Assembly (NCBI GenBank): GCA_964023275.1
Contig: OZ029922.1
Location: forward strand, 2,479,034 to 2,543,033
DNA: 64,000 bases
Direction: 5' to 3'
Source of the DNA: Norana najaformis
Lineage: Eukaryota; Annelida; Clitellata; Crassiclitellata; Hormogastridae
Made by a program: the position numbers and the translations under genes. Shown one piece after another: positions 1-64,000 of this stretch. Positions within the stretch are counted from its first letter, which is position 1, and every line of letters begins with the position of its first letter. The notes under the pieces are model-generated. The model was not told the origin of the DNA. It searched no databases and saw only the letters and a program-made list of their open reading frames with translations.

Positions 1-724
1 ATGAAGTCAGCCAATTAAGAATGCAATCGTGTCAGTGTCACCCTTGATATCGTGCCCTGCACAGCTGCAAGGGAAACGCATTAACATTCAGCCTCGGTGA
101 CGTTCGAATCTTCTTTGCTCCTCCCTAAGCTGTCCCTCGTGTGTGCGCGACAACTCAGTCGTACGTCGTTGGGACAGAACTCCTTCTGTTCTCTTTAATC
201 CGGCTTCGTTCGGGTCTCTTTCTGCGTGATTTTGTTAGAAAAGACGCAGCCTATTCCTTATTTAGATCCGGCGATTCTGTACGCAGTTGTCTTGGCCCCA
301 GAGATCTCTATCCGCCACTTAATCCGTGTTCCATAACAGGCCAATCAATCAACGGGCTTTAATTAACTCTTCTCAATGGGTCCTTCGTCGTCCGCCGTTG
401 CTCGGTGCGGTCAGCTGAATGCGTCTATCTTATCCAAGCAACTCCAGAAAACAATAGTCCTACGACTTAAACAATCGCAACAAAACAAGACCGCTACCAC
501 TGAGGCAATCGCTGTCAAGACCTCCCTCTGGAAAACACCACCACTACCATTAAACCAGTCGCAACAAACCTTTCCAGATAACCAGATAATTAGACGACTA
601 CCAATGATACAATCGCAGCAAAGTCTTCTGAAAAACACACGACACTAGCGTTGCAACAATTGCAGCTGATATCACTTCGGTAGTGAATTGATGGCCAAAT
701 TGTAAAAATTTTATATACTATACA
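1..724. other. No recognisable feature
   Basis: Short open frames occur on both strands but none has family motifs or convincing splice borders. I looked on the minus strand for the missing TM7 exon (an N-P-W-I-Y type motif) of the adjacent receptor and did not find it. Confidence 0.5.
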
Positions 725-1135
725 ATAGCATACCACACTACACTACACTACATTATATCACACCACAATATACTATGCTATACCATACCACAATATACTA
801 GACTATACTCTGCTATATTATATTACACCACAATATACTTTATTATACTATGCTATATTATACCACACCACAATATACTATACTATACTCTGCCATATTA
901 TACCACAGCACAATATACTATACTATGCTATATTATACTACACCACAATATACTATACTATGCTATATTATACCACACCACAATATCATACTATACTATA
1001 CTATGCTATGCTATGCTATGCTATATTATACCACACCACAATATATTCTGCTATACTATACTACACTATGCTATGCTATGCTATATTATACCACACCACA
1101 ATATACTCTGTTATACTATACTATACTATAGTTAC
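725..1135. repeat. CTATA/CCACACCA minisatellite
   Basis: A degenerate array built from CTATACTATG and TATTATACCACACCACAATA type units. It lies just downstream of the receptor exon on the minus strand. Long open frames across it are only periodic tyrosine/threonine translations of the repeat. Confidence 0.9.
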
Positions 1136-1169
1136 TAATCAAATAGTAAAGAGATTCGATTGAGTATAC

Positions 1170-2259
1170 CTTCGTAGGGAGCCGTTGAATCGTATGCCGC
1201 CCATACGTGTGAAATAAAGAACGGTCCCCAGCAGATGACGTAAGACAGATTAACGCTCATCGACAATTTAATCGTGCGCATCTTGGCCTTTGAGATGACC
1301 TTGACATTTGACCTCGGCGCAACGACCGTCTCCATCTTCTGGACCGGCAAGCTCAACCGTCTACGCTTCCTCTCCCTCTCTCTCGGATCGCTCGAGCCGC
1401 GCCGCGACGACGCGCTACCGAAGTAGCGACTCGACTCGAGCTTTGACGAACAGGTGCGCGTCGTCGTCATCGTCGTCATGGAAACGACAGACGCACGCTC
1501 CTGGCAACAGACGCTCCGCCAGACGGCGCGGCAGACCTGGACGTAGACGCCGAAGAGGATGATGGCCGGAAGGAAGTAGATGGCAGCAGCAGTCCACGAG
1601 ATGTACACGGTCAGCGTCCACTGTGGATCGAAGACGGCCCAGCAGCTGAACAGTCCGGAGTTCGACGCCACCTCGCGGTAGGCGAACACGACCGTCTGCG
1701 GCGAGGCGAATAGCAGCGACACGGCCCAGGCGACTAGGACCAGCGTCCGCGAACGGGCGGCCGACCAGGTGTGGGACAGGAGCGGGCGACAGATGGCGTT
1801 GTAGCGGTCGACGGCCGTGGCTAGGAGGACGTACGAGGAGGCGAACATAGCGACGAGCTGGAAGTACGCCACTCCTCGGCAGAGGAAGTCATTGCCGCGA
1901 AACAGTCCGGTGACGTCCCAGAGGAGCTGAGGGAGGACGTTGAAGAAAGCGACGAAGAGGTCGGCGGCTGCCAGGTGTCCGATCATCATGTTCATCCGAT
2001 TGAGCTTGTGGCAACGACGGCCGAAGCGCAGGACGAAGAAGACGAGGCAGTTGCTCGACAGAGCGACGCTGAAGATCACAGACTGAACGCCGATCTCGAC
2101 CGATGCCAAATACTCGTCACGGTTCAGCAGACCGTACCAGGCGGAACTCGTCCGGTTCAGCGGGACTTCCGCTTCCTGTCCCAGCGACGTCCAGTTGCCT
2201 CTTGCTGGACTGGTCAGTCTCGGCCAAGGACCGGTCACTTCTAAAACGCCCTCGGGCAT
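1170..2259 (-). CDS. Vasopressin/oxytocin-type GPCR, 5' coding exon (TM1-TM6)
   Basis: This exon encodes the first 363 residues of a class A receptor expected at the plasma membrane, where the family binds vasopressin/oxytocin-like nonapeptides and signals through G proteins. Two N-glycosylation sites (N22-W-T, N35-R-T) precede TM1 (about 54-78). TM2 (about 92-115) has L-A-A-A-D-L; Cys127 and Cys206 are placed for the TM3-ECL2 disulfide; D151-R-Y ends TM3; TM4 holds the Trp/Pro pair; C343-W-G-P lies in TM6. The Q-L-L-W-D-V-T stretch after TM2 and S-C-W-A-V-F in ECL2 resemble vasopressin/oxytocin receptors. The third intracellular loop is long and Ser/Arg-rich. Reading stays open only 8 codons past a strong donor (AAG|GTATAC) at 1169, just before TM7, where vertebrate vasopressin receptor genes also carry an intron. 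The TM7 exon must lie left of position 1. The start is the only Met before TM1. Confidence 0.85.
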
Positions 2260-2352
2260 CTTTCAGGCTCTCGAGTCTGAAAATGACCAATTTATAGTAC
2301 ATTTCTTTCTTTTTTTGTCCACGGCCGTTTTTTTGTTGCATAGCACAATGAG

Positions 2353-2532
2353 GCACGTTGGCCGATTGGTTAGAGCATGGAAAGTACGGGTTCGAGGGTT
2401 CTCCTGCCGCCTTGAGATGGTTACTCTGGAGGGACCTTGAGCAAGTCTTTCACTCATAACTGTTCAGAGCCATCGCTTGATGCTTAGACATTAGATAGTG
2501 GCGCCTAATAAATACAGAAACATTAATAATAG
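2353..2532 (+). repeat. tRNA-derived SINE (family S1)
   Basis: A tRNA-like head has an A box (TGGCCGATTGGTTAGAGC) and a B box near GGGTTCGAGG. The body (ACTCTGGAGGGACCTTGAGCA, GATAGTGGCGCCTAATAAAT) matches a second copy at 59038-59200. It ends near an AAATACAGAAAC stretch beside the TATAG array. It lacks a mature-tRNA fold and is not a functional tRNA gene. Confidence 0.7.
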
Positions 2533-2534
2533 CA

Positions 2535-2700
2535 TAGCATATGATTGTATAGTATAGTATAGTGTAGTATAGCATAGCATAGCAAATTATAGTATAGTAT
2601 TGCATAATACAGTGAAGTACAATATAGGAAAGTTCAGAATAGCATAGCATAATGAAGCGCAGTATAATATCGTATTGTAACGTGTTAAGTATATAATACA
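2535..2700. repeat. TATAG pentamer array
   Basis: Repeats of TATAG/TAGCA. It is the reverse-complement counterpart of the CTATA array at 725-1135, so the receptor exon sits between inverted simple repeats. Confidence 0.85.
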
Positions 2701-3189
2701 GATTATTGCAGTCTACACGGATTATTCAGGTGCTGAGTTTCGAATGATTTGGTTTTAAACTCAGTCAATTTGAAGCATAAGGTAGGAAACATCTTAACTA
2801 ATCAGCCCTCAATTAAATATTTGTTCCAACTTTACTCCACAGACTTGTCGTAGGGATTTAGACTGTTAGCGAAAACGCGTGCATCGACACGCTTCAGTGA
2901 TTCTCGTATGAATGATACATATATCATGCTAAGTATGTGAAACATTAGTATAATATATGTTCCAAACCGGCTGAGTGCTTAACCACTCCTCTGATAGGCC
3001 TTAGGCCTACATAGGCCTAGAAGAAGAGAAGAGGAACCTCCAGCTTACCGCAGCCATAGGTACAAAGCGTTTGCGACTTCATTTGTCCCAGCCTCGGCAT
3101 ACGAGAGCAGACACCGTCTGATTTTCCCAATAACAATGTACGGCCGATGTACTCTTCTTATAGCTGAGTTTTCTAGGGGCGAAAGTGGA

Positions 3190-3292
3190 CCAAAATATCG
3201 TAACATCTATCTGCCTTGTCTAGGATATGAACCCCAACCTCTGGGATGACAGTCTAACACGCTAACCACTTGACTATCACGCGCTCATGTAC
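3190..3292 (-). repeat. tRNA-like SINE head
   Basis: Read on the minus strand, TAGTCAAGTGGTTAGCG resembles an A box and GGGGTTCATATCC a B box. No 3' tail or paired acceptor stem is seen, so this is a SINE or tRNA-pseudogene remnant. Confidence 0.55.
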
Positions 3293-3329
3293 TGTTTATT
3301 TTTATAACAGTTCTCCTTCTGGTTCTCGG

Positions 3330-3690
3330 CCCTCAGGCAGATTCAAAAGCCCGATGATACGACTCCTCTCGGTGCTGAGCTTCTTCTTTCAGTCTCCTGT
3401 ATCCATCCGTTATCATCCAATCCACCAGCATCTGTTTGGGTCTTCCTCTTGTACTCCTCCCCTCCATTCTGATCTCAATGACGGTTCTGAAGAGTGGGTC
3501 CCCTCTCGGTATGTGACCAATCTATTGTCTCTGTCGTCCCCCTATTGTAGCTGTCACAGGACTTTCTTCCTCAGCCCTTTTCAGCACCTCCTCGTTTGGT
3601 ATGTGCTCCATCCAACTAACTGTTTCTATCCTGCGCCAAATCCACACTTCGAAGGCCTTCCTCTTGTCCTCCTTGTACCAGTTATTCATG
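3330..3690 (-). pseudogene. RTE/jockey-like LINE C-terminal fragment
   Basis: The minus-strand translation gives the usual tail after the reverse transcriptase of APE-type LINEs: an A-F-E-V-W-I-W-R-R block, then S-W-M-E-H-I-P-N-E-E-V-L, then G-R-S-T-R-G-R-P-K-Q-M-L followed by W-M-I-T-D-G-Y. One in-frame TAG stands before I-G-H-I-P-R-G, where relatives have a tryptophan or leucine. No RT catalytic core remains, so it is a 5'-truncated dead copy. The long plus-strand open frame across it is its antisense shadow. Confidence 0.7.
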
Positions 3691-4009
3691 TTAACTGCAC
3701 TGAGAAGCGCTCAAGCGAAGAATCAGCGATGCCTGTAGCTCCACACAGTGCCAACCACCGATAAGGTCCAGCTGCAACGCTGAGCCGCATGTCAAGGCGA
3801 TTATATCTTCAACCATAAACTTCGCTTACGAGCGGCGCTGAGACGGTCACTTCCAAATGCAGTCCAATGCTCTGTCGCTCAGACAGTAATTATGGCGCTC
3901 GGCCGCATGAAATGAATTTATGCAGCGCCCGACGGCGATCCGGGAAGATGTGCAAAGCGTACATCGATAAAAAATTTTATTCAGTCTCTTCCGCCGTTGT
4001 TGCGGCGTT

Positions 4010-4240
4010 GTGACGATAATGATGATTAAGACAAGAATAGTAACAGCCATGATAATAATAGTAATAACAAAACAAAAGCAATGATCATCATCACTATCAA
4101 TGTCGTCAACAGCAGCAGCAGCAGCAGCAGCATCACCTCCACTATCCTGTACAGTACTGCATGGAATGGAAGGAACAACGACGACTAGGGTGCTGATGAT
4201 AATGATCGTCATCATCATCCTCACCAACATCATCATCGTT
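4010..4240. repeat. Mixed trinucleotide tract
   Basis: Runs of GAT/AAT, seven CAG units near 4111-4131, and ATC/ATG runs. Poly-Ala or poly-Met translations are artefacts. Confidence 0.8.
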
Positions 4241-4254
4241 GGCCTGTGATGAGT

Positions 4255-5165
4255 TACAACACAGAACAGTGTAATGTAACATACGAACAGAGTTTACTAG
4301 AAAATACGAAAAGGAAATACAGCCGTCTTCGCCAAATAGAATACACAGTGGCTCAAAATATCATAGATCTCTTAAGCGTGCATTAAATCACTATCACAGC
4401 AATTCAGTTTCCTCGTTCCCTTGGCATCGAGGCGCTCTTTTTGCTCAAACGATCGACCTTCAGCGACCCGGTTACACAAGATTGATACGTCAACGATTTT
4501 GGTCAATTCCCCGTTTTTAGACTCGATTCTATTCCCAAAGCTCACAACCCGGTCGCGGGTCTTGAATAGAGAGCTAAGAGGGAAAGCCATAAACGGCTTC
4601 GTTATATGTATCAACGCTAACGCTCGCCGAAAATCTGTAAATTATTCAGCATGTTGTCTTGTGCCGTGAAAAACACAAATATGCAGTTGTGAAGGCAATG
4701 CTTTTAGTTTTACGAAGCTTTGCCCCATTTTTTTCTTACTAAATTTTCAAAATTTCAGTCGGAGTTATTTTAAATGTGTGGGAATTTTGCAGTGGTCTCT
4801 TTTAAACTGATCTGGCGAAAACTATTAGTGGAGAAAATATAGTTCGCTTAATTCCGAAACTTACTGAATACATATTCGATAAGCTGGGTTTTAAGACTAG
4901 ACATATTTTTATGCTTCCTTAGCAAATGTTACATCAACCTTAAATCCTCATTGAATTTTGCAAATTGCAAATACTAAGCTTAAATCCGCATTGGATTTCC
5001 TTTGCAAATGTTACATCAACCTGAAGTCTCATTTGATTTCCTTTAAGTCTGAAAAATATTGATTGCCAGTCGCCAAGTTTGTAGTTTAAAACAGATCTTT
5101 GAAGTAATGTCTCGCGTTCCTCCTCAGTTAGTTTCAGTCACCGCTGAATTCACGATTTGATTGTT
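4255..5165. other. Non-coding DNA, nothing recognised
   Basis: AT-rich stretch with a short repeated phrase (AAATGTTACATCAACCTTAA and relatives near 4924-4953 and 5005-5025) and no supported exon. Confidence 0.5.
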
Positions 5166-5289
5166 TTAAGTGATTGATTTTTGTTCTGTGGCACTGAATC
5201 TCTATTTCTTCCGGTGTCTCGCGAGATTTCATTTGTATTCTCATTCGACGGTTCCATTTGCCTCTCATCTACTGAGATCCGGGTCTTTG

Positions 5290-5535
5290 TCCGTCTGTGT
5301 GTCTGTGTATCTATTTGTTTTTTGTCTATCGGTCTGTCTTTCTGTACCTTTGCCTATCTATCTTTCGCATGTGTGCATGTCTGTGCGTCTTTCTGTTTGT
5401 ATCTCTGTGTGTATGTATGTGTGTTTATTTGTGTGTATATCTGTGTGTCTTTCTGTGTGTGTGTCTGTGTGTGTCAGTCAGTCAGTCAGTCAGTCAATCA
5501 GTAGTCAGTCAGTCAGTCAGTGTGTGTCTGTCTGT
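5290..5535. repeat. TCTG/TGTG and GTCA tetranucleotide tracts
   Basis: Degenerate TCTG/TGTG repeat followed by GTCA repeats around 5474-5520. Cys/Ser/Val-rich open frames in all three frames come from the repeat. Confidence 0.85.
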
Positions 5536-5837
5536 CCCACCTTATTTGTCAACAAAATGGCGCCATTTTGCGTCGTCTGCTTTCCTATGACACAATCCGC
5601 TTATCTTATTGAACCGTATGCATTCTACGTCACCAGCGATATAATCCCTCTCCGTTTTTCCATTCACGATCGCACTCAGGCCCTTCCCCTCTTTCTGGCC
5701 GTCCATCCTTCCCTCGCTCCCATCTTTCCAAAACCCCGCTCACGAAATCTTTCAGCTTCCCTGCTTTAATAAGACTTTCCTTCGCCCAATCGAATACCCT
5801 TGAGTTACAGCAGGTCGACGCTACGGTCATTTCTCAC

Positions 5838-5872
5838 ACGGACGGAGCCATCTTGGACGCCATCTTGCTTCT
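5838..5872. promoter_or_regulatory. Paired YY1-like motifs
   Basis: Two copies of GCCATCTTG lie about 12 bp apart (near 5847 and 5859). This matches the YY1 recognition core, often found just downstream of transcription starts. No nearby coding exon is recognised, so the role is inferred only. Confidence 0.3.
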
Positions 5873-6224
5873 GTGGTTAGCTAATCGCGCGGATTAATTC
5901 GGCTTCGGTACGTCGTCGAAATGAAAAGGAACTATATTTCTTCGCGGATGGCGACGACTAACTCTGCTTGGTGATGATGGCGCTAGATAATCGTGAGTAT
6001 TGAAACGTCATCAGCCTATCTATCTTAACTGAAAGAAGAAGATGAAACGAGCAGTGCATTGAGTTATAACTACAACAGGCAGCCATATGTATGAAGTATT
6101 AGCGACTTCATTTTTCTTAGCCTCGGCATATGAAAGCGAGTGGCCATTCCTCTCTCTCGCCGAGCTGTCCTAACCGGAAACTTAACCATTAATCTAAGAG
6201 ATTATCCTATATTATCGTCTATAA

Positions 6225-6330
6225 ACACTAAGTCTGTTTGACTTCTCGTTTCACTGGCTTGTCAGATTTCGACCGGGGTTCTCCGACGGATTGCGATTTG
6301 CAACGGTTTCACTTGAGTTGACTGCTGTGC
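6225..6330 (+). repeat. CR1/L2 family B fragment
   Basis: A degraded piece of the family B 3' region: CTGGCTTGTCAGATTTCGACC, TTCTCCGACGGATTGCGATT. Related intact copies are at 7870-8195 and 60765-60940. A possible end motif (GGCGCTATACAAGTCATTAAG) occurs further on at 6562-6582. Confidence 0.55.
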
Positions 6331-6464
6331 ATTGTGTTCTTAAGGAAATAATCAACTAACTCGAAAAGTCACCGCTAATATGCTCTCTCACACACATAGA
6401 ACACAACCAACGGAGTCCCATCCTACCAGGCTTGGTAGTGGACACCGTGTTAGGAGTCCCTTTC

Positions 6465-6560
6465 TCATATGTATGTATGTATGAATGCATGTATTTATGC
6501 ATGCATGTACGTATGTATGCATGTACGTATGTATGTATGCGTGTATGTATGTATGCATGA
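6465..6560. repeat. ATGT tetranucleotide array
   Basis: ATGT/ATGC repeats, followed by a GGCGCTATACAAG end motif. Confidence 0.9.
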
Positions 6561-7084
6561 AGGCGCTATACAAGTCATTAAGTTAGATTAGACAACACTA
6601 ATCGTTTTTCCAAGGCGCCAGTGTAGCATCGCACAAAGCATAGATCGATTGCAGAAAGTTTGCGGAGAGAACGAACACATAAGAAAAAAGATTATATCCA
6701 AGTTTCCAGAACGTTTCACTGAATTCATCATTCATTTGTCGGCTCTCAAAAGGCGCTACATAAATGCCTAGATGTATATTCATATATTTTTCTGTTGCCC
6801 AACTGTCTGTCGCTCACTTATCGTGTACTTTGTGCTCGTCTTACTGCTCGCCTAATGCTCCGGGTGCACTCGGATCCGACCGAAAGGGCGCTCTGAGTTC
6901 TTCTACCATGACCCATCTGACCTGCAAATAGAAAGGGCAGACGAGGAAACATTTTCACATCCTTCAGACTCAATTACCATGCCTTGCCTTTCATTGCCTC
7001 ACATTACTCTGCTCTTGCCTACCCTTCACTCCCGATCAGGCATTCATATAGCGCCGCCTTTTCAAAACTTCCTTTCCTTCCATT

Positions 7085-7154
7085 GTTATTATTATCGTTA
7101 TTATTATCATTGTCAATATTACTATTATTATTATTATTATTATTATTGTCTTTA

Positions 7155-7186
<32 letters not shown>

Positions 7187-7285
7187 GCCAATATTATTAT
7201 TATTATATTTATTATTATTATATTATTATTATTATATTTATTATTATTATATTTATTATTATTATATTTATTATTATTATTATTA

Positions 7286-7349
<64 letters not shown>

Positions 7350-7350
7350 G
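7085..7350. repeat. ATT trinucleotide array
   Basis: About 265 bp dominated by ATT with scattered interruptions; the last ~75 bp (from about 7275) are nearly pure. Confidence 0.95.
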
Positions 7351-7364
7351 CATGTATCATGAGC

Positions 7365-7480
7365 GCAAGGTCATTAAATTTGAATCTGAGGCGCGAAGCA
7401 ATAGTGAGTGACGGACTTGTTCAAAGTTCCTACACAGCAACCGTCTAAAGGGAGGCTCGAACCCGTAGGCCTATACATAT
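7365..7480 (-). repeat. tRNA-SINE family S2, minus orientation
   Basis: Minus-strand reading shows the B-box core CGGGTTCGAGCC, then a body GGTTGCTGTGTAGGAACTTT and AACAAGTCCGTCACTC. The same layout occurs at 13640, 54830 and 62935. Confidence 0.65.
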
Positions 7481-7869
7481 ATGCATACGAAGGGTTTATT
7501 GCAGATGTATTATGGAATTCGGCGTTGTTATGGTGACAAATGAGCTCAATTAACACGTCACCGGTCGCAGCTAATAATAATCCGCCGAGAAAGGCGATAT
7601 ATAAATCTCCCCAGCTCTCCACTTACGGGCGCTCGGTGATTACGCATAGGAACTTAAGAGAGGAATCATCGCTAAAGCGATTCTCAGCCATTAGACGGTG
7701 GCGCCATCTTTGCGTCCGTAGCCCTCTGGCGATAATCAACGACGGCGCAATGAAGTTATAGCTAATCCTTTAGGATCAGTTTTGCCTCGAACGCCAGGCG
7801 TTGCAGTCGGCGCTCAACTATTAACCATTCAGCAATTCAGAGATCCCAAAAATCATTGGAAAATCGCCA

Positions 7870-8195
7870 ACAAGTTCGCCTTTTATACGTTCTGTGCCTC
7901 GTACCCGAACAGCGTTGGGCCCTCGGGCCTTCTCGGTAGCCAGTCTTTGGAATTCACTGCCAGTTTCAGTTCGTTCTGTCAGTTCTTTGATATCACTCAG
8001 GTCTAAACTAAAGACACGTCTCTTTCAACTTGCTTACCCACCGTAGCCTGGCTTCTGGTTTCTCTGACCTATCAGAATTCGACCCGGCTTCTCCAACGGA
8101 TTGCGATCTTGGATTGCGATGCTGACGCGACCTTCGACGATGCTTTGATGACAACGGCGCTGTAGAAGTCTTTAGATTAGATTAGCTCTAAGCGA
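7870..8195 (+). mobile_element. CR1/L2-type LINE family B, 3' end
   Basis: The translation includes G-P-R-A-F-S-V-A-S-L-W-N-S-L-P and S-K-L-K-T-R-L-F-Q-L-A-Y-P, the hallmark C-terminus of CR1/L2-group LINE ORF2 proteins. The 3' end carries GGCGCTGTAGAAGTC and then an AGATT-repeat tail (TTTAGATTAGATTAG). It is a 5'-truncated copy without RT catalytic motifs. Confidence 0.75.
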
Positions 8196-8739
8196 TGCGA
8201 CCTGATGTTCCTTACAAAGTTCAGAAGTGCAGAACAAGGCACTCATCAAAGATGATGACTTCCGAAGTTTCGCATAGTTCAACAATGTCAATTTCTTTTT
8301 ACCGAACCGGGATTCTAACACGGGTCGCAGAGGTTAAAGCTCGGCTCTTGTGCCACTCTTACCCTGCGTGACCTCATCGTGACCATACATTCAGACATTC
8401 CTGCACGTGGTGCAAAAGTGCCATTAGCAAACTGCACGTAACCGCGACGACAATGCAATTATAGCTTATGCAAAGACGCAAGAAAGTTATTGCCGAACGA
8501 TCCGACTGAAATATTTGGCTGTCGACCGGGAAGGCATGCGAAAGGACGGAAAGAGAGAGAAAAGAAAGGGCAAGGGGTCGGTGAGGTCGCCTCGTACGCG
8601 CAGAGTTTGCGGACTGCCTAATGGCCGAGAATATGATACGGCGGTGCATGGACTGCTTTATTATACAATTGAAAGCAAAGCCGAAAGTTTACATGCAGTA
8701 CACGGTCTTCATTAGTTGTGCGAGTGGGATTGTGTGGGT

Positions 8740-8835
8740 GGGTGAATAAGTGTGAGTGAGTGAGCGAGCGAGAGTGAATGTGAGTGTGTGAGTGTGTGTG
8801 TGTGTGTGAATGAGTGTGAGTGAGAGAGTGCGCGA
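8740..8835. repeat. GTGA/GTGT repeat
   Basis: Degenerate GTGA units around a GT run. Confidence 0.85.
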
Positions 8836-8922
8836 ATGTCTTTATAACCGCACTTCGCAAACAACAATGTATACAAAAACAAAGACAATGACAGTTAAAG
8901 GAACAATCAAGCGATGCTATAA

Positions 8923-8976
8923 CGATGATGATGATGATGATGATGACGAAGAAGAAGAAGAAGATGATGATGATGG
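8923..8976. repeat. GAT/GAA trinucleotide run
   Basis: GAT repeats, then GAA, then GAT. Confidence 0.85.
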
Positions 8977-8999
8977 TAATAACCGGAACTTTACCATAT

Positions 9000-9840
9000 T
9001 AAATTGAACACTCATAAATACGGATCCTGGCATTGTCATAATAATAATATTATTATTAATAATAAATAATAATATACAACTTCAGTGAAAACCAAACACT
9101 AGGCTTTCATCCTTTTAAAACGTTATCAACTTTTAAGCTAGTGCCAAGCGCCTTAGAGACAGTCGGTCATGCAGTTAATTATTTTGACACTTAATACAGC
9201 GGCTTTCAAGTACCTCACAAGTACCTCACAAAAGCGTCGTGTATTAAAGTAGCGTTACATCGATACCACAGCCGAAGAAAGTTGCCATTAAGCTGCAATT
9301 TTAGCTCTTATGACTCCGCATAACACGAAATTATGAGCCATGCGGGAGTGGCAAAACTTGAAACAGACGTCATCACGGTCTCGTGTGGACCAAAAGTGTT
9401 CACATGTGAATTCCAGGAGAGGCAAGTGCCCCACCTACATACAAGCACCTATTTAACCCTATTGTCTACTTATACTTTGCCTCCATGAAGTTTTGCTCCG
9501 AAAAATGAGAAAGTATGACAAGAGAATTTAGCACTCCTTCCGAATTTAGAAAAGCCATAAAACGCGCCCAGTCCTTAGATCCGCCTAGTACATGTTACTC
9601 AGATCAGCTGCATACTGCGTCCAACTGGAATTCAGTGGAAGTCAGAAATAAAGCATTGCTGTAGAGGAGCTTACAAAACAGACCGCGGAATGCCTTGAAG
9701 ATAACGACACGGGTCCATGCGCGACAGATACAGGCAGACAGAGTTAGACATACACACGGGCTGACGCAGGCGGTAAGATAGGCAGACGGGCGAAGAGAAA
9801 TACCATTGATCGTTCCATCTGTTCGCTGATTATGGCGCTA
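9000..9840. other. Non-coding DNA
   Basis: Contains a short ATA/TAT palindromic run at about 9038-9075 and a GGCGCTATAAAATGC end motif near 9833. No exon is recognised. Confidence 0.5.
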
Positions 9841-9959
9841 TAAAATGCTGTCGACTTATGCCCTGCATAGTCTATATTATGTAGCGCTTCGGGATATCAT
9901 CAGTGCTAAAGAGATAGCACACACAGGTTGTGGAATACGGTGTTCTTCCTTGCCATGGC

Positions 9960-10030
9960 AGACAGGCAAGGCAAGGCAAGGCAAGGCAATGCAAGGCAAT
10001 GCATGGAAAGTAAGGCGAGGAGAGGCGAGG
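9960..10030. repeat. GGCAA pentamer repeat
   Basis: GGCAAGGCAAGGCAATGC units; open frames across it are repeat translations. Confidence 0.85.
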
Positions 10031-10142
10031 CAATGCAAGATAGATGTCGAACAATATATGAAACCATATTTCGATTTCCTGCGAGAGGTCAGTCACCCGT
10101 CAAATGCGGTTTTTAGATAGGTTCAAAACATTCAATTATTCA

Positions 10143-10205
10143 TAAATACATACATACATACATACACAGAGAAAAACATACATACATACATACATGAATG
10201 CATAC
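10143..10205. repeat. CATA tetranucleotide array
   Basis: Interrupted CATA repeats just left of the transposon. Confidence 0.85.
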
Positions 10206-10321
10206 ATACAGCTGTAAACTCGCCAAGGTTACACGTTCCATTGTGGCTTGAAGAATTGTAGGATGCACAAAGAAAGCGCGATTTGCCGTTGGCGGAGGCG
10301 TCTCCCTTCAACGGAAGATAA

Positions 10322-10451
10322 CACTGGCCAACAGAAAAATTTTTTTTTCTTGTTGCCTTCGGTTTTAGACCTGCTCTTGGGGTAATTTTGGGCGCTGATT
10401 CAGAAAATGTCATTGGATTGAGTGCATCAGGTCTAGTTTCTGAGATATCGT
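10322..10451 (+). repeat. Left terminal inverted repeat
   Basis: It pairs with 12822-12945. Shared blocks in order include CACTGGCCAACA, TGTTGCCT, GCTGATTC followed by CAGAAAA, and CAGGTCTAGTTT followed by GAGATAT. Confidence 0.85.
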
Positions 10452-10925
10452 CGATTTTGTAAAGAAAACCCAGTCCACTCTTTAAACGATGTCTTTGGCA
10501 AAACTAAAATGTCATAATAAGCTTTATTTATGGCTAATTATAATTCTTGCTGATTCATATAATGCCTACATCCTTATAATGTAAAATCAGCATATCTTGC
10601 CGCGTGCTGAGATATTGCTGATTCAACGAAATAACTATTCCGTAGCCTACAGCTTACTCAGCACTAAATTCATGGCCTCATTTAGAATTTATTTGTGCTT
10701 ATACAGCGTTTCATGGTTTCGAACTATGTAAATAGATTATGCTGAAGTCAGCATTTATAGCCTATATAAACCGCCTCCTGAAAGCTAGAGCAGCCGCAGT
10801 CGTCTTAGGGCATATTAAGAGTTGGTCGCAAGAACAATCTGTGAATGTGAGCATTAAATAACTACATGTTCTTACTATTTTTAGGTTAGTCATTTAATTC
10901 CTCAGATGCGAACATCCTTAAGGTT

Positions 10926-12629
10926 ATGGCTACTTCCAGACGGAGCTGCATTAACCATCCAGACATATTCTGCTACATTTGTGGGGAATACACACTAAAA
11001 GCAAACAGGAAACCGATTTCTGAGTTTGTAAAAAGAGCATATGTAGGTTATTTTGGTGTCAAACTTGGAGATCAAGATAAGCAATGGGCTCCTCATACAG
11101 TATGCAAAACTTGTATTGAACAATTGCGCCACTGGACAATTGGAAAGAGAAGCTGCCTGAAATTTGGTGTACCGATGGTTTGGAGGGAACAGAGAAACCA
11201 CTTCGACGACTGTTACTTTTGTATGGTTAATATCATAGGCATCAATCGAAATAATCGTCACAAGTTGTCTTACCCTGATATACCTTCAGCCAGGAGACCT
11301 GTTCCGCATTCGGATATTGTACCAGTTCCACCTTTTCGCGAACTACCTCAGCTCTCAGACGATGAGACTTGCATGTCCAATATCGGACAAGATGACGAAA
11401 GTGAAGAAAGTGGGGGCAGTGACAGTGATTTCCAATCAACTTCACACAGTGAACGTTTTGACCAAAAAGAGTTGAGTGATCTGATCAGGGACTTAAATCT
11501 TTCCAAAGAGTCCTCTGAATTGCTTGCGTCCAGACTAAAGGAAAAGAATGCACTTCAGCCTGGAACAAAAATTACAATTTATAGAAACAGAGAAAAGGAT
11601 TTGCTGCCATTCTTTACCGAAGACAACAACCTAGTATTCTGTAATGACATCAGCAACTTATTGAAGAAAATTGGTCTGTCGGATTACAGCCCAGATGAGT
11701 GGCGTCTTTTTATCGACAGTTCAAAACGTAGTCTGAAATGTGTGCTTTTAAATAACGGCAACAAATTTGGTTCTATTCCAATCGGTCACTCCACCAGGAT
11801 GAAAGAAGAGTACAATGCCATCTCTTTAGTACTGGAAAAGATAAAATACAAAGAACATCAATGGGTAATTTGTGTAGACTTGAAGATGGTAAATTTCCTC
11901 CTTGGTCAAAAAAGTGGCTACACAAAGTATCCCTGCTTTTTGTGTCTTTGGGACAGTAGAGCCAAGCATGAACATTGGACAAGAAAAGATTGGCCTTCGA
12001 GGAAAGACATGGTGGTTGGAGCTCAAAATGTAATCAAGGAATCTTTGGTGGCACGAGATAGGATCATACTGCCACCACTACATATAAAGCTAGGCCTGAT
12101 GAAACAATTTGTCAGGGCTTTGAATAAAGAAGGTTCATGCTTCGAATACATAGTACACAAGTTACCAGGAATTACAATGGAAAAATTGAAGGCTGGAATC
12201 TTCGATGGTCCACAGATCAGGCAACTTATGAATGACCCACTTTTCATACCATCAATGAATGAAATCGAATCTTGTGCCTGGTCTTCCTTTGTTCTTGTAA
12301 CTAAAAATTTTCTTGGCAACAAGAAGGCAGACAATTATGCACAACTAGTAGAGGATATGCTTCTTCATTTCAACAAGCTTGGCTGCAACATGAGCATTAA
12401 AGTCCATTATCTCCACAGTCACTTAGATCGCTTTCCAGAGAATCTTGGTGACTTCAGCGAAGAGCAAGGTGAAAGATTTCACCAAGACATCAAAACAATG
12501 GAAAATCGATATCAAGGAAGATGGGATGCACACATGATGGCAGACTATTGCTGGAATATTATGCGCGATTGTTCCGGCAGATGCCACACTCGGAAATCGT
12601 ACAAAAGGAGCTTCTTCGGTGTCGAATGA
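10926..12629 (+). CDS. Chapaev3-like transposase
   Basis: A 567-residue open frame, probably the DNA-cutting and strand-transfer enzyme of the surrounding element. The N-terminus has Cys pairs C16/C19, C60/C63 and C96/C99, suggesting zinc-binding DNA recognition, and the block M-V-W-R-E-Q-R-N-H-F-D-D-C-Y-F-C is one I remember from a multicopy, intronless invertebrate family. An acidic Ser-rich linker covers about 140-185. The C-terminal part contains W-V-I-C-V-D (Asp318), C337/C340 in Y-P-C-F-L-C, L-H-I-K-L-G (386), and E-E-Q-G-E-R-F-H (Glu516), followed by R-Y-Q-G-R-W. Asp318 and Glu516 are candidates for members of an RNase H-fold catalytic triad; this is inference. A pyrimidine stretch ending TTTTTAG at about 10884 may be a 3' splice site before the start. 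No frameshift or stop is seen. Confidence 0.8.
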   Translation: MATSRRSCINHPDIFCYICGEYTLKANRKPISEFVKRAYVGYFGVKLGDQDKQWAPHTVCKTCIEQLRHWTIGKRSCLKFGVPMVWREQRNHFDDCYFCMVNIIGINRNNRHKLSYPDIPSARRPVPHSDIVPVPPFRELPQLSDDETCMSNIGQDDESEESGGSDSDFQSTSHSERFDQKELSDLIRDLNLSKESSELLASRLKEKNALQPGTKITIYRNREKDLLPFFTEDNNLVFCNDISNLLKKIGLSDYSPDEWRLFIDSSKRSLKCVLLNNGNKFGSIPIGHSTRMKEEYNAISLVLEKIKYKEHQWVICVDLKMVNFLLGQKSGYTKYPCFLCLWDSRAKHEHWTRKDWPSRKDMVVGAQNVIKESLVARDRIILPPLHIKLGLMKQFVRALNKEGSCFEYIVHKLPGITMEKLKAGIFDGPQIRQLMNDPLFIPSMNEIESCAWSSFVLVTKNFLGNKKADNYAQLVEDMLLHFNKLGCNMSIKVHYLHSHLDRFPENLGDFSEEQGERFHQDIKTMENRYQGRWDAHMMADYCWNIMRDCSGRCHTRKSYKRSFFGVE

Positions 12630-12821
12630 CTTGAAATTTTTATAACAAACTTGTTCTGTTTGGTATCATATAAGTACAGTTTCAGGTACTACCATTTTCT
12701 TTTAAGTATTTGTATTATTATGTTTATTTAGTGTATCACATAATAAATTGAGCACTACATAATTATAGCTATAGCCTTATGTTTTATGGGCGAGCAGAGG
12801 CAAGGACTGGTATATGGCATA

Positions 12822-12945
12822 ATGTTCTATATCTCGAAAACTAGACCTGCTGGAAGAAAACTGGTGCCTTTTCTGGAATCAGCAGGTCAAATATACCCAG
12901 AAACAGTTCTAACATTTGAGGCAACAAATTATGTGTTGGCCAGTG
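12822..12945 (-). repeat. Right terminal inverted repeat
   Basis: Reverse complement of the left end; TGTTGGCCAGTG closes the element. Homology is mosaic inside but perfect over the outer 12 bp. Confidence 0.85.
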
Positions 12946-13029
12946 TAATCAGAACCAGTGGGGGCAAATTACCTATGGGCAGCAGTGAACTGTGTGGAAA
13001 ATATCAATACTCATTTAGAAGACATTTCT

Positions 13030-13635
13030 GAACCAGTGGGACAAGATACCCTCCTTTCCCTACCTACCTCACCACGCGTGAAACGACTGGCGACAGTTAT
13101 CTTCCGACAATCACTGTCACAAACACAATCTTCTATCAGCTGGCTTCAACGGCCGCAGCTTCAGTTCGAATTGCTTACAATTTCCATCAAACTAATTAAA
13201 TGAATTAAATCGACGCAGGAATTCTTCCGTATTCTTACATCGGTGACGTAAACTGATGCGAGTTGGAATCGACGTTGTCACCCAGTCTCCCCCAAGAATT
13301 GCTTTTGCGCCAATTCCCTTGCTTAATTGTTTCGGCGTCTTGTTTGGCCGAGCATTGCAGAGTTGTTCCGCCCTGAAAGATGGCATCTTATCTGCGAGGC
13401 GGATGCACCGCAATAACTCATCGCTGATAAAGTAGAACTCTTGCGTAAATCTCGGACTTTCGGTCTCGCGCCGAGATGTTGTCTTGACCCGTATGACCTA
13501 TCAAAAGGAGGAGGAGTTTGGCCTTAGCCCGGACTGCGATTAATTGTCTGATAAGTAGGCGGTCCTCATCGAAGTCTTGCCGATCACGTCGCATTGATTC
13601 AGACGTGGCATCGGTTGCCTATAGGCTACGTCCTC
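13030..13635. other. No recognisable feature
   Basis: Only short open frames, without motifs, on either strand. Confidence 0.45.
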
Positions 13636-13637
13636 AG

Positions 13638-13750
13638 CGACACGGCGGTCTGATCGGCAGCGCGCTTAATCTGCAATCCAACGAATACGGGTTTGAGTCT
13701 GCAGAGAGGACTCCGAGTAACGACCCTGGACAAGTTCTTCGTGCACACTT
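13638..13750 (+). repeat. tRNA-SINE family S2
   Basis: GGTCTGATCGGCAGCGCGC resembles an A box and ACGGGTTTGAGTC a B box. The body GAGTAACGACCCTGGACAAG matches copies at 62935 and 54830. It is joined directly to a family A LINE tail at about 13745. Confidence 0.65.
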
Positions 13751-13885
13751 ATCGCTGTCATCTGGAACCGAACCATTCCTGTCTATCGATTTCGTTTTGA
13801 CTGAGCGTCTATGAATAAGTTGGTTCTCCCGACTTAGCTTTTGTTGGACGTTGTAGAAATCTCGAGCTTACGATTACGATATAAA
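13745..13885 (+). repeat. CR1/L2 family A, 3' terminal piece
   Basis: Contains CTATCGATTTCGTTTTGACTG, then GTAGAAATCTCGAGCTTACG with a TTACGAT tail. It is a terminal copy of the family found at 19435, 27862, 35194 and 55765. Confidence 0.65.
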
Positions 13886-14019
13886 TATACTGGAACGCAT
13901 GGGCGGAACTCATTTCGGGTGGGAGTTCGCTCAGCAGGATCGATCCCGAAATCGTTAGATTACAGACGAAGCGCACTACCGAATGAACCATCCTGGGGGC
14001 CCTGCCAAACCAGGCTAGG

Positions 14020-14235
14020 TTTGATCTATTCTATAGACTTCTATAGCGCCGTTATCATAATGCCCCTGGCTTCAGTCAGTCGACGATCACTTCAAGCCAA
14101 AATTGCAATCAAAATCATAATCCGTTGGAGAATCCGAGTGGAATTCCGATAGGTCTGAGAAACCAGAAGACAGGCTACGGTGTGTAGCAACGCAGAGCAA
14201 GTTGAAACAGTTGAGTTTTAAGTTTAGGCCGGAAT
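14020..14235 (-). repeat. CR1/L2 family B, 3' piece
   Basis: The plus strand shows the inverted family B end (CTTCTATAGCGCCGTTATCAT), followed by the complement of its body (GGAATTCCGATAGGTCTGAG, CAGGCTACGG). Confidence 0.65.
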
Positions 14236-14839
14236 GACATCACAGATTAGACGCAACAACAGACAACAGAATTACAACAACTGTTGATTAAATGAGCTGA
14301 ATCGTCAAATTGTGACTTAGAACAACTGAGATCGATCAGACAACCGATTCCTTTGAAACACGAAATCTCATACAACTGATACAACTTCGATGGAATACAG
14401 ATTAAACGAGCTGCAACATCAAGTCATAGCATTAGAACAATCGTGATAGAGATCCAGCCAACAAATCGAAAACACGAGCATTCATTCAGTCGAAAAATTC
14501 GCTGCGTCGGCATTCGTCCATTAGATGAATGCGACTCTGTTTTTCTGCGAATGAGACGAATTACAGTCGACAATCGACCGCTCGAAGGCAGCTTAATGAA
14601 GGATGAAAAGATCACCAAGGTTACAGTCTGCCTCAGCCTCTGCAGCTGAGATTAATGGAACCACAAGCCACGCAACACTGATCTGCTTTTCTATTTTCCG
14701 CCAAAGTGGCGTTCGTTCCTGAATGCCAAGGAAAAGGCACTGGCCATTGTTCATTGCGTTCTGCTTTGGTAATGAGTTTCAGCGGATTCCTCGGAACGTG
14801 CCAATCTTTCAGTCGCGACTGAGGCGCGGTTTCCACGGT

Positions 14840-15170
14840 TTAAGAGCATCCGTCTTTGCCGCTCAGAGAGCCAGGTGGCGACGCTCTGTTCGTTTTAGAA
14901 GCTTGTAAGCTCTACAGATGTCGGGAAGAGTTGCAGAATTATTTGCAAGGCTTAAGCGTATCTCTCTTTGCCACTCAGTCCGCCAGGTGGCTCTGCTCTA
15001 ACTATGTTAGACGTTAGTACGTTTGAGATATGTCAGGGAGAAACTACAGAATTGTTCCCACGACTTAAGCACATCTCTTTTCCGCTCAGTCCGCCAGGTG
15101 GCTCTGCTCTGTCCGTTTTAGAAACCAGTAAGCTCAATGGATTCCACAGACTACAGAACAATTTCCTTGG
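14840..15170 (+). repeat. 111-bp tandem repeat with CTCF-like core
   Basis: Three units share CTTAAGCRYATCT, CGCTCAGTCCGCCAGGTGGC and CTCTG...GTTTTAGA. The CCAGGTGGC cores start at 14871, 14983 and 15094, 112 and 111 bp apart. CCGCCAGGTGGC agrees with the central CTCF recognition pattern (CCANNAGRKGGC with flexible edges). The first unit is the most diverged. Confidence 0.65.
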
Positions 15171-15184
15171 TTTGAGCTTCATTT

Positions 15185-15345
15185 GGTAGCGGCGTTAAGC
15201 TGGGAAGTAAACGGCAAGCCCTGCGATGCACTGGCCCCGCGTCCAGGATCGTGGAATACGTCCGCTGCCGCCGTAGGGCCTTGGAGCAGATAATGAACTT
15301 CTCCCCACTTTCCACTCTGGGATATGGGAGCTTCAAATACTTACT
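15185..15345 (+). repeat. SINE body (family S4)
   Basis: The phrase TTAAGCTGGGAAGTAAACGG, then CCTGCGATGCACTGGCCCC and GTCCAGGATCGTGG, matches the region after the tRNA-like head at 56434-56650. The head is missing here. Confidence 0.6.
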
Positions 15346-15354
15346 TTACTTACT

Positions 15355-15552
15355 TTGGATGTCATTCAGGTCTAAACTAAAGACGCATCTCTTTCAACTT
15401 GCTTATCCATCGTAGCCTGGGTTCTGGTATCTCTGACAAGCCGGCTTCTCCAACGGAACATGCTTTTGGATTGCGATTTTGAAGCGACCATCGACTGATG
15501 CCTTTAGCATTATGACAACGGCTCTATAGAATTTTTTAGATTAGATTAGACC
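15355..15552 (+). mobile_element. CR1/L2 family B, 3' end
   Basis: Begins CATTCAGGTCTAAACTAAAG (the S-K-L-K-T codons), continues through CGGCTTCTCCAACGGA and ends GGCTCTATAGAATTTTTTAG with an AGATT tail. Confidence 0.7.
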
Positions 15553-15589
15553 GTTTAGATCAAGACTATAATCTAATGTCCTTCTTCCG

Positions 15590-15720
15590 TTTCCAGGGGC
15601 CTCGCACATCTTGACTGCGTGTTTCCGTTTGATGGATCGTGATTTTGGAATGCCATGATTGATGACTTGTGCATTACGATAGAGGCGCTAAAGAAGTTTC
15701 AGGATTAGATTAGATTATGC
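15590..15720 (+). repeat. Family B fragment
   Basis: Diverged copy with GATTGATGACTTGTGCATTACG, GAGGCGCTAAAGAAGTTTC and an AGATT tail. Confidence 0.5.
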
Positions 15721-15724
15721 ACCA

Positions 15725-15825
15725 TCTTTTACTGCCGCTCAGTCCGCCAGGTGACCGTGTCCGTGCGTTTTAGAAGCTAGTCGTCTAGACAGACGTCAGA
15801 AAGAAACCAGGAGTTTTTGGCAATA
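15725..15825 (+). repeat. Isolated unit of the 111-bp repeat
   Basis: Carries CGCTCAGTCCGCCAGGTGAC and GTGCGTTTTAGAAGC. It is split from the main array by SINE and LINE pieces, which probably inserted into an originally longer array. Confidence 0.55.
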
Positions 15826-15887
15826 AAATGTGAAACCTTATTCGGAGAATTTGATTTGAGAAACTGAACGACAGAGAGCGGTGAAGG

Positions 15888-15985
15888 GTGACTGACTGAC
15901 TGACTGGCTGATTCTCTGTATAACTGACTGACTGATTGAGTGACTAACTGACTTACTGCCTGCCTGTCTTCCTGACTGACTAGAT
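15888..15985. repeat. ACTG tetranucleotide repeat
   Basis: Degenerate CTGA/CTGC units. Confidence 0.8.
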
Positions 15986-16334
15986 GGCAGATGCAATAGT
16001 CCTAGCGCGTTAAAGACAGAAACGCAGACAGAGAAACTGAGACAAACAAACAAAGACAAACAAGCAGAGACAAATACAGACACTTACACTGACGGAAGCG
16101 AAGACGATGTTTGCCTTTAGTCAGGGTCAGATCACGCAACCCATTCCTTGCGCTGGGTAACTGATTAGATAAGAACCTCTCGTCTTATTATCATCCACGA
16201 AGGCAAGGCCCTATATCATGGCCTTAGAAATCCCCGCCAAGTCTGGCCTTGCGCACCGTCTCCCTCCCTTCTTTCTGCATTCCTCGATGGTATGCCTGGC
16301 ATCAATTCTGTACTGACTGTAAACTATTTAGCAT

Positions 16335-16600
16335 GCTAATCTAAACTCTTGCCAGAATAACGACAATCATCCGACCCATCCTATGAACTGACCAACACTT
16401 CACCCCTTGCAATTTCTGCACAGGTCTTTCACTCAAAACTGAAAACATTCCTCTTCCACAAATCCTATCCTTATTCCTCCTCTCCCCCTCGCCTCTGTCG
16501 CCGCTCCAATTCTGAACACAATACACCCTAACCGTCTGACTATCTACCTGCCTACCCCTATAGAAATCTCGAGTTCACGATTCCGGTAAGGCCTAAAGAG
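16335..16600 (+). mobile_element. CR1/L2 family A, 3' end
   Basis: Translates to V-F-H-S-K-L-K-T-F-L-F-H-K-S-Y-P, the CR1/L2 ORF2 C-terminus. It ends CCCTATAGAAATCTCGAGTTCACG, so the usual GTTTTGACTGAGCGC block is deleted. Confidence 0.65.
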
Positions 16601-16840
16601 ACATTCCATCCAACTACAACTGAACACAACTTGTCTCCACCCTTTGTACAGGCTGCAGGGAGGGTGCAGCATTAGAACATTTAACCAAAGTAAACATCAA
16701 GACACCTCGACGCCTGAGCTCAAAATCACTAGGTACAGGTCAGACGTCAGGAGGCCAATTACGCGGCTCAACTGTTGACCTGAAACCAGAGGCCAGGCCT
16801 CGAGGCCTATCATCGTTGAAAGATACATAGAAACGTCGAT

Positions 16841-16897
<57 letters not shown>
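16841..16897. repeat. GACA tetranucleotide array
   Basis: Essentially perfect GACA/ACAG repeat of about 57 bp. Confidence 0.95.
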
Positions 16898-17449
16898 TGA
16901 ACGGCCACCCGTCATTTAACCAGAAAATGTCCAGCTGTGCAAATGACAGCATAAAGTGCTTCAGTCATTCGAAAGCGGAGAGATTTGTATCGGGCACCAT
17001 CGCGCAGAAGTGAATTGTCAGACTGAGATGACAGACCGGAATTCGAACTCCAAACACGAGGCAAACGCATTATTAATCAACCAATGCGCCACCAATATAA
17101 TATTTACAATACTTGCTAATAATACTAATTACTATAAAAGTATTAATAAAGTGTTATAATACTATTATAATAAAATACTAATAATATTCTAATATTTACA
17201 ACACTACTAACTACTATAAGTCTAATTAAGAATACTAACTGAACATACTGATTATAATAGCAATTACTAGTAACGATACAGTACTTACTAATCGGCTTAC
17301 TTAGTAGCTTCGCTGGTTGCTTTGATGTCATCGTTCAAATGAAATCGACAGAGACTTTTCTCGTTCTTCGAACATCATTCACCGGCAGATGAACTTGCCA
17401 TACTTATGATATCATTTTGCTAGCGATGACCACCTTTGAGACATCCTCG

Positions 17450-17480
17450 TAAAGCGCTATATAAATTTCTGGATACACAC
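17450..17480. repeat. GCGCTATATAAAT end motif
   Basis: AAAGCGCTATATAAATTTCTG resembles the shared 3' end found on LINE and SINE copies across the window. Confidence 0.4.
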
Positions 17481-17749
17481 ATATATACGCCGACTCTAGG
17501 CACAGACTTTTCAACCATACGGCTAACCCATCGAAACGAAGATGTCAGTTATCTGCTCAGCTGCAGCAGCAGCAGCAACGTTTCTGGCCTCTGGTGAAGC
17601 CGAAGCATCAATGCCTGAAGCTGTTTCGGCAGCTTTGGCTGCGCAGGAGGACTTTATATAGCGCTTTATAGTCGGACTCTTTCAAAAGTATTCGAAATAA
17701 GTAGATAATATAATTGTAGTACAGTGTAGTGCCGGCGTAGTATATGGTA

Positions 17750-18060
17750 TCAGGTCAATAACCCCTCGGCAATAACCCTCGATCAATAACCCTTGGCCAA
17801 TAATTCTCTGGCTAATAACCTCCGGTCAAACACCCCTGGACAATTAGCCCACTTCGAATTAAACTTCCTGGCAATAATCCTCATAGACAATAACACTACA
17901 CACAACAACACCACAGACAATAACACCATAGACGATAACACCATAGACAATAACACCATAGACGATAGCACCATAGACAATAACACATAGACAATAACAC
18001 CATAGACAATAACATCATAGACAATAACCCCTAGAAAAATAACCCCCAGTTAAAAACTCT
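17750..18060. repeat. CAATAACACCATAGA minisatellite
   Basis: Units of about 18 bp (GACAATAACACCATAGAC), flanked by looser GGCCAATAACCCT versions. Asn/Thr open frames come from it. Confidence 0.9.
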
Positions 18061-18069
18061 CTGGCCAGT

Positions 18070-19430
18070 AACCTCCAAAATTCATCTACATGCATATATA
18101 AAATATTAACATATTTAAAATATGATAATACAGATTAAAGGAAGTAATGATGAATTTACTCATAAAGCATAAAGTTAAGAATATTCTGTTATGACGAACT
18201 AATAAGTGTACATCAAAAGCTGGCTTGTTGAAACACGAAAAAACTGCTATAGTGTGATTTCAGTTTATTTACATAAAAATGAATGTAATCCAGTTTACGA
18301 AACCGTATCTGTTGGATTTTATTACAACAAGTATTTACAGTATTAGGTCTGCTACGGCGGTGACCGCTCAGTTTGTCTATAGTCAATTTCGCAACCAAAT
18401 CGTTGGTAATTTGAGAGACACGATGAAGCTGAATTTGAGGAATTTAAAGTAGTTAAGAGATATCTAAGACATAAGTCTAAAATGTTGAGTTAGCACTAAA
18501 CCATTGGGCTCCATTTAAGTGGTCAACTGAATCCATAGATAAACCACCGGCCGATTACATCATTACCGGATGCAATTCTGGATGTCGGATCGACTGATAG
18601 TCTGATAACAAGTAGAAAGCTGATCTGTAGTCTTCTTTTCATGAGTATGTAACATTCCTCCAGTCAAATTATAACAGGAAGGGGGGGGGACTTCTGGCCA
18701 GGGGTCATTACCCTAGAACCGTAACGTATTGTCGTGTAGTGTCGCCCAGTTAACACAGTGTATTGTATTCATTTATATTCCGCTTGTATTGTTTTGCAAT
18801 TTGTGTGTTGTATTCTAGTATAGTATACTTTCCGCTCTGGTGTATTGTAGGCCTGCATCTTATTATCTTCATTTACTTGATCTCGGCATATAATTTGGAC
18901 GGCAGATATAGTCGATACTTCTCTCACGTACAGTCAACACACAACGGTTGTGAACCGAATTCTAAAGCTAACGAATGCAGCACAAATATGAAACCATAAC
19001 TCAGTCCCTCACTTAAGCTGGTTCAGAGATAGACTTCCCTTTAAATGCCATAGATAAAAACAGACCGGGATCTCCACGCAAATGACAACATTAAGTATGA
19101 AACATGTAGTCCATTCTCGCTGATATTGCATGGAGTATGTTAATGGCTTGTTTTGGTTCCGAACGACAAACACGTTTAGTCCAACAGACATCGTTGTGGA
19201 ACATATACACAGGCCATAAGCCTACTCATTTGTTGTGGAGTTATATTGTTTTCTATTTAATGTAATTCTAGTCTGGTAACTTCTATAGACTTAAGATATC
19301 ACGGTAGATCTCATGACTTTGCCTTCCCATAGATTTCCGCCTCTGACAAGAAAACGCAGTTATTTCATCCATGGTCATTTTGCTCCGCGGAGAAGCTTCA
19401 GTAGAAGACAGATAGCAAATAAGTGGCCTT
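18070..19430. other. Non-coding DNA
   Basis: AT-rich; a G run at about 18682-18689. No recognised exon or element. Confidence 0.5.
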
Positions 19431-19695
19431 CCTCTCAAAACTGAAAACATTCCTCTTTCACAGATCCTATCCTGACTCCCCTTCTTCCTCTAATCTCTCT
19501 TTCCGCTCCAATCCCAAACATCACCCACCGTAGCTGCCACGCTGTCTCCCTGCCTGACTTCTGGATCTTGACCTGGATCCGAACCCTCTGCCTATAGATT
19601 TTGTTTTGACTGAGAGCCTGTGAATAAGCTCGTTCCAGTGACGTGGCTTTCGTTGGGACCTGTAGAAATCTCGGGATCACGATTACGATTCACTA
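19430..19695 (+). mobile_element. CR1/L2 family A, 3' end
   Basis: Encodes the S-K-L-K-T-F-L-F type terminus (CTCAAAACTGAAAACATTCC), then ATAGATTTTGTTTTGACTGAG and GTAGAAATCTCGGGATCACG with a GATTACGATT tail. Confidence 0.75.
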
Positions 19696-20132
19696 AATAC
19701 GGACAATTTCGCATACTCTGTGCTATTTTCTTGTCTATGCACAACAGTTTCCTCCAGATCCAAGCTCTCGCATACTCTTTGGTCCTCCTGCATCCTTTGC
19801 AGATCAAGCTCGCGCAATCTAACTTCCTGTTCCAGCTTCCAGATTTCCAGCTCATCCCTACGTTTCCGTTCTTGAAATGCCAGCGCCACTACTTCCTGCC
19901 TCTGCAGTTTCATCCTGCCGCTTCCTATCATCAACTTCTTCCAACCGTTTCCTTTCTTACACCTCCTGAATCATTCTCGTCTCCACTTTAGCTTCAGCCA
20001 GTCTCCCGTTCTCGAAGGTTCGTAAACTCTCTGACTCATAACCCAGCTCCTGACAAATCTTGATCCACTCCTGGGTTTCGGCCGCCATGCGTAATAGTTA
20101 ACGAATAACTATCATACGAATATAACTGAGCT

Positions 20133-22195
20133 AGGCGTTATAACCCCCTCAAAGTCCGATCTACACCTCATCGTGGTGAGGGGGTGAAAACAGTCAAGTA
20201 GGGGAATGCCTGCTGGGGCTAAGCCATCAGTGGTGAAGGTCTTGACCGAAGTATCACCTTGGGCGCTACGCGAGGTGGACAGGCCCAGCAGGAACCCTGA
20301 AACAGCTGGCTAACGTAGACGGCAACTGTCTTGGATGTGACGTTAAAACATCCAGAGCCATGGGCAGCAGCACGGCTCTCATCGACAACTAGCGGAAGAG
20401 ATGTACAGATACATCCAACGGTGGTTGCCGAGTTCATGACGAGGCGTATGCTGGGTTCAACTCGGTATAACGGCGAGTCAACTGCAGGATCAACAAGAGA
20501 TTGGGGTGCTCAGTTGGTCATATAACCCCATAGAGCATGAATGGACAAAGCGACAGTCGAACCAGAGAGGGTGAATGAAAGATGGAAAGAATATTGCGAG
20601 GAATTATACAATGACGGAAATGTGAACGTAGTGATTAACATCCCAGAAATGGAGCCTCCTCCACTGAAAGAAGAAATCAGACGGGCCCTACTAAAATCAG
20701 CTACACTTAAAGCACCTGGTCCCTATGACATAGCTGCCGAACTGTAAAGGTTTGGTGGGGAAATGACACTGGCCAAGCTGCATGAGATCTGTGTGAAGGT
20801 GTGGAAGACAGGGGACTGGCCAGAGGAATGGACACAATCGATCTTCATTCCTCTCCCTAAAAAAGGGGACTTGCTCCGTTGCGAGAATTACAGAACTATT
20901 GCCTTAGTCTCGCACGCTAGCAAAATTCTACTGAGAGTTATTCTAGAGAGGATACAAACTAAGCTTGAAGACGAGATTGCTCAAGAGCAGGCGGGGTTTA
21001 GACCAAGAAGAGGCACAAGGGATCAGATTACAAACCTCAGGATCATATTGGAGAAATCTAGAGAAAGAAGTCAACCACTGTACCTCTGCTTCATTGACTT
21101 TACAAAGGCCTTTGACATGGTACAACATGATCAGCTATGGCTAACCATGCTTGAAATGGGTTTTCCACCACAACTGGTCCAACTGTTAAGAAACCTCTAC
21201 AGACAACAACGCGGTGCAGTCAGGACAGATCGTCTCGTGTCTGCATGGTTCAGTGTCAAAAAAGGAGTCCGGCAGGGATGTAATCTTTCGCCCTGTCTGT
21301 TCAACATATTGGCAGAACAAGTGATGCGGAAGGCACTACAAGGATATAATGGAGGTTTCAGAATCGGTGGCAAGATCATCAGCAATCTCAGGTACGCAGA
21401 TGACATCGTCTTATTGGCCACATCACCAGAACAACTGCAGGAGTTAGTAAACCGTGTTGAGAATGCTGCAAATGAGTATCATATGCTGATCAATGCAAAA
21501 CAGACGAAAGTGATGACAAATACAGGCGAAGCACTTGAGATCGACGTGGTTGATGGAAGACTGGAGAAGGTGGACTACTTCATGTACCTGGGGAGCAGAG
21601 TAGCAGTGGATGCGGACTGTACGGTTGAGGTGAAATCGAGACTAGCCATGGGAATGGCAGTCATGGTTAAGCTCACAAAGATGTGGAAAAACAAGTCACT
21701 TAGCATCAAGACCAAATTACGCCTGATGAGGGCCTTGGCATGGCCGGTGGCGACATATGGGTGTGAGGCCTGGACATTAAAGAAGGAAGAGGAGAGACGC
21801 ATTCAGGCTTTTGAAAACAAGTGCGTCAGAAAGTTACTGCGGATTGCCTGGACAAAGAAGATGACCAATGAACAGGTGTACCAACTGGCTGGGGTGCAAA
21901 ACGAGCTGCTGGGTCACATTAAGGCCCGCAAGTTGCGTTATTTCGGGCACGTGATAAGACATCCTCAGGACACCATCGAGAGTAGTGTTATGATCGGTCT
22001 TGTTGAGGGGAACCGAGGCCGCGGAAGGCCAAAGATAAGTTGGATTGACAACATCTCGGCATGGACTAGCTTGTCGGGAACCAGGTTGTTGGATGCTGCG
22101 CGCAATAGATGGCTTTGGTCGAAGACGATCCTATCATGTAGTCAACCGTCGCGACGCGACGATGACGAATTGACATGACATGACAGGCGTTATAA
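20133..22195 (+). mobile_element. RTE-like LINE insertion with target duplication
   Basis: The insert (20144-22184) lies between two copies of AGGCGTTATAA (20133-20143, 22185-22195), an 11-bp target duplication. It begins with a leader containing CACCTCATCGTGGTGAGG and ends in a TGACA-type tail, as RTE-like elements end in short repeats. The leader passes directly into the region just before the reverse transcriptase, so the endonuclease domain is missing. The target lies inside a GGCGCTATAAAAGTCTTC-like end motif of an older repeat. Confidence 0.75.
20541..22178 (+). pseudogene. LINE reverse transcriptase, one stop codon
   Basis: The frame runs from W-K-E-Y-C-E-E-L-Y through the RT to the end, broken only by TAA at 20745-20747, where relatives read A-E-L-L-K-x-G-G-E. 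Downstream 471 codons are open: P-L-P-K-K-G-D, Y-R-T-I-A-L, E-Q-A-G-F-R-P-R-R-G-T, the first catalytic Asp in C-F-I-D-F-T-K-A-F-D, V-R-Q-G-C-N-L-S-P, and R-Y-A-D-D-I-V with the catalytic Asp pair. A C-terminal W-T-K-K-M-T-N-E-Q-V, Y-F-G-H-V and G-R-G-R-P-K block and a final D-D-D-E match RTE-type proteins. With no endonuclease and a stop, this copy cannot move by itself. The clade is assigned from memory of motifs. Confidence 0.8.
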
Positions 22196-22491
22196 AATCT
22201 TCGGCGGCCACGCCAACAATTTAATTCGTAGTTCGTACAGATAAATGCGACTCTCAGTCTATACTTACTCCTCCTCACCTATGGCAACAATGACGTAATC
22301 TCTACGTCACAAAAGCCATATAAACTGTTCCCGCCTTGAGCTTGGCGCCAACAATCGCAACAAGTGCAATAAGTTTAACTGAAATCTGAATAATGATATT
22401 TGAAAACAACGTATTGACTCGTGTCTAGATAAGTTATTTTCCCGAATTAATTAATTATACTACTGTAATAAATAATATGATTAATAATCTC

Positions 22492-22723
22492 ACCCTCGTT
22501 GGTCGACGGGTCTTTTAATTGCAGCTTCACGATGTAGTCTGGTTCCAGAATTTACCGTTCTCGTCACCGTGCACTTTTCCACGGAGATCGTCGTCCATTT
22601 GAAATGCCGTCCTTCGCAGACGATAATAGATTGCCGAATCTTTGGATCAAAGTTCACTTTAGAAATGATCCACATCTTTCTCGTCGAAGAACAGGTAGAA
22701 ATGCTCAACAGTTTGTATAACAA
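22492..22723 (-). other. Unassigned open frame with a good donor
   Basis: A 77-codon minus-strand frame reading K-M-W-I-I-S-K-V-N-F-D-P-K-I, then I-I-V-C-E-G-R-H-F-K-W. It ends at CGAGG|GTGAGA, a strong 5' splice site. No family is recognised and the acceptor is unclear. It could be an exon downstream of the TIR gene on the same strand, or chance. Confidence 0.25.
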
Positions 22724-23351
22724 CCAGTTGACATATGAATCAACTTAGCTTCGAACTACGAAAACACGACGAACAGCGATGAAGTTGCTACGCTTCTCGA
22801 ATCACCTTCATAGACTTGAGGTCAAATGATCAGTTTATCGTTCACTGCTTTTTCTAGAACTTTAACGCGTCTTAATCTATATGGCTAGCTATAAATCGTC
22901 CAGATTACAGTTTACGCACGGAGTTTGGGACGGATTTTTCACAGCGATCCTTAATCCGCCACGTCCAATGCAGAACTGAGTAGACTGATCGAATTTTCTC
23001 GCTCAACCGTCTTGAAGAAAGTTCGGCTGCCATTCCATGGCTTCCGATCAAAAATCCTTAGTCATTCGCAATCAGATTCACCGGTACCCTGCTTTTGTTT
23101 CAGTCCTTGACATCGCACAGTTCACACCCATAAACCCCATTTAATATCACTTAACTAACTAAACTGGCCATAATTAACGCTAAAAAATTAACGTAACCAA
23201 ATATTTTCTGTTAGCATGTTAATCTGAAGTGGAGTCGGATTACGTGATCCTGGCAGCTCCTCAGCCTGCGAAAGCCGGACTGAAGCTTCTTGAACCGATT
23301 GATGGATTCAATGTGCCAGTTCAGCCTGTGGGTAACTAATCGTTCCATTAC

Positions 23352-23592
23352 CTTTAAGGGCACAGAGGTCAACGTAATCGAACGAATGGACTTTCCCTCA
23401 TAGACTGGTTTGTTCAGCTTCAGGAAAAGGACCATAATGGAATACTTCCAGGCTGTCCTGTTCCCGAAACGAAACTTCCTGTTATTGAACACAAAAGTCG
23501 GAAAACGTGAATCGGAAGCATTCCCAACTGTAGTTGGAACAGGTCGTTTGGGAGTGGGCAGCGAAGCAGGTCTGAACAGTTTCAGTTGATTA
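23352..23592 (-). CDS. TIR locus exon E5 (candidate, partly LINE-derived)
   Basis: It starts after TTTCTATAG with one base, matching the phase of E4. The frame opens N-Q-L-K-L-F-R-P-A-S-L-P-T-P-K-R-P. It then enters LINE reverse transcriptase sequence (W-K-Y-S-I-M-V, L-N-K-P-V-Y-E-G-K-S) and could splice at AAAG|GTAATG (23351) or read on through V-M-E-R-L-V-T-H-R-L-N-W to a stop at 23211. If real, part of a LINE has been taken in as a C-terminal exon. Confidence 0.4.
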
Positions 23593-23687
23593 CTATAGAA
23601 AAAATATAAGTCTTATTTATGGTAATTTCGTTCGTCATTAGACGTTTTTCATATCTAGTAGTTAAAGCATTAAGTCTATGTTCTCAC

Positions 23688-23816
23688 CAAATGTCCACGT
23701 GGAAGTAGTGGAGGTGATGGCTGCAACAATCGTCGTGACGGCAGGCGGTGATGGTGGTGACGGAAGTGATGTGGTGGGGAGAGGCCTGATCCACCATAGT
23801 GATCAACTTTCCTCTT
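23688..23816 (-). CDS. TIR locus exon E4 (candidate)
   Basis: 129 nt between TTCATACAG and G|GTGAGAAC. In the frame set by E3 it is open for 42 codons and reads I-T-M-V-D-Q-A-S-P-H-H-I-T-S-V, a His/Cys-rich stretch with no recognised fold. Entry and exit phases both match its neighbours, which is the main support. Confidence 0.45.
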
Positions 23817-23869
23817 CTGTATGAATAGACAGTTATTTTGGCTGAATATTTTTATATATGATCTCACCT

Positions 23870-24010
23870 AATCTAAAATAAACTAATCGAATCTACTGAT
23901 TTCTATAGCGCCATTATCATAATGCATAAGGCATCAATCCACGGTCGGTTTAAATGAAACCATAGTCAAAATCATAATTTTTTATAGAATAGCTCAGCGT
24001 AGAATAAATA
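23870..24010 (-). repeat. CR1/L2 family B, 3' piece
   Basis: Inverted end CTAATCTAAAATAAACTAATC, TTTCTATAGCGCCATTATCA and GCATCAATCCACGGTCGG. It lies in the intron between E4 and E3. Confidence 0.55.
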
Positions 24011-24253
24011 TAGTAGGCTGTGGTCGGTTGATCCCGATCGAAGGAGCGCTTAGCCACTAATAAATAACTGAACATGGTTTCAGTGGTAAAGTCTCATTAA
24101 TTATGTTGATAACTCAAAATTTTCAAACTCGTATAATATTAGTCTAACAAGTTTTATGGTTTCTGTAAGTAAGTAATGTATTTGTTTCCCGTTATCAGTT
24201 GTCTAATCAGCTGAATTTGACTGATCCATTTTAAACTTTTCCTGTCAAAATAC

Positions 24254-24456
24254 CTATCATGTGATAATTGAAACAGCTTACTTGACAATGCCTTTCTTAT
24301 CCTTGTACACACTCTTTTCCTTGTCTGATCAAAGTTTTCATTGGTGAGCTTATGGTCGTATTCGATCGACAGGTGCAAACCAGCAACAGATCTTGTCACA
24401 TAACGAACAATTTTCACATAGACCATCTTTTTGTCATCTTCTCGCAAATGCGACCT
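24254..24456 (-). CDS. TIR locus exon E3 (C-terminal part of TIR domain)
   Basis: 203 nt between TTTCAACACAG and GATAG|GTATTT, open throughout. It reads D-D-K-K-M-V-Y-V-K-I-V-R-Y-V, then L-S-I-E-Y-D-H-K-L-T-N-E-N-F, which fits the last strand and helix of a TIR fold (a conserved hydrophobic strand after a charged turn). Decayed relatives lie at 25540-25745 and 29060-29265. Entry phase is 0 while E2 exits in phase 1, so a small intermediate exon is missing or unrecognised, or this gene is broken here. Confidence 0.55.
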
Positions 24457-24539
24457 CTGTGTTGAAATAGAAATAGATAACATCATGAAATATTTTCATT
24501 ATTAACAGCAATTTACTTACTGTTTTGTTTTTTGAATTT

Positions 24540-25150
24540 TGCAGATCCTCGCTCAATTTTATATACTCATATACTCATAGAATCAAATCACGTTTGCCTC
24601 AGGCTGTCCTAATCCCATTAGCTAATGCATTGGTTTCCATCAAAATTGACTACTGTAACTCACTTCTTATTAGCATCACTAGGAGAGATCTGCACAAACT
24701 ACAGATGGTTCAAAATTATCAAAAAGCCACACCAAACCTTCAACAAGAACACTGGTTGTCCAACGAGCAAAGAATCCAGTTAAAAATTTGTCCTATGGTT
24801 CACAAAATATACAATACATACCGACATACCTATATCCCATTTTCACCCCTTGTATCAACATATACTGCACTCAATAAACGGACACAACGACTCTTGTTGT
24901 GCCTCGTATTAGTCATAGGTGTGGTTTTCTGTAAGAAAGTAATGCATTTGTTAAATGGACACAGCGACTCTTGTTGTGCCTCGTGTCAGTCATAGGTGTG
25001 GTTTTCAGGCATTCTCTGTAGCTGATCTCAGCTTGCCAAGTTCTATTCGTTCTGTTCTTCAGGTCCAAGCTTAACTTCTTTCAATATGTTTATCCACTAT
25101 AGCCTAACTTTTGGATTCGCCAACCTATCTCAATTCGACCTGAACACAGA
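24540..25150 (+). mobile_element. CR1/L2 family B ORF2 C-terminal region
   Basis: The plus strand reads R-L-P-Q-A-V-L-I-P-L-A-N-A-L-V-S, K-I-D-Y-C-N-S-L-L and R-D-L-H-K-L-Q-M-V-Q-N, the usual block after the RT core in CR1/L2 elements. Frame breaks follow. A later S-K-L-N-F-F-Q-Y-V-Y-P segment near 25075 is the terminal motif. It sits between exons E3 and E2, on the opposite strand, exactly where the TIR model lacks a segment. Confidence 0.7.
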
Positions 25151-25239
25151 CTAATTAATATAACCCAAAAATAACGAAATATTTGTAGCTAAAACACCTG
25201 GTTACCCACTAAACCCATTCGATGCATAATTTTACTTAC

Positions 25240-25341
25240 CGTTGGCACACCAGAGACTTCTGTCGAAATCTTTCGGTAGAATGCACAAGCAGATTACGGA
25301 CATCTCTATAGCTCCCGCGAGCTCAAAATCCAGCGTATAAT
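25240..25341 (-). CDS. TIR locus exon E2 (middle of TIR domain)
   Basis: 102 nt between ATTTACAG and ACG|GTAAGT. Entered in phase 1 from E1 it reads D-Y-T-L-D-F-E-L-A-G-A-I-E-M-S, then V-I-C-L-C-I-L-P-K-D-F and S-L-W-C-A-N. This is the TIR segment after the BB loop: an amphipathic helix, the core strand ending in a Pro, and the W-C motif. In NAD-cleaving TIR proteins the catalytic Glu follows shortly after W-C; here the exon ends at that point. Only one copy is found although E1 has five. Confidence 0.65.
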
Positions 25342-25539
25342 CTGTAAATATAACTACTTTTAAAGATTTTCCCTTAAATGTAATTAAAATTTATACAATA
25401 TAATACAATATAAATGTTGGTAGATTACTCATTGTCTGAATGTCTATCTACTGAGCCAACACCAATTTGCACTTAGAAGTCTGTGCAGGATATGCGTTTG
25501 ATTGGTCGTAGTATCTATATCCGCTGTTCATGGCCGATG

Positions 25540-25745
25540 TCATTCGCAAGACTGTCCTCAAAATACCTATCATGTGATAATTCAAACAGCTTACTCGATT
25601 ATGCTTTTCTTTTCTTTGCGAGAACATTTTCCATCATGTGCTCAAAATTTTGATTAGTCAACTTATGGTGGTATTACTTCCTTATGTAAATTTAAAAGGT
25701 TCAGCATTTGGTGCTTCTGCGGTCTACTGACGTATCTGTCTATAA
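25540..25745 (-). pseudogene. Decayed E3-like exon, cassette 1
   Basis: Matches E3 over the part encoding Y-H-H-K-L-T-N-Q-N-F-E and S-K-L-F-E-L-S-H-D-R, but frameshifts and stops break it. Its donor-like GATAG|GTATTT is kept. Confidence 0.55.
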
Positions 25746-25915
25746 ATATAACTATGGTCCTATATTAGGGGATGAGGCTAACGATAACTAATTACAACTA
25801 ACAGTCACGACATCAAAATGAATAATAACTATAACTGAAACTTCACTACTAGTGCATTATACAACGGCGCTATAAAAGTAGAAAAATTGTAAATTTATAT
25901 TTAAATTTCATTTAC

Positions 25916-26024
25916 CAATATCGTGCTCGTCCAAAAATGTTGAGATCTGGTGCCTTTGCAGGTACTGGACTATTCGTCGTGCCCATTCACGATCTGATGA
26001 GCTGTGACTGACGAATACCGACAT
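25916..26024 (-). CDS. TIR first coding exon, copy E1e
   Basis: 109 nt between TGTCATAG and TTG|GTAAAT. ATG is the first codon of the exon. It reads M-S-V-F-V-S-H-S-S-S-D-R-E-W-A-R-R, then a helix and F-L-D-E-H-D-I, matching strand A, helix A, strand B and the start of the BB loop of a TIR domain. It exits in phase 1, fitting E2. It is the copy closest to E2. Confidence 0.7.
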
Positions 26025-26480
26025 CTATGACAAATTACAAGTAATTTTGATTAAAGCCAAATTAGCCACCGATGACTCATTCAGAATCCATGGCAGTAAT
26101 CAAAGGCAGTCACAACAGCCCCAAATATCAATACGGCCAACAACGCGTAAGCTGATCTCCCTGGCTAGCCATGAACAAAACTGATGGATATATAGCATCA
26201 GGAAAGGTTGATTTAAATTAAAATGAAGCTATTTTAAAAATGAACAAAATTATGGACTGTTAAGACACCCAAAACAACTTTAACAAAAACTATAACTAAA
26301 ACTGAAATGTTCTAGCTTTAATAACTATAACTAAAACTTGAGAAATAACGATAACTAATTACAACTAACAGTCACGACATCAAAATAAATAATAACTATA
26401 ACTGAAATTTCACTACTAGTGCATTATACAACGGCGCTATAAAAGTTGAAATTAAAAATATCTATTTAAATTTTATTTAC

Positions 26481-26589
26481 CAATATCGTGCTCGTCCAAA
26501 AATGTTGAGTTCTGGAGCCTTTGCAGGTATTGGTCTATTCGTCGTGTCCATTCTCGATCTGGTGAGCTGTGACTGACGAATACCGACAT
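26481..26589 (-). CDS. TIR first coding exon, copy E1d
   Basis: Same borders and length as E1e. It reads M-S-V-F-V-S-H-S-S-P-D-R-E-W-T-R-R and ends F-L-D-E-H-D-I. Differences from E1e cluster in helix A; the L-D-E-H-D-I end is unchanged. Confidence 0.65.
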
Positions 26590-26923
26590 CTATGACAAAT
26601 TACAAGTAATTTTGATTAAAGCCAAATTAGCCACCGATGACTCATTCAGAATCCAGGGCAGTAATTAACGGCAGTCACAACAGCCCCAAATATCAATACG
26701 GCCAACAACGGGTAAGCTGATCTCCCTGGCTAGCCATGAACAAAACTGAGGGATATATAGCATCAGGAAAAGTTGATTTAAATTAAATTGAAGCTATTTT
26801 CAAAATGAACAACATTATGGACTGTTAAGACACCAAAAACAACTTTAACAAAAACTATAACTAAAACTGAAATGCTCTAGCTTTTAAGAACTATAACTAA
26901 AACCAAAACTTGAAAAATAACGA

Positions 26924-27142
26924 TAACACTCACGACATCAATTTGGGACTTAGCCACATCTTTTTCAGCTTGAATTCTTCTACACGTGCTTCTTCCGGTG
27001 TAATTGTAGCACACTTGATGCCAACGCTGTGCTTAAGAATAGCACTTGCAGCGTCAATGGTCACCTGGTCACTGGTGGCGTCTCGGTGAGGTAGACCAAG
27101 ATTAAAGTAGAGGGCTTCCACAACTAACACTCACGACATCAA
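26924..27142 (-). pseudogene. Isocitrate dehydrogenase fragment inserted in the TIR array
   Basis: The minus strand of 26942-27124 reads [16 protein letters not shown], then [16 protein letters not shown] and K-L-K-K-M-W-L-S-P. This is the highly conserved N-terminal region of NADP-dependent isocitrate dehydrogenase around the K-C-A-T-I-T-P motif. It lacks the G-T-I-R substrate loop that follows in the enzyme. The insert is bordered by 18-bp direct copies of TAACACTCACGACATCAA (26924-26941, 27125-27142). About 60 residues remain open, which suggests recent capture. It may be a partial retrocopy or a repair-patch insertion. Confidence 0.75.
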
Positions 27143-27252
27143 AATAAATAATAACTATAACTAAAACAGATAACTAAAACTTCACTACTTGTGCATTATA
27201 CAACGGCGCCATAAAAGTTGATATTATAAATATATATTTAAATTTTATTTAC

Positions 27253-27361
27253 CGATATCGTGCTCGTCTAAATAGGTTGATACATTGCGCTTTTGGAGGT
27301 ATCTATCGATACGATGGGCCCATCTGCTGTTCTTTGAGCTGTGGCTCAAAAAAACCGCCAT
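27253..27361 (-). CDS. TIR first coding exon, copy E1c
   Basis: 109 nt with the same splice borders. It reads M-A-V-F-L-S-H-S-S-K-N-S-R-W-A-H-R and ends Y-L-D-E-H-D-I. It belongs with E1a (M-A-V-F-L type), whereas E1b, E1d and E1e are M-S-V-F-V type. Confidence 0.7.
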
Positions 27362-27645
27362 CTATGACACATTACAAGTAATTCTGATTAAAGCCAAATT
27401 AGCCACCAATGACTCATTCTGAATCCAGGACAGTACTCTCAAAGGCAGTCACAACAGTCCCAAATGTCAATACGGCCAACAACGGGTAAGCTGGTCACCC
27501 TGCTATGCTATCCTCCGGAACGCGATCGAAATCTTACAGCAAAGCAAAAGGCAACCACACTTAAAATGCAACCTTTCAAAACTATTTCGTGATTTTACCG
27601 ACCTTCTATCCTAATATTTCTTGGTCTAAACCTTTGCTACCTTAC

Positions 27646-27860
27646 CTTCGCCGGTTTTATTCACATCAATTTTCATTTATATTTAACGTTTAGCAGTTTA
27701 TCCAAGGTTTTAAATACGAAATAATACACACCCTTACGTCTAACAAAAGCAGAACGATCCAAGAAACTTTTGCACTCCCCACGTGACCCCTTACTAAACT
27801 TTTCATTGGCCGAGAGCCCAGGTCACAGGACCAATGATATATATCCAAAGATTATCAACC
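27646..27860 (-). promoter_or_regulatory. Upstream cassette 1: possible promoter and 5' UTR exon
   Basis: Minus-strand reading passes GGATATATATCATTGG (TATA-like), a CCAAT-containing stretch (GGCCAATGAAAAG), and about 130 bp later CGGCGAAG|GTAAGG, a good 5' splice site 285 bp before the E1c acceptor. Nearly the same block recurs at 30416-30620, and its outer part at 31015-31085. Conservation across copies supports function or recent duplication; transcription is not shown. Confidence 0.4.
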
Positions 27861-27861
27861 A

Positions 27862-28655
27862 TAAATTACCGTAATTAATCGTAATCTCGAGATTTCCACA
27901 GCGTCTTACGAAAGCTAAGTTGCGGGAACTAGATTATTCACAAGCGCTCAGTCAAAACAAAATCGATAGGCAAAAGGGTTCGGTTCCAGGTCAAGATCCA
28001 GAAGCCAAGCAGTCAGACAGTCGGAAGGCTACAGTGCATGGTGTTTGAAACTGAAGGGAGACGAGAGGTAAGATAAAGAGGAAGGCTCAGAATAAGATGT
28101 CTGGAAATGTGTTCAGTTTTGAGTGAAAGACTAGGGCAGAAACTGAAAGAGATGCAGAAACTGAAAGAGATGAAGTGTTGGTGCGATGGATCAGACAATT
28201 GTCGTAATTCTGGCGGGAGGTTTTTCCAGATGGGTGGGCAGCTATGGTTATGGGGCGATTTCCAAATTTTAAGGATGAGGTAACGGGAGGGTGAAGTGCT
28301 AAGGCAGACGAGCAGCGGGTTGAATGGAGTGGTTGGATTATAAATAATTGACAAAGATAAGAGGGTTGAGAGGACTGAAGTGTGTTGTAGGTAAGGGATT
28401 CGACTTTGTACTCTATTCGTTCAGGTATTTTATGCCAGTGAGGTGACAAGAACAGGAATCATGTGATGGTGTTTGGGAGTTTTGGCGACAGCTTTGGTGA
28501 ATAGCTTGAAGGCTGTTTATTTGAGTGGTATCTATACTGAGGAAAAGTGTATTACAGAAGTCTAGTTTTGCATGCACTATGGATTTTACAATGGTAAATG
28601 CAGTTTTGAAGTTAAGCATAGGGCAGATTCTGCGAGGGTCGCGGATGTGCATAAA
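27862..28655 (-). mobile_element. CR1/L2 family A, ORF2 C-terminus and 3' end
   Basis: The minus strand reads R-I-C-P-M-L-N-F-K-T-A-F-T-I, A-K-L-D-F-C-N-T-L-F-L, then I-P-E-R-I-E-Y-K-V-E-S-L-T-Y and S-Y-L-C-Q-L, the classic L2 order, ending V-F-H-S-K-L-N-T-F. Frames shift between blocks. The 3' end has TCGATTTTGTTTTGACTGAG and CTCGAGATTACGATTAATTA. It is the longest family A copy here. Confidence 0.8.
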
Positions 28656-28859
28656 GCAAGAGCGGGAAAGATGAGTTGTATGATCAGAAAAGGTGAAGTT
28701 TTTGTCGAATATTAGGCCTACACCTAAATTGCGGACAGAAGATTAAAGGTGTGGGGGGAGGCAGAGTCCAGGCTGAGGGAGACAGAGGGGTCAGAAATTT
28801 TCTTGAGCTAGTCGCGTAGGCCAATAAATATGGATGTGATTATCATCAGTAGAGCAGAA

Positions 28860-29060
28860 ATCAAGGCTCCGAATCACGCTGTCACGAGTCATCGAGGGTC
28901 CGAGGCTTCGACTCACGCTGTTCAAAGCAGCTCTAAGCGTAAACAGAGTGCAACTAAATCCCAGCCAGTGGCCCCGGTACATTGCATTAATAAAAACACT
29001 TGTGGCGGAAGGGTGGACGTCACAAATCGAGATGCAGAATTTCCACTGTTCATGGCCGAT
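28860..29060. repeat. Duplicated flank of TIR cassettes, copy 1
   Basis: Shares GTAGAGCAGAAATCAA, the stretch CCCGGTACATTGCATTAATA continuing into AAAACACTTGTG, and CGAGATGCAGA with 31130-31265. It borders the decayed E3 of cassette 2. Confidence 0.6.
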
Positions 29061-29265
29061 GCCATTCGCAAGACTGTCCTCAAAATACCTATCTTGTGAT
29101 AATTCAAACAGCTTATTCGATTATGCTTTTCTTTTCTTTGCGAGAACATTTTCCATCATGTGCTCAAAATTTTGATTAGTCAGCTTGTGGTGGTATTACT
29201 TACTTATGTAAATTTAAAAGGTTCAGCATTTGGTGCTTCTGCGGTCTACTGACGTATCTGTCTAT
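29060..29265 (-). pseudogene. Decayed E3-like exon, cassette 2
   Basis: Very close to the piece at 25540-25745, with the same disabling changes, so the decay preceded the cassette duplication. Confidence 0.55.
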
Positions 29266-29437
29266 AAATATAACTATGGTCCTATATTAGGGGATGAGGC
29301 TAACGATAACTAATTACAACTAACAGTCACGACATCAAAATGAATAATAACTATAACTGAAACTTCACTACTAGTGCGTTATACAACGGCGCTATAAAAG
29401 TAGAAAAATTGTAAATGTATATTTAAATTTCATTTAC

Positions 29438-29546
29438 CAATATCGTGCTCGTCCAAAAATGTTGAGATCTGGTGCCTTTGCAGGTACTGGTCTATTCATC
29501 GTGCCCATTCACGATCTGATGAGCTGTGACTGACGAATACCGACAT
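29438..29546 (-). pseudogene. TIR first exon copy E1b, with a stop
   Basis: Nearly identical to E1e and with intact splice borders, but codon 17 is TGA where E1e has CGA, a CpG-type change. It encodes M-S-V-F-V-S-H-S-S-S-D-R-E-W-A-R and stops. Confidence 0.7.
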
Positions 29547-30022
29547 CTATGACAAATTACAAGTAATTTTGATTAAAGCCAAATTAGCCACTGATGACTC
29601 ATTCAGAATCCATGGCAGTAATCAAAGGCAGTCACAACAGCCCCAAATACCAATACGGCCAACAACGGGTAAGCTGATCTCCCTGGCTAGCCATGAACAA
29701 AACTGAGGGATATATAGCATCAGGAAAAGTTGATTTAAATTAAAATGAAGCTATTTTCAAAATGAACAACATTATGGACTGTTAAGACACCAAAAACAAC
29801 TTTAACAAAAACTATAACTAAAACTGAAATGCTCTAGCTTTTAAGTACTACAACTAAAACCATAACTTGAAAAATAACGATAACTAATCACAACTAACAC
29901 TCACGACATCAAAATAAATAATAACTATAACTAAAACAGATAACTAAAACTTCACTACTTGTGCATTATACAACGGCGCCATAAAAGTTGATATTATAAA
30001 TATATATTTAAATTTTATTTAC

Positions 30023-30131
30023 CGATATCGTGCTCGTCCAAGTACGTGGATACATTGTGCTTTTGTAGATATCTGTCAATACTCCTCGCCCATTTTCTGT
30101 CCTTTGAACTGTGGCTCAAAAAAACCGCCAT
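30023..30131 (-). CDS. TIR first coding exon, copy E1a
   Basis: 109 nt, same borders. It reads M-A-V-F-L-S-H-S-S-K-D-R-K-W-A-R-S and ends Y-L-D-E-H-D-I. It is nearest to upstream cassette 2, which supplies a 5' splice site at 30415, 285 bp upstream. Confidence 0.7.
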
Positions 30132-30415
30132 CTATGACACATTACAAGTAATTCTGATTAAAGCCAAATTAGCCACCAATGACTCATTCTGAATCCAGGG
30201 CAGTACTCTCAAAGGCAGTCATAACAGTCCCAAATGTCAATACGGCCAACAACGGGTAAGCTGGTCTCCCTGCTATGCTATCCTCCGGAACGCGAGCGGA
30301 ATCTTACAGCAAAGCAAAAGGCAACCACACTTAAAATGCAACCTTTCAAAACTATTTCGTGATTTTACCGATCTTCTATCCTAATATTTCTTGGTCTAAA
30401 CCTTTGCTACCTTAC

Positions 30416-30620
30416 CTTCGCCGGTTTTATTCACATCAATTTTCATTTATATTTAACGTTTACCAGCTTATCCAAGGTTTTAAATACGAAATAATACCTA
30501 CCTTTACGTCTAACAAAAGCAGAACGATCCAAGAAACTCTTGCACTCCCCATGTGACCCCTTACTAAACTTTTCATTGGCCGAGAGCCCAGGTCACAGGA
30601 CCATTGATATATATCCAAAG
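30416..30620 (-). promoter_or_regulatory. Upstream cassette 2: possible promoter and 5' UTR exon
   Basis: Near-identical to 27646-27860, with the same TATA-like and CCAAT stretches and the CGAAG|GTAAGG donor. The spacing to its E1 copy is the same. Confidence 0.4.
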
Positions 30621-30639
30621 ATTATCAACCATAAATTAC

Positions 30640-30958
30640 CGTAATTAATCGTAATCTCGAGATTTCCACAGCGTCTTACAAAAGCTAAGTCGCGGGAACT
30701 AGCATATTTACAAGCGCTTAGTCAAAACAAAATCGATAGGCAAAAGGGTTCGGTTCCAGGTCAAGATCCAGAAGCCAAGCAGTCAGACTGTCGGAAGGCT
30801 ACGGTGCATGGTGTTTGAAACTGAAGGGAGAAGAGAGGTAAGGAAAAGAGGAAGGCTCAGAATAAGATGTCTGGAAATGTGTCCAGTTTTGAGTGAAAGA
30901 CCAGAGCAGAAGAGGGTTGAGAGGACTGAAGTGTGTTGTAGGTAAGGGATTAACGTCT
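30640..30958 (-). mobile_element. CR1/L2 family A, 3' end
   Basis: Same junction with the TIR upstream block as the copy at 27862 (ACCGTAATTAATCGTAATC), but with the middle deleted after CAGAAGAGGGTTGAGAGG. It is a shared ancestral insertion. Confidence 0.7.
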
Positions 30959-31014
30959 GGAAATTGCAGAACGCCAGCATAAAAAACTCCTAGAAATTCT
31001 TGCGCACATCACGC

Positions 31015-31265
31015 GCATGTGCGTGACCCTTTACTAAACTCTTCATTAGTCCAGCGCTCAGGTCACATGACCAATGATATATATGCACCGGACCCCTACC
31101 ACAGATTATATTATAGGCCTACGTAGAGTAGAAATCAAAACCCCGAATCAGAGCGTAAGCATAGTGCAACTAAAGCTCCCAGCGAGTGGCCCCCGGTACA
31201 TTGCATTAATAAAAACACTTGTGACGGAGGGATGAATTTCACATTTCGAGCTGCAGAGTTTCCTC
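31015..31265. repeat. Third, partial TIR cassette edge
   Basis: 31021-31085 resembles the outer part of the two upstream cassettes (CCTTTACTAAACTCTTCATT, ACCAATGATATATAT). 31130-31265 matches the flank at 28860-29060. No E1 exon is attached, so at least one further duplication with loss is implied. Confidence 0.5.
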
Positions 31266-31419
31266 CTACGTTTCTATGATCTGGGGGACTGTCTAGATTG
31301 GGCGGCCTCGTCAGATGACTGTGCAGGAGGATCGCAAGAAAGCTTCTCAAATAATGGCTGCAACGAAACCTAGTTGCTGCCAGGAAATTGGAAAAATGGA
31401 AACCTACCAAGCGGAAGAG

Positions 31420-32575
31420 GTAAGTCCTATTCGCACATCTTGTCCAATCACTGTTGAACTGCTCAGATCATTATTATTGGTGTAATCGGGCCATTATTTC
31501 GGACTCATTCGAACATTTTATTCGACTTATAGAACCTATGATTCCTCGCTCAGCCGTTGGACGTATGGCGTGTTAACAGACTGCTTACTTACTGCTTTAC
31601 TTAAATACTTTTTAACCATATTTATAAATTGAACATACCGATTCATAGTTATTGGATTAATCGTTTATTATGACTGAACTGATAACCACAGGCGTAAACT
31701 CCTATAACGAAAATATAGGCCTTTGTAGGGCCTATAGATTTGAAGCCCCCAATAACGTAGAATCATTTTAGAAAAAGCAAGCCTTCAGACAAAATGACTC
31801 ACAACTACTATTGTGCATGTAGAATTTAATTTCTATTGAATACGGTTAATATTATTGTAGACTTAAAATGAGTAATAATACGGTAACTCGTTTCCATTAC
31901 TTCGCCTGGTAGTTGCTTTAATATTTTTAACAGAAGCTCGTGGTTTGATGTAAATGTGATGTGATGTTAAGTAGGCCCTATCCGTGTCAGATACGCCCCG
32001 AAGCATAGATGTCATCCAGCTTCTTCAACATGTTTTGTCAATTAGCGCGCAGCCTCTAATCGCTAGCAACTGGGAACTTATGCTCCATGACGCGATGACG
32101 TAGAATGGAAACATGGCGAACTAGCGAGCCAGGGTGTGCCCGCGAAACGTCTGGACTCGATATAAGAATATCTCAAGAATGTCAGCGAATATGAAGAACT
32201 TCTGCCTTATTCGCAGGATAGTCTAGCTGTCTTACTGGAAATTCGTTTGGTGTTAAACGTCATAGTTTGCATGGAGTCGAGTCGAAACATTCCAAATATC
32301 ATACACAAAAACTGATTTTCCAAAAACTGAGTTTCCACGCAAATGTTTTCGATTACAGAGATGGACTGCAATCAACGCAAGGCATATAGGCCTAAGCAGA
32401 ACAGAGCCTGGACGTCATGATATATTGTGAGATGTACAAAAAACTGGGCTGAACAAAGACTGCAGAATTGCCGCAAGCTTTGCTATTCTCAAATTCGATT
32501 CGATAAATCTCGACTGTTGACCTGATCTTTTAGCTTGAAGTCCTTGGACTTGGAAACGATATTCGATCTGCGGCA
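31420..32575. other. Upstream region of the SLC35F-like gene
   Basis: No coding exon recognised. At 32085-32115 the sequence ATGACGCGATGACGTAG holds two TGACG half-sites (CREB/ATF-type), followed by AACATGGCGAAC (YY1-like). Being 480 bp upstream of the proposed start, it is a candidate promoter area. Confidence 0.3.
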
Positions 32576-32580
32576 CAGAA

Positions 32581-35500
32581 ATGAATCGCTCGAAAACTTT
32601 GACCGCTAATTCGCTGTTGTCACCTATGCCAGGTATGCACCTTGTGATTGGAGAACATCATATCACCATCGGCTGAGTAGCCTGAACATCGCGGAAATGG
32701 GTAGCTTTACCCCCAAATGTTCTTTAAACATTAACTCTCCACCTTAGGTAGTAATTATCTTTAAAGAATGAAAATTAGCCTAAGAGCAGAAAATGATTGA
32801 TCTCTAAAAAAATCAGGCCACGTCCCAGGTTTCACAGCTATCTGATAATGCAATTCTAAATGCAATGGGAAAATGGCGCTGTACACAGATGGAAAGACGA
32901 TGCTTATCCTAATAAATGTTACAGTCCGACTCTCTTAAGATAAGAGAGTCGGATAAGCATCGATAAGCAACTATCAACAACGGGCGATGATTCGACTCGG
33001 AAATTTTCGCATATAATTTGAGATCTTGTAAACAATATTTAGGCTAGTAATTTGAGGCTTAAATAATCGTAGAATTATTTATTTGAATCTGACGTTTTGT
33101 GTTTTAAAGTCGTTCAAGTCCTGTCTTGTTTCGTTTAAGTTTCATTGGGAACGCCCATCCTATCGTCTGCCTCAACCCCGCTCCCTCCATCAGTCACACC
33201 GAGTATCCAGCAGGCGAAGGCACCGGCGCCGGGGAGCTGCCTGCGCCTGACCGATCACCAGCGGCGCGTCCTTCTAGGTCCCATCGTCACCGTGGTTGCC
33301 TCGCTACTCCTCGTAACGATGACGCAATGCTTCCGTCAGACGGCGTCATCGCCTCGTTTCCATGCTCCGTTCTTCGCCGTCTACTTCACGTCCATCTGGA
33401 CGACCGCCATTTTCCCTTGTCGTCTGCTGGTCAAGTTTACGCGAGTTCGGGGTCGACTGCCGCTGAAGGAGACCTTCAGGTATCGACGACTAGGTCGTGA
33501 TAATTTAAGCGAGGAGTTAAGGGTTTAACCCATCCGGAAAATTTTCAGATTTTACCCCAAGTGAGAAATAGAAAATGTCACCAAATAAAAAACGGAATGT
33601 AGGAAAACATCAGCAAAAATAAAGGCAAGTAAATCGGTCATAACGAACAGGAAAAAGGTCATCTAAAAACCGAGGCCTAAAATGGGCCTTAAAACCCAGC
33701 CAGGTGAATCTACCCAACTCCCTCCGAACCTGCTCCGTGTAATACGTCCTGGATTTAGTTGAACTGGATTGGGTTGGATTGCGATGAACTGGATTGGATT
33801 GGGTTTATCAGAATTGATTGGTTTTGGTCGGGTTGGATTGGGTTAGACCAGACTGGATAAGATTGGGTTGGTTTGGTTGGGTTGGACTCAGTGGCGGTTC
33901 CAGGATTGCTTGCGTGGAGGGGCAAGAGCATTTCCAAAAGGGCGCCACATTCTGGCAGTCTACCATGCACTGGTCTGGTCTGAGTGGTGCCGGCATATAA
34001 CCAAGAGGAGCGCAGGGGGCGAACCGCCCCCACGTCTATAGCTAAATCCGCCAGGTATTAGACTGCGTTGGGTTGAGTTGGACTGTGCAGGACTGAGCTG
34101 CTTTGAGTTGGGTAGGACTGAATTGGATTGGGTTGGATAGGATTGGGTTGGACTGGGTTGGATTAGAATAAATAAAATGTTATTGTAATACAGGGAGAGT
34201 TTCCACGAATATGATGAGCAGGGTCTACCTGCGACCGTGTTCAAGGTGGCATCGAAGTGCGCTGGGTTCTGTTTGCTGTGGACAGTCACCAACTATCTGT
34301 ACATCCGTGCCCTCGACTACATCTCTCTCGTCGACTGCTGCTCCCTCGGCTCAGTTCATTCCAACTTCGTCTACCCACTGTCCTGGATCATCCTCAGGAA
34401 AAACTTCGTTCCCATCAGGGTATGTTTTGTGGTGAAAGATCTATGTGCACGAATGAAATTCATGGGGAATGCATCTTTTACAATGCGTGATAGTTTGAAA
34501 CAGTAAATAGACGAATAATGATCTTGACGACCTAATATCAAGACCTATGACCTTGACAGCTTGATCTATGATCATGACCTATGACCTTGATCTCTTGAGC
34601 TTGACCTATGATCAAGATCGAAATGTAAAGTATACATTTGTTCATTGGCGTATGATATGTACCACTAGGTGAAAGAGCTATGGGAAAACGCAAAACGTAT
34701 GGGGGCAATTGGACATTATTGGGAGATTAATGGCCATTATTGGTTATGAATGGGAGATTAATGAAGGTTAATGGTCATTATTGGTCATTTATGTTATGGA
34801 AGATTAATGGCCATTATTGGTCATTAATGAGGCATTAATGGCCATTTTCGGTCGTAAATTGGAGATTGTCAAATGGGTCAATATTGTCACATTAACGGGC
34901 ATTATTGGTCATTAATCGGATATTATTGGTCATTATTGGTCATTAATGAAAGATTGTCGGTCATTATTGGTCGTTAATGGGAGATAGTCTGAAATAATGG
35001 GTGACGAAATAGTTCCCCTTCACCCGTTCCGCTGGCTAAGATAGCGTTTGTTGATTTCTAGATAATCGCCCTGATTCTAGCCATGGCTGGAGTCATCCTC
35101 GTGCTACACTCTGACGTCATATTCGGCTCCAGAGGGATGCTGGGAGCTGTGATGGCCGTCTCATCGACTTTCTGTGCCGCTACTTACAAGGTATCGTAAT
35201 CGTAATCGTAAACTCGAGATTTCTACAGCGCCCTACGAAAGCTAAGTCGCGGGAACCAGCTATTCCACAGGCGCTCAGTCAAAACAAAATCGATAGGGAG
35301 GAAGGGTTCGGCTCCAGGTCAAGATCCAAGAGTCAGTCGGGCAGGCAGACAGTCAAAGAATATGGTGGATGATGTTTGGAATTCAACCACAAATTGAGAT
35401 AAGGGGAAGAAGAGGAATCAGGATAGGATCTGCGGAAGAGGAGTGTTTTCAGTTTTGAATGGAAGACCTGCGCAGATATTGCAAGGGGTGAAGTGATGAC

Positions 35501-38500
35501 GAGTTTCGTATGATGGAATCGTCAATGCACGATAGCCTAGCGGTTGCCATGCCAGACCGTCAGTCGAGAAGTCGCGGGTTTATATACCGCCAGCAAAAAA
35601 TGTATTTCAAGGTTTCTGTCTTCCTAGCGAACTTGTATATGAAACGAGAACACTGACCGCACACAGACAGAAGATCTTGTTGCGAAGGACGAGGATTTCC
35701 CACCAGCCCCTATGAACCGAGGCTAAGAAATTGAAGTCGCCAACACTTCCTCGTGGCTAGTCCTCGGATTTAGATTGAGCCATACGTGCATACATCAACG
35801 CAATACCCGATTCATTCGCTAGGCGGCGTATCTTTATAACTAAAACGATCGATAGAAGATCATGTGAAGACATGATTTTTATGTATGTATGTATACAATG
35901 TATGTATGCATGCATGTGCGTATATATATATGCATACATCCGTTCATGTATGTATATATGTATGTCTATGTATGAGTGATATGTATGTATCGTAACCGTA
36001 ACTGAACACTTATATAGCGCCCTTTCATATACCTATCGAAGTCGCTCATCGTAAGCCTAATTTGCAAGTGACAGCAACAAGGACATCCGTAGTGTCTAAG
36101 TGATGTTAAAGTTTATTATGAGCTGCAACAAGTATGCAAAGAATGCTCAAAGTCGCCATCGGTGGGCTCTCGCAGCCACATAGAACATGGAGCACATGCT
36201 GGGCCATTGCCAGATTTAACACTTTATCGGCTGCTGTCTTTAAATCCCGGACAGGCTTGTTGCTTATTTTAAAGCTTTTACGTTGAATCGCGACTTTTAA
36301 AATTTAATCATCATTATGTATGTATAGACATATACCGTATAAAAAAATTAAAATTTGCATTGGATTGCATTGCATTGTATTGCATTATACTAAAAGAAAT
36401 GCATATTTTTTTCTTCTGTTTTTAAATAGTGTTTAAGGTAGGCATGCAGTCCTCAGCTACGTCCGCGTAAGGTAAAAGAGTTGGACGCGGACGTCGTTGA
36501 GGACCCCACTCCTGTATGGAGTCAGTTCAGCAGGTTTGAATCCGCAATCGTTGGACTGCAAACTTACGGAATAGATCACCACGCCGCACACAGTGATGAT
36601 ATAATATGTATTAATCTGGATACGTTTCCAATTGTTTCACTCCAGGTTGTCTTTCGCCAGATATTCGGAGATATCACAACCGATCAGATGTCGCTATCGA
36701 TCTCTTTTATCGGTCAGTCAAGAAAATTATATATATATATCATTAAAAATATGTCATATTCCAGTTTTTATACACGATTCTTCCATTCAGAGCATTTATA
36801 TAGCGTTCCTATGTCCAAAGGCGCTGCCAGCCCTGCCGGGCGAAAGAGAATTTTTAAGCGTTTGTGAAATGTTTAGGTAGCATGTCTGGCCAGAAAGACA
36901 TGCAGATAGAGGGGAAGCCGTTTCAGGTAACCATTGAAAAGAACCGTCATTGCATTGTTGAAGTGCGTGCAATAGGAACAAAATGTTCACCTCGGGTCGT
37001 GAGGTGAAGATTTCTGTGGCTAGACAAACTCCATAGGGCAGTGACGCTCAACACACCTCATACTATATCAGAGGAAGATCCGTGTGTAGCGGAAGACGCC
37101 TCCCTTCTGTAGTCCACCGTTTATAATATTTCTATGATGGAGCCTTCAGTGAAGTTTGTAATTTGTAATCCAGTGATCTGATCAAATCAACTCAGACCAG
37201 ATCAAATCAAATCATGTGTGGTATTATTCCGCTTAAGAAACAAACGGGTCAATAGTAAAACGCTGACAAATTGACTTATTGACTCTGTGGAGCTACCAGT
37301 AGATTAAGTATACACAATTTATTCGCATTTTATGGCATTTACTGCTTGTTCACTGTCGTTACACGAAGTCCGCTCTGCAGGCTCAAACCCGCAATCATTG
37401 GATTATAGACCAACGTGCCGCATACTAACTGCGCTGTGTCACTGACTCAGTATACTAATAGACTCTATGCTAACCGTCACTTACTCAGTATACTAACAGA
37501 CTCAGTATACTAACAGGCTCTATATGCTGTGTCAATGACTCAGTATTCCAACAGACTCATCAAACTAGCAGACTCTGTAAGTGTTAACTGTATACCAGTC
37601 AGCTCAGTACAGTTGGTCGTTTTCGGTTTCATCATCTGGTCTTTTTTATCGAAAGTGTTTGTCTTGTTCCAGGTCTGATTCACCTGTTGACGATGTGGAT
37701 ACCTGTGGTTCTACTCTACCTGGCGTCAGTAGAATCGATTCACCTGGATGCCATTCCATGGCTCCATCTCTTCGGCGCCGCAACCTTTTCCATCGGTACG
37801 CGCTCATTTATTTCGATTACGCAGCTAAGACGGACGGATGGACGGACCCATGTGTACAAACAGCCAGACATACAAGTAGACAGAGAAGATAGAAAGACAG
37901 ACCGGCAGACAAGCACGAAAGAAAGCCAGAAAGACAGGCAGTTTGAGATACAGGTAGATAAAAATACAGGAGACAGACATAAAGACACAGGCAGGTAGGT
38001 AGAAATACAAAAGACAGGCATGCTGACAGAAAGACATCAGGAAAGACAGACAGACAGACAGACAGAAAGGCAGACAGGCAGACATGAGCTCAGACCGACA
38101 GGTAGGCAGACACAGAGGGATGGCTGACAGCCTGGGTGATTGACTCGCTACCTGAATGACAGACCAAATGACCGACCAGCAATTTTTAACACAGACTACA
38201 ATAGTTGACTGACTTACTTGCTTTTCATGGCAGCTTTCAATTGTCTACTGACATTTGGTATCGCTCTCACGTATCCTGTCTTTCTTCACGCTTCATTTCT
38301 CCTCGCCATGCCATTCTCGATCGGTATGTATCCATTCTTCATCGGTATGTATCTGCATATATATCGACAAGTATATCGCTAAGTAAGTCGGTAAGTATAT
38401 CGGTAATAATATTGGTAAATATATCGGGAAGTATTGGTAAGGAAGTCGGCGAGTAGATTGCTTTGTATTGTTAAGTATGTTATTAATAACGAGGTTAAGT

Positions 38501-39159
38501 TGACAATTATATGGGTAGGTCAGTATCATTACATATATAATGGTAAAAAAGTATCGGTAAGGAAGTACTGGTAAGGAAGTATTGGCACGTCATTGGTAAG
38601 TAAGTACATATGTAAGAAAGTGTGGGTGTTTAAGTCTGTAAGTATCGGTAAGTATATCGGTAAGTAAGTACATCGGTAAGTATCTTTAAGAATGTAAGAA
38701 TATGGGAAAGGAAGTACCGGTGAGTAAGTCTATCCGTCAGGAAATGTCAGTAAGTATATCAGTTAGAGTATTGGTGAGTAAGTATATCAGCAAAGAAGTA
38801 TTGGTAAGTATATCAGTAAAGGAGTATTAGTGAGTACGTATGCCAGTAAAGAAGTATCAATGAGTGTTTAGTCGTATCCGTGTTTAGTTGCAGTGATGGT
38901 GAGGAGCGGCAGTGATAGGGACAGACTGGAGATTGGTGGAATGCAGCTGGCCGCCTATGTCTTGTTCGTCGTTGCTTTCGTCCTGAACCTACTTCCAGAC
39001 AAGATCCAGGACTTCATCAGCAACATCATCCACTTCCGACTGGACTCCAAGGATTCCGCCTCCCCCACGATGACCATCACTGACCACACGACCAACGCAT
39101 CCACTCCACGCTCCGTTATTCGCATCTCACCAGCCACACCGAGTCCCAACAACGCTTAG
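32581..39159 (+). CDS. SLC35F3/F4-like transporter, eight exons
   Basis: Exons: 32581-32632, 33140-33479, 34194-34419, 35062-35190, 36646-36712, 37673-37795, 38234-38323, 38894-39159. All introns are GT-AG and the phases (1, 2, 0, 0, 1, 1, 1) fit, giving about 430 residues, close to human SLC35F3. Exon 2 holds TM1 and TM2; exon 3 has L-L-W-T-V-T-N-Y-L-Y and L-S-W-I-I-L-R-K-N-F, diagnostic for the F3/F4 branch; exon 4 is I-I-A-L-I-L-A-M-A-G-V-I-L-V; exons 5-7 carry F-R-Q-I-F-G and A-L-T-Y-P-V-F; exon 8 has the last helix ending L-N-L-L-P-D and a Ser/Thr/Pro-rich cytosolic tail. The protein should be a multi-pass membrane carrier of the drug/metabolite transporter superfamily; SLC35F3 has been linked to thiamine uptake. 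Exon 1 is the least certain: it rests on a Met start, a CAG|GTATGC donor and phase. In exon 3 the family's D-V-S-A-L-F segment reads D-C-C-S-L-G. Confidence 0.85.
32898..32962. repeat. Nested inverted repeat in intron 1
   Basis: An inner perfect 12-bp hairpin (CCGACTCTCTTA / TAAGAGAGTCGG, 3-bp loop) is followed at once by the complement of an outer arm (CGATGCTTATCC at 32898 / GGATAAGCATCG at 32951), sharing GG. Confidence 0.85.
33755..34170. repeat. GGATTGGGTTGGATTG minisatellite
   Basis: G/T-rich array in SLC35F intron 2, interrupted by a MITE at 33889-34055 and ending about 25 bp before exon 3. Confidence 0.85.
33889..34055 (+). mobile_element. MITE with CAGTGGCGG terminus
   Basis: Starts CAGTGGCGGTTCCAGG and ends GCTAAATCCGCCA, giving TGGCGG inverted ends. 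An internal GGGGGCGAACCGCCCCC is palindromic. A second copy in reverse lies at 57360-57535. Confidence 0.65.
34515..34625. repeat. GACCTTGA/GACCTATGATC minisatellite
   Basis: Short array in SLC35F intron 3. Confidence 0.7.
34690..34990. repeat. TTATTGGTCATTAATGG minisatellite
   Basis: About 300 bp of ATTGGTCATTAATGGGAGA-type units in SLC35F intron 3, ending about 70 bp before exon 4. Confidence 0.9.
35194..35500 (-). mobile_element. CR1/L2 family A, 3' end
   Basis: Starts 3-4 bp after the exon 4 donor with ATCGTAATCGTAAACTCGAG, then TCAAAACAAAATCGATAGG and, at the far end, the F-S-x-Q-N/K-L-K-T region. The tail abuts the splice donor. Confidence 0.75.
35515..35750 (+). repeat. tRNA-like SINE (family S3-like)
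   Basis: GATAGCCTAGCGGTTGCCATG (A box) and GCGGGTTTATATACC (B box), followed by a body of about 180 bp without recognised coding. Confidence 0.55.
35878..35995. repeat. ATGT tetranucleotide array
   Basis: Interrupted ATGT/ATAT repeats, followed by ACTTATATAGCGCCC, the shared end motif in reverse. Confidence 0.85.
36495..36605 (-). repeat. tRNA-SINE S2 fragment
   Basis: GGTTTGAATCCGCAATCGTTGG is the inverted B box and arm; it pairs with similar text at 37380. Confidence 0.5.
37355..37440 (-). repeat. tRNA-SINE S2 fragment
   Basis: CGTTACACGAAGTCCGCTCTG then GGCTCAAACCCGCAATCATTG, closely like 62985-63050. Confidence 0.6.
37435..37580. repeat. CTCAGTATACTAACAGA minisatellite
   Basis: Short array in the SLC35F intron before exon 6. 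Confidence 0.75.
37850..38115. repeat. Degenerate GACA/AGACAGG tract
   Basis: Follows exon 6 by about 55 bp and fills most of the intron. Confidence 0.85.
38330..38875. repeat. GTAAGTATATCG tandem repeat
   Basis: Fills the intron between exons 7 and 8 with GGTAAGTA / TATCGGTAAGTA units. Each unit contains a near-ideal 5' splice site on the sense strand. Confidence 0.9.
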
Positions 39160-39660
39160 CTGACCCACACGATTCAATGTAAGACGATGCACATATAACA
39201 TACAAACATATAAATAACATACGACCCATAAGATTCAATGTAATATAAAGCACATATAACGTATGACCCACACGATTCAATGTAACACGAAGCACATAAC
39301 ATATAAACATAGAAGTAACATATGGCCCAAAAGAGTCAATGTAACATGAAGCACATATAGCATATAAACATAGAAATAGCATATGACCCTCACAATTCTA
39401 TGTAACATGAAGCACATGTAACATATAAACATAGAAGTAACATATGACCCAAAAGAGTCAATGTAATATGAAGCCCATATAACATATGACCCATACGATT
39501 CCATACGATTCACGAAACACACATAGCATATAAAAATAGAAATAACATATGACCCACACGATTCAATGTAATATGAAGCACATATAACATATGACCCACA
39601 CGATTCAATGTAACATGAAGCCCATATAACATACGAACATATAAATGACACATGACCATT
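39160..39660. repeat. CACGATTCAATGTAACATGAAG minisatellite
   Basis: Starts directly after the SLC35F stop codon. Units of about 60 bp contain ACATATAAACATAG and ATGACCCACACGATTC, so the 3' UTR would lie in the repeat. Confidence 0.85.
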
Positions 39661-39664
39661 TTCT

Positions 39665-41220
39665 TCTCATAACGAAACCCTTACGAAACAGAGCAGTACA
39701 GTCTACTGTCTTCGGGCAAGGATTCGAATTTTCTCGTTCAGTGGTTTACACTCGACATCGACCGCTTCTGCTACGATTTTCTGCACAGTTTGTTTCGTTG
39801 TTGACATGAACCTAAAGAACACCTGTTCGATGAGGCGCGAAACAAGAAGACATGGTGGGGTTTAGGTATTGGACCCATCTTGTATACACCCACCATTACC
39901 GACAAAACCAATCAAAAGCAATGAATCGGAGTGAATGATGGATTGACTGACTTGCTAGTTACTCGTGCTGTTTGTTCATTAGGCATAATTATATTGGTGC
40001 ATTAGTTTGCATATTTATAGCTAACAGTTGTCATGGCATTTATTAAGCTTTATAGTTTCTCGGCCTTCCACAATTGCATTGAATTTTTCTTTATGTTGCG
40101 CACGTTTTTACAATTTCTTTGGTTTATAGCACCACCTCTTTAACTATGGACAATTCGTTTCAACCTGTCTTTTCATATGTAAGTTTTAACGTTCAATCCG
40201 CTTTTAACGCATCTTTAAATTCCTTCATTGTTTCTACGATCCACTCAGCTCTCGCTTGTAACTCTGCGGACTAACTCATTGAAAACTGAGCAGGGTCGAG
40301 GCCATACGGTCGTAATAGAAAAACGTGTACATTTACAGTTTTAGATTTTATCTTGGTGTTTCGGTCATGCTAAAAAAAGACGAAGGAATTCAATCAAGAA
40401 GCCATCGCCATGAATTATAACATTTTCAGTAAGGAATTCAGTGGCGAGCTTCATTTGCAATTCATTTGACCGATGGAAATGAATACATGAGACCACGAAT
40501 TTCGTTCTCGTTTTGTCATCGTTTATCATGGACGCCGAATGTATCAAATACCATTAGGATATTATTGTCTTCTAATTTTAAGTTTCCTCAGTCCTCTGTG
40601 GGATTGGACATGACTCTGCAATGGATGCTAGAGACAGCAAATCCGTTGTCTCTTTCCTTCTAGCTGTCTTCGTTTGTGTCCTTCTTCCTTCCTTTCTTAG
40701 TTTGTTTATAGGTCCTTCTGTCCAGTTCTGTATCTCTTTCTCTCTTTTTCTTTCCTTCTAGCTCTCTGTTCTCATTATTGTCTCACTGTTGTCTCTGCGT
40801 ATCTGCATCAATGTTTCTCTGTATCTCTGGCTGTCTGTCTCCGTCTTCGAATATGAAAACGCGCGGATATATCCCTTTTTTGTCAAGTCCTTGCCCGCCT
40901 CCCTTCCTCCCTTCCTCCCTCCTTTCTGTCCCCGACTGAATTCAATGGTCGCCATGGATATAAAACTGGAACATTTGCGGTCATTTCTGATCAGGAACAG
41001 AGCCCATAGTCGCTCGCGGCCGAGTTTAACATGTCCACTTCATAACTGCAGGTCAGCAGGAAGGACAATTTCGACTGGAGATTGCTAGATAGACTGCCAG
41101 CGGACAGAAGATGCTGCTAGTGGTATTCAACGACTCTTGATGACTCCAGCTGCGACTCTTCCCTTGGCTTTCTTTAATGGCCTGCGCTTTTATGAACAGC
41201 GAACGAGGCAAAGCCAAAAA
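39665..41220. other. Non-coding DNA
   Basis: No supported exon. Includes pyrimidine-rich TTCCTTCCTTCT stretches near 40650-40930. Confidence 0.5.
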
Positions 41221-41227
41221 CTGCCTG

Positions 41228-41385
41228 GGGGGTCCTTACGCGTTGATGAAGAATACGAAGAAGAATGTGAAGATGAAGAAGAAGAATGCGAAGAATACTG
41301 CAAAGATAAAGAATAATACTAAGAAGAATAATGCGAAAGAAAATGGAGGAGTAGGAGAAGGAGGAAGAAGACAACGATGATGATG
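41228..41385. repeat. GAA-rich purine tract
   Basis: GAAGAA/AATGCGAAGAAT units on the plus strand. Confidence 0.85.
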
Positions 41386-41389
41386 ACAA

Positions 41390-42190
41390 CGACTGTACTC
41401 GTAATCCGAAATTTTACAGCGCCGCTTCAAGAGAATCTAATAGAGACACTGTCTACGCTAGCCTTACCGATGCTAAATGTCATTAAGAACAGAAAGTTAG
41501 TCAGTGAGCAAACAATGCTCAGATAACTAGAAAAATCACCAGTGGCTGGTTCTCACACACACGTAGAGCCCAACCAACGGATTCCAACTACAGCTGACAG
41601 ACCACAACATGTTCAGAGTTCCTGGAGCACGTAGCATCGTGGACGAGGAACGACGATAGGCGATGTGATCCGCCGCCGATGGCTGACAGTTGTCTCACCG
41701 TCCAGCAGTCCTTCGTAGATGCAAGACGACGCGGAGTCCGGATATCTCTCGAACCACCGGATATCGTAGGACAGTCGTTGCCCGTCGGCCAAAAGGACTT
41801 AGAGCCATCCCATGGGGTGACGACTGATGCCGCTTCAAAGACTCTTCGCCGTTCATTCACTGAATCCAAGATTCCCCGTGCAGAAGGCGTACATAGGTCT
41901 GAAGCTCGACTGTCCAGCCGGCAAACTGTTCCCTCTCTGTAGTTAGACGATTCCAGTCACTAGAAGCCATGATAATATGCAACAAAAACCGTCCGAAACG
42001 CAGTAGATCGGCGATGAATACGAACATTAATTTCGACACGCAGTAAAAGTCCAAACATGCCAGAATTTATCGAGCGAATTCCGCATTTTAGACGAATAAT
42101 ATAATCCGTCGAAATGACATAAAGACGGTCAACGACCGATATGGAGACGGACAAAACAGGCGGATGTCTTCATAAACATGTCATCATGAT
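41390..42190. other. No recognised gene
   Basis: Overlapping open frames on both strands (41588-41942) have no motif. 41400-41445 resembles a repeat end (AATTTTACAGCGCCGCTTC). Confidence 0.4.
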
Positions 42191-42194
42191 GTCA

Positions 42195-42362
42195 CGTTTA
42201 TGATGATGAAAATGAAGAAAAAGAAGAAGATGATGAAGAAGAAGCAGAAAAAGCAGTAGCAGCAGCAGGAAAAGAAGAAGCAGAAGAAGAAGAAAAAGAC
42301 GACGACGAAGAAGAAGAAGAAAGAAGGAGAAAAAGAAGAAGAAGAAGAAGAAGAAGCCATAG
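42195..42362. repeat. GAA/GCA purine tract
   Basis: About 165 bp almost wholly purine on the plus strand, GAAGAAGAAG with GCA/GAC changes. Confidence 0.9.
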
Positions 42363-42959
42363 CTGTTCTTCGTTTGCACTTCTTATAATCTTGAATAGTG
42401 ACGGCGACTGCCGAGCAAATTGGTTTAGGACGCGTCGATCGAGTGCGCTCATGTTCTGATTGATGCTTTCACGCGAAACCATGAGTGACGTCTTGTCTAA
42501 CGCGATCGGAGTGGTCAAGTATCGATGGAAGCGGAAATACAGCAGTACGCATGCGCAAGAACAAGTAGACTTCCGGTCTTCTACGAACTGGCTTAGGACC
42601 GTCGAAACCTTAACTAATTAGCGGCATTACGTCAAAATGTCACGGGTTCGTATTCACCTGTAATAAGCGAGGGAGATGGGGAACGACTTAGCCGGGAGCG
42701 GGGACCATAGGATGACGAGACAACGGAGAAACTAGCTCTGTGGCCCCGAGGCGTATTAGCAGACACTTGTGAAGTAACGCCAGTTAATCAGCAAGCAGTT
42801 TGGTAAGTAGGGCGAGAAAGCCTAGGGGCATATATGTCTGGTGTCGCGACACTATTACATTCAACTGTATTCTTCTCTTGGTATTCTCTGAAGAAATTTA
42901 TATTATTGTCTTGTCTAGTGTCGCAACACATTCACACACCATTTTATCCTATTCTCGTC

Positions 42960-43108
42960 TGGTAACGTCATATGTTCTATTCTGTTCTATTCTATTCTGT
43001 TCTATTTCCTTTCTATTCAGTTCTACTTTATTCTATTCTATTCTAGTCTGTTCTATTTTATTCTATTCTTTTCTAATCTATTATATTCCATTATATTCAG
43101 TGGTGCAC
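42960..43108. repeat. TTCTA pentanucleotide array
   Basis: Imperfect TTCTATTCTA and TTCTGTTCTA units. Confidence 0.9.
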
Positions 43109-43189
43109 GGGACTAGCTTGCCTATGCGCAAGCCAGGCGTATATTCAGCGTTTGTGAGACTCGGTCGTAGGCTTCTCAGCTGCTTTTGA

Positions 43190-43262
43190 TCCAACTGACT
43201 TCTATAGCGCCGTTATCATAATGGCCAAGGCATCAATCGATACCCTTCCAAGACTCGTGAAA
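43190..43262 (-). repeat. Family B LINE end
   Basis: ACTTCTATAGCGCCGTTATC then ATAATGGCCAAGGCATCAAT, the inverted terminus. Confidence 0.6.
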
Positions 43263-43294
43263 CTCGAAGAAAGATCGACAGAAAGACAATGCGG

Positions 43295-43405
43295 ACACCC
43301 AGACAGACACGCTGACAGACATGCAGACAGACAAACAGACACGCAGATATACACACAGACAGACACTCAGACAGACACGCAGACAGACACAAAGACAGAC
43401 ATCAT
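43295..43405. repeat. GACA/GACAC repeat
   Basis: Interrupted ACAGACAGACACGC units. Confidence 0.85.
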
Positions 43406-43909
43406 AGAGCGAAATAGTTTCCACGAGAGGTCGGCCGCCGAAAACGAACCAGTTAGACACCAGAAGACAACAGAAACTCTGGAGACGATTGTCCTGAAAC
43501 TTCTGACCGCCTTTTACGACCAATGGCGTCGAAGCAGCCGAAACAAATGAGAGATTTAACCCGAAGATAACAATAATCACCTCTGCCCTACACCCCAAAC
43601 CGCAAGGCGATCAACGCCCAGTCAGACCAACCCTTCTTAGGATCGGACGGAAAAGCCATCAGCAAATTCATTTCAGCATCAGACTCGTTTTACTGCCCAA
43701 CGGAAACACGTGATCGGCTGATCTTCTCTCGCGTTCTTTCTTGGCTCCTTTCTTCATCAAGATTAGCACACATAGTTCGCTGATATGGGCCGCCGCAGAG
43801 CCATAGTCACTCTGGGATGCTATCATCCGGTTTCTATAACGACAGCCAAGGCTCGACCTAAAAGCCTTTAAACCGGCAAGAGTCATGAAGCAGAACACCA
43901 ACCGACTGC

Positions 43910-44015
43910 AGAGAGACAGACAGACAGACAGACATAAAGACAGACAGACACACATACAGACACACAAACACACAGACACACAAACACACAGACACACACG
44001 CAGACACACATACAG
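43910..44015. repeat. GACA/CACA repeat
   Basis: ACAGACAGACAGACA passing into ACACACAGACACAC. Confidence 0.9.
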
Positions 44016-44257
44016 ACACAGTCATAGAGGAAGGAAGGAAGAGTGTAGGAAAGAAAGTGGAAAATAAAAGGATGGAGAACGAGAGATGGACAAAGGGATG
44101 AACGGAGGGAGGAACCGATAGGGAAGTTGTCGAGAGAGGGAGGCAGTATGACGGGGAGATGGACTGGTTCCCGAGCTGCAAACGATCGTCTGTAAAATGT
44201 GGCGTCCCGGATCAAAGCGCGACATCTTTCGACGGTTTTTAAGGCCTGTGTACACTA

Positions 44258-44312
44258 GCAGACAGACACGCAGACAGACATACAGACACACGGACAGACA
44301 CGCAGACACACT
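44258..44312. repeat. GACA repeat
   Basis: Short interrupted array. Confidence 0.75.
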
Positions 44313-44687
44313 CAGTTAACTAAAACTGCTGCTTATACGATGCTGGTTAATATTGTTACTTGTCTATGAATTACATTTATTAGCCCCGTTGCTGAAAACA
44401 AAAACAACGATAGCTAAATGCCAAAACGCACACTTAGACACAGTAGAAGCCCGACCATAGGAGAATTAACGAGCCAATTTCGCATATAATGAGACGGTAC
44501 TGAAAGGCTCTGTAGGGCCCAAGACCCCAACCTATCGTATAAGCGAACAAGCAATTAACAACAGATCGGTTCTATGGCGTTAAAGGATGAACCCAATGAT
44601 CTGAATAACTATCGAGCGCTGAGAGTTTGGATTATTGCTCAGTTAGGGCAAAGATGGATGGATGATGGTTTGCAATTAGCCGTGTCT

Positions 44688-44733
44688 GTATGTGTATGTG
44701 TATGTGTGTGTGTGTATGTGTGTGTGTGTGTTT
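44688..44733. repeat. GT dinucleotide repeat
   Basis: GTATGTGTATGTGTGTGTGT with small changes. Confidence 0.9.
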
Positions 44734-45389
44734 GTTTCTCGTTGACTTTTCATCGGATATTCGTTATTTGACACTTGTCTCACTGGTCTGGGTCGGGAGC
44801 GCCCCTGATGAGTTTATTCTTGAAGTGGCGCTTTATAAATGTCGGATTACAATTACAATTACAGCAGACGACAGAAGTGTTAAGAAAGTGTTATTTTAGT
44901 GACCTTAATTTGCATCTGTCAATCGCACTTGCATATTACAGACTGCAGTCGTCATTACAATTTGCGGTCACAGACCTGATTTTAAAAATTTCTGTAAAGT
45001 TGACGAATTTTGAATTGGTTTTAATGCATATAAATTGTTTCTCCCCTAGCCGGAAGTGGCGTACAATTTGCCATCGGCTATAGACCAAAAGCCAACGCTG
45101 TATCAGTCCAATACTTTTAACAGCCATTGGCATGAAATGCTTCGCCGATTGGTTCCCTAGCAACTTCGAGTTAAATGTAAATGTAGACGTTTTTCTATAG
45201 CGACCGTAAAGCCTCGACCGTAAAGCCTCGACCCTGCTCATTTTTTAATGAATTAATCGGGTGACATCCTTCACCACCGCTGCCCCTTCGAATAGGCGCC
45301 CTGCCATTTAAGGTCCCTGTGTACGGACCGTGCTAGCCAGAAAATAAAATCTTCGACATAAATTTTTGATATCATGCTATGCTGTGGGA

Positions 45390-45579
45390 CGCGATGGTGT
45401 GGTGGTAATGGTCTGTGCCTTGTAACCGGAGGGTCGCGGGTTCGAATCTGCCTCAAGCCACTGCGTAGCGACCAGTTGCTCACCCACACTTGTCTGTGAG
45501 GAAGGCAACGGGAAACCACCTCACTCATCTCATCCCGGGTGGCATAAAGCCAATGGACCTGTCTTCGGGCAGACAACAA

Positions 45580-45627
<48 letters not shown>

Positions 45628-45628
45628 G
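45390..45628 (+). repeat. tRNA-SINE with CAT tail (family S3)
   Basis: GATGGTGTGGTGGTAATGG (A-box area) and GTCGCGGGTTCGAATCTGCC (strong B box). The body reads GGAAGGCAACGGGAAACCACC and ends TTCGGGCAGACAACAAC, followed by about 16 CAT units as its tail. It is the cleanest SINE here. Confidence 0.8.
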
Positions 45629-45847
45629 TTATGATTAGTCACCATTATTTTTACTTGGACTTGTTGTTGCTTGCGAGAGCGTTGTCGTCTACCAATTAAA
45701 GTTGTTTGTTATTGAAACAAAGTCGGTTATAGAACAGCTTATATGGTTTTCTTTTTGAGCCAAAATGAGTTTTCTTTGTTTGACAGAATAATTTGATTAC
45801 GTCTATTACTCCGTCATTTTCTTTTGCTGTACCACAGTTACTCCGCT

Positions 45848-45849
<2 letters not shown>

Positions 45850-45920
<71 letters not shown>
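45850..45920. repeat. CT dinucleotide array
   Basis: About 35 uninterrupted CT units. Confidence 0.95.
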
Positions 45921-45923
<3 letters not shown>

Positions 45924-46264
45924 CCTCCCCCTCTCTCTGTATCTCTATCTTCCTGTGGCTCTATATGGGCTTCTGCATCCGTTTTTCTCTATACCTGGTT
46001 AGGTTACCTATCTCTATAACTGCATATGTCTCTCCACACTGCTTTATATCTGTGTGTCTATCTCTTGGTCTGTCCCTCTCAATCTATATCGTTGTATCAT
46101 CTTTATCATTAGGATTATATATCAACATGCATGAGTTTGTTGACTTAGTCATCATTTGGATACGCGGTGGTTCAAATAAACTGTGCCAGAAAATCTTTTC
46201 ATACAGATGATAGGACATTGATTGAATGCCTGCAAGTGCAGCGGTCAGTTTATACAACCCAAAC

Positions 46265-46445
46265 ATTAGCATATATATATATACAAATACATACTTACAC
46301 ATAAAAAGAAAATATAAAATATATACATATATACAAAGATACACGTTTATATATATGCACAGTTTTCCCCTTATTTGTATGTAGGTATGCATATATTTAG
46401 ATTTCATGAACTGAATACATGTACAGATACATATATATATGCATA
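46265..46445. repeat. ATAC/ATAT repeat
   Basis: Degenerate ATATATACA units. Confidence 0.75.
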
Positions 46446-46959
46446 AACATAAATTATCTTAGTTCAAACAAGACTAATGTACACATTGCAACGACATACA
46501 CACAAGTACTCCTTTGCAACGGCCAAGTGCACACACACACAGTTGTCAGAGGCGATGGATGATCGTCGTGTATGGGCGAAACGAGGGAGGCTGGGGCCTC
46601 ATCCCTATATACGACGACCAGCGATGAAACCGAGCACCAGTCTGTGACGCCCGTATGTACATCGCCAGCCGAGAGCTAGAGGCAACGGTGCCAAGATGCA
46701 GTGACATACAGGCCTGTCAGCTTCTCCGCCACAGATGTGATATATCCGCGGGGTGCGTGAGAAGGCAAATATTACTGGCTTTGGGTCATTCCTTCGACCA
46801 TTCTTCGTCCTTCGTCGGCTAGGACCGTTGTCCGGCCAGTTCTGCATGTAATTCTCCAATGCTTGCTTGCTCTCGGACGGAAGCCCTGGAGGATTAATTT
46901 CGATGAGTATCTGCGCTGATGAATATGCAACATCTTGACGTTGAAGGAGCAAATGCCGG

Positions 46960-47055
46960 GCACCTGCGCGAGGGCTAAAGACGGCGAAACCTGTGCGAGT
47001 CTCACCTGCGCGACGGCTAAAGACGGCGAAACTTGTGCGAGTCTCGTCTTCGTCT
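46960..47055. repeat. 36-bp tandem duplication
   Basis: GGCTAAAGACGGCGAAACYT plus GTGCGAGTCTC occurs twice, 39 bp apart, inside an otherwise unassigned minus-strand open frame (46605-47105). Confidence 0.6.
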
Positions 47056-47109
47056 TCGGAAATTCGGCTGAATGGATTCTGATTGAAATGGCGGAGATTT
47101 TGCAAACGA

Positions 47110-48640
47110 TTTCGTGACCAAAGCCGATGTCATTTTCGTCTGAGATTCGAAAAAGGTGAGGAAGTGCGTATGCTTTGCGTTTCCATCTCAGCGTCTTAAT
47201 CTCTCAGAAAATCAGGCTTCTCCAACTGACTCTGTTTTTGACTACGGTTTCGCTTGAAATGAAGCCTTTTGCATTATGATGACGGTGTTACGGAAGTCAT
47301 ACAAGATCCAGATAAGGAACACTTAAACGGGGGCAATCATCTAGTGCTCTCTAAAGAGCATAGCCTCACGTAAAGCGCCGTTAGAGTAACAAGAGCGTCA
47401 GAATTGTCCAGGTCTCTCGGATCAACTTCTGGATAGCAGTCCGACACGAAGGTACTGGAAACCTTGAATGGATAATAGTGTTTGTTTTCTGATATTAGAT
47501 TAGATTAGATTCAGTGTTCCACTCTGTTGCGATTGTAAGCTGATGCCTTACGCTTTATTCAGGTGAATGTACTGTCAATGCCCTTCAGATTTAGATTTTT
47601 TGAGCGGTTACTAAAAGGCGCTGTGTTAAGCATACTGATAAACATGTACGTACATAAATATCAGCGCTGTAAAAATGGTCAATAGAACATGCATACAGTC
47701 GTCATGCGTAGGGCAAAGTTCATACTTAAGTTCGCATGCAGATATGAAATGGGCAGCGGTGGTCAAGGATCTCACCCGAATAATTCAGTGAAAAATGGGC
47801 AGGGTCGAGGCCGTACGGTCGCTATAGAAAAACATTTACATTATTTATGTCCTTTAAATCCATACATGACGTTTCCTGTTAGAACTGTTCAAATGGATTA
47901 GGTTATATGGATACAATTAGATCCACAGTCGTAAACTTTCATAAGATGATTAGGCTCGACTCAACTTGGTAAATTAAGTGCGAGGCTTTCTGCTATCATC
48001 GCCAATATTCGGTTAATATTCTGGCTGAACTGGTATCAGGTTATCAGACACTAAATGAAAGAGAAAATACTGCCATGCATTTTTGTCTGGTTTAGGGACA
48101 CAAGGCCCTGTGTGAAAGCGCTTCATCACAAGTTGTCAACGAGTTTTCTGGTTGCGCAGAGTAGTAATTGTAATTCGAAATTTATATGGCGCCGCTTCAG
48201 CAGACACTTTTAGAGGCGCTCACACAAGTAGTAGAGTCTGCCATATTCGGACACTCAACAGCGCCGGGTGATGTTTTGAATTTTCGTCTCATTAAACCAA
48301 GTTATCTAACGTTGTCTCCTTTCGTGGCTAAGTTCGTTTGCAGCCAACGCTTTGTCGATCGGTGGTCCTTGCGCACGCGGTGGGTGGTCTGCTTATCTGC
48401 GGCGCCCGCACTTTGATCTCAACACCGAATCGAGGACCAATAATTCTTCTCGATAAATCGGACTCGTATGTGTTCCGCAGCAAACGCCCAACAATTCTAT
48501 TAATAATAAATCGGAGTTTTCGCTTTTCGCGGCCGGCCCCAGCGAGCACAGTTACCGAGTGTATGAGCGACGAAGATTTCCTGGCGACGGCCAAGTCAGA
48601 TGGTGGACTGTTCCGGGCTTGGATCGGACGAACGGAATCG
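47110..48640. other. Non-coding DNA with repeat scraps
   Basis: Contains a family B-like scrap (AATCAGGCTTCTCCAACTGAC near 47210) and an AGATT run near 47498. No exon supported. Confidence 0.45.
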
Positions 48641-48654
48641 ATAAAGAGGGAAAT

Positions 48655-48772
48655 ACACACGCAGAGAGAGAGAGAACATATTAAGAAAGGGACAGACACA
48701 AAGAGACACACAGAAGACAGACACACAGACAGACAGACACACAGACAGATAGACAGACAGACAGAGGGAGAC
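48655..48772. repeat. GAGA/GACA repeat
   Basis: Short AGAG then ACAGACAGAC units. Confidence 0.85.
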
Positions 48773-49199
48773 ACTGTACCAACATTTGGTGCAGTCGGAA
48801 TCCATTGTAAACAACGGCGCATTCGGTCGAACGTTGATCTGCAATTTATGGTTTCATAAGAAATGCGCACCTCCATCTCTCGCATCCTTAGAAACGCCGC
48901 CGGAGGAACACAGTATCGGTTGTCTATGGGGCAAAGAGCTGAAATGGTGCTTCGTCAAAACTACACCCGTCTCAGAGAAGAAAACAAGTAAATAATAACT
49001 ATTTAAATAAGTTGTGTAAATCTGCAACTGAGCGTACATGCATCACGTGACATACTCACTGTACATCATATGAGCACGTTATCCCTTATTTGAATGTATA
49101 CATATGTATATTTAGATATCATATAAATACATGTACAGATACATAAATATAAATATATATATATATGCATCTGTATATACGCACGCGCACGCACATATA

Positions 49200-49312
49200 G
49201 ACACAATCTCAGAACTTCTATAGCGCCGACCTAATAATAAAGGCATCGGTCGATAGTCGAGAAATTTACCCCTACACGTCTAATCTATTCTCATAACTTC
49301 TATAGAGCCATT
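49200..49312 (-). repeat. Two family B terminal pieces
   Basis: CAGAACTTCTATAGCGCCGA and CATAACTTCTATAGAGCC about 90 bp apart. Confidence 0.5.
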
Positions 49313-49894
49313 TATACTGAGTATGCAGCGATTATACCAATTGTTAAAATAAATTATACCCCACTCCCTCCCAAGGATGAAGCATAGAGAGGACATGATG
49401 ATGAAGAAGACTGATCGGTAACACGAAGTTACCTGACTGCGACAATAACAAGTAGCCGCGTTTCGCTTTATCACCTGCAATAAACACCGCGCCGCGCAGA
49501 AAACTGAAGATGCAATTGCTAAATTGCACACGGTCAAGAGAGGATTGCTTTAATCATTCTTGCGCTATGAATTTTGCAGCAACGCATTAGCACCATTAAA
49601 AGAATTTTCCATCAGGTATCATAAACACAGTTGTTCATGACGAAAAGAAGGTGACTAAGAACTGGACTCCGCCTGTTCTTAGACGAGTCCGCGATAAATC
49701 CAATCAGGATAATGGATGACACTTCCTTGAAATCCGATTACGATGACAAATTACTGCCTCAAGTGCGAAAGAGTTTGGCGACGCAAAAGCCACAGGGCGG
49801 CGAAAAGCATAAGCAAAACAAGAGACGGTGTCTTTTGCCCGACACAGCTTCTCACTCAGAACTGCCTGACACGTGTTTTCTCGACCCACCAATC

Positions 49895-49950
49895 TTGTTT
49901 TAATCAGGTTAACACTTTTTTCCCTGTTTTAATCAGGTTAACACTTCTAA
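49895..49950. repeat. 31-bp direct duplication
   Basis: GTTTTAATCAGGTTAACACTT occurs at about 49897 and 49926. Confidence 0.8.
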
Positions 49951-50154
49951 TTGTAACATAATATAAAAAACGACAACTTATAAAGTAATATCGTACAGTG
50001 GAACACGGAGGGTGCTCATTTCCTGATCAAGGCGTTCATGCATAGGTAGCCAGCACATTTTTTACACTGTAATCTCATGTTATCTAGCGATATTGTAGTA
50101 GCTCAGTCGAAATCCGAAAGATCAGGCTACGATGGGCTGGCAAGTTCGAACAGA

Positions 50155-50350
50155 CGAGTCTCCGTAATCGTAATCGTAAACTCGAAATTTCTGAAGCGCT
50201 ACTTAAAAGCTAAGCGCAGGGCACAGCTTATTCACGAGCGTTGCGTCAAGTCAGTGGGGTTGTTCAAAGCTGCCATGTCAAGAACCAAGTCCGGTTGCCA
50301 GAAGACCAGAGAGAGAAGGTGGAGAGTAGCTGTTAGGGTGGGTTGTGTTT
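50155..50350 (-). repeat. CR1/L2 family A, 3' end
   Basis: ATCGTAATCGTAAACTCGAA, then AAGCGCTACTTAAAAGC and GCTTATTCACGAGCG; diverged. Confidence 0.6.
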
Positions 50351-51149
50351 AAGTTTTAAGTTTCAATTTTTTAATTGGGTTGTGTTTAAGTTTTAAGTCT
50401 TAAGTTAGACCGCAGTAGCATAAAAGAACTTACAGAACGCATAGAATTATGCAGTGAATTCGAAATCTATGGACCAGCCAAGAAGAGCGCCTGAGAACTC
50501 GACGGTAACCCGGAATTAACAACAGAAGTCGAAATATCCGCTGATCGAGTGTGATATTTGTTGGAATGAGGGGTGAGCACGGAGCAGAGATGTGTCGGCT
50601 GATTTAAATGTAATTCCACGTGAACTGTAAGATTTTGTCCAGTTTTTTCCCAGACCAGCATGAACGACACCAGAGAAAACATTGAGCGGACAGAAAAGGC
50701 CAGCGAATTCCAGAGCCTCGGACTGAGAAAGCTCGAGGATTCTCTGTGACGACAAGAAAGGGGAGAACAGACACAGATCAGAAAGCAAAATAAACAACAC
50801 GATGTTGCTTCCCCAAATCTCTTCCTCAGCCAGTCAGCGTAACGATGGCGTAATCAGCGAATCAGCTGCCCAGTAGCTTTTCCATATACACAGACATTGA
50901 TTACCTGTGCTGGCCTCCAATCCGGCGTCCACTCCTGACCGTCTGAAAGCAGAGCAGCTGCTAGTCTCCCACTCAGCTCGGGATTTACGCCGACGGAAGA
51001 ATGGAGTCCAGAGTCCCCCGATTTTTCGTACGGAACAATTGTAGCTTTATGGCGAGTGTAAGCTCTTGCTTTCTTACTTGTACAAAATGCTCGGCTCGAC
51101 AGTTTTGTCAGTGATGCAAGGTAACAGTATCGTTCAACATTGCTCAATA

Positions 51150-51480
51150 GTTTTCATCGACATCTTGGTAAAAATTTCTCTTTTAGCATGATTTGCTCAA
51201 CAGTTTTGATAAAATTTCTCACTCGGCATCGTTTGCTCAACAGTTTTGATACAGTTTTATCGCTCAACACTTTTGCTCAATAGTTTTAATAAAATTTTAT
51301 CACTCATTACTTTGCTCAACAGTCTGATAAAAATTTTATCGCTCAACACTGTTGCTCAACAGTTTTAATAAAATTTTATCACTCATTACTTCGCTCAACA
51401 GTTTGATAAAATTTTATCACCCAAGACTTTTGCTCAACAGGTTTGCCCAAGTCCAGGATAAAATATCTCCATCAACTTCA
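51150..51480. repeat. GCTCAACAGTTTTGATAAAA minisatellite
   Basis: About eight units of roughly 40 bp. Better-kept units contain GATAAAATTTTATC, a 14-bp perfect palindrome. The array is AT-rich and diverged. Confidence 0.9.
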
Positions 51481-52317
51481 TTTCCTCAACAGTTTTGTTC
51501 AACTCGGAGAATGAAACACTTCTGTCCAATATTTTTTGTTCAACCGTTTTTCCTCAAACCTCTTGCCCATCGTAGCAAAGTGCAACGTTTACGATCACAA
51601 AACCTCATGCTCTAAATGAATTATTTCAGTATTAGCTTCTTTTATTCTTTCTCAAATTAAAAAAAAAACTTCACAAAATTTCATAATTGAAATTCCCGTA
51701 ATCAGATACATATTCTGAGGATTTTTTTATAATGCGGACATGCCAGTCCCAACGAAGTTTCATTGCTTCCTCACAAAATTACAAACTTCTTCACATAATC
51801 TTTTACCACACACAAATTTAAGGGAATTTCGTCACAGTCAAGACACGCCATTTTGTTAGTAGGTTTCTGTCGTTCTCACAATTTAAAAAAAAACTTTCTC
51901 ACATGGAAATTTCTAAATTAGACAAACTTAAATAAATCTGGGAAGCACGGACATGTAAGTAAGTAAGTAGGCCTATGAGGGAACGGGGACGGGGAGCCAG
52001 CTTAGGTCAGCATCTCTGAAACCGAGTGGCAGGAGCTGTACCTTATCGTGCAGATCATTTTCCGCCCAATTGTACGAGTACATCGTTCGGTCTTGGTCTG
52101 TGTAATAGCTGCGCTTCAATCATTCTCTCTGACAGCGCGACTGCATCAAAGGAACCGGTCTCTAAGATTGGAATCGGTCATTCATATAGCGCACGTAGCA
52201 GGAAGTGCGTCCGTGATGGGCAAAGGAGGCGGTTATATCGGTTGCTGAAGGAGTTTAAAGAAATTTTCCAATTGTCTGTCGGGGAATTTTTCGTTCTCTT
52301 GCGAATGCGTAACGTTC

Positions 52318-52480
52318 TGAATGAATGAATAGATCGATGGATGGATGAATGAATGGATAGATGGACGGATGAATGGATGGATAGATGGATGGATGGATGA
52401 ATGAATGAATGAATCTATGTATGGGTGTACGGGTAGTTGTATAGATACTATAAGTGGATGGTTGATGGATGGTTTGATGG
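52318..52480. repeat. ATGG tetranucleotide array
   Basis: GATGGATGGATGAATGAATG units; partner of the inverted array at 52525. Confidence 0.9.
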
Positions 52481-52524
52481 ATGCATTGTCAACGCAAGAA
52501 TTTGAAACTCGTTCGCCCAACCAT

Positions 52525-52670
52525 TCATCCATCCATCCATTCACCTGTCTATCTATCCGTCCATCCGACCGTTTGTCCATCCATCCATCATCATCTAATC
52601 CATCCATCCATTCATCCATCCATCCATTCATCTATCCATCCATTCATCCATACGTCTGTCCGTCCGTCCA
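52525..52670. repeat. CCAT tetranucleotide array
   Basis: CCATCCATTCATCCATC units, the reverse complement of 52318-52480. The two can fold into a long hairpin with a spacer of about 45 bp. Confidence 0.9.
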
Positions 52671-52779
52671 TCTAGAGCTAACTATCCCCTGCGACAATAA
52701 ACTACACGACGAAAGAAGACGGACCGCCAGCTCTTTCGTCTGCGTCGTTTGCCGTCCATTCACTTGTGCCCAATTCTTT

Positions 52780-53035
52780 CTTTCCTTCCTCTTCCTCTTC
52801 CTCTTCCATCCTCCCTTGTTCTTTATCCGTCTCTCATTAGTATCTTTCTATTATCGTTTCCACTGGCTTTCTTTTCCGTTCCTTCATCCGTCCTCCAGTC
52901 TTCCACCGCCGTTCCCTTACCCATCTTCCTCTACTATAATACTTCATCCCACTCCTCCTCCTCCTCCTCCTCCTCCTCCTCCTTCTCCTCCTCCTCCTCC
53001 TCTTCCTCCTCCTCCTCCTCTTCATTCGCTCCTCT
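52780..53035. repeat. Pyrimidine tract with CCT array
   Basis: TTCCTC-rich text ending in a CCT/TCC run (about 52955-53025). Confidence 0.9.
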
Positions 53036-53147
53036 TGCCTGGCGATACTCTGTCTTCTTGTTTCGTCTTCTTTGTGCCAAATAAAGACAGGTTGGGCTGG
53101 TTCTGTGTCCGACATTCGTCTCACGTAATGTTCGCCTTTCGACACCT

Positions 53148-53835
53148 TCCGCCTCTCTCTCTCTCTCTGCCTCTGTCTCTGCATGTGTCTATGTCTGTAT
53201 CTCTGCCTCTATATCTACCTCTATCTCTATCTCTGCCTCTGTCTGTGTCTCTGTCTGTGCCTCTTCCTCTTTCTCTGGCTCAGCCTCTGTCCCTTTAGGT
53301 GTCTCTGTTTGTGTCTCTGCCTCTATCTCTGCCTGTGTCTGTGTTTCTGCCTCTATTTCTGCCTCTGTCTGTCTCTCTGTCTATGCCTCCGTCCGTGTCT
53401 CTGCCTCTATCTTTGTCTCAGTCTCTGTCTCTGTCTGTGTCTCTGTCTCTCTGTCTCTGTGTCAGCCTCTGTCTCTGCCTCTGTCTGTTTCTCTTTCTGA
53501 CTGTTTGTCTTGTCTGTCTGTCGGTGCATGTGTGTCTGTCTGTCAATCTGTCTGTGCGTATGTTGTCTGTATGTCCATATGTCTGATTGCCCATCTGTGT
53601 ACCTATCGGTTGTCTTTTGTCTGTCTGCCAGTCTGCGTGTATCTCTTCGTCTTCTGTCTGTTTCTCTGTCTGCCATTCTGTTTTCTGCCTGCCTGTTAGT
53701 CTGGGTATGTCTGTCTGTGTGTCTATCTGTCTATGTGTCTCTACTAGCCTACCTGCCTGCCTGCCTGCTTCCTGCCTGCCTGCCTATCTGTCTCTCTGTC
53801 TGCCAGTCTGTCCTTTGCCTGCCTGTCAGACTGGA
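53148..53835. repeat. TCTG / CTCTGCCTCTGT tract
   Basis: About 690 bp of degenerate 6- and 12-bp C/T/G repeats passing into TGTC and CTGC units. Long Leu/Cys/Ser open frames in all frames are translations of the repeat. Confidence 0.9.
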
Positions 53836-53837
53836 TA

Positions 53838-53925
53838 TGTCCGTCCGTCCGTCCGTCCGTCCGTCCGTCCGTCCGTCCGTCCGTCCGTCCGTCCGTCCGT
53901 CCGTCCGTCCGTCAGTCCGTCCGTT
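53838..53925. repeat. GTCC tetranucleotide array
   Basis: About 20 near-perfect CCGT units, a GC- and CpG-rich array. Confidence 0.95.
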
Positions 53926-54210
53926 TCTTTACGTTGGTCATCCGAGCGAAGGGTGACTGACGACAGAACCAAGACATCCTTTCTCTTCGTCTCGTGCGAT
54001 TAATGACATTATTTCGGGATCCAAACGAGAAAGGAAACGACGCCACACCCCCCCCCCCCAAGCAACGGCTCGTTATCGATCAGCGATGTCGATAGCATCC
54101 GAGTTTTCCGAATCCTCAGCCTCTGCAGCCGGCTGCGGAAGAGGATATGGCATTGTAACCATCCAATCACCGTCCCCAGCTAACGAAGAACATACAGCAC
54201 CATCCCAACA

Positions 54211-54232
54211 GCAGCAGCAGCAGCAGCAGCAA
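54211..54232. repeat. CAG run
   Basis: Seven CAG units within an unassigned open frame. Confidence 0.85.
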
Positions 54233-54824
54233 GAGCATCGCCTACTGCGGTGATCGATGAAGTCAGCGCGTGATTTACACAAGAACTGCGTTGTTCGAAC
54301 TGAATCTGATACTCGGCGCGAGTTGCCATAATTATTCTTCATTTTCAATACGTCCGGTGCATTGATACGACTAATCCCACTGGGATCAATCGGGGCGGTC
54401 TGTTTTCGGTCAATCTCCATCCTGAGGTCCTCCAGATAGGTAGCTGCCTCGTTGTTCCAGATGCAGGAAAAAGGACCGCGCTTTCCTTATTTGAAATGTG
54501 AATTTCTCTTGCACGACTGTGACGAAAGCTTTTCACTGCTTCTGGCAATGCGGCCGTCTAACGGTCTTAAGTAAGTAAGTAAGTAATGCAGTTGTTAACA
54601 TGCCTTACGTCCGTCGACTGAGCGAGGAATCGTAGGCGTGTGTGGGTCACAGCGATCAGACAACAAAGGCAAGACGATACAAACACGTCTTAAGACTCTT
54701 CACGGATTACTCGTAACCCTCTTGCATTTAATTAAGTGCTGATAGACTGGATGTTTAAAATACAACGATAACTACGACTGTATTTCAAAATGCTCTCTTT
54801 CCAAAGCTCAGAAGTGCAGACAGT

Positions 54825-54962
54825 CATCGATGGCGATGAGCAATTGCGAGTGAAGGACTTACACAAGGTCTCTACACAGTAACCGTCCCGAGGCAGGCTT
54901 GAACCTTGAACCTGTACTCTACGCGTTACAGGCCGAGCGCTCTGACCAATCTACGACGCACG
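54825..54962 (-). repeat. tRNA-SINE family S2
   Basis: Minus-strand reading: GATTGGTCAGAGCGCTCGGC (A box), GTACAGGTTCAAGGTTC (B-box area), GACGGTTACTGTGTAGAGAC. This is the copy that links families S1 and S2. Confidence 0.7.
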
Positions 54963-55044
54963 TACATGTATGCATGTACGCATGTACGTAAGAATGTGTG
55001 TATGTATGTAAATATGTAGGCATGTATTTATGTCCACGTATCAC

Positions 55045-55048
55045 TTTC

Positions 55049-55096
<48 letters not shown>

Positions 55097-55105
55097 AACC
55101 CTCTC
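55045..55105. repeat. TCTG array
   Basis: Ten TCTG units, then TC repeats. Confidence 0.9.
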
Positions 55106-55764
55106 TCTCATCGCAACTGCATAATTCTGTCGTCGAAACCCATCGACACAAGACCCGCCCCCACCTCAGCCGGCCGTCGGAACCCTTCGTCACGGATAAA
55201 CGGTTTGCGGGGCCCCGATCCCCGCAGCTCCATATCCGCCGCCGCCGTCGCCGTCGCCGCCGCCAATAAATTCTTCAGTCGACGCGGGTCTTTAATTCCG
55301 CCAGGGACTGCGCCCGCCAACCGACCGATAAAGAGGAAGATAGGGAGAAAGACATGAGCAGCGACAGATACAGAGGCAGTGACAGAAAAGGACAGAGACA
55401 GAGAAACAGAGAACGACACAAGGAGACAGACAGAGACAGATACAGAGACCACAGACAGAGGCATGGCGAGAGAGAGACTGCAAAGACCAGCGATCGTCAG
55501 GAGGCTCCAGAATCAGCGATGACGTCGTTGACGACGAGATAACAGCGCCGGGAAAATGCGCCAGATGGCCGACGCTGCCAGATTATGCGGTTGGCGAGAA
55601 ATCCCGCGCGCGCGAATCTTTCGTCGTCTGCTCGAAATTGAATTACATTTCGACAGAAATTGTCAACAGATGGCGACCGAGTAGCAGACGATCGAACGAC
55701 AAGGAGAGGGCGCAGCAGTGGTGATGGCACCATCGCACCGAGCGGGATATGATTTTGGGAGCGT

Positions 55765-56090
55765 TAACGTAATCGAAATTGTAAGCTCGAGATTTCCACA
55801 GCGCCCAACGAAATCCAAGTCGCAGTAACCGGCTTATTCGCAGACACTCAGTCAAAATAAAATCGATAGGCAGGAAGGTTTCGGTTCCAAGCCAAGATCC
55901 AAGAGTCAGGCAGGCAGACAAGTCAGACGACTACGATGGATGGTGTTTCGAAACGAATCGGAAAGTGGGGTAAGGGGAAGAGGAAGAATTAGCGTTAGGA
56001 CCGAAGTCTCTGCTGGAGTTAGAGTAAGGATTACTGGCAGCATTTGGGCCACTCGACGTGATCATGGGGTTGTAAAAAAGGTGCAAGAAG
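55765..56090 (-). mobile_element. CR1/L2 family A, 3' end
   Basis: AACGTAATCGAAATTGTAAG, CTCGAGATTTCCACAGCGCC and TCAAAATAAAATCGATAGGC, continuing into a decayed coding part. Confidence 0.7.
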
Positions 56091-56429
56091 TAGGTTTTAA
56101 GGTTTCAAGTCTTTAGTTTTCTTTGAAACCTAAACAACCTACGAATGTTCCAAATAAGGTATATAGTTTTTGTGTGTTTCGGTCGAAATGGAAAAGTTGG
56201 ATATTTGTTTTTATATTTTCTGGTTGAAAACAGATCTGATTAATTAGCATCGCGGCGACTGCGATGTTTCTGCAGATCATGCTGCGCGGAATTTAATTTA
56301 GAGTTAGATATTCTATTCACCGCCATGGTTCTGTTTACGTCGTCCAGAAGAAATATTAAAAGCCAAAAACTACGAAACCTAACACCCTAAAACCAATTAA
56401 TTTTTTCAAAAATAGGCCTAAGTTTTTCC

Positions 56430-56680
56430 ACGTGCGGCACGGTGGTCTATCGGTAACGCGTTTGATCTAAACCATGCGGTTGCGAGTTCGACTCCATATA
56501 ACCACCCTGGGAAAGTTGTTTGCGCACACCGTGCCTCTGTTACCAAGCAATAGAATTTGGTACCGGCGTAAGCTGGGAAGTAAACGACAAGTCCTGCGAT
56601 GTACTGGCCCCCTGGTCCAGGACGTTGGGATTCGTCCATTGCCGGCTCAAGGGCCTAGAAAAGAAGAGCGCCTCCCCTAT
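56430..56680 (+). repeat. tRNA-SINE family S4 with ATGT tail
   Basis: CACGGTGGTCTATCGGTAAC (A box), GTTGCGAGTTCGACTCC (B box), then AGCTGGGAAGTAAACGAC and CCCCTGGTCCAGGACGTTGG as the body. It runs directly into the ATGT array at 56680, as a SINE ending in a short repeat does. Headless copies of the body lie at 15185 and about 57270. Confidence 0.75.
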
Positions 56681-56734
56681 GTATGTATGTATGTATGTAT
56701 GTATGTATGTATGTATGTATGCATGCATGCATGC

Positions 56735-56767
<33 letters not shown>

Positions 56768-56805
56768 TGTATGTATGTACGTATGTATGTATGTATGCAT
56801 GTATC
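56680..56805. repeat. ATGT tetranucleotide array
   Basis: About 30 ATGT/ATGC units, followed by ACTTGTATAGCGCG. Confidence 0.95.
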
Positions 56806-57174
56806 CAAGAACTTGTATAGCGCGTTTTAAGGAAATCTCAAAAGCGCTACAGCATGGCTATCTAGAAGTTCCCAAAAAGCGCGTCTTAATTGTGGAATCT
56901 AGGATACTTTACTTTTTACTTTACTTAAGTTTCTGCACCCCTAAGTTGAAGGTTGTGCCGAGTCTTACCCCACCCCGTGCGGTTTAGCCCTCTAATCCAG
57001 GCGTCTCTGAAGAATATCGTCTGGTGTTACTTCTGCAAGAGTTGAGATATCGATGGCAGTTTGCAGCAAAATCTGAAGCAGCAACACGGCCGGAACATTC
57101 ATAATGTTGGCCGGTAACACTGTACAGAGCTCAATATCAATGGCAGTGTGTTGTAACAGTTTGTAACTTAGCTG

Positions 57175-57330
57175 CCTATCGATTTTGTTTTGACTAAGCG
57201 CCTTTGAATAACTGGTTCCCGCGACTTGGCTTCTATAGCATGACTTAATGCTGACGGGTCTCGGTTACCCGATGTCCAGGACCTTGACACCCGTCCCCTG
57301 CTGGCTCAGGCCTAAGAAGAGGAAATGAAC
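57175..57330 (+). repeat. Family A scrap and S4 body scrap
   Basis: CTATCGATTTTGTTTTGACT, then GCGCCTTTGAATAACTGG (family A), then GATGTCCAGGACCTTGACAC (S4 body). Confidence 0.55.
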
Positions 57331-57359
57331 GCCCCCCCCCCCTTAGTTGCAAAAGTGGG

Positions 57360-57540
57360 AAACGAACAGTAGCAGATTTAGCTATAGGCATAGGAGGGGC
57401 GGTTCACCCCCTTTCGCGTCCCGCTTGGTTAAATGCCGGCGCCCCTCAGACCAGACCTATGCCTGGTGGACTGCCAGAATGTGGCGCCCCTCTGGAAATG
57501 CTCTCCCCCAGGCAAGCAATCCTGGAGCCGCCACTGGACA
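57360..57540 (-). mobile_element. MITE, second copy
   Basis: Reverse copy of 33889-34055: GAGCCGCCACTGG at the right end, GCAGATTTAGC at the left, and the inner AGGGGCGGTTCACCCCCT palindrome-like block. Confidence 0.6.
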
Positions 57541-57829
57541 CGGGATCTTGATTTGTCTTGACTTGATTAGTGATATAAGTTAACTGATGACATCACGGGG
57601 CAAAGGTTAGCATGGGGATGGTTGAAGAGGAGTTAATATGGAAGACTGATTTTACATAATGGTCCTCAATATTGATGAGTAGTCTCATTTAATAAGTATT
57701 GAGTGCTATGTACTGAGCACTGATTACTGAGTAACTGAGTGCAAAGTATTAATCATTGAGTACCCAGCACCAAAGAACTAAATATTCAGTACTCAGTAGG
57801 CACTCAATTAAGATAGTGCTCAACGATCA

Positions 57830-57905
57830 CTCAATGGCGCACCTAAGCCCATCGTGATATCCGTATGAATTTCAAAATGTAATTCCATTGGAACATTAAG
57901 ATCGT
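57830..57905 (-). repeat. Duplicated 3' part of the Cys-rich frame
   Basis: Matches the last ~70 bp of the open frame at 57915-58224 (GGCTTAGGTGCGCC then a TGA at the same place), a tandem duplication. Confidence 0.6.
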
Positions 57906-57914
57906 GCACAACCA

Positions 57915-58224
57915 TCACTCGACAGGCGCACCTAAGCCTAGCGTAATATCAATACCATTTCCAAGCGTAGTTCCATTGGGACAAGGAGCAAACGCTTCGA
58001 CCTGTTCATGAATAATCCAGCGATCTGTGTGCGCATGCATATTCATTGGCCAATTGTAAAAACAATCAGTGTAGTCGTAGACTGATATATTTCGAGACGG
58101 TAAGCCATGTTTGTATCCATTCATCTCGGAGCATAAAACCTTAGCACATCCGTAGCTAGCTAAGCACAAACTATCGTCTTCACAATGGCATCTATTATGA
58201 GCACAATATACCCCACAGCTCAAC
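57915..58224 (-). CDS. Possible exon of a Cys-rich secreted protein (unrecognised)
   Basis: A 102-codon minus-strand frame with nine cysteines in the first 55 residues and a tenth later: C-G-V-Y-C-A-H-N-R-C-H-C-E-D-D, C-L-A-S-Y-G-C-A-K-V-L-C. It then reads S-V-Y-D-Y-T-D-C-F-Y-N-W-P, A-P-C-P-N-G-T-T, and a TGA stop. The spacing looks like a disulfide-rich extracellular domain. An acceptor-like TTTATCTAG lies just upstream. The composition is unlike the surrounding repeat translations. I do not recognise the family, and no neighbouring exons were found. Confidence 0.4.
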
Positions 58225-58917
58225 CTAGATAAACCTCGGTAAATATTTATGAGAACTCGTCCAGCTTTTAACAGAGGCTACATAAACTTTCAGCTACACG
58301 AGCTCAATATATCCCGTAGTTCATATCGAAGAGATATCGGCAAATTATATTATTAAGAGAGCTTGTCGCTTATTTGAGACGCCGTTAAAATCGCTGCATA
58401 CACGAGAACAATACATCTTGCAGGACATCCTAAAGAAACCGTGGAAAGTCATCAAGCGAGAACTAGTAGGCTAACATTTCAGAAGTACAAAAATGATATT
58501 CAAATACAAGGCAATGCAATACGACACAAATCTCATCCATCTTTCCACTCTTCCATCGCTCTGCTCTTCCCCTCCTACCTAATTTCCTCTCGCTATCTTC
58601 CACTTTCCTCCGTCTTCCAACCACATCCGCTGCAGCCATCGCCGCTGTTGCTGGCTGCCTACACACACCCTCTGCTCTTTAGCTTTCATTAACAGCTGGC
58701 TAAGCAGACCCATTACATCGGAAATCCGAACAGATAATCCCCGGCTCATATCTCCTCCGGTGAAGCCTTCCGGCAGGTTAGCATCCAATTCCCCCTCCCT
58801 GTGCAGTCCTCGCTCACCCCAACACATCCTATCACTCCATCCGGTCCCTTACGTAGCGTCTATTCGCAGCTAGGCTCGCTCCAGGGTTCTTTGTTTAAGA
58901 ACAGGAAACAGTCTCGT

Positions 58918-59036
58918 GTAGCATTAGCAGTAATAGTAGTAGCAGTAGCAGCAGCAGTAATAGTAGTAGTAGTAATAGTAGTAGTAGTGGTAGTAGTAGT
59001 AGTAGTAGTAGTAATAATAATAATAATAATAGCTAT
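58918..59036. repeat. TAG/AAT trinucleotide tract
   Basis: AGTAGTAGTAG passing into AATAATAAT, directly before a SINE. Confidence 0.9.
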
Positions 59037-59037
59037 G

Positions 59038-59200
59038 GGCATGGTAATCGATTGGATAAAGCGCTCGGCTTGTAACGCGGAGAATACGGGTTCGAGCTCC
59101 ACCTTTGAGACAGTTACTGTGTAGGGAACTTGAGCAAGTCCTTTATTAAGCGCCAACGATTGTCGCTAAGTCATCAGATAGTGACGCTTAATAAATGCAG
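59038..59200 (+). repeat. tRNA-SINE family S1, second copy
   Basis: GGTAATCGATTGGATAAAGCG (A box), ACGGGTTCGAGCTCC (B box), GTTACTGTGTAGGGAACTTG, then GATAGTGACGCTTAATAAAT. It ends in an AGTAGTAG tail. Confidence 0.8.
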
Positions 59201-59519
59201 AAATAGAAGTAGTAGTAGCGGTGGTGGGAGTGGTAGTTGCAGTAGTAGTTGTTGTAGCATCAAAAACAATATTAATGATGATAATAGAACATAAATCCGA
59301 GTCTGACATAGGGAAGCGGCGTAATGCGTTGAGCTCATAAATTCTGCAACGGAGAGAAATTGGGTTAAGTGTTGATGTGTCCGTATTGCAGCGTTTCTGC
59401 TTCTAGCGAAATATGTCGCGTTCGTTTTACAAGGGGCAACCGAGCTGCACGTGGAAGGAGACAGAGAACGTGGGAGGAAGAGACAGAGAGAGGGGTATAA
59501 GGGACAGCTAGCAAAGTGA

Positions 59520-59588
59520 GAGAATGAGCGAGACAGAGAGAGAGACAGACAGAGAGAAAGGCATAGAGAGATAGACAGACAGAGAGAG

Positions 59589-59652
<64 letters not shown>
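59520..59652. repeat. GA dinucleotide array
   Basis: Interrupted AGAGACAG then about 30 pure AG units. Confidence 0.95.
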
Positions 59653-59859
59653 GGACTGGCCGTGGCCCCGACTGGAGGTATCAAATCGCAGGGTGGCCCC
59701 GGGAGGAGTCACGCAGCTAACTCTGAAGCCGGCGACTTAAAAGGTCTCCGATTTAGATGGGCGGCGCATCAAAGCAACGCAGCTTCAGCAGCCGCAATCG
59801 GCAACATCGGCGTCAACTGGAACGCCTCAACCAGGGGTCCAAACAAGTGACCCCTAGTC

Positions 59860-59902
59860 CTTCATTCCTTCCCTTCTTTTTTCCCCATTCCTGTCTTTCA
59901 TT

Positions 59903-59942
<40 letters not shown>

Positions 59943-60430
59943 CTCTCTGTCTCTCTCTGTCTCGTTCTCTCTCCATCATCTGTCCATCCTCTCTTCTTTC
60001 TTTCCTTTAATCCTCTCGTCCGTTCCTTCTTCTCTTACTTATCTTTAACCTTTCCTTTCGCTATTAGTCGTTTATTTCTTGCCATCCTTTCTGTTCATTT
60101 TTCGCTTCCTTTCCGCCCTCATTTTCTTCCGTTCTTTGTTACTTCTTTCATCCTTTCTTCCTTCCTTCACTTCTTATTACTCTCATTTTATTGATTCCTT
60201 CTTTCCTTTCTTTCTTCTTTTCATTCTTCCTTCCGTCCGTTCTTTCTTCAATCCTTTCTTCCTTCTTTCCTTCCTTCCTTCCTTCCTTTGCTTTTTCTTA
60301 CTCTCATTTATTGATTTCTTCCTTCCTGTCTTCACTCTTACTCTCAATTCTCAATAGTTTGTCCCTTTCTTTTTCTTTCCCTCCTTCCTTCCTTCCTTTC
60401 TTCTTTCGCTTCTTCTAACTCTTGTTCACC
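59860..60430. repeat. Long pyrimidine tract (TTCC/CTCT)
   Basis: About 570 bp with strong C/T bias, including CT runs at 59905-59950 and TTCC arrays at 60255-60290 and 60380-60400. It could form triplex DNA. Confidence 0.85.
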
Positions 60431-60689
60431 CGTCCCATTCCTTCTTTCAAGGCCTCCTTTTTCTCTTTACGTCCTTTTCTCGGAATCTCTTCCCCTCCTC
60501 CTGGGTCCTCTTATTATTTAGTAATTTGCCGACGGAGTGATCCACCACGAAACGACTGTTTCATGTTCCATTATCGATCAGTCGTCGAAAACAACTTCCT
60601 GCTCTTTCGTCGCTGAGCTTCAGCTCAAACGACACCGATATACTCCGACGATTGCCCCGCTTTATGCTTCTCCCAGCTTATAATCATCT

Positions 60690-60745
60690 CCAACGTGGAC
60701 ACGTTCGTACTGCGTCCGGGATTCGAACCCAAGTGAAAATGACAG
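60690..60745 (-). repeat. tRNA-like SINE head
   Basis: GTCCGGGATTCGAACCCAAG contains an inverted B box. Confidence 0.5.
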
Positions 60746-60764
60746 TTCGCTGTCGCGCTCTGTA

Positions 60765-60940
60765 ACTTGCTTACCCACCCTAGCCTGACTTCTGGCTTAC
60801 CGGACCTATCGGAATTCGACCCGGCTTCTCCAAAGGATAATGGTTTTGGATTGCGATTTTGACTTGAAGCGACCATCGATTGATGCCTTGGCCATTATGA
60901 TAACGGCGCTATAAAAGTCTTCAGATTAGATTAGATTAAC
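60765..60940 (+). mobile_element. CR1/L2 family B, 3' end
   Basis: CTTGCTTACCCACCCTAGCC, CGACCCGGCTTCTCCAAAGG, GACCATCGATTGATGCCTTG, then GGCGCTATAAAAGTCTTCAG with an AGATT tail. It is the best-kept terminal copy. Confidence 0.75.
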
Positions 60941-60977
60941 GCGTATTGATCTGTTGCTCATTTACTGATGTTGCATT

Positions 60978-60982
60978 TGCAC

Positions 60983-61018
<36 letters not shown>

Positions 61019-61020
61019 TT
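60978..61020. repeat. AAT run
   Basis: About 13 AAT units. Confidence 0.9.
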
Positions 61021-61024
61021 TATA

Positions 61025-62430
61025 TATTATATATTTTCATCCGATAATTTTTCAGCTTCCTGAGGGATCATAAATAGATCGGGGCAAAAAAAATAATAAT
61101 ACTGATATAACTTATGGAGACCTGTTATAAATAGGCGATTACCTTAACTCTGCTTAGTTTGTCTTACCTTGCCTTACCTTATTACATACCTGCCTATTTT
61201 ATCTTGTATAAAATTTAACTGACAAACAGTCGACTAAACTCGTGTCTGTTTTCCTGAAGAGACCTAAATTATGTCCCTTCGTGTTCCTCTGTTTGTCTGC
61301 CTCCTTTCTTTCCTCTCTATCCCTGCGCGTTCCTTCGCAGTCTGTCCACCGTGGACTTTGACTGGCTGACAACCCCCTGATCACTGTTCCCCGAAAAGGG
61401 CGGCGCAGAATCAGCAAAGACGAGAGGAAGAACGAGAAAAGACGAGATCCTTGCCGCTGACGGGCATTCATAACTCGCACGCAGGGAAATCTGCTGACCG
61501 TGGGGGAAATTTTATCATCACGCCCTCCAATTCCTGTCACGAGTCACCTGTCCCACGAGCGATGTTGCCTCGATAACAACCTCGACCCTTTCCAGTTAGC
61601 CCCCGCTAATAGATGGCATTCCCTTCTGACAAATCGGATCATCTTCGCCGTCGGCCGCGCTGGCCAACGTCCGGCCGCCCCGTTTTGTAAACGGCTGACC
61701 AGCCAGGCGCTGTGTTCTCTAAACTGACCACGGGATCCATATTGAAGTCTTGACCGGATGTCAGCGATCAACGAAGAGGCAGCCAACATAGGATGAACAG
61801 TCGTTTATATCCGACGATGGACAGACAGGCAGGCTGAGAAGGAACGCGCAGGGACAGAGAGGAAGGAAAGCAGGCAGACAAACAGAGGAACGCACAGGGT
61901 CATGCAGGCAGGCAGGCTGCGAAGGCACACGTAGAGATACGGACGAAGGTAGATAACGGACGGATAAGCATCAGAGATAGAGAAGCAGCCAGGTGGAATG
62001 AGATACTGTAACGCCCGCTGTTCATACCACGAATAAACGATGCTCATACACAATGACTGTTCACGCTACAAGTCAGATTACAGTTGTTACTTGAGTGGAA
62101 AAAGAAATTCAAATTCCCAGATCCACGTTACCCCCCCCCCCCCTGTATTTTATTTATATTTATTTAATAAATCATGTATAATGTGCCCTATGTCAATATA
62201 TGTCTCAATGTAACCTGTCGCTGGATATATTAACTTGATGAAAGAACTACATTTAAAAACTCGATAGGTGTGGCAGGACTCTGTCCTCTCTGATCGATCC
62301 GTCAGACAGTTCTAGACTTACTAGTCACGACTTCGTACTTCTCAACAACTCCATCTGAGATTCACTCAGCGTCACGAGAATTCGTGCCAGAAGTTAAACA
62401 TCTGACGCTTTTCCATGGCGTTTTAACAAC
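61025..62430. other. Non-coding DNA
   Basis: No supported exon. A C run lies near 62132 and GGCAGACA-type repeats near 61820-61920. Confidence 0.5.
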
Positions 62431-62432
62431 AA

Positions 62433-62700
62433 TATAATGTATGTATGTATGTGTATGTATATACGTGTGTATGTGTGCGTGTTTATATGTATGTACGTAT
62501 GCATGCATATGTGTATGGGTATGCACCTGTGGTATGTATGCATATGTATGCATGTATGTATGCATGCACGTATGTACGTTTGAATGTACGTATGCACGTA
62601 GGTGTATGTATGTGTTTGTATGTATTTACGCATGCACGTATGTGTATGTATGTAAATATGTGCATGTATGCGTATGTACGTATCAAGATACTTAATATAG
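62433..62700. repeat. ATGT tetranucleotide array
   Basis: Degenerate ATGT/GTGT/ACGT units, followed by TTAATATAGCGCCC. Confidence 0.9.
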
Positions 62701-62929
62701 CGCCCTTTAAGTGCCTCTTTTGAAAACCCTCTGAAATGACTCGGCGTTTTTCTTATCGTTTTAGGAATCAGTGATGAAAGATCATCGGACGACTGGATGA
62801 CGAAGCTGTGACGTCATCGTCAACTGGCGACGTCATGTCTCCTCTTTATTTCTATTGGCTAGTCCTAGTGGCGGTACTAATTGATTCGGGTAATTTTATT
62901 AATTATTTTATTCACTTATTAAGGGCTCA

Positions 62930-63095
62930 ACGCCAGTACATCTGAATATGAGGCGCAAGACAAGTGTGCGCGAACGACTTGTCCAGGGTCGTTACACGGA
63001 GTCCGCTCTGCAGGCTCGAACTCGCAACCGTTAGAGCACAGACCAACCGTTCTACCGATAGACTATTAGTAGCGCTGTAGAAATTTCTGAGTTAA
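62930..63095 (-). repeat. tRNA-SINE family S2
   Basis: Inverted B box GCTCGAACTCGCAACCG, body CTTGTCCAGGGTCGTTACAC, and head ending near ACCGATAGAC. Confidence 0.7.
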
Positions 63096-63659
63096 CAATT
63101 ACGAGTGAGCCTTAGAAAACCAGATTCAGTCGCGAAACCCACAGAGGTCACTAAGGGCGAACCACGTCATCTGGATCTCTTGCTTGTTTCTACCTCCTCC
63201 TCCTCTTCCCAAACCTATGACGCAACTGACATTTATATAGCGCCAGTCGTCTCCAGTTTAGATATTGAATTGCAACTGCCAGCCGACAACTCGAGTGACG
63301 GTGAATTGTATTTCAATTACGAGGCCATAGATGGGCCCTGGCATCTCCCATCGATCATCGGTCGCCCACGACCGTCCGCTGCACCGTCGGCCCCGCTTCC
63401 CTGCTCTCCGTCCCTCTTCCTGTTCTGTGTCTTTTGTATGTGTCAAGGGGAAAACTGCACCGCACGGAAAGGGTTTCTGTGCACAGGTTAAGGTGGTGCT
63501 GGTGTCGTGCACATAGGGTCAATGGTCAAAGGTCAACGTACATGAACAGATACTGTACATATGGTTCATCCAGGGATAGGGATCAGAGAGCTCCACAAGC
63601 TCAATTCCTTCCCTTTCTCCCGAAGGGATCGATTAGATTCGATCAAAATTTTCCGTGTA

Positions 63660-63915
63660 TGTGTGTCTGTCCATCTATACGTATGTATGTATTCATATAT
63701 ATATACGCATGAATGCATGAATACATACATATATGTACATGCATACATATACACATACAATATATGTACATGAACACATACATATATGCATAAATATCTA
63801 TATATACATACATACATACATGCATACACATACATACATACATACATACATACATGCATACACATACATACATACATACATACATACATACATACATACA
63901 TACATACATGCATGA
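63660..63915. repeat. CATA tetranucleotide array
   Basis: CATA/CATG/TATA units, most regular at 63805-63910. Confidence 0.95.
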
Positions 63916-64000
63916 TCGACTGTTCTCACTCGCCGACCTTGCGCAACCCGTGTAATAACGGAACTGGTCTTACGAGGTCTCTCCGTCCTTAACCTCTCCA

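Follow-up and report, generated by a model that had tools for sequence, protein, structure and literature searches.

The window, the whole 64,000-nucleotide stretch of Norana najaformis DNA analysed here, carries on its minus strand five tandem copies of a short exon (E1) and a single downstream exon (E2) that matches a TIR domain when joined to E1.

25240..25341, minus strand: E2, single copy, phase 1-1, its end encoding WCAN and supplying base 1 of the following codon (E of WCxxE)
25916..26024, minus strand: E1 copy A1, open
26025..26039, minus strand: start motif TGTAATTTGTCNNAG before ATG, exact; also at 26590-26604 and 29547-29561
26481..26589, minus strand: E1 copy A2, open
27253..27361, minus strand: E1 copy B1, open
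27362-27376 and 30132-30146, minus strand: start motif TGTAATTTGTCNNAG with one mismatch, before the ATG of the B copies
29438..29546, minus strand: E1 copy A3, TGA stop at codon 17
30023..30131, minus strand: E1 copy B2 (MAVFLSHSSKDRKWARSIDRYLQKHNVSTYLDEHDI), open, phase 0 to 1

The five 109-nt exons lie where the first-pass annotation had placed them, and its description of their structure held throughout. All five begin with ATG directly after TAG, end at GTAAAT and retain both splice sites; four are open, the exception being the copy at 29438, and the E1 copies join the single E2 in phase 1. As had been pointed out, E1 is not a multiple of three in length, so serial inclusion would break the frame; it would be frame-neutral for E2 (102 nt) and for the third exon (E3) at other loci (177/180 nt). 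Two lineages can be distinguished among the copies: A (25916, 26481 and 29438) and B (27253 and 30023).

The locus is one of a three-exon TIR family in the 608-Mb genome, with E1 of ~109 nt, E2 of ~102 nt and E3 of 177/180 nt, and with phase-1 junctions at almost every place that was read. Exon arrays occur at other loci as well, in the forms E1-E2-E3x12, E1-E2-E3x3 and (E2+E3)x ~9. At the locus C9e, one E1 and one E2 lie upstream of 12 E3 copies, all stop-free; nine of the 12 encode the same protein, so this array adds little variety. The exon lists behind the 177/180-nt lengths and the C9e introns were filtered for a length divisible by three or of exactly 180, and broken exons therefore cannot show there.

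Profile searches bore out the proposed TIR domain. Every open E1+E2 join (4/4) matched PF13676 (TIR_2) above the curated cut-off (39.8-48.7 bits; cut-off 28), residues 3-69 corresponding to profile positions 1-69, with E-values of 4.7e-10, 2.7e-11 (B2), 7.5e-10 and 1.3e-12 (A1, the top match). In the controls, E1 without E2, tried for two of the five copies, gave 2.1e-6 and 1.2e-7, and E2 with seven E3 residues gave 0.059 for TIR_2 and 0.016 for PF01582; E2 is thus weak by itself, and the match is strengthened by the join. Joins from two C9 genes also exceeded the cut-off of 28 (28.6 and 39.2 bits), E1 exons alone fell below it in C9e (no match), C9c (17.8 bits) and C4 (17.9 bits), and no Pfam TIR model matched any E3 tried alone. 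WCAN plus E is encoded over the E2/E3 junction, in agreement with the end of a Cat1 match (E 0.0082). The glutamate of WCxxE is the catalytic residue of TIR NADases and may have that role at this locus. A PDB sequence search with the TIR joins returned nothing that reached 0.001, annexins (0.015) being the best matches in one search.

The E1 copies are old exons inside young surroundings. Between B1 and B2, 18/109 sites differ in the exon versus 28/914 in the flanks (Fisher 1.8e-7), with zero differences within 68 nt upstream and 134 nt downstream of the exon. Their densest 80-nt stretch holds 18 mismatches, a number reached in 0/20000 permutations, and lesser bumps of up to 6 mismatches per 60 occur outside the exon. 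The substitutions occupy exon positions 24-93, which fits the earlier remark that helix A varies and the BB-loop start is constant. The exon excess was found in 6/6 A-B pairs (p 1.9e-4 or less) and was absent in 3/3 A-A pairs (p 0.21-0.75). Exon dS is 0.6-0.9 with few amino-acid changes, and A-B dS is beyond measurement. Third codon positions account for 12/18 B1-B2 changes, and fewer residues differ than under neutrality in all six A-B pairs and likewise in B1-B2 (6 observed, 12.3 expected; as low in 0/4000 simulations). This pattern suggests purifying selection between the E1 lineages and supports a reading of the copies as alternative cassettes. The A-A differences look neutral, the residue being altered in 5/7 changed codons.

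A second set of features concerns E3 and the duplicated blocks around the E1 copies.

24058..24281, minus strand: conserved stretch of intron starting at the E3 donor, ~69% identical to C9a, C9b and C9d
24282..24456, minus strand: E3, the only full copy, 175 nt, with an internal frame change relative to relatives
25558..25675, minus strand: E3 relic (3' part) between A1 and E2, with a stop inside
26346..26936, minus strand: A block, 95% identical to 29301-29894
27119..28141, minus strand: B block, 95.5% identical to 29889-30911
29080..29197, minus strand: second E3 relic, downstream of A3
29301..29894, minus strand: A block, second copy
29889..30911, minus strand: B block, second copy

Judged by sequence, a leader-type donor and a stretch resembling a promoter are common to the B blocks. 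The window E3 matches E3 of its relatives, and the window reading frame stops after EVAFARR. Read from the strong acceptor, E3 shifts the frame, which only a weak downstream AG would restore (score -2.2; on a rough scale, above 41% of AGs), and use of this AG would cost part of helix C. E3 relics lie among the E1 copies, showing that duplication at one time took in more than the E1 exon, and an isocitrate dehydrogenase fragment is inserted within the array. This copy of the TIR gene is probably partly broken. E3 with its frame problem, the two relics and the exon/flank contrast were absent from the first-pass annotation.

Such damage makes decay a serious rival at this locus. Whole TIR genes would have been duplicated in tandem and most E2 and E3 copies deleted, leaving the extra E1 exons as debris of which one or none is used. 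We regard this as a real possibility, though one that falls somewhat short of even. The stop-bearing relics, the A3 stop, the E3 frame change, the neutral A-A differences and the inserted fragment all favour it, and the A3 stop, the E3 frame shift and the A-A differences, together with the lack of an RNA pairing signal (below), the low variety of the C9e array and the profile misses of exons taken singly, count against cassettes. Decay, however, would lead one to expect equal rates in exon and flank, whereas in B1/B2 and in every A-B pair (6/6) the exon carries the excess of differences and few amino acids are altered; nor does it sit well with the retention of both splice sites in five of five E1 copies or with the intact frames of the single-exon array at C9e. 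The first-pass annotation had offered alternative first exons and serial decay as two options, and each keeps part of its ground: the TIR joins, the ATG opening E1 at some other loci, the exact start-motif matches lying only at E1 starts, the purifying selection and the E3 arrays elsewhere speak for cassettes, and the stop, frame, relics and A-A neutrality for decay.

The contrast between exon and flank recurs between lineages at other TIR-family loci, the set in which it was measured. Mismatches in exon versus flank were 39/177 vs 3/298 for C9c E3 (dN 0.13, dS 1.0), 30/180 vs 4/292 for C9e E3 (dN 0.07, dS 0.86), 29/177 vs 8/298 for C9b E3 (dN 0.10, dS 0.52), 23/105 vs 10/299 for C9a E2 (dN 0.065, dS 2.5) and 22/102 vs 5/300 for C4 E1. 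In the comparison that includes C9a E2 and C4 E1, the contrast is slight or nil for within-lineage pairs. Across nine chosen pairs, mismatches step up at the splice sites from 12/180 and 7/180 in the 20 nt outside to 31/180 and 27/180 in the 20 nt inside (205/883 in the exon middle), the outside count being inflated by one C9b E2 pair with an indel (9/20). Among the eight E3 pairs listed, the three with 27419435 lose homology in the upstream flanks (not on its downstream side), which leaves them with a weak contrast (p 0.01, 0.002, 0.06). Lesser bumps outside the exons, 6 and 5 per 60, were seen in C9c at 23951671-23951797.

A mutation process aimed at exons would explain why divergence rises at splice sites, but most changes are at third positions (12/18 in B1/B2, 22/29 in C9e E3), which would require long site-by-site selection, and we consider such a process very improbable. 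Hypermutation was rejected because the changes are mostly synonymous.

Exon and intron lineages are uncoupled. In C9e, V6 and V9 have identical exons and downstream introns 9 mismatches apart, the V6 intron being 3 from that of I3, and the intron lineages do not track the exon lineages. C4 units 1 and 4 have a common E3 (0/189) and different E1 and E2, and E3 of units 1/3 differs in its first part only. These observations bear on the proposal that the copies are old duplicates whose introns are very strongly constrained while exons change at synonymous sites. Over the ~220 nt that follow the E3 donor, C10 and C9a/C9b are ~69% identical, with E3 proteins only 26-29% identical to C9a, and a query with 23980-24265 gave six genome-wide matches including itself, all adjoining E3 exons. 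The start motif, kept at four E1 settings, also speaks for constraint; TGTAATTTGTCNNAG followed by ATG has only six exact matches in the 608-Mb genome, 6/6 at E1 starts. It is missing at the E1 starts of C9c, C9e, C4 and five other E1-like exons fetched, and a search allowing one mismatch (45 matches vs 56 in the reversed control) is uninformative beyond the exact ones. ATG itself stands at the E1 exon start also in C9a, C9b and C9e, not in C9c or C4. Constraint of this strength is nevertheless improbable: in C9e, downstream introns differ by 3-10 mismatches per ~635 nt for V vs I and 0-8 for I vs I, with 30 vs 0 in the exons, and the near-identity of B1/B2 spans repeat-derived sequence found elsewhere in the window.

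Ectopic gene conversion confined to exons would likewise place old exons in young introns with sharp edges. A diverged TIR gene elsewhere would have donated exon sequence, with tracts ending where homology ends, at the splice sites, and the B1/B2 tract (24-93 of 109) does lie inside the exon. No donor was found, however, with an A-type E1+E2 query at E up to 10, which returned the five E1 copies and E2 of the window and two distant single-exon TIRs (31%, 28%); this query recovered the B copies (59-65% identity) but not the C9 E1 exons, which are more distant. Moreover, in three of the five E3 pairs compared in detail the differences stop only 2-4 nt short of either end of the exon, a pattern that conversion within so short an exon would hardly produce, and many separate origins would be needed. 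We judge this explanation unlikely.

Heterozygosity in marine invertebrates has a range that includes 3%. The 3% flank divergence would fit it if haplotypes had been assembled in tandem or arrays collapsed, but the pattern recurs at loci that are not linked and involves three different exons, and an assembly artefact is therefore also quite improbable.

The reading we prefer, although we consider it evenly poised between right and wrong, is that of exon cassettes used one per transcript, kept different by selection, with introns homogenised by exchange. The locus would be one member of a short three-exon TIR gene family in which single exons, besides whole genes, multiply in tandem (E1 x5 here; E3 x3, x12 and E2+E3 ~x9 elsewhere). 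Each transcript would include a single cassette from the multiplied exon, spliced to the one copy of each remaining exon; at this locus the five E1 copies would be alternative first exons leading into one E2. Selection on the protein may long have held distinct cassettes apart, and introns may have been repeatedly homogenised and reshuffled via unequal exchange or gene conversion; together these two processes would leave old exons in young introns. Decay of the array may already have begun at the window locus. A germline cassette system, with arrays at all three TIR exon positions, ancient exon lineages reassorted between near-identical intron frames, and new TIR domains made by exon exchange and splicing choice, is a tentative extension that we find rather doubtful, and any immune role would be conjectural.

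In clustered protocadherins, tandem first exons are joined to a common downstream part. Such an arrangement is described for UGT1A (PMC9013439), and in sequence layout alone the window is alike, homologous tandem first exons with start codons preceding one common downstream exon. Unlike UGT1A, the variable exon here is 109 nt and splits the TIR fold in its first third, and at other family loci it is E3 or E2+E3 that is multiplied. Dscam is described as having arrays of mutually exclusive exons (PMC3364881). Tandem single-exon arrays, several arrayed exon positions and an E1 that is not a multiple of three resemble it, but the TIR family multiplies a signalling domain across several loci rather than in one gene, its E2 and E3 are multiples of three, inter-copy introns are nearly identical, and no docking/selector pairing was found: for the E2 region paired with the E1 flanks, 10/10 duplex energies lay within dinucleotide shuffles (z -0.81 to 0.81), so that 17-nt complementary stretches shared by E2 and the B introns are taken as chance.

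In MHC genes, introns are homogenised around an old exon 2. Exon trees that disagree are described for these genes (PMC12674619), and they share with the TIR loci separate exon histories and old exon lineages within younger surroundings; the TIR loci differ in holding exon arrays and in a dN/dS well below 1. If the cassette reading is true, diversity would lie, one exon at a time, in the signalling TIR domain itself, whereas immune gene diversity is usually sought in sensing parts. The contrast in age would also make a clean case of exons with old identities while introns homogenise. Expanded oyster TIR and MyD88-like genes are described in tandem clusters (PMC4346834), similar in having numerous TIR genes so arranged; the expansion there is gene by gene, and the part of that account used here describes no exon-level arrays. 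Searches of the literature on TIR genes (tandem or alternative exons, arrays and splicing, expansion, gene conversion) turned up no such layout.

Rfam gave zero matches for window positions 23900-30400 and two C9 loci, and no relative was found in viral contigs. The E1 unit was rejected as a mobile element: five of its 27 matches are the units here, and the other 22, only 46-62 nt long, sit within query positions 264-386, at its downstream end.

The genome assembly comprises 608 Mb in 17 contigs, with the window on contig C10. The first-pass annotation had described five 109-nt TIR-domain first exons (E1) on the minus strand that share one second exon (E2), and all of these exons were recovered with exactly the positions and structure it gave. 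It also held up in a profile search: once joined to E2, all four E1 copies with an open frame scored above the TIR_2 cut-off (PF13676), and in each join the match crossed the E1/E2 junction unbroken. PDB sequence matches of the joins were weak (none below 0.001); annexins were top in one search and Cat1 (0.0082) in the other, where it was followed by plant TIR proteins, a Toll-like receptor and others. The array is real and more interesting than first described, being one case of a habit of this TIR family to array its exons.

Relatives on contigs C9 and C4 were found by searching with the third exon (E3) of the window, and the stretches were fetched for their layout.

Layout of the related TIR loci on contigs C9 and C4
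C9a array: nine E2+E3 units (~1041 nt) plus partial ones; a stop in one E2, one E3 cut short
C9a separate gene: E1-E2-E3, with a stop in its E3
C9b: two E1 and five E2 intermixed with nine E3, two of these E3 incomplete
C9c: E1, E2 and three E3; one E3 cut short
C9d: three E3, two of them partial, within the 10 kb covered
C9e: a single E1 and a single E2, followed by twelve E3 in tandem (unit ~818 nt), none of the twelve with a stop
C4: nine E1-E2-E3 units of 2.2-3.0 kb, plus one extra E3 and partial ones

The C9e locus (C9:26491475-26502575) is the mirror image of the window array; its E1 alone had no Pfam match. No E1 was found for the C9a array in the 19 kb searched upstream, and a stop was present in 2 of 19 genome matches to the C9a E3. 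Junctions read by eye were in phase 1, with the sole exception of the C9c E2 donor, for which phase 1 is possible only with a GC donor. Layout and phase suggest that one cassette would be used per transcript; in E2 and E3 arrays, single-cassette use is not enforced by frame. Searching the genome with PF13676 gave 66 matches, many of them single-exon TIRs outside the E1-E2-E3 family, and this number is no census of the family because the search missed two of the window's five E1 copies. Eleven more partial matches (C1, C3, C5, C9, C10 and C17) covered only the beginning of the profile. Further tandem clusters of single-open-frame TIRs lie at C8:1586593-1636755, C14:18027017-18049364, C5:24367916-24393511 and C3:48634663-48743447.

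Some non-coding parts are conserved as well. The motif TGTAATTTGTCNNAG with the ATG directly after it occurs exactly six times genome-wide, each time at the start of an E1 (C10 and C9), and the reversed control had one match; it was absent at the E1 starts of C9c, C9e and C4, and from the five fetched of the eleven partial profile matches. About 220 nt beginning at the E3 donor are conserved between the C10 and C9 loci, and a genome search with the stretch after this donor hit six places, one of them the query itself and each next to an E3.

The E1 copies of the window (A1 to A3, B1 and B2) are carried by longer duplicated blocks.

27119-28141 and 29889-30911: B block pair, 95.5% identity
26346-26936 and 29301-29894: A block pair, 95% identity
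A1 and A2 blocks: 94% identity
27782-27868, 30552-30638 and 31022-31108: three copies of a promoter-like repeat, lying upstream of B1 and B2; leader-type donors (27731, 30501) follow two of the three
26942-27118 (minus strand): part of an NADP-dependent isocitrate dehydrogenase, open over 59 codons, between B1 and A2

The natural reading of these blocks is that an A-B segment was duplicated once, with one more tandem copy of A. The dehydrogenase fragment (PDB match 2.2e-25; Pfam Iso_dh below cut-off) is an insertion without counterpart in the sister block and is flanked on either side by TTGATGTCGTGAGTGTTA (18 nt).

Between B1 and B2, and between A and B copies, divergence is concentrated in the exon. 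Of the 46 mismatches that separate B1 from B2, the 109-nt exon holds 18 and the remaining 914 positions 28; the 68 nt upstream of the exon and the 134 nt after it are free of mismatches. Twelve of the 18 exon changes are at third positions, and the amino-acid differences (6) are half the neutral expectation of 12.3. An exon excess was found in all six A-B pairs, with synonymous distances beyond NG86 measurement in each, and in none of the three A-A pairs tested. The exon/flank contrast and the few amino-acid changes suggest that the A, B1 and B2 exon lineages, which look much older than their surroundings, were held under protein constraint; the recent A copies appear to drift.

The same contrast recurred in between-lineage pairs of other loci (E3 of C9c, C9e and C9b; E2 of C9a and C9b; E1 and E2 of C4), with 13-29% divergence in exons versus 1-7% in alignable 150-nt flanks. 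In whole-unit profiles the TIR exons were the main peaks, with smaller bumps elsewhere. Units may also have one exon in common while others differ, as in C4 units 1 and 4, which have no difference in E3 and differ in E1 and E2. In C9e, whose E3 units fall into lineages V and I, exon kinship is not mirrored in the introns, indicating that the two are uncoupled: V6 and V9 have identical exons and introns 9 mismatches apart, near the matrix maximum (10), whereas the intron downstream of V6 is nearest to that of I3 (3 mismatches).

The divergence step at the splice sites argues against a slow gradient, and also disfavours a simple conversion by some distant donor; a limited search turned up no donor. 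Strong intron constraint is a poor fit to C9e, where introns differ at 3-10 positions between V and I and 0-8 within I, versus 30 and 0 in the exons. Hypermutation of the exons likewise fits poorly, as the change is mostly synonymous. Since these explanations fit poorly, what remains is that selection would hold old exons different while the introns around them exchange often. Such exchange would reach a limit very close to the splice sites, and our guess is that mismatches set it.

The window copy of the array is likely on its way to decay. Its E3 runs from 24456, behind a strong acceptor, up to a GTAAGC donor (24281); translated from this acceptor it reads EVAFARR and then a stop, with the remaining TIR fold in a different frame. 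The E3 exons of the relatives have the same kind of beginning and acceptor. Among 27 exons that passed a filter requiring a length divisible by three, one was unrelated and one (C4) ended at a different donor; the remaining 25 measured 177 nt (15; C9a, C9b and C9c) or 180 nt (10; C9d and C9e). Because the window E3 has 175 nt, it is, as assembled, broken in comparison with these 25, and the length change adjoins a run of five A. Both E3 relics (25558-25675 and 29080-29197) contain stops.

Three further frames were noted in the window.

1135-2262 (minus strand): open frame similar to receptors for vasopressin (V2) and oxytocin, with a match to 7tm_1; a receptor of this type suggests that the DNA comes from a bilaterian animal
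20748-22178 (plus strand): LINE-type reverse transcriptase frame (RVT_1, 2.1e-37)
10890-12629 (plus strand): frame of 579 codons, possibly of mobile-element origin, that matched zf-AD weakly and below cut-off
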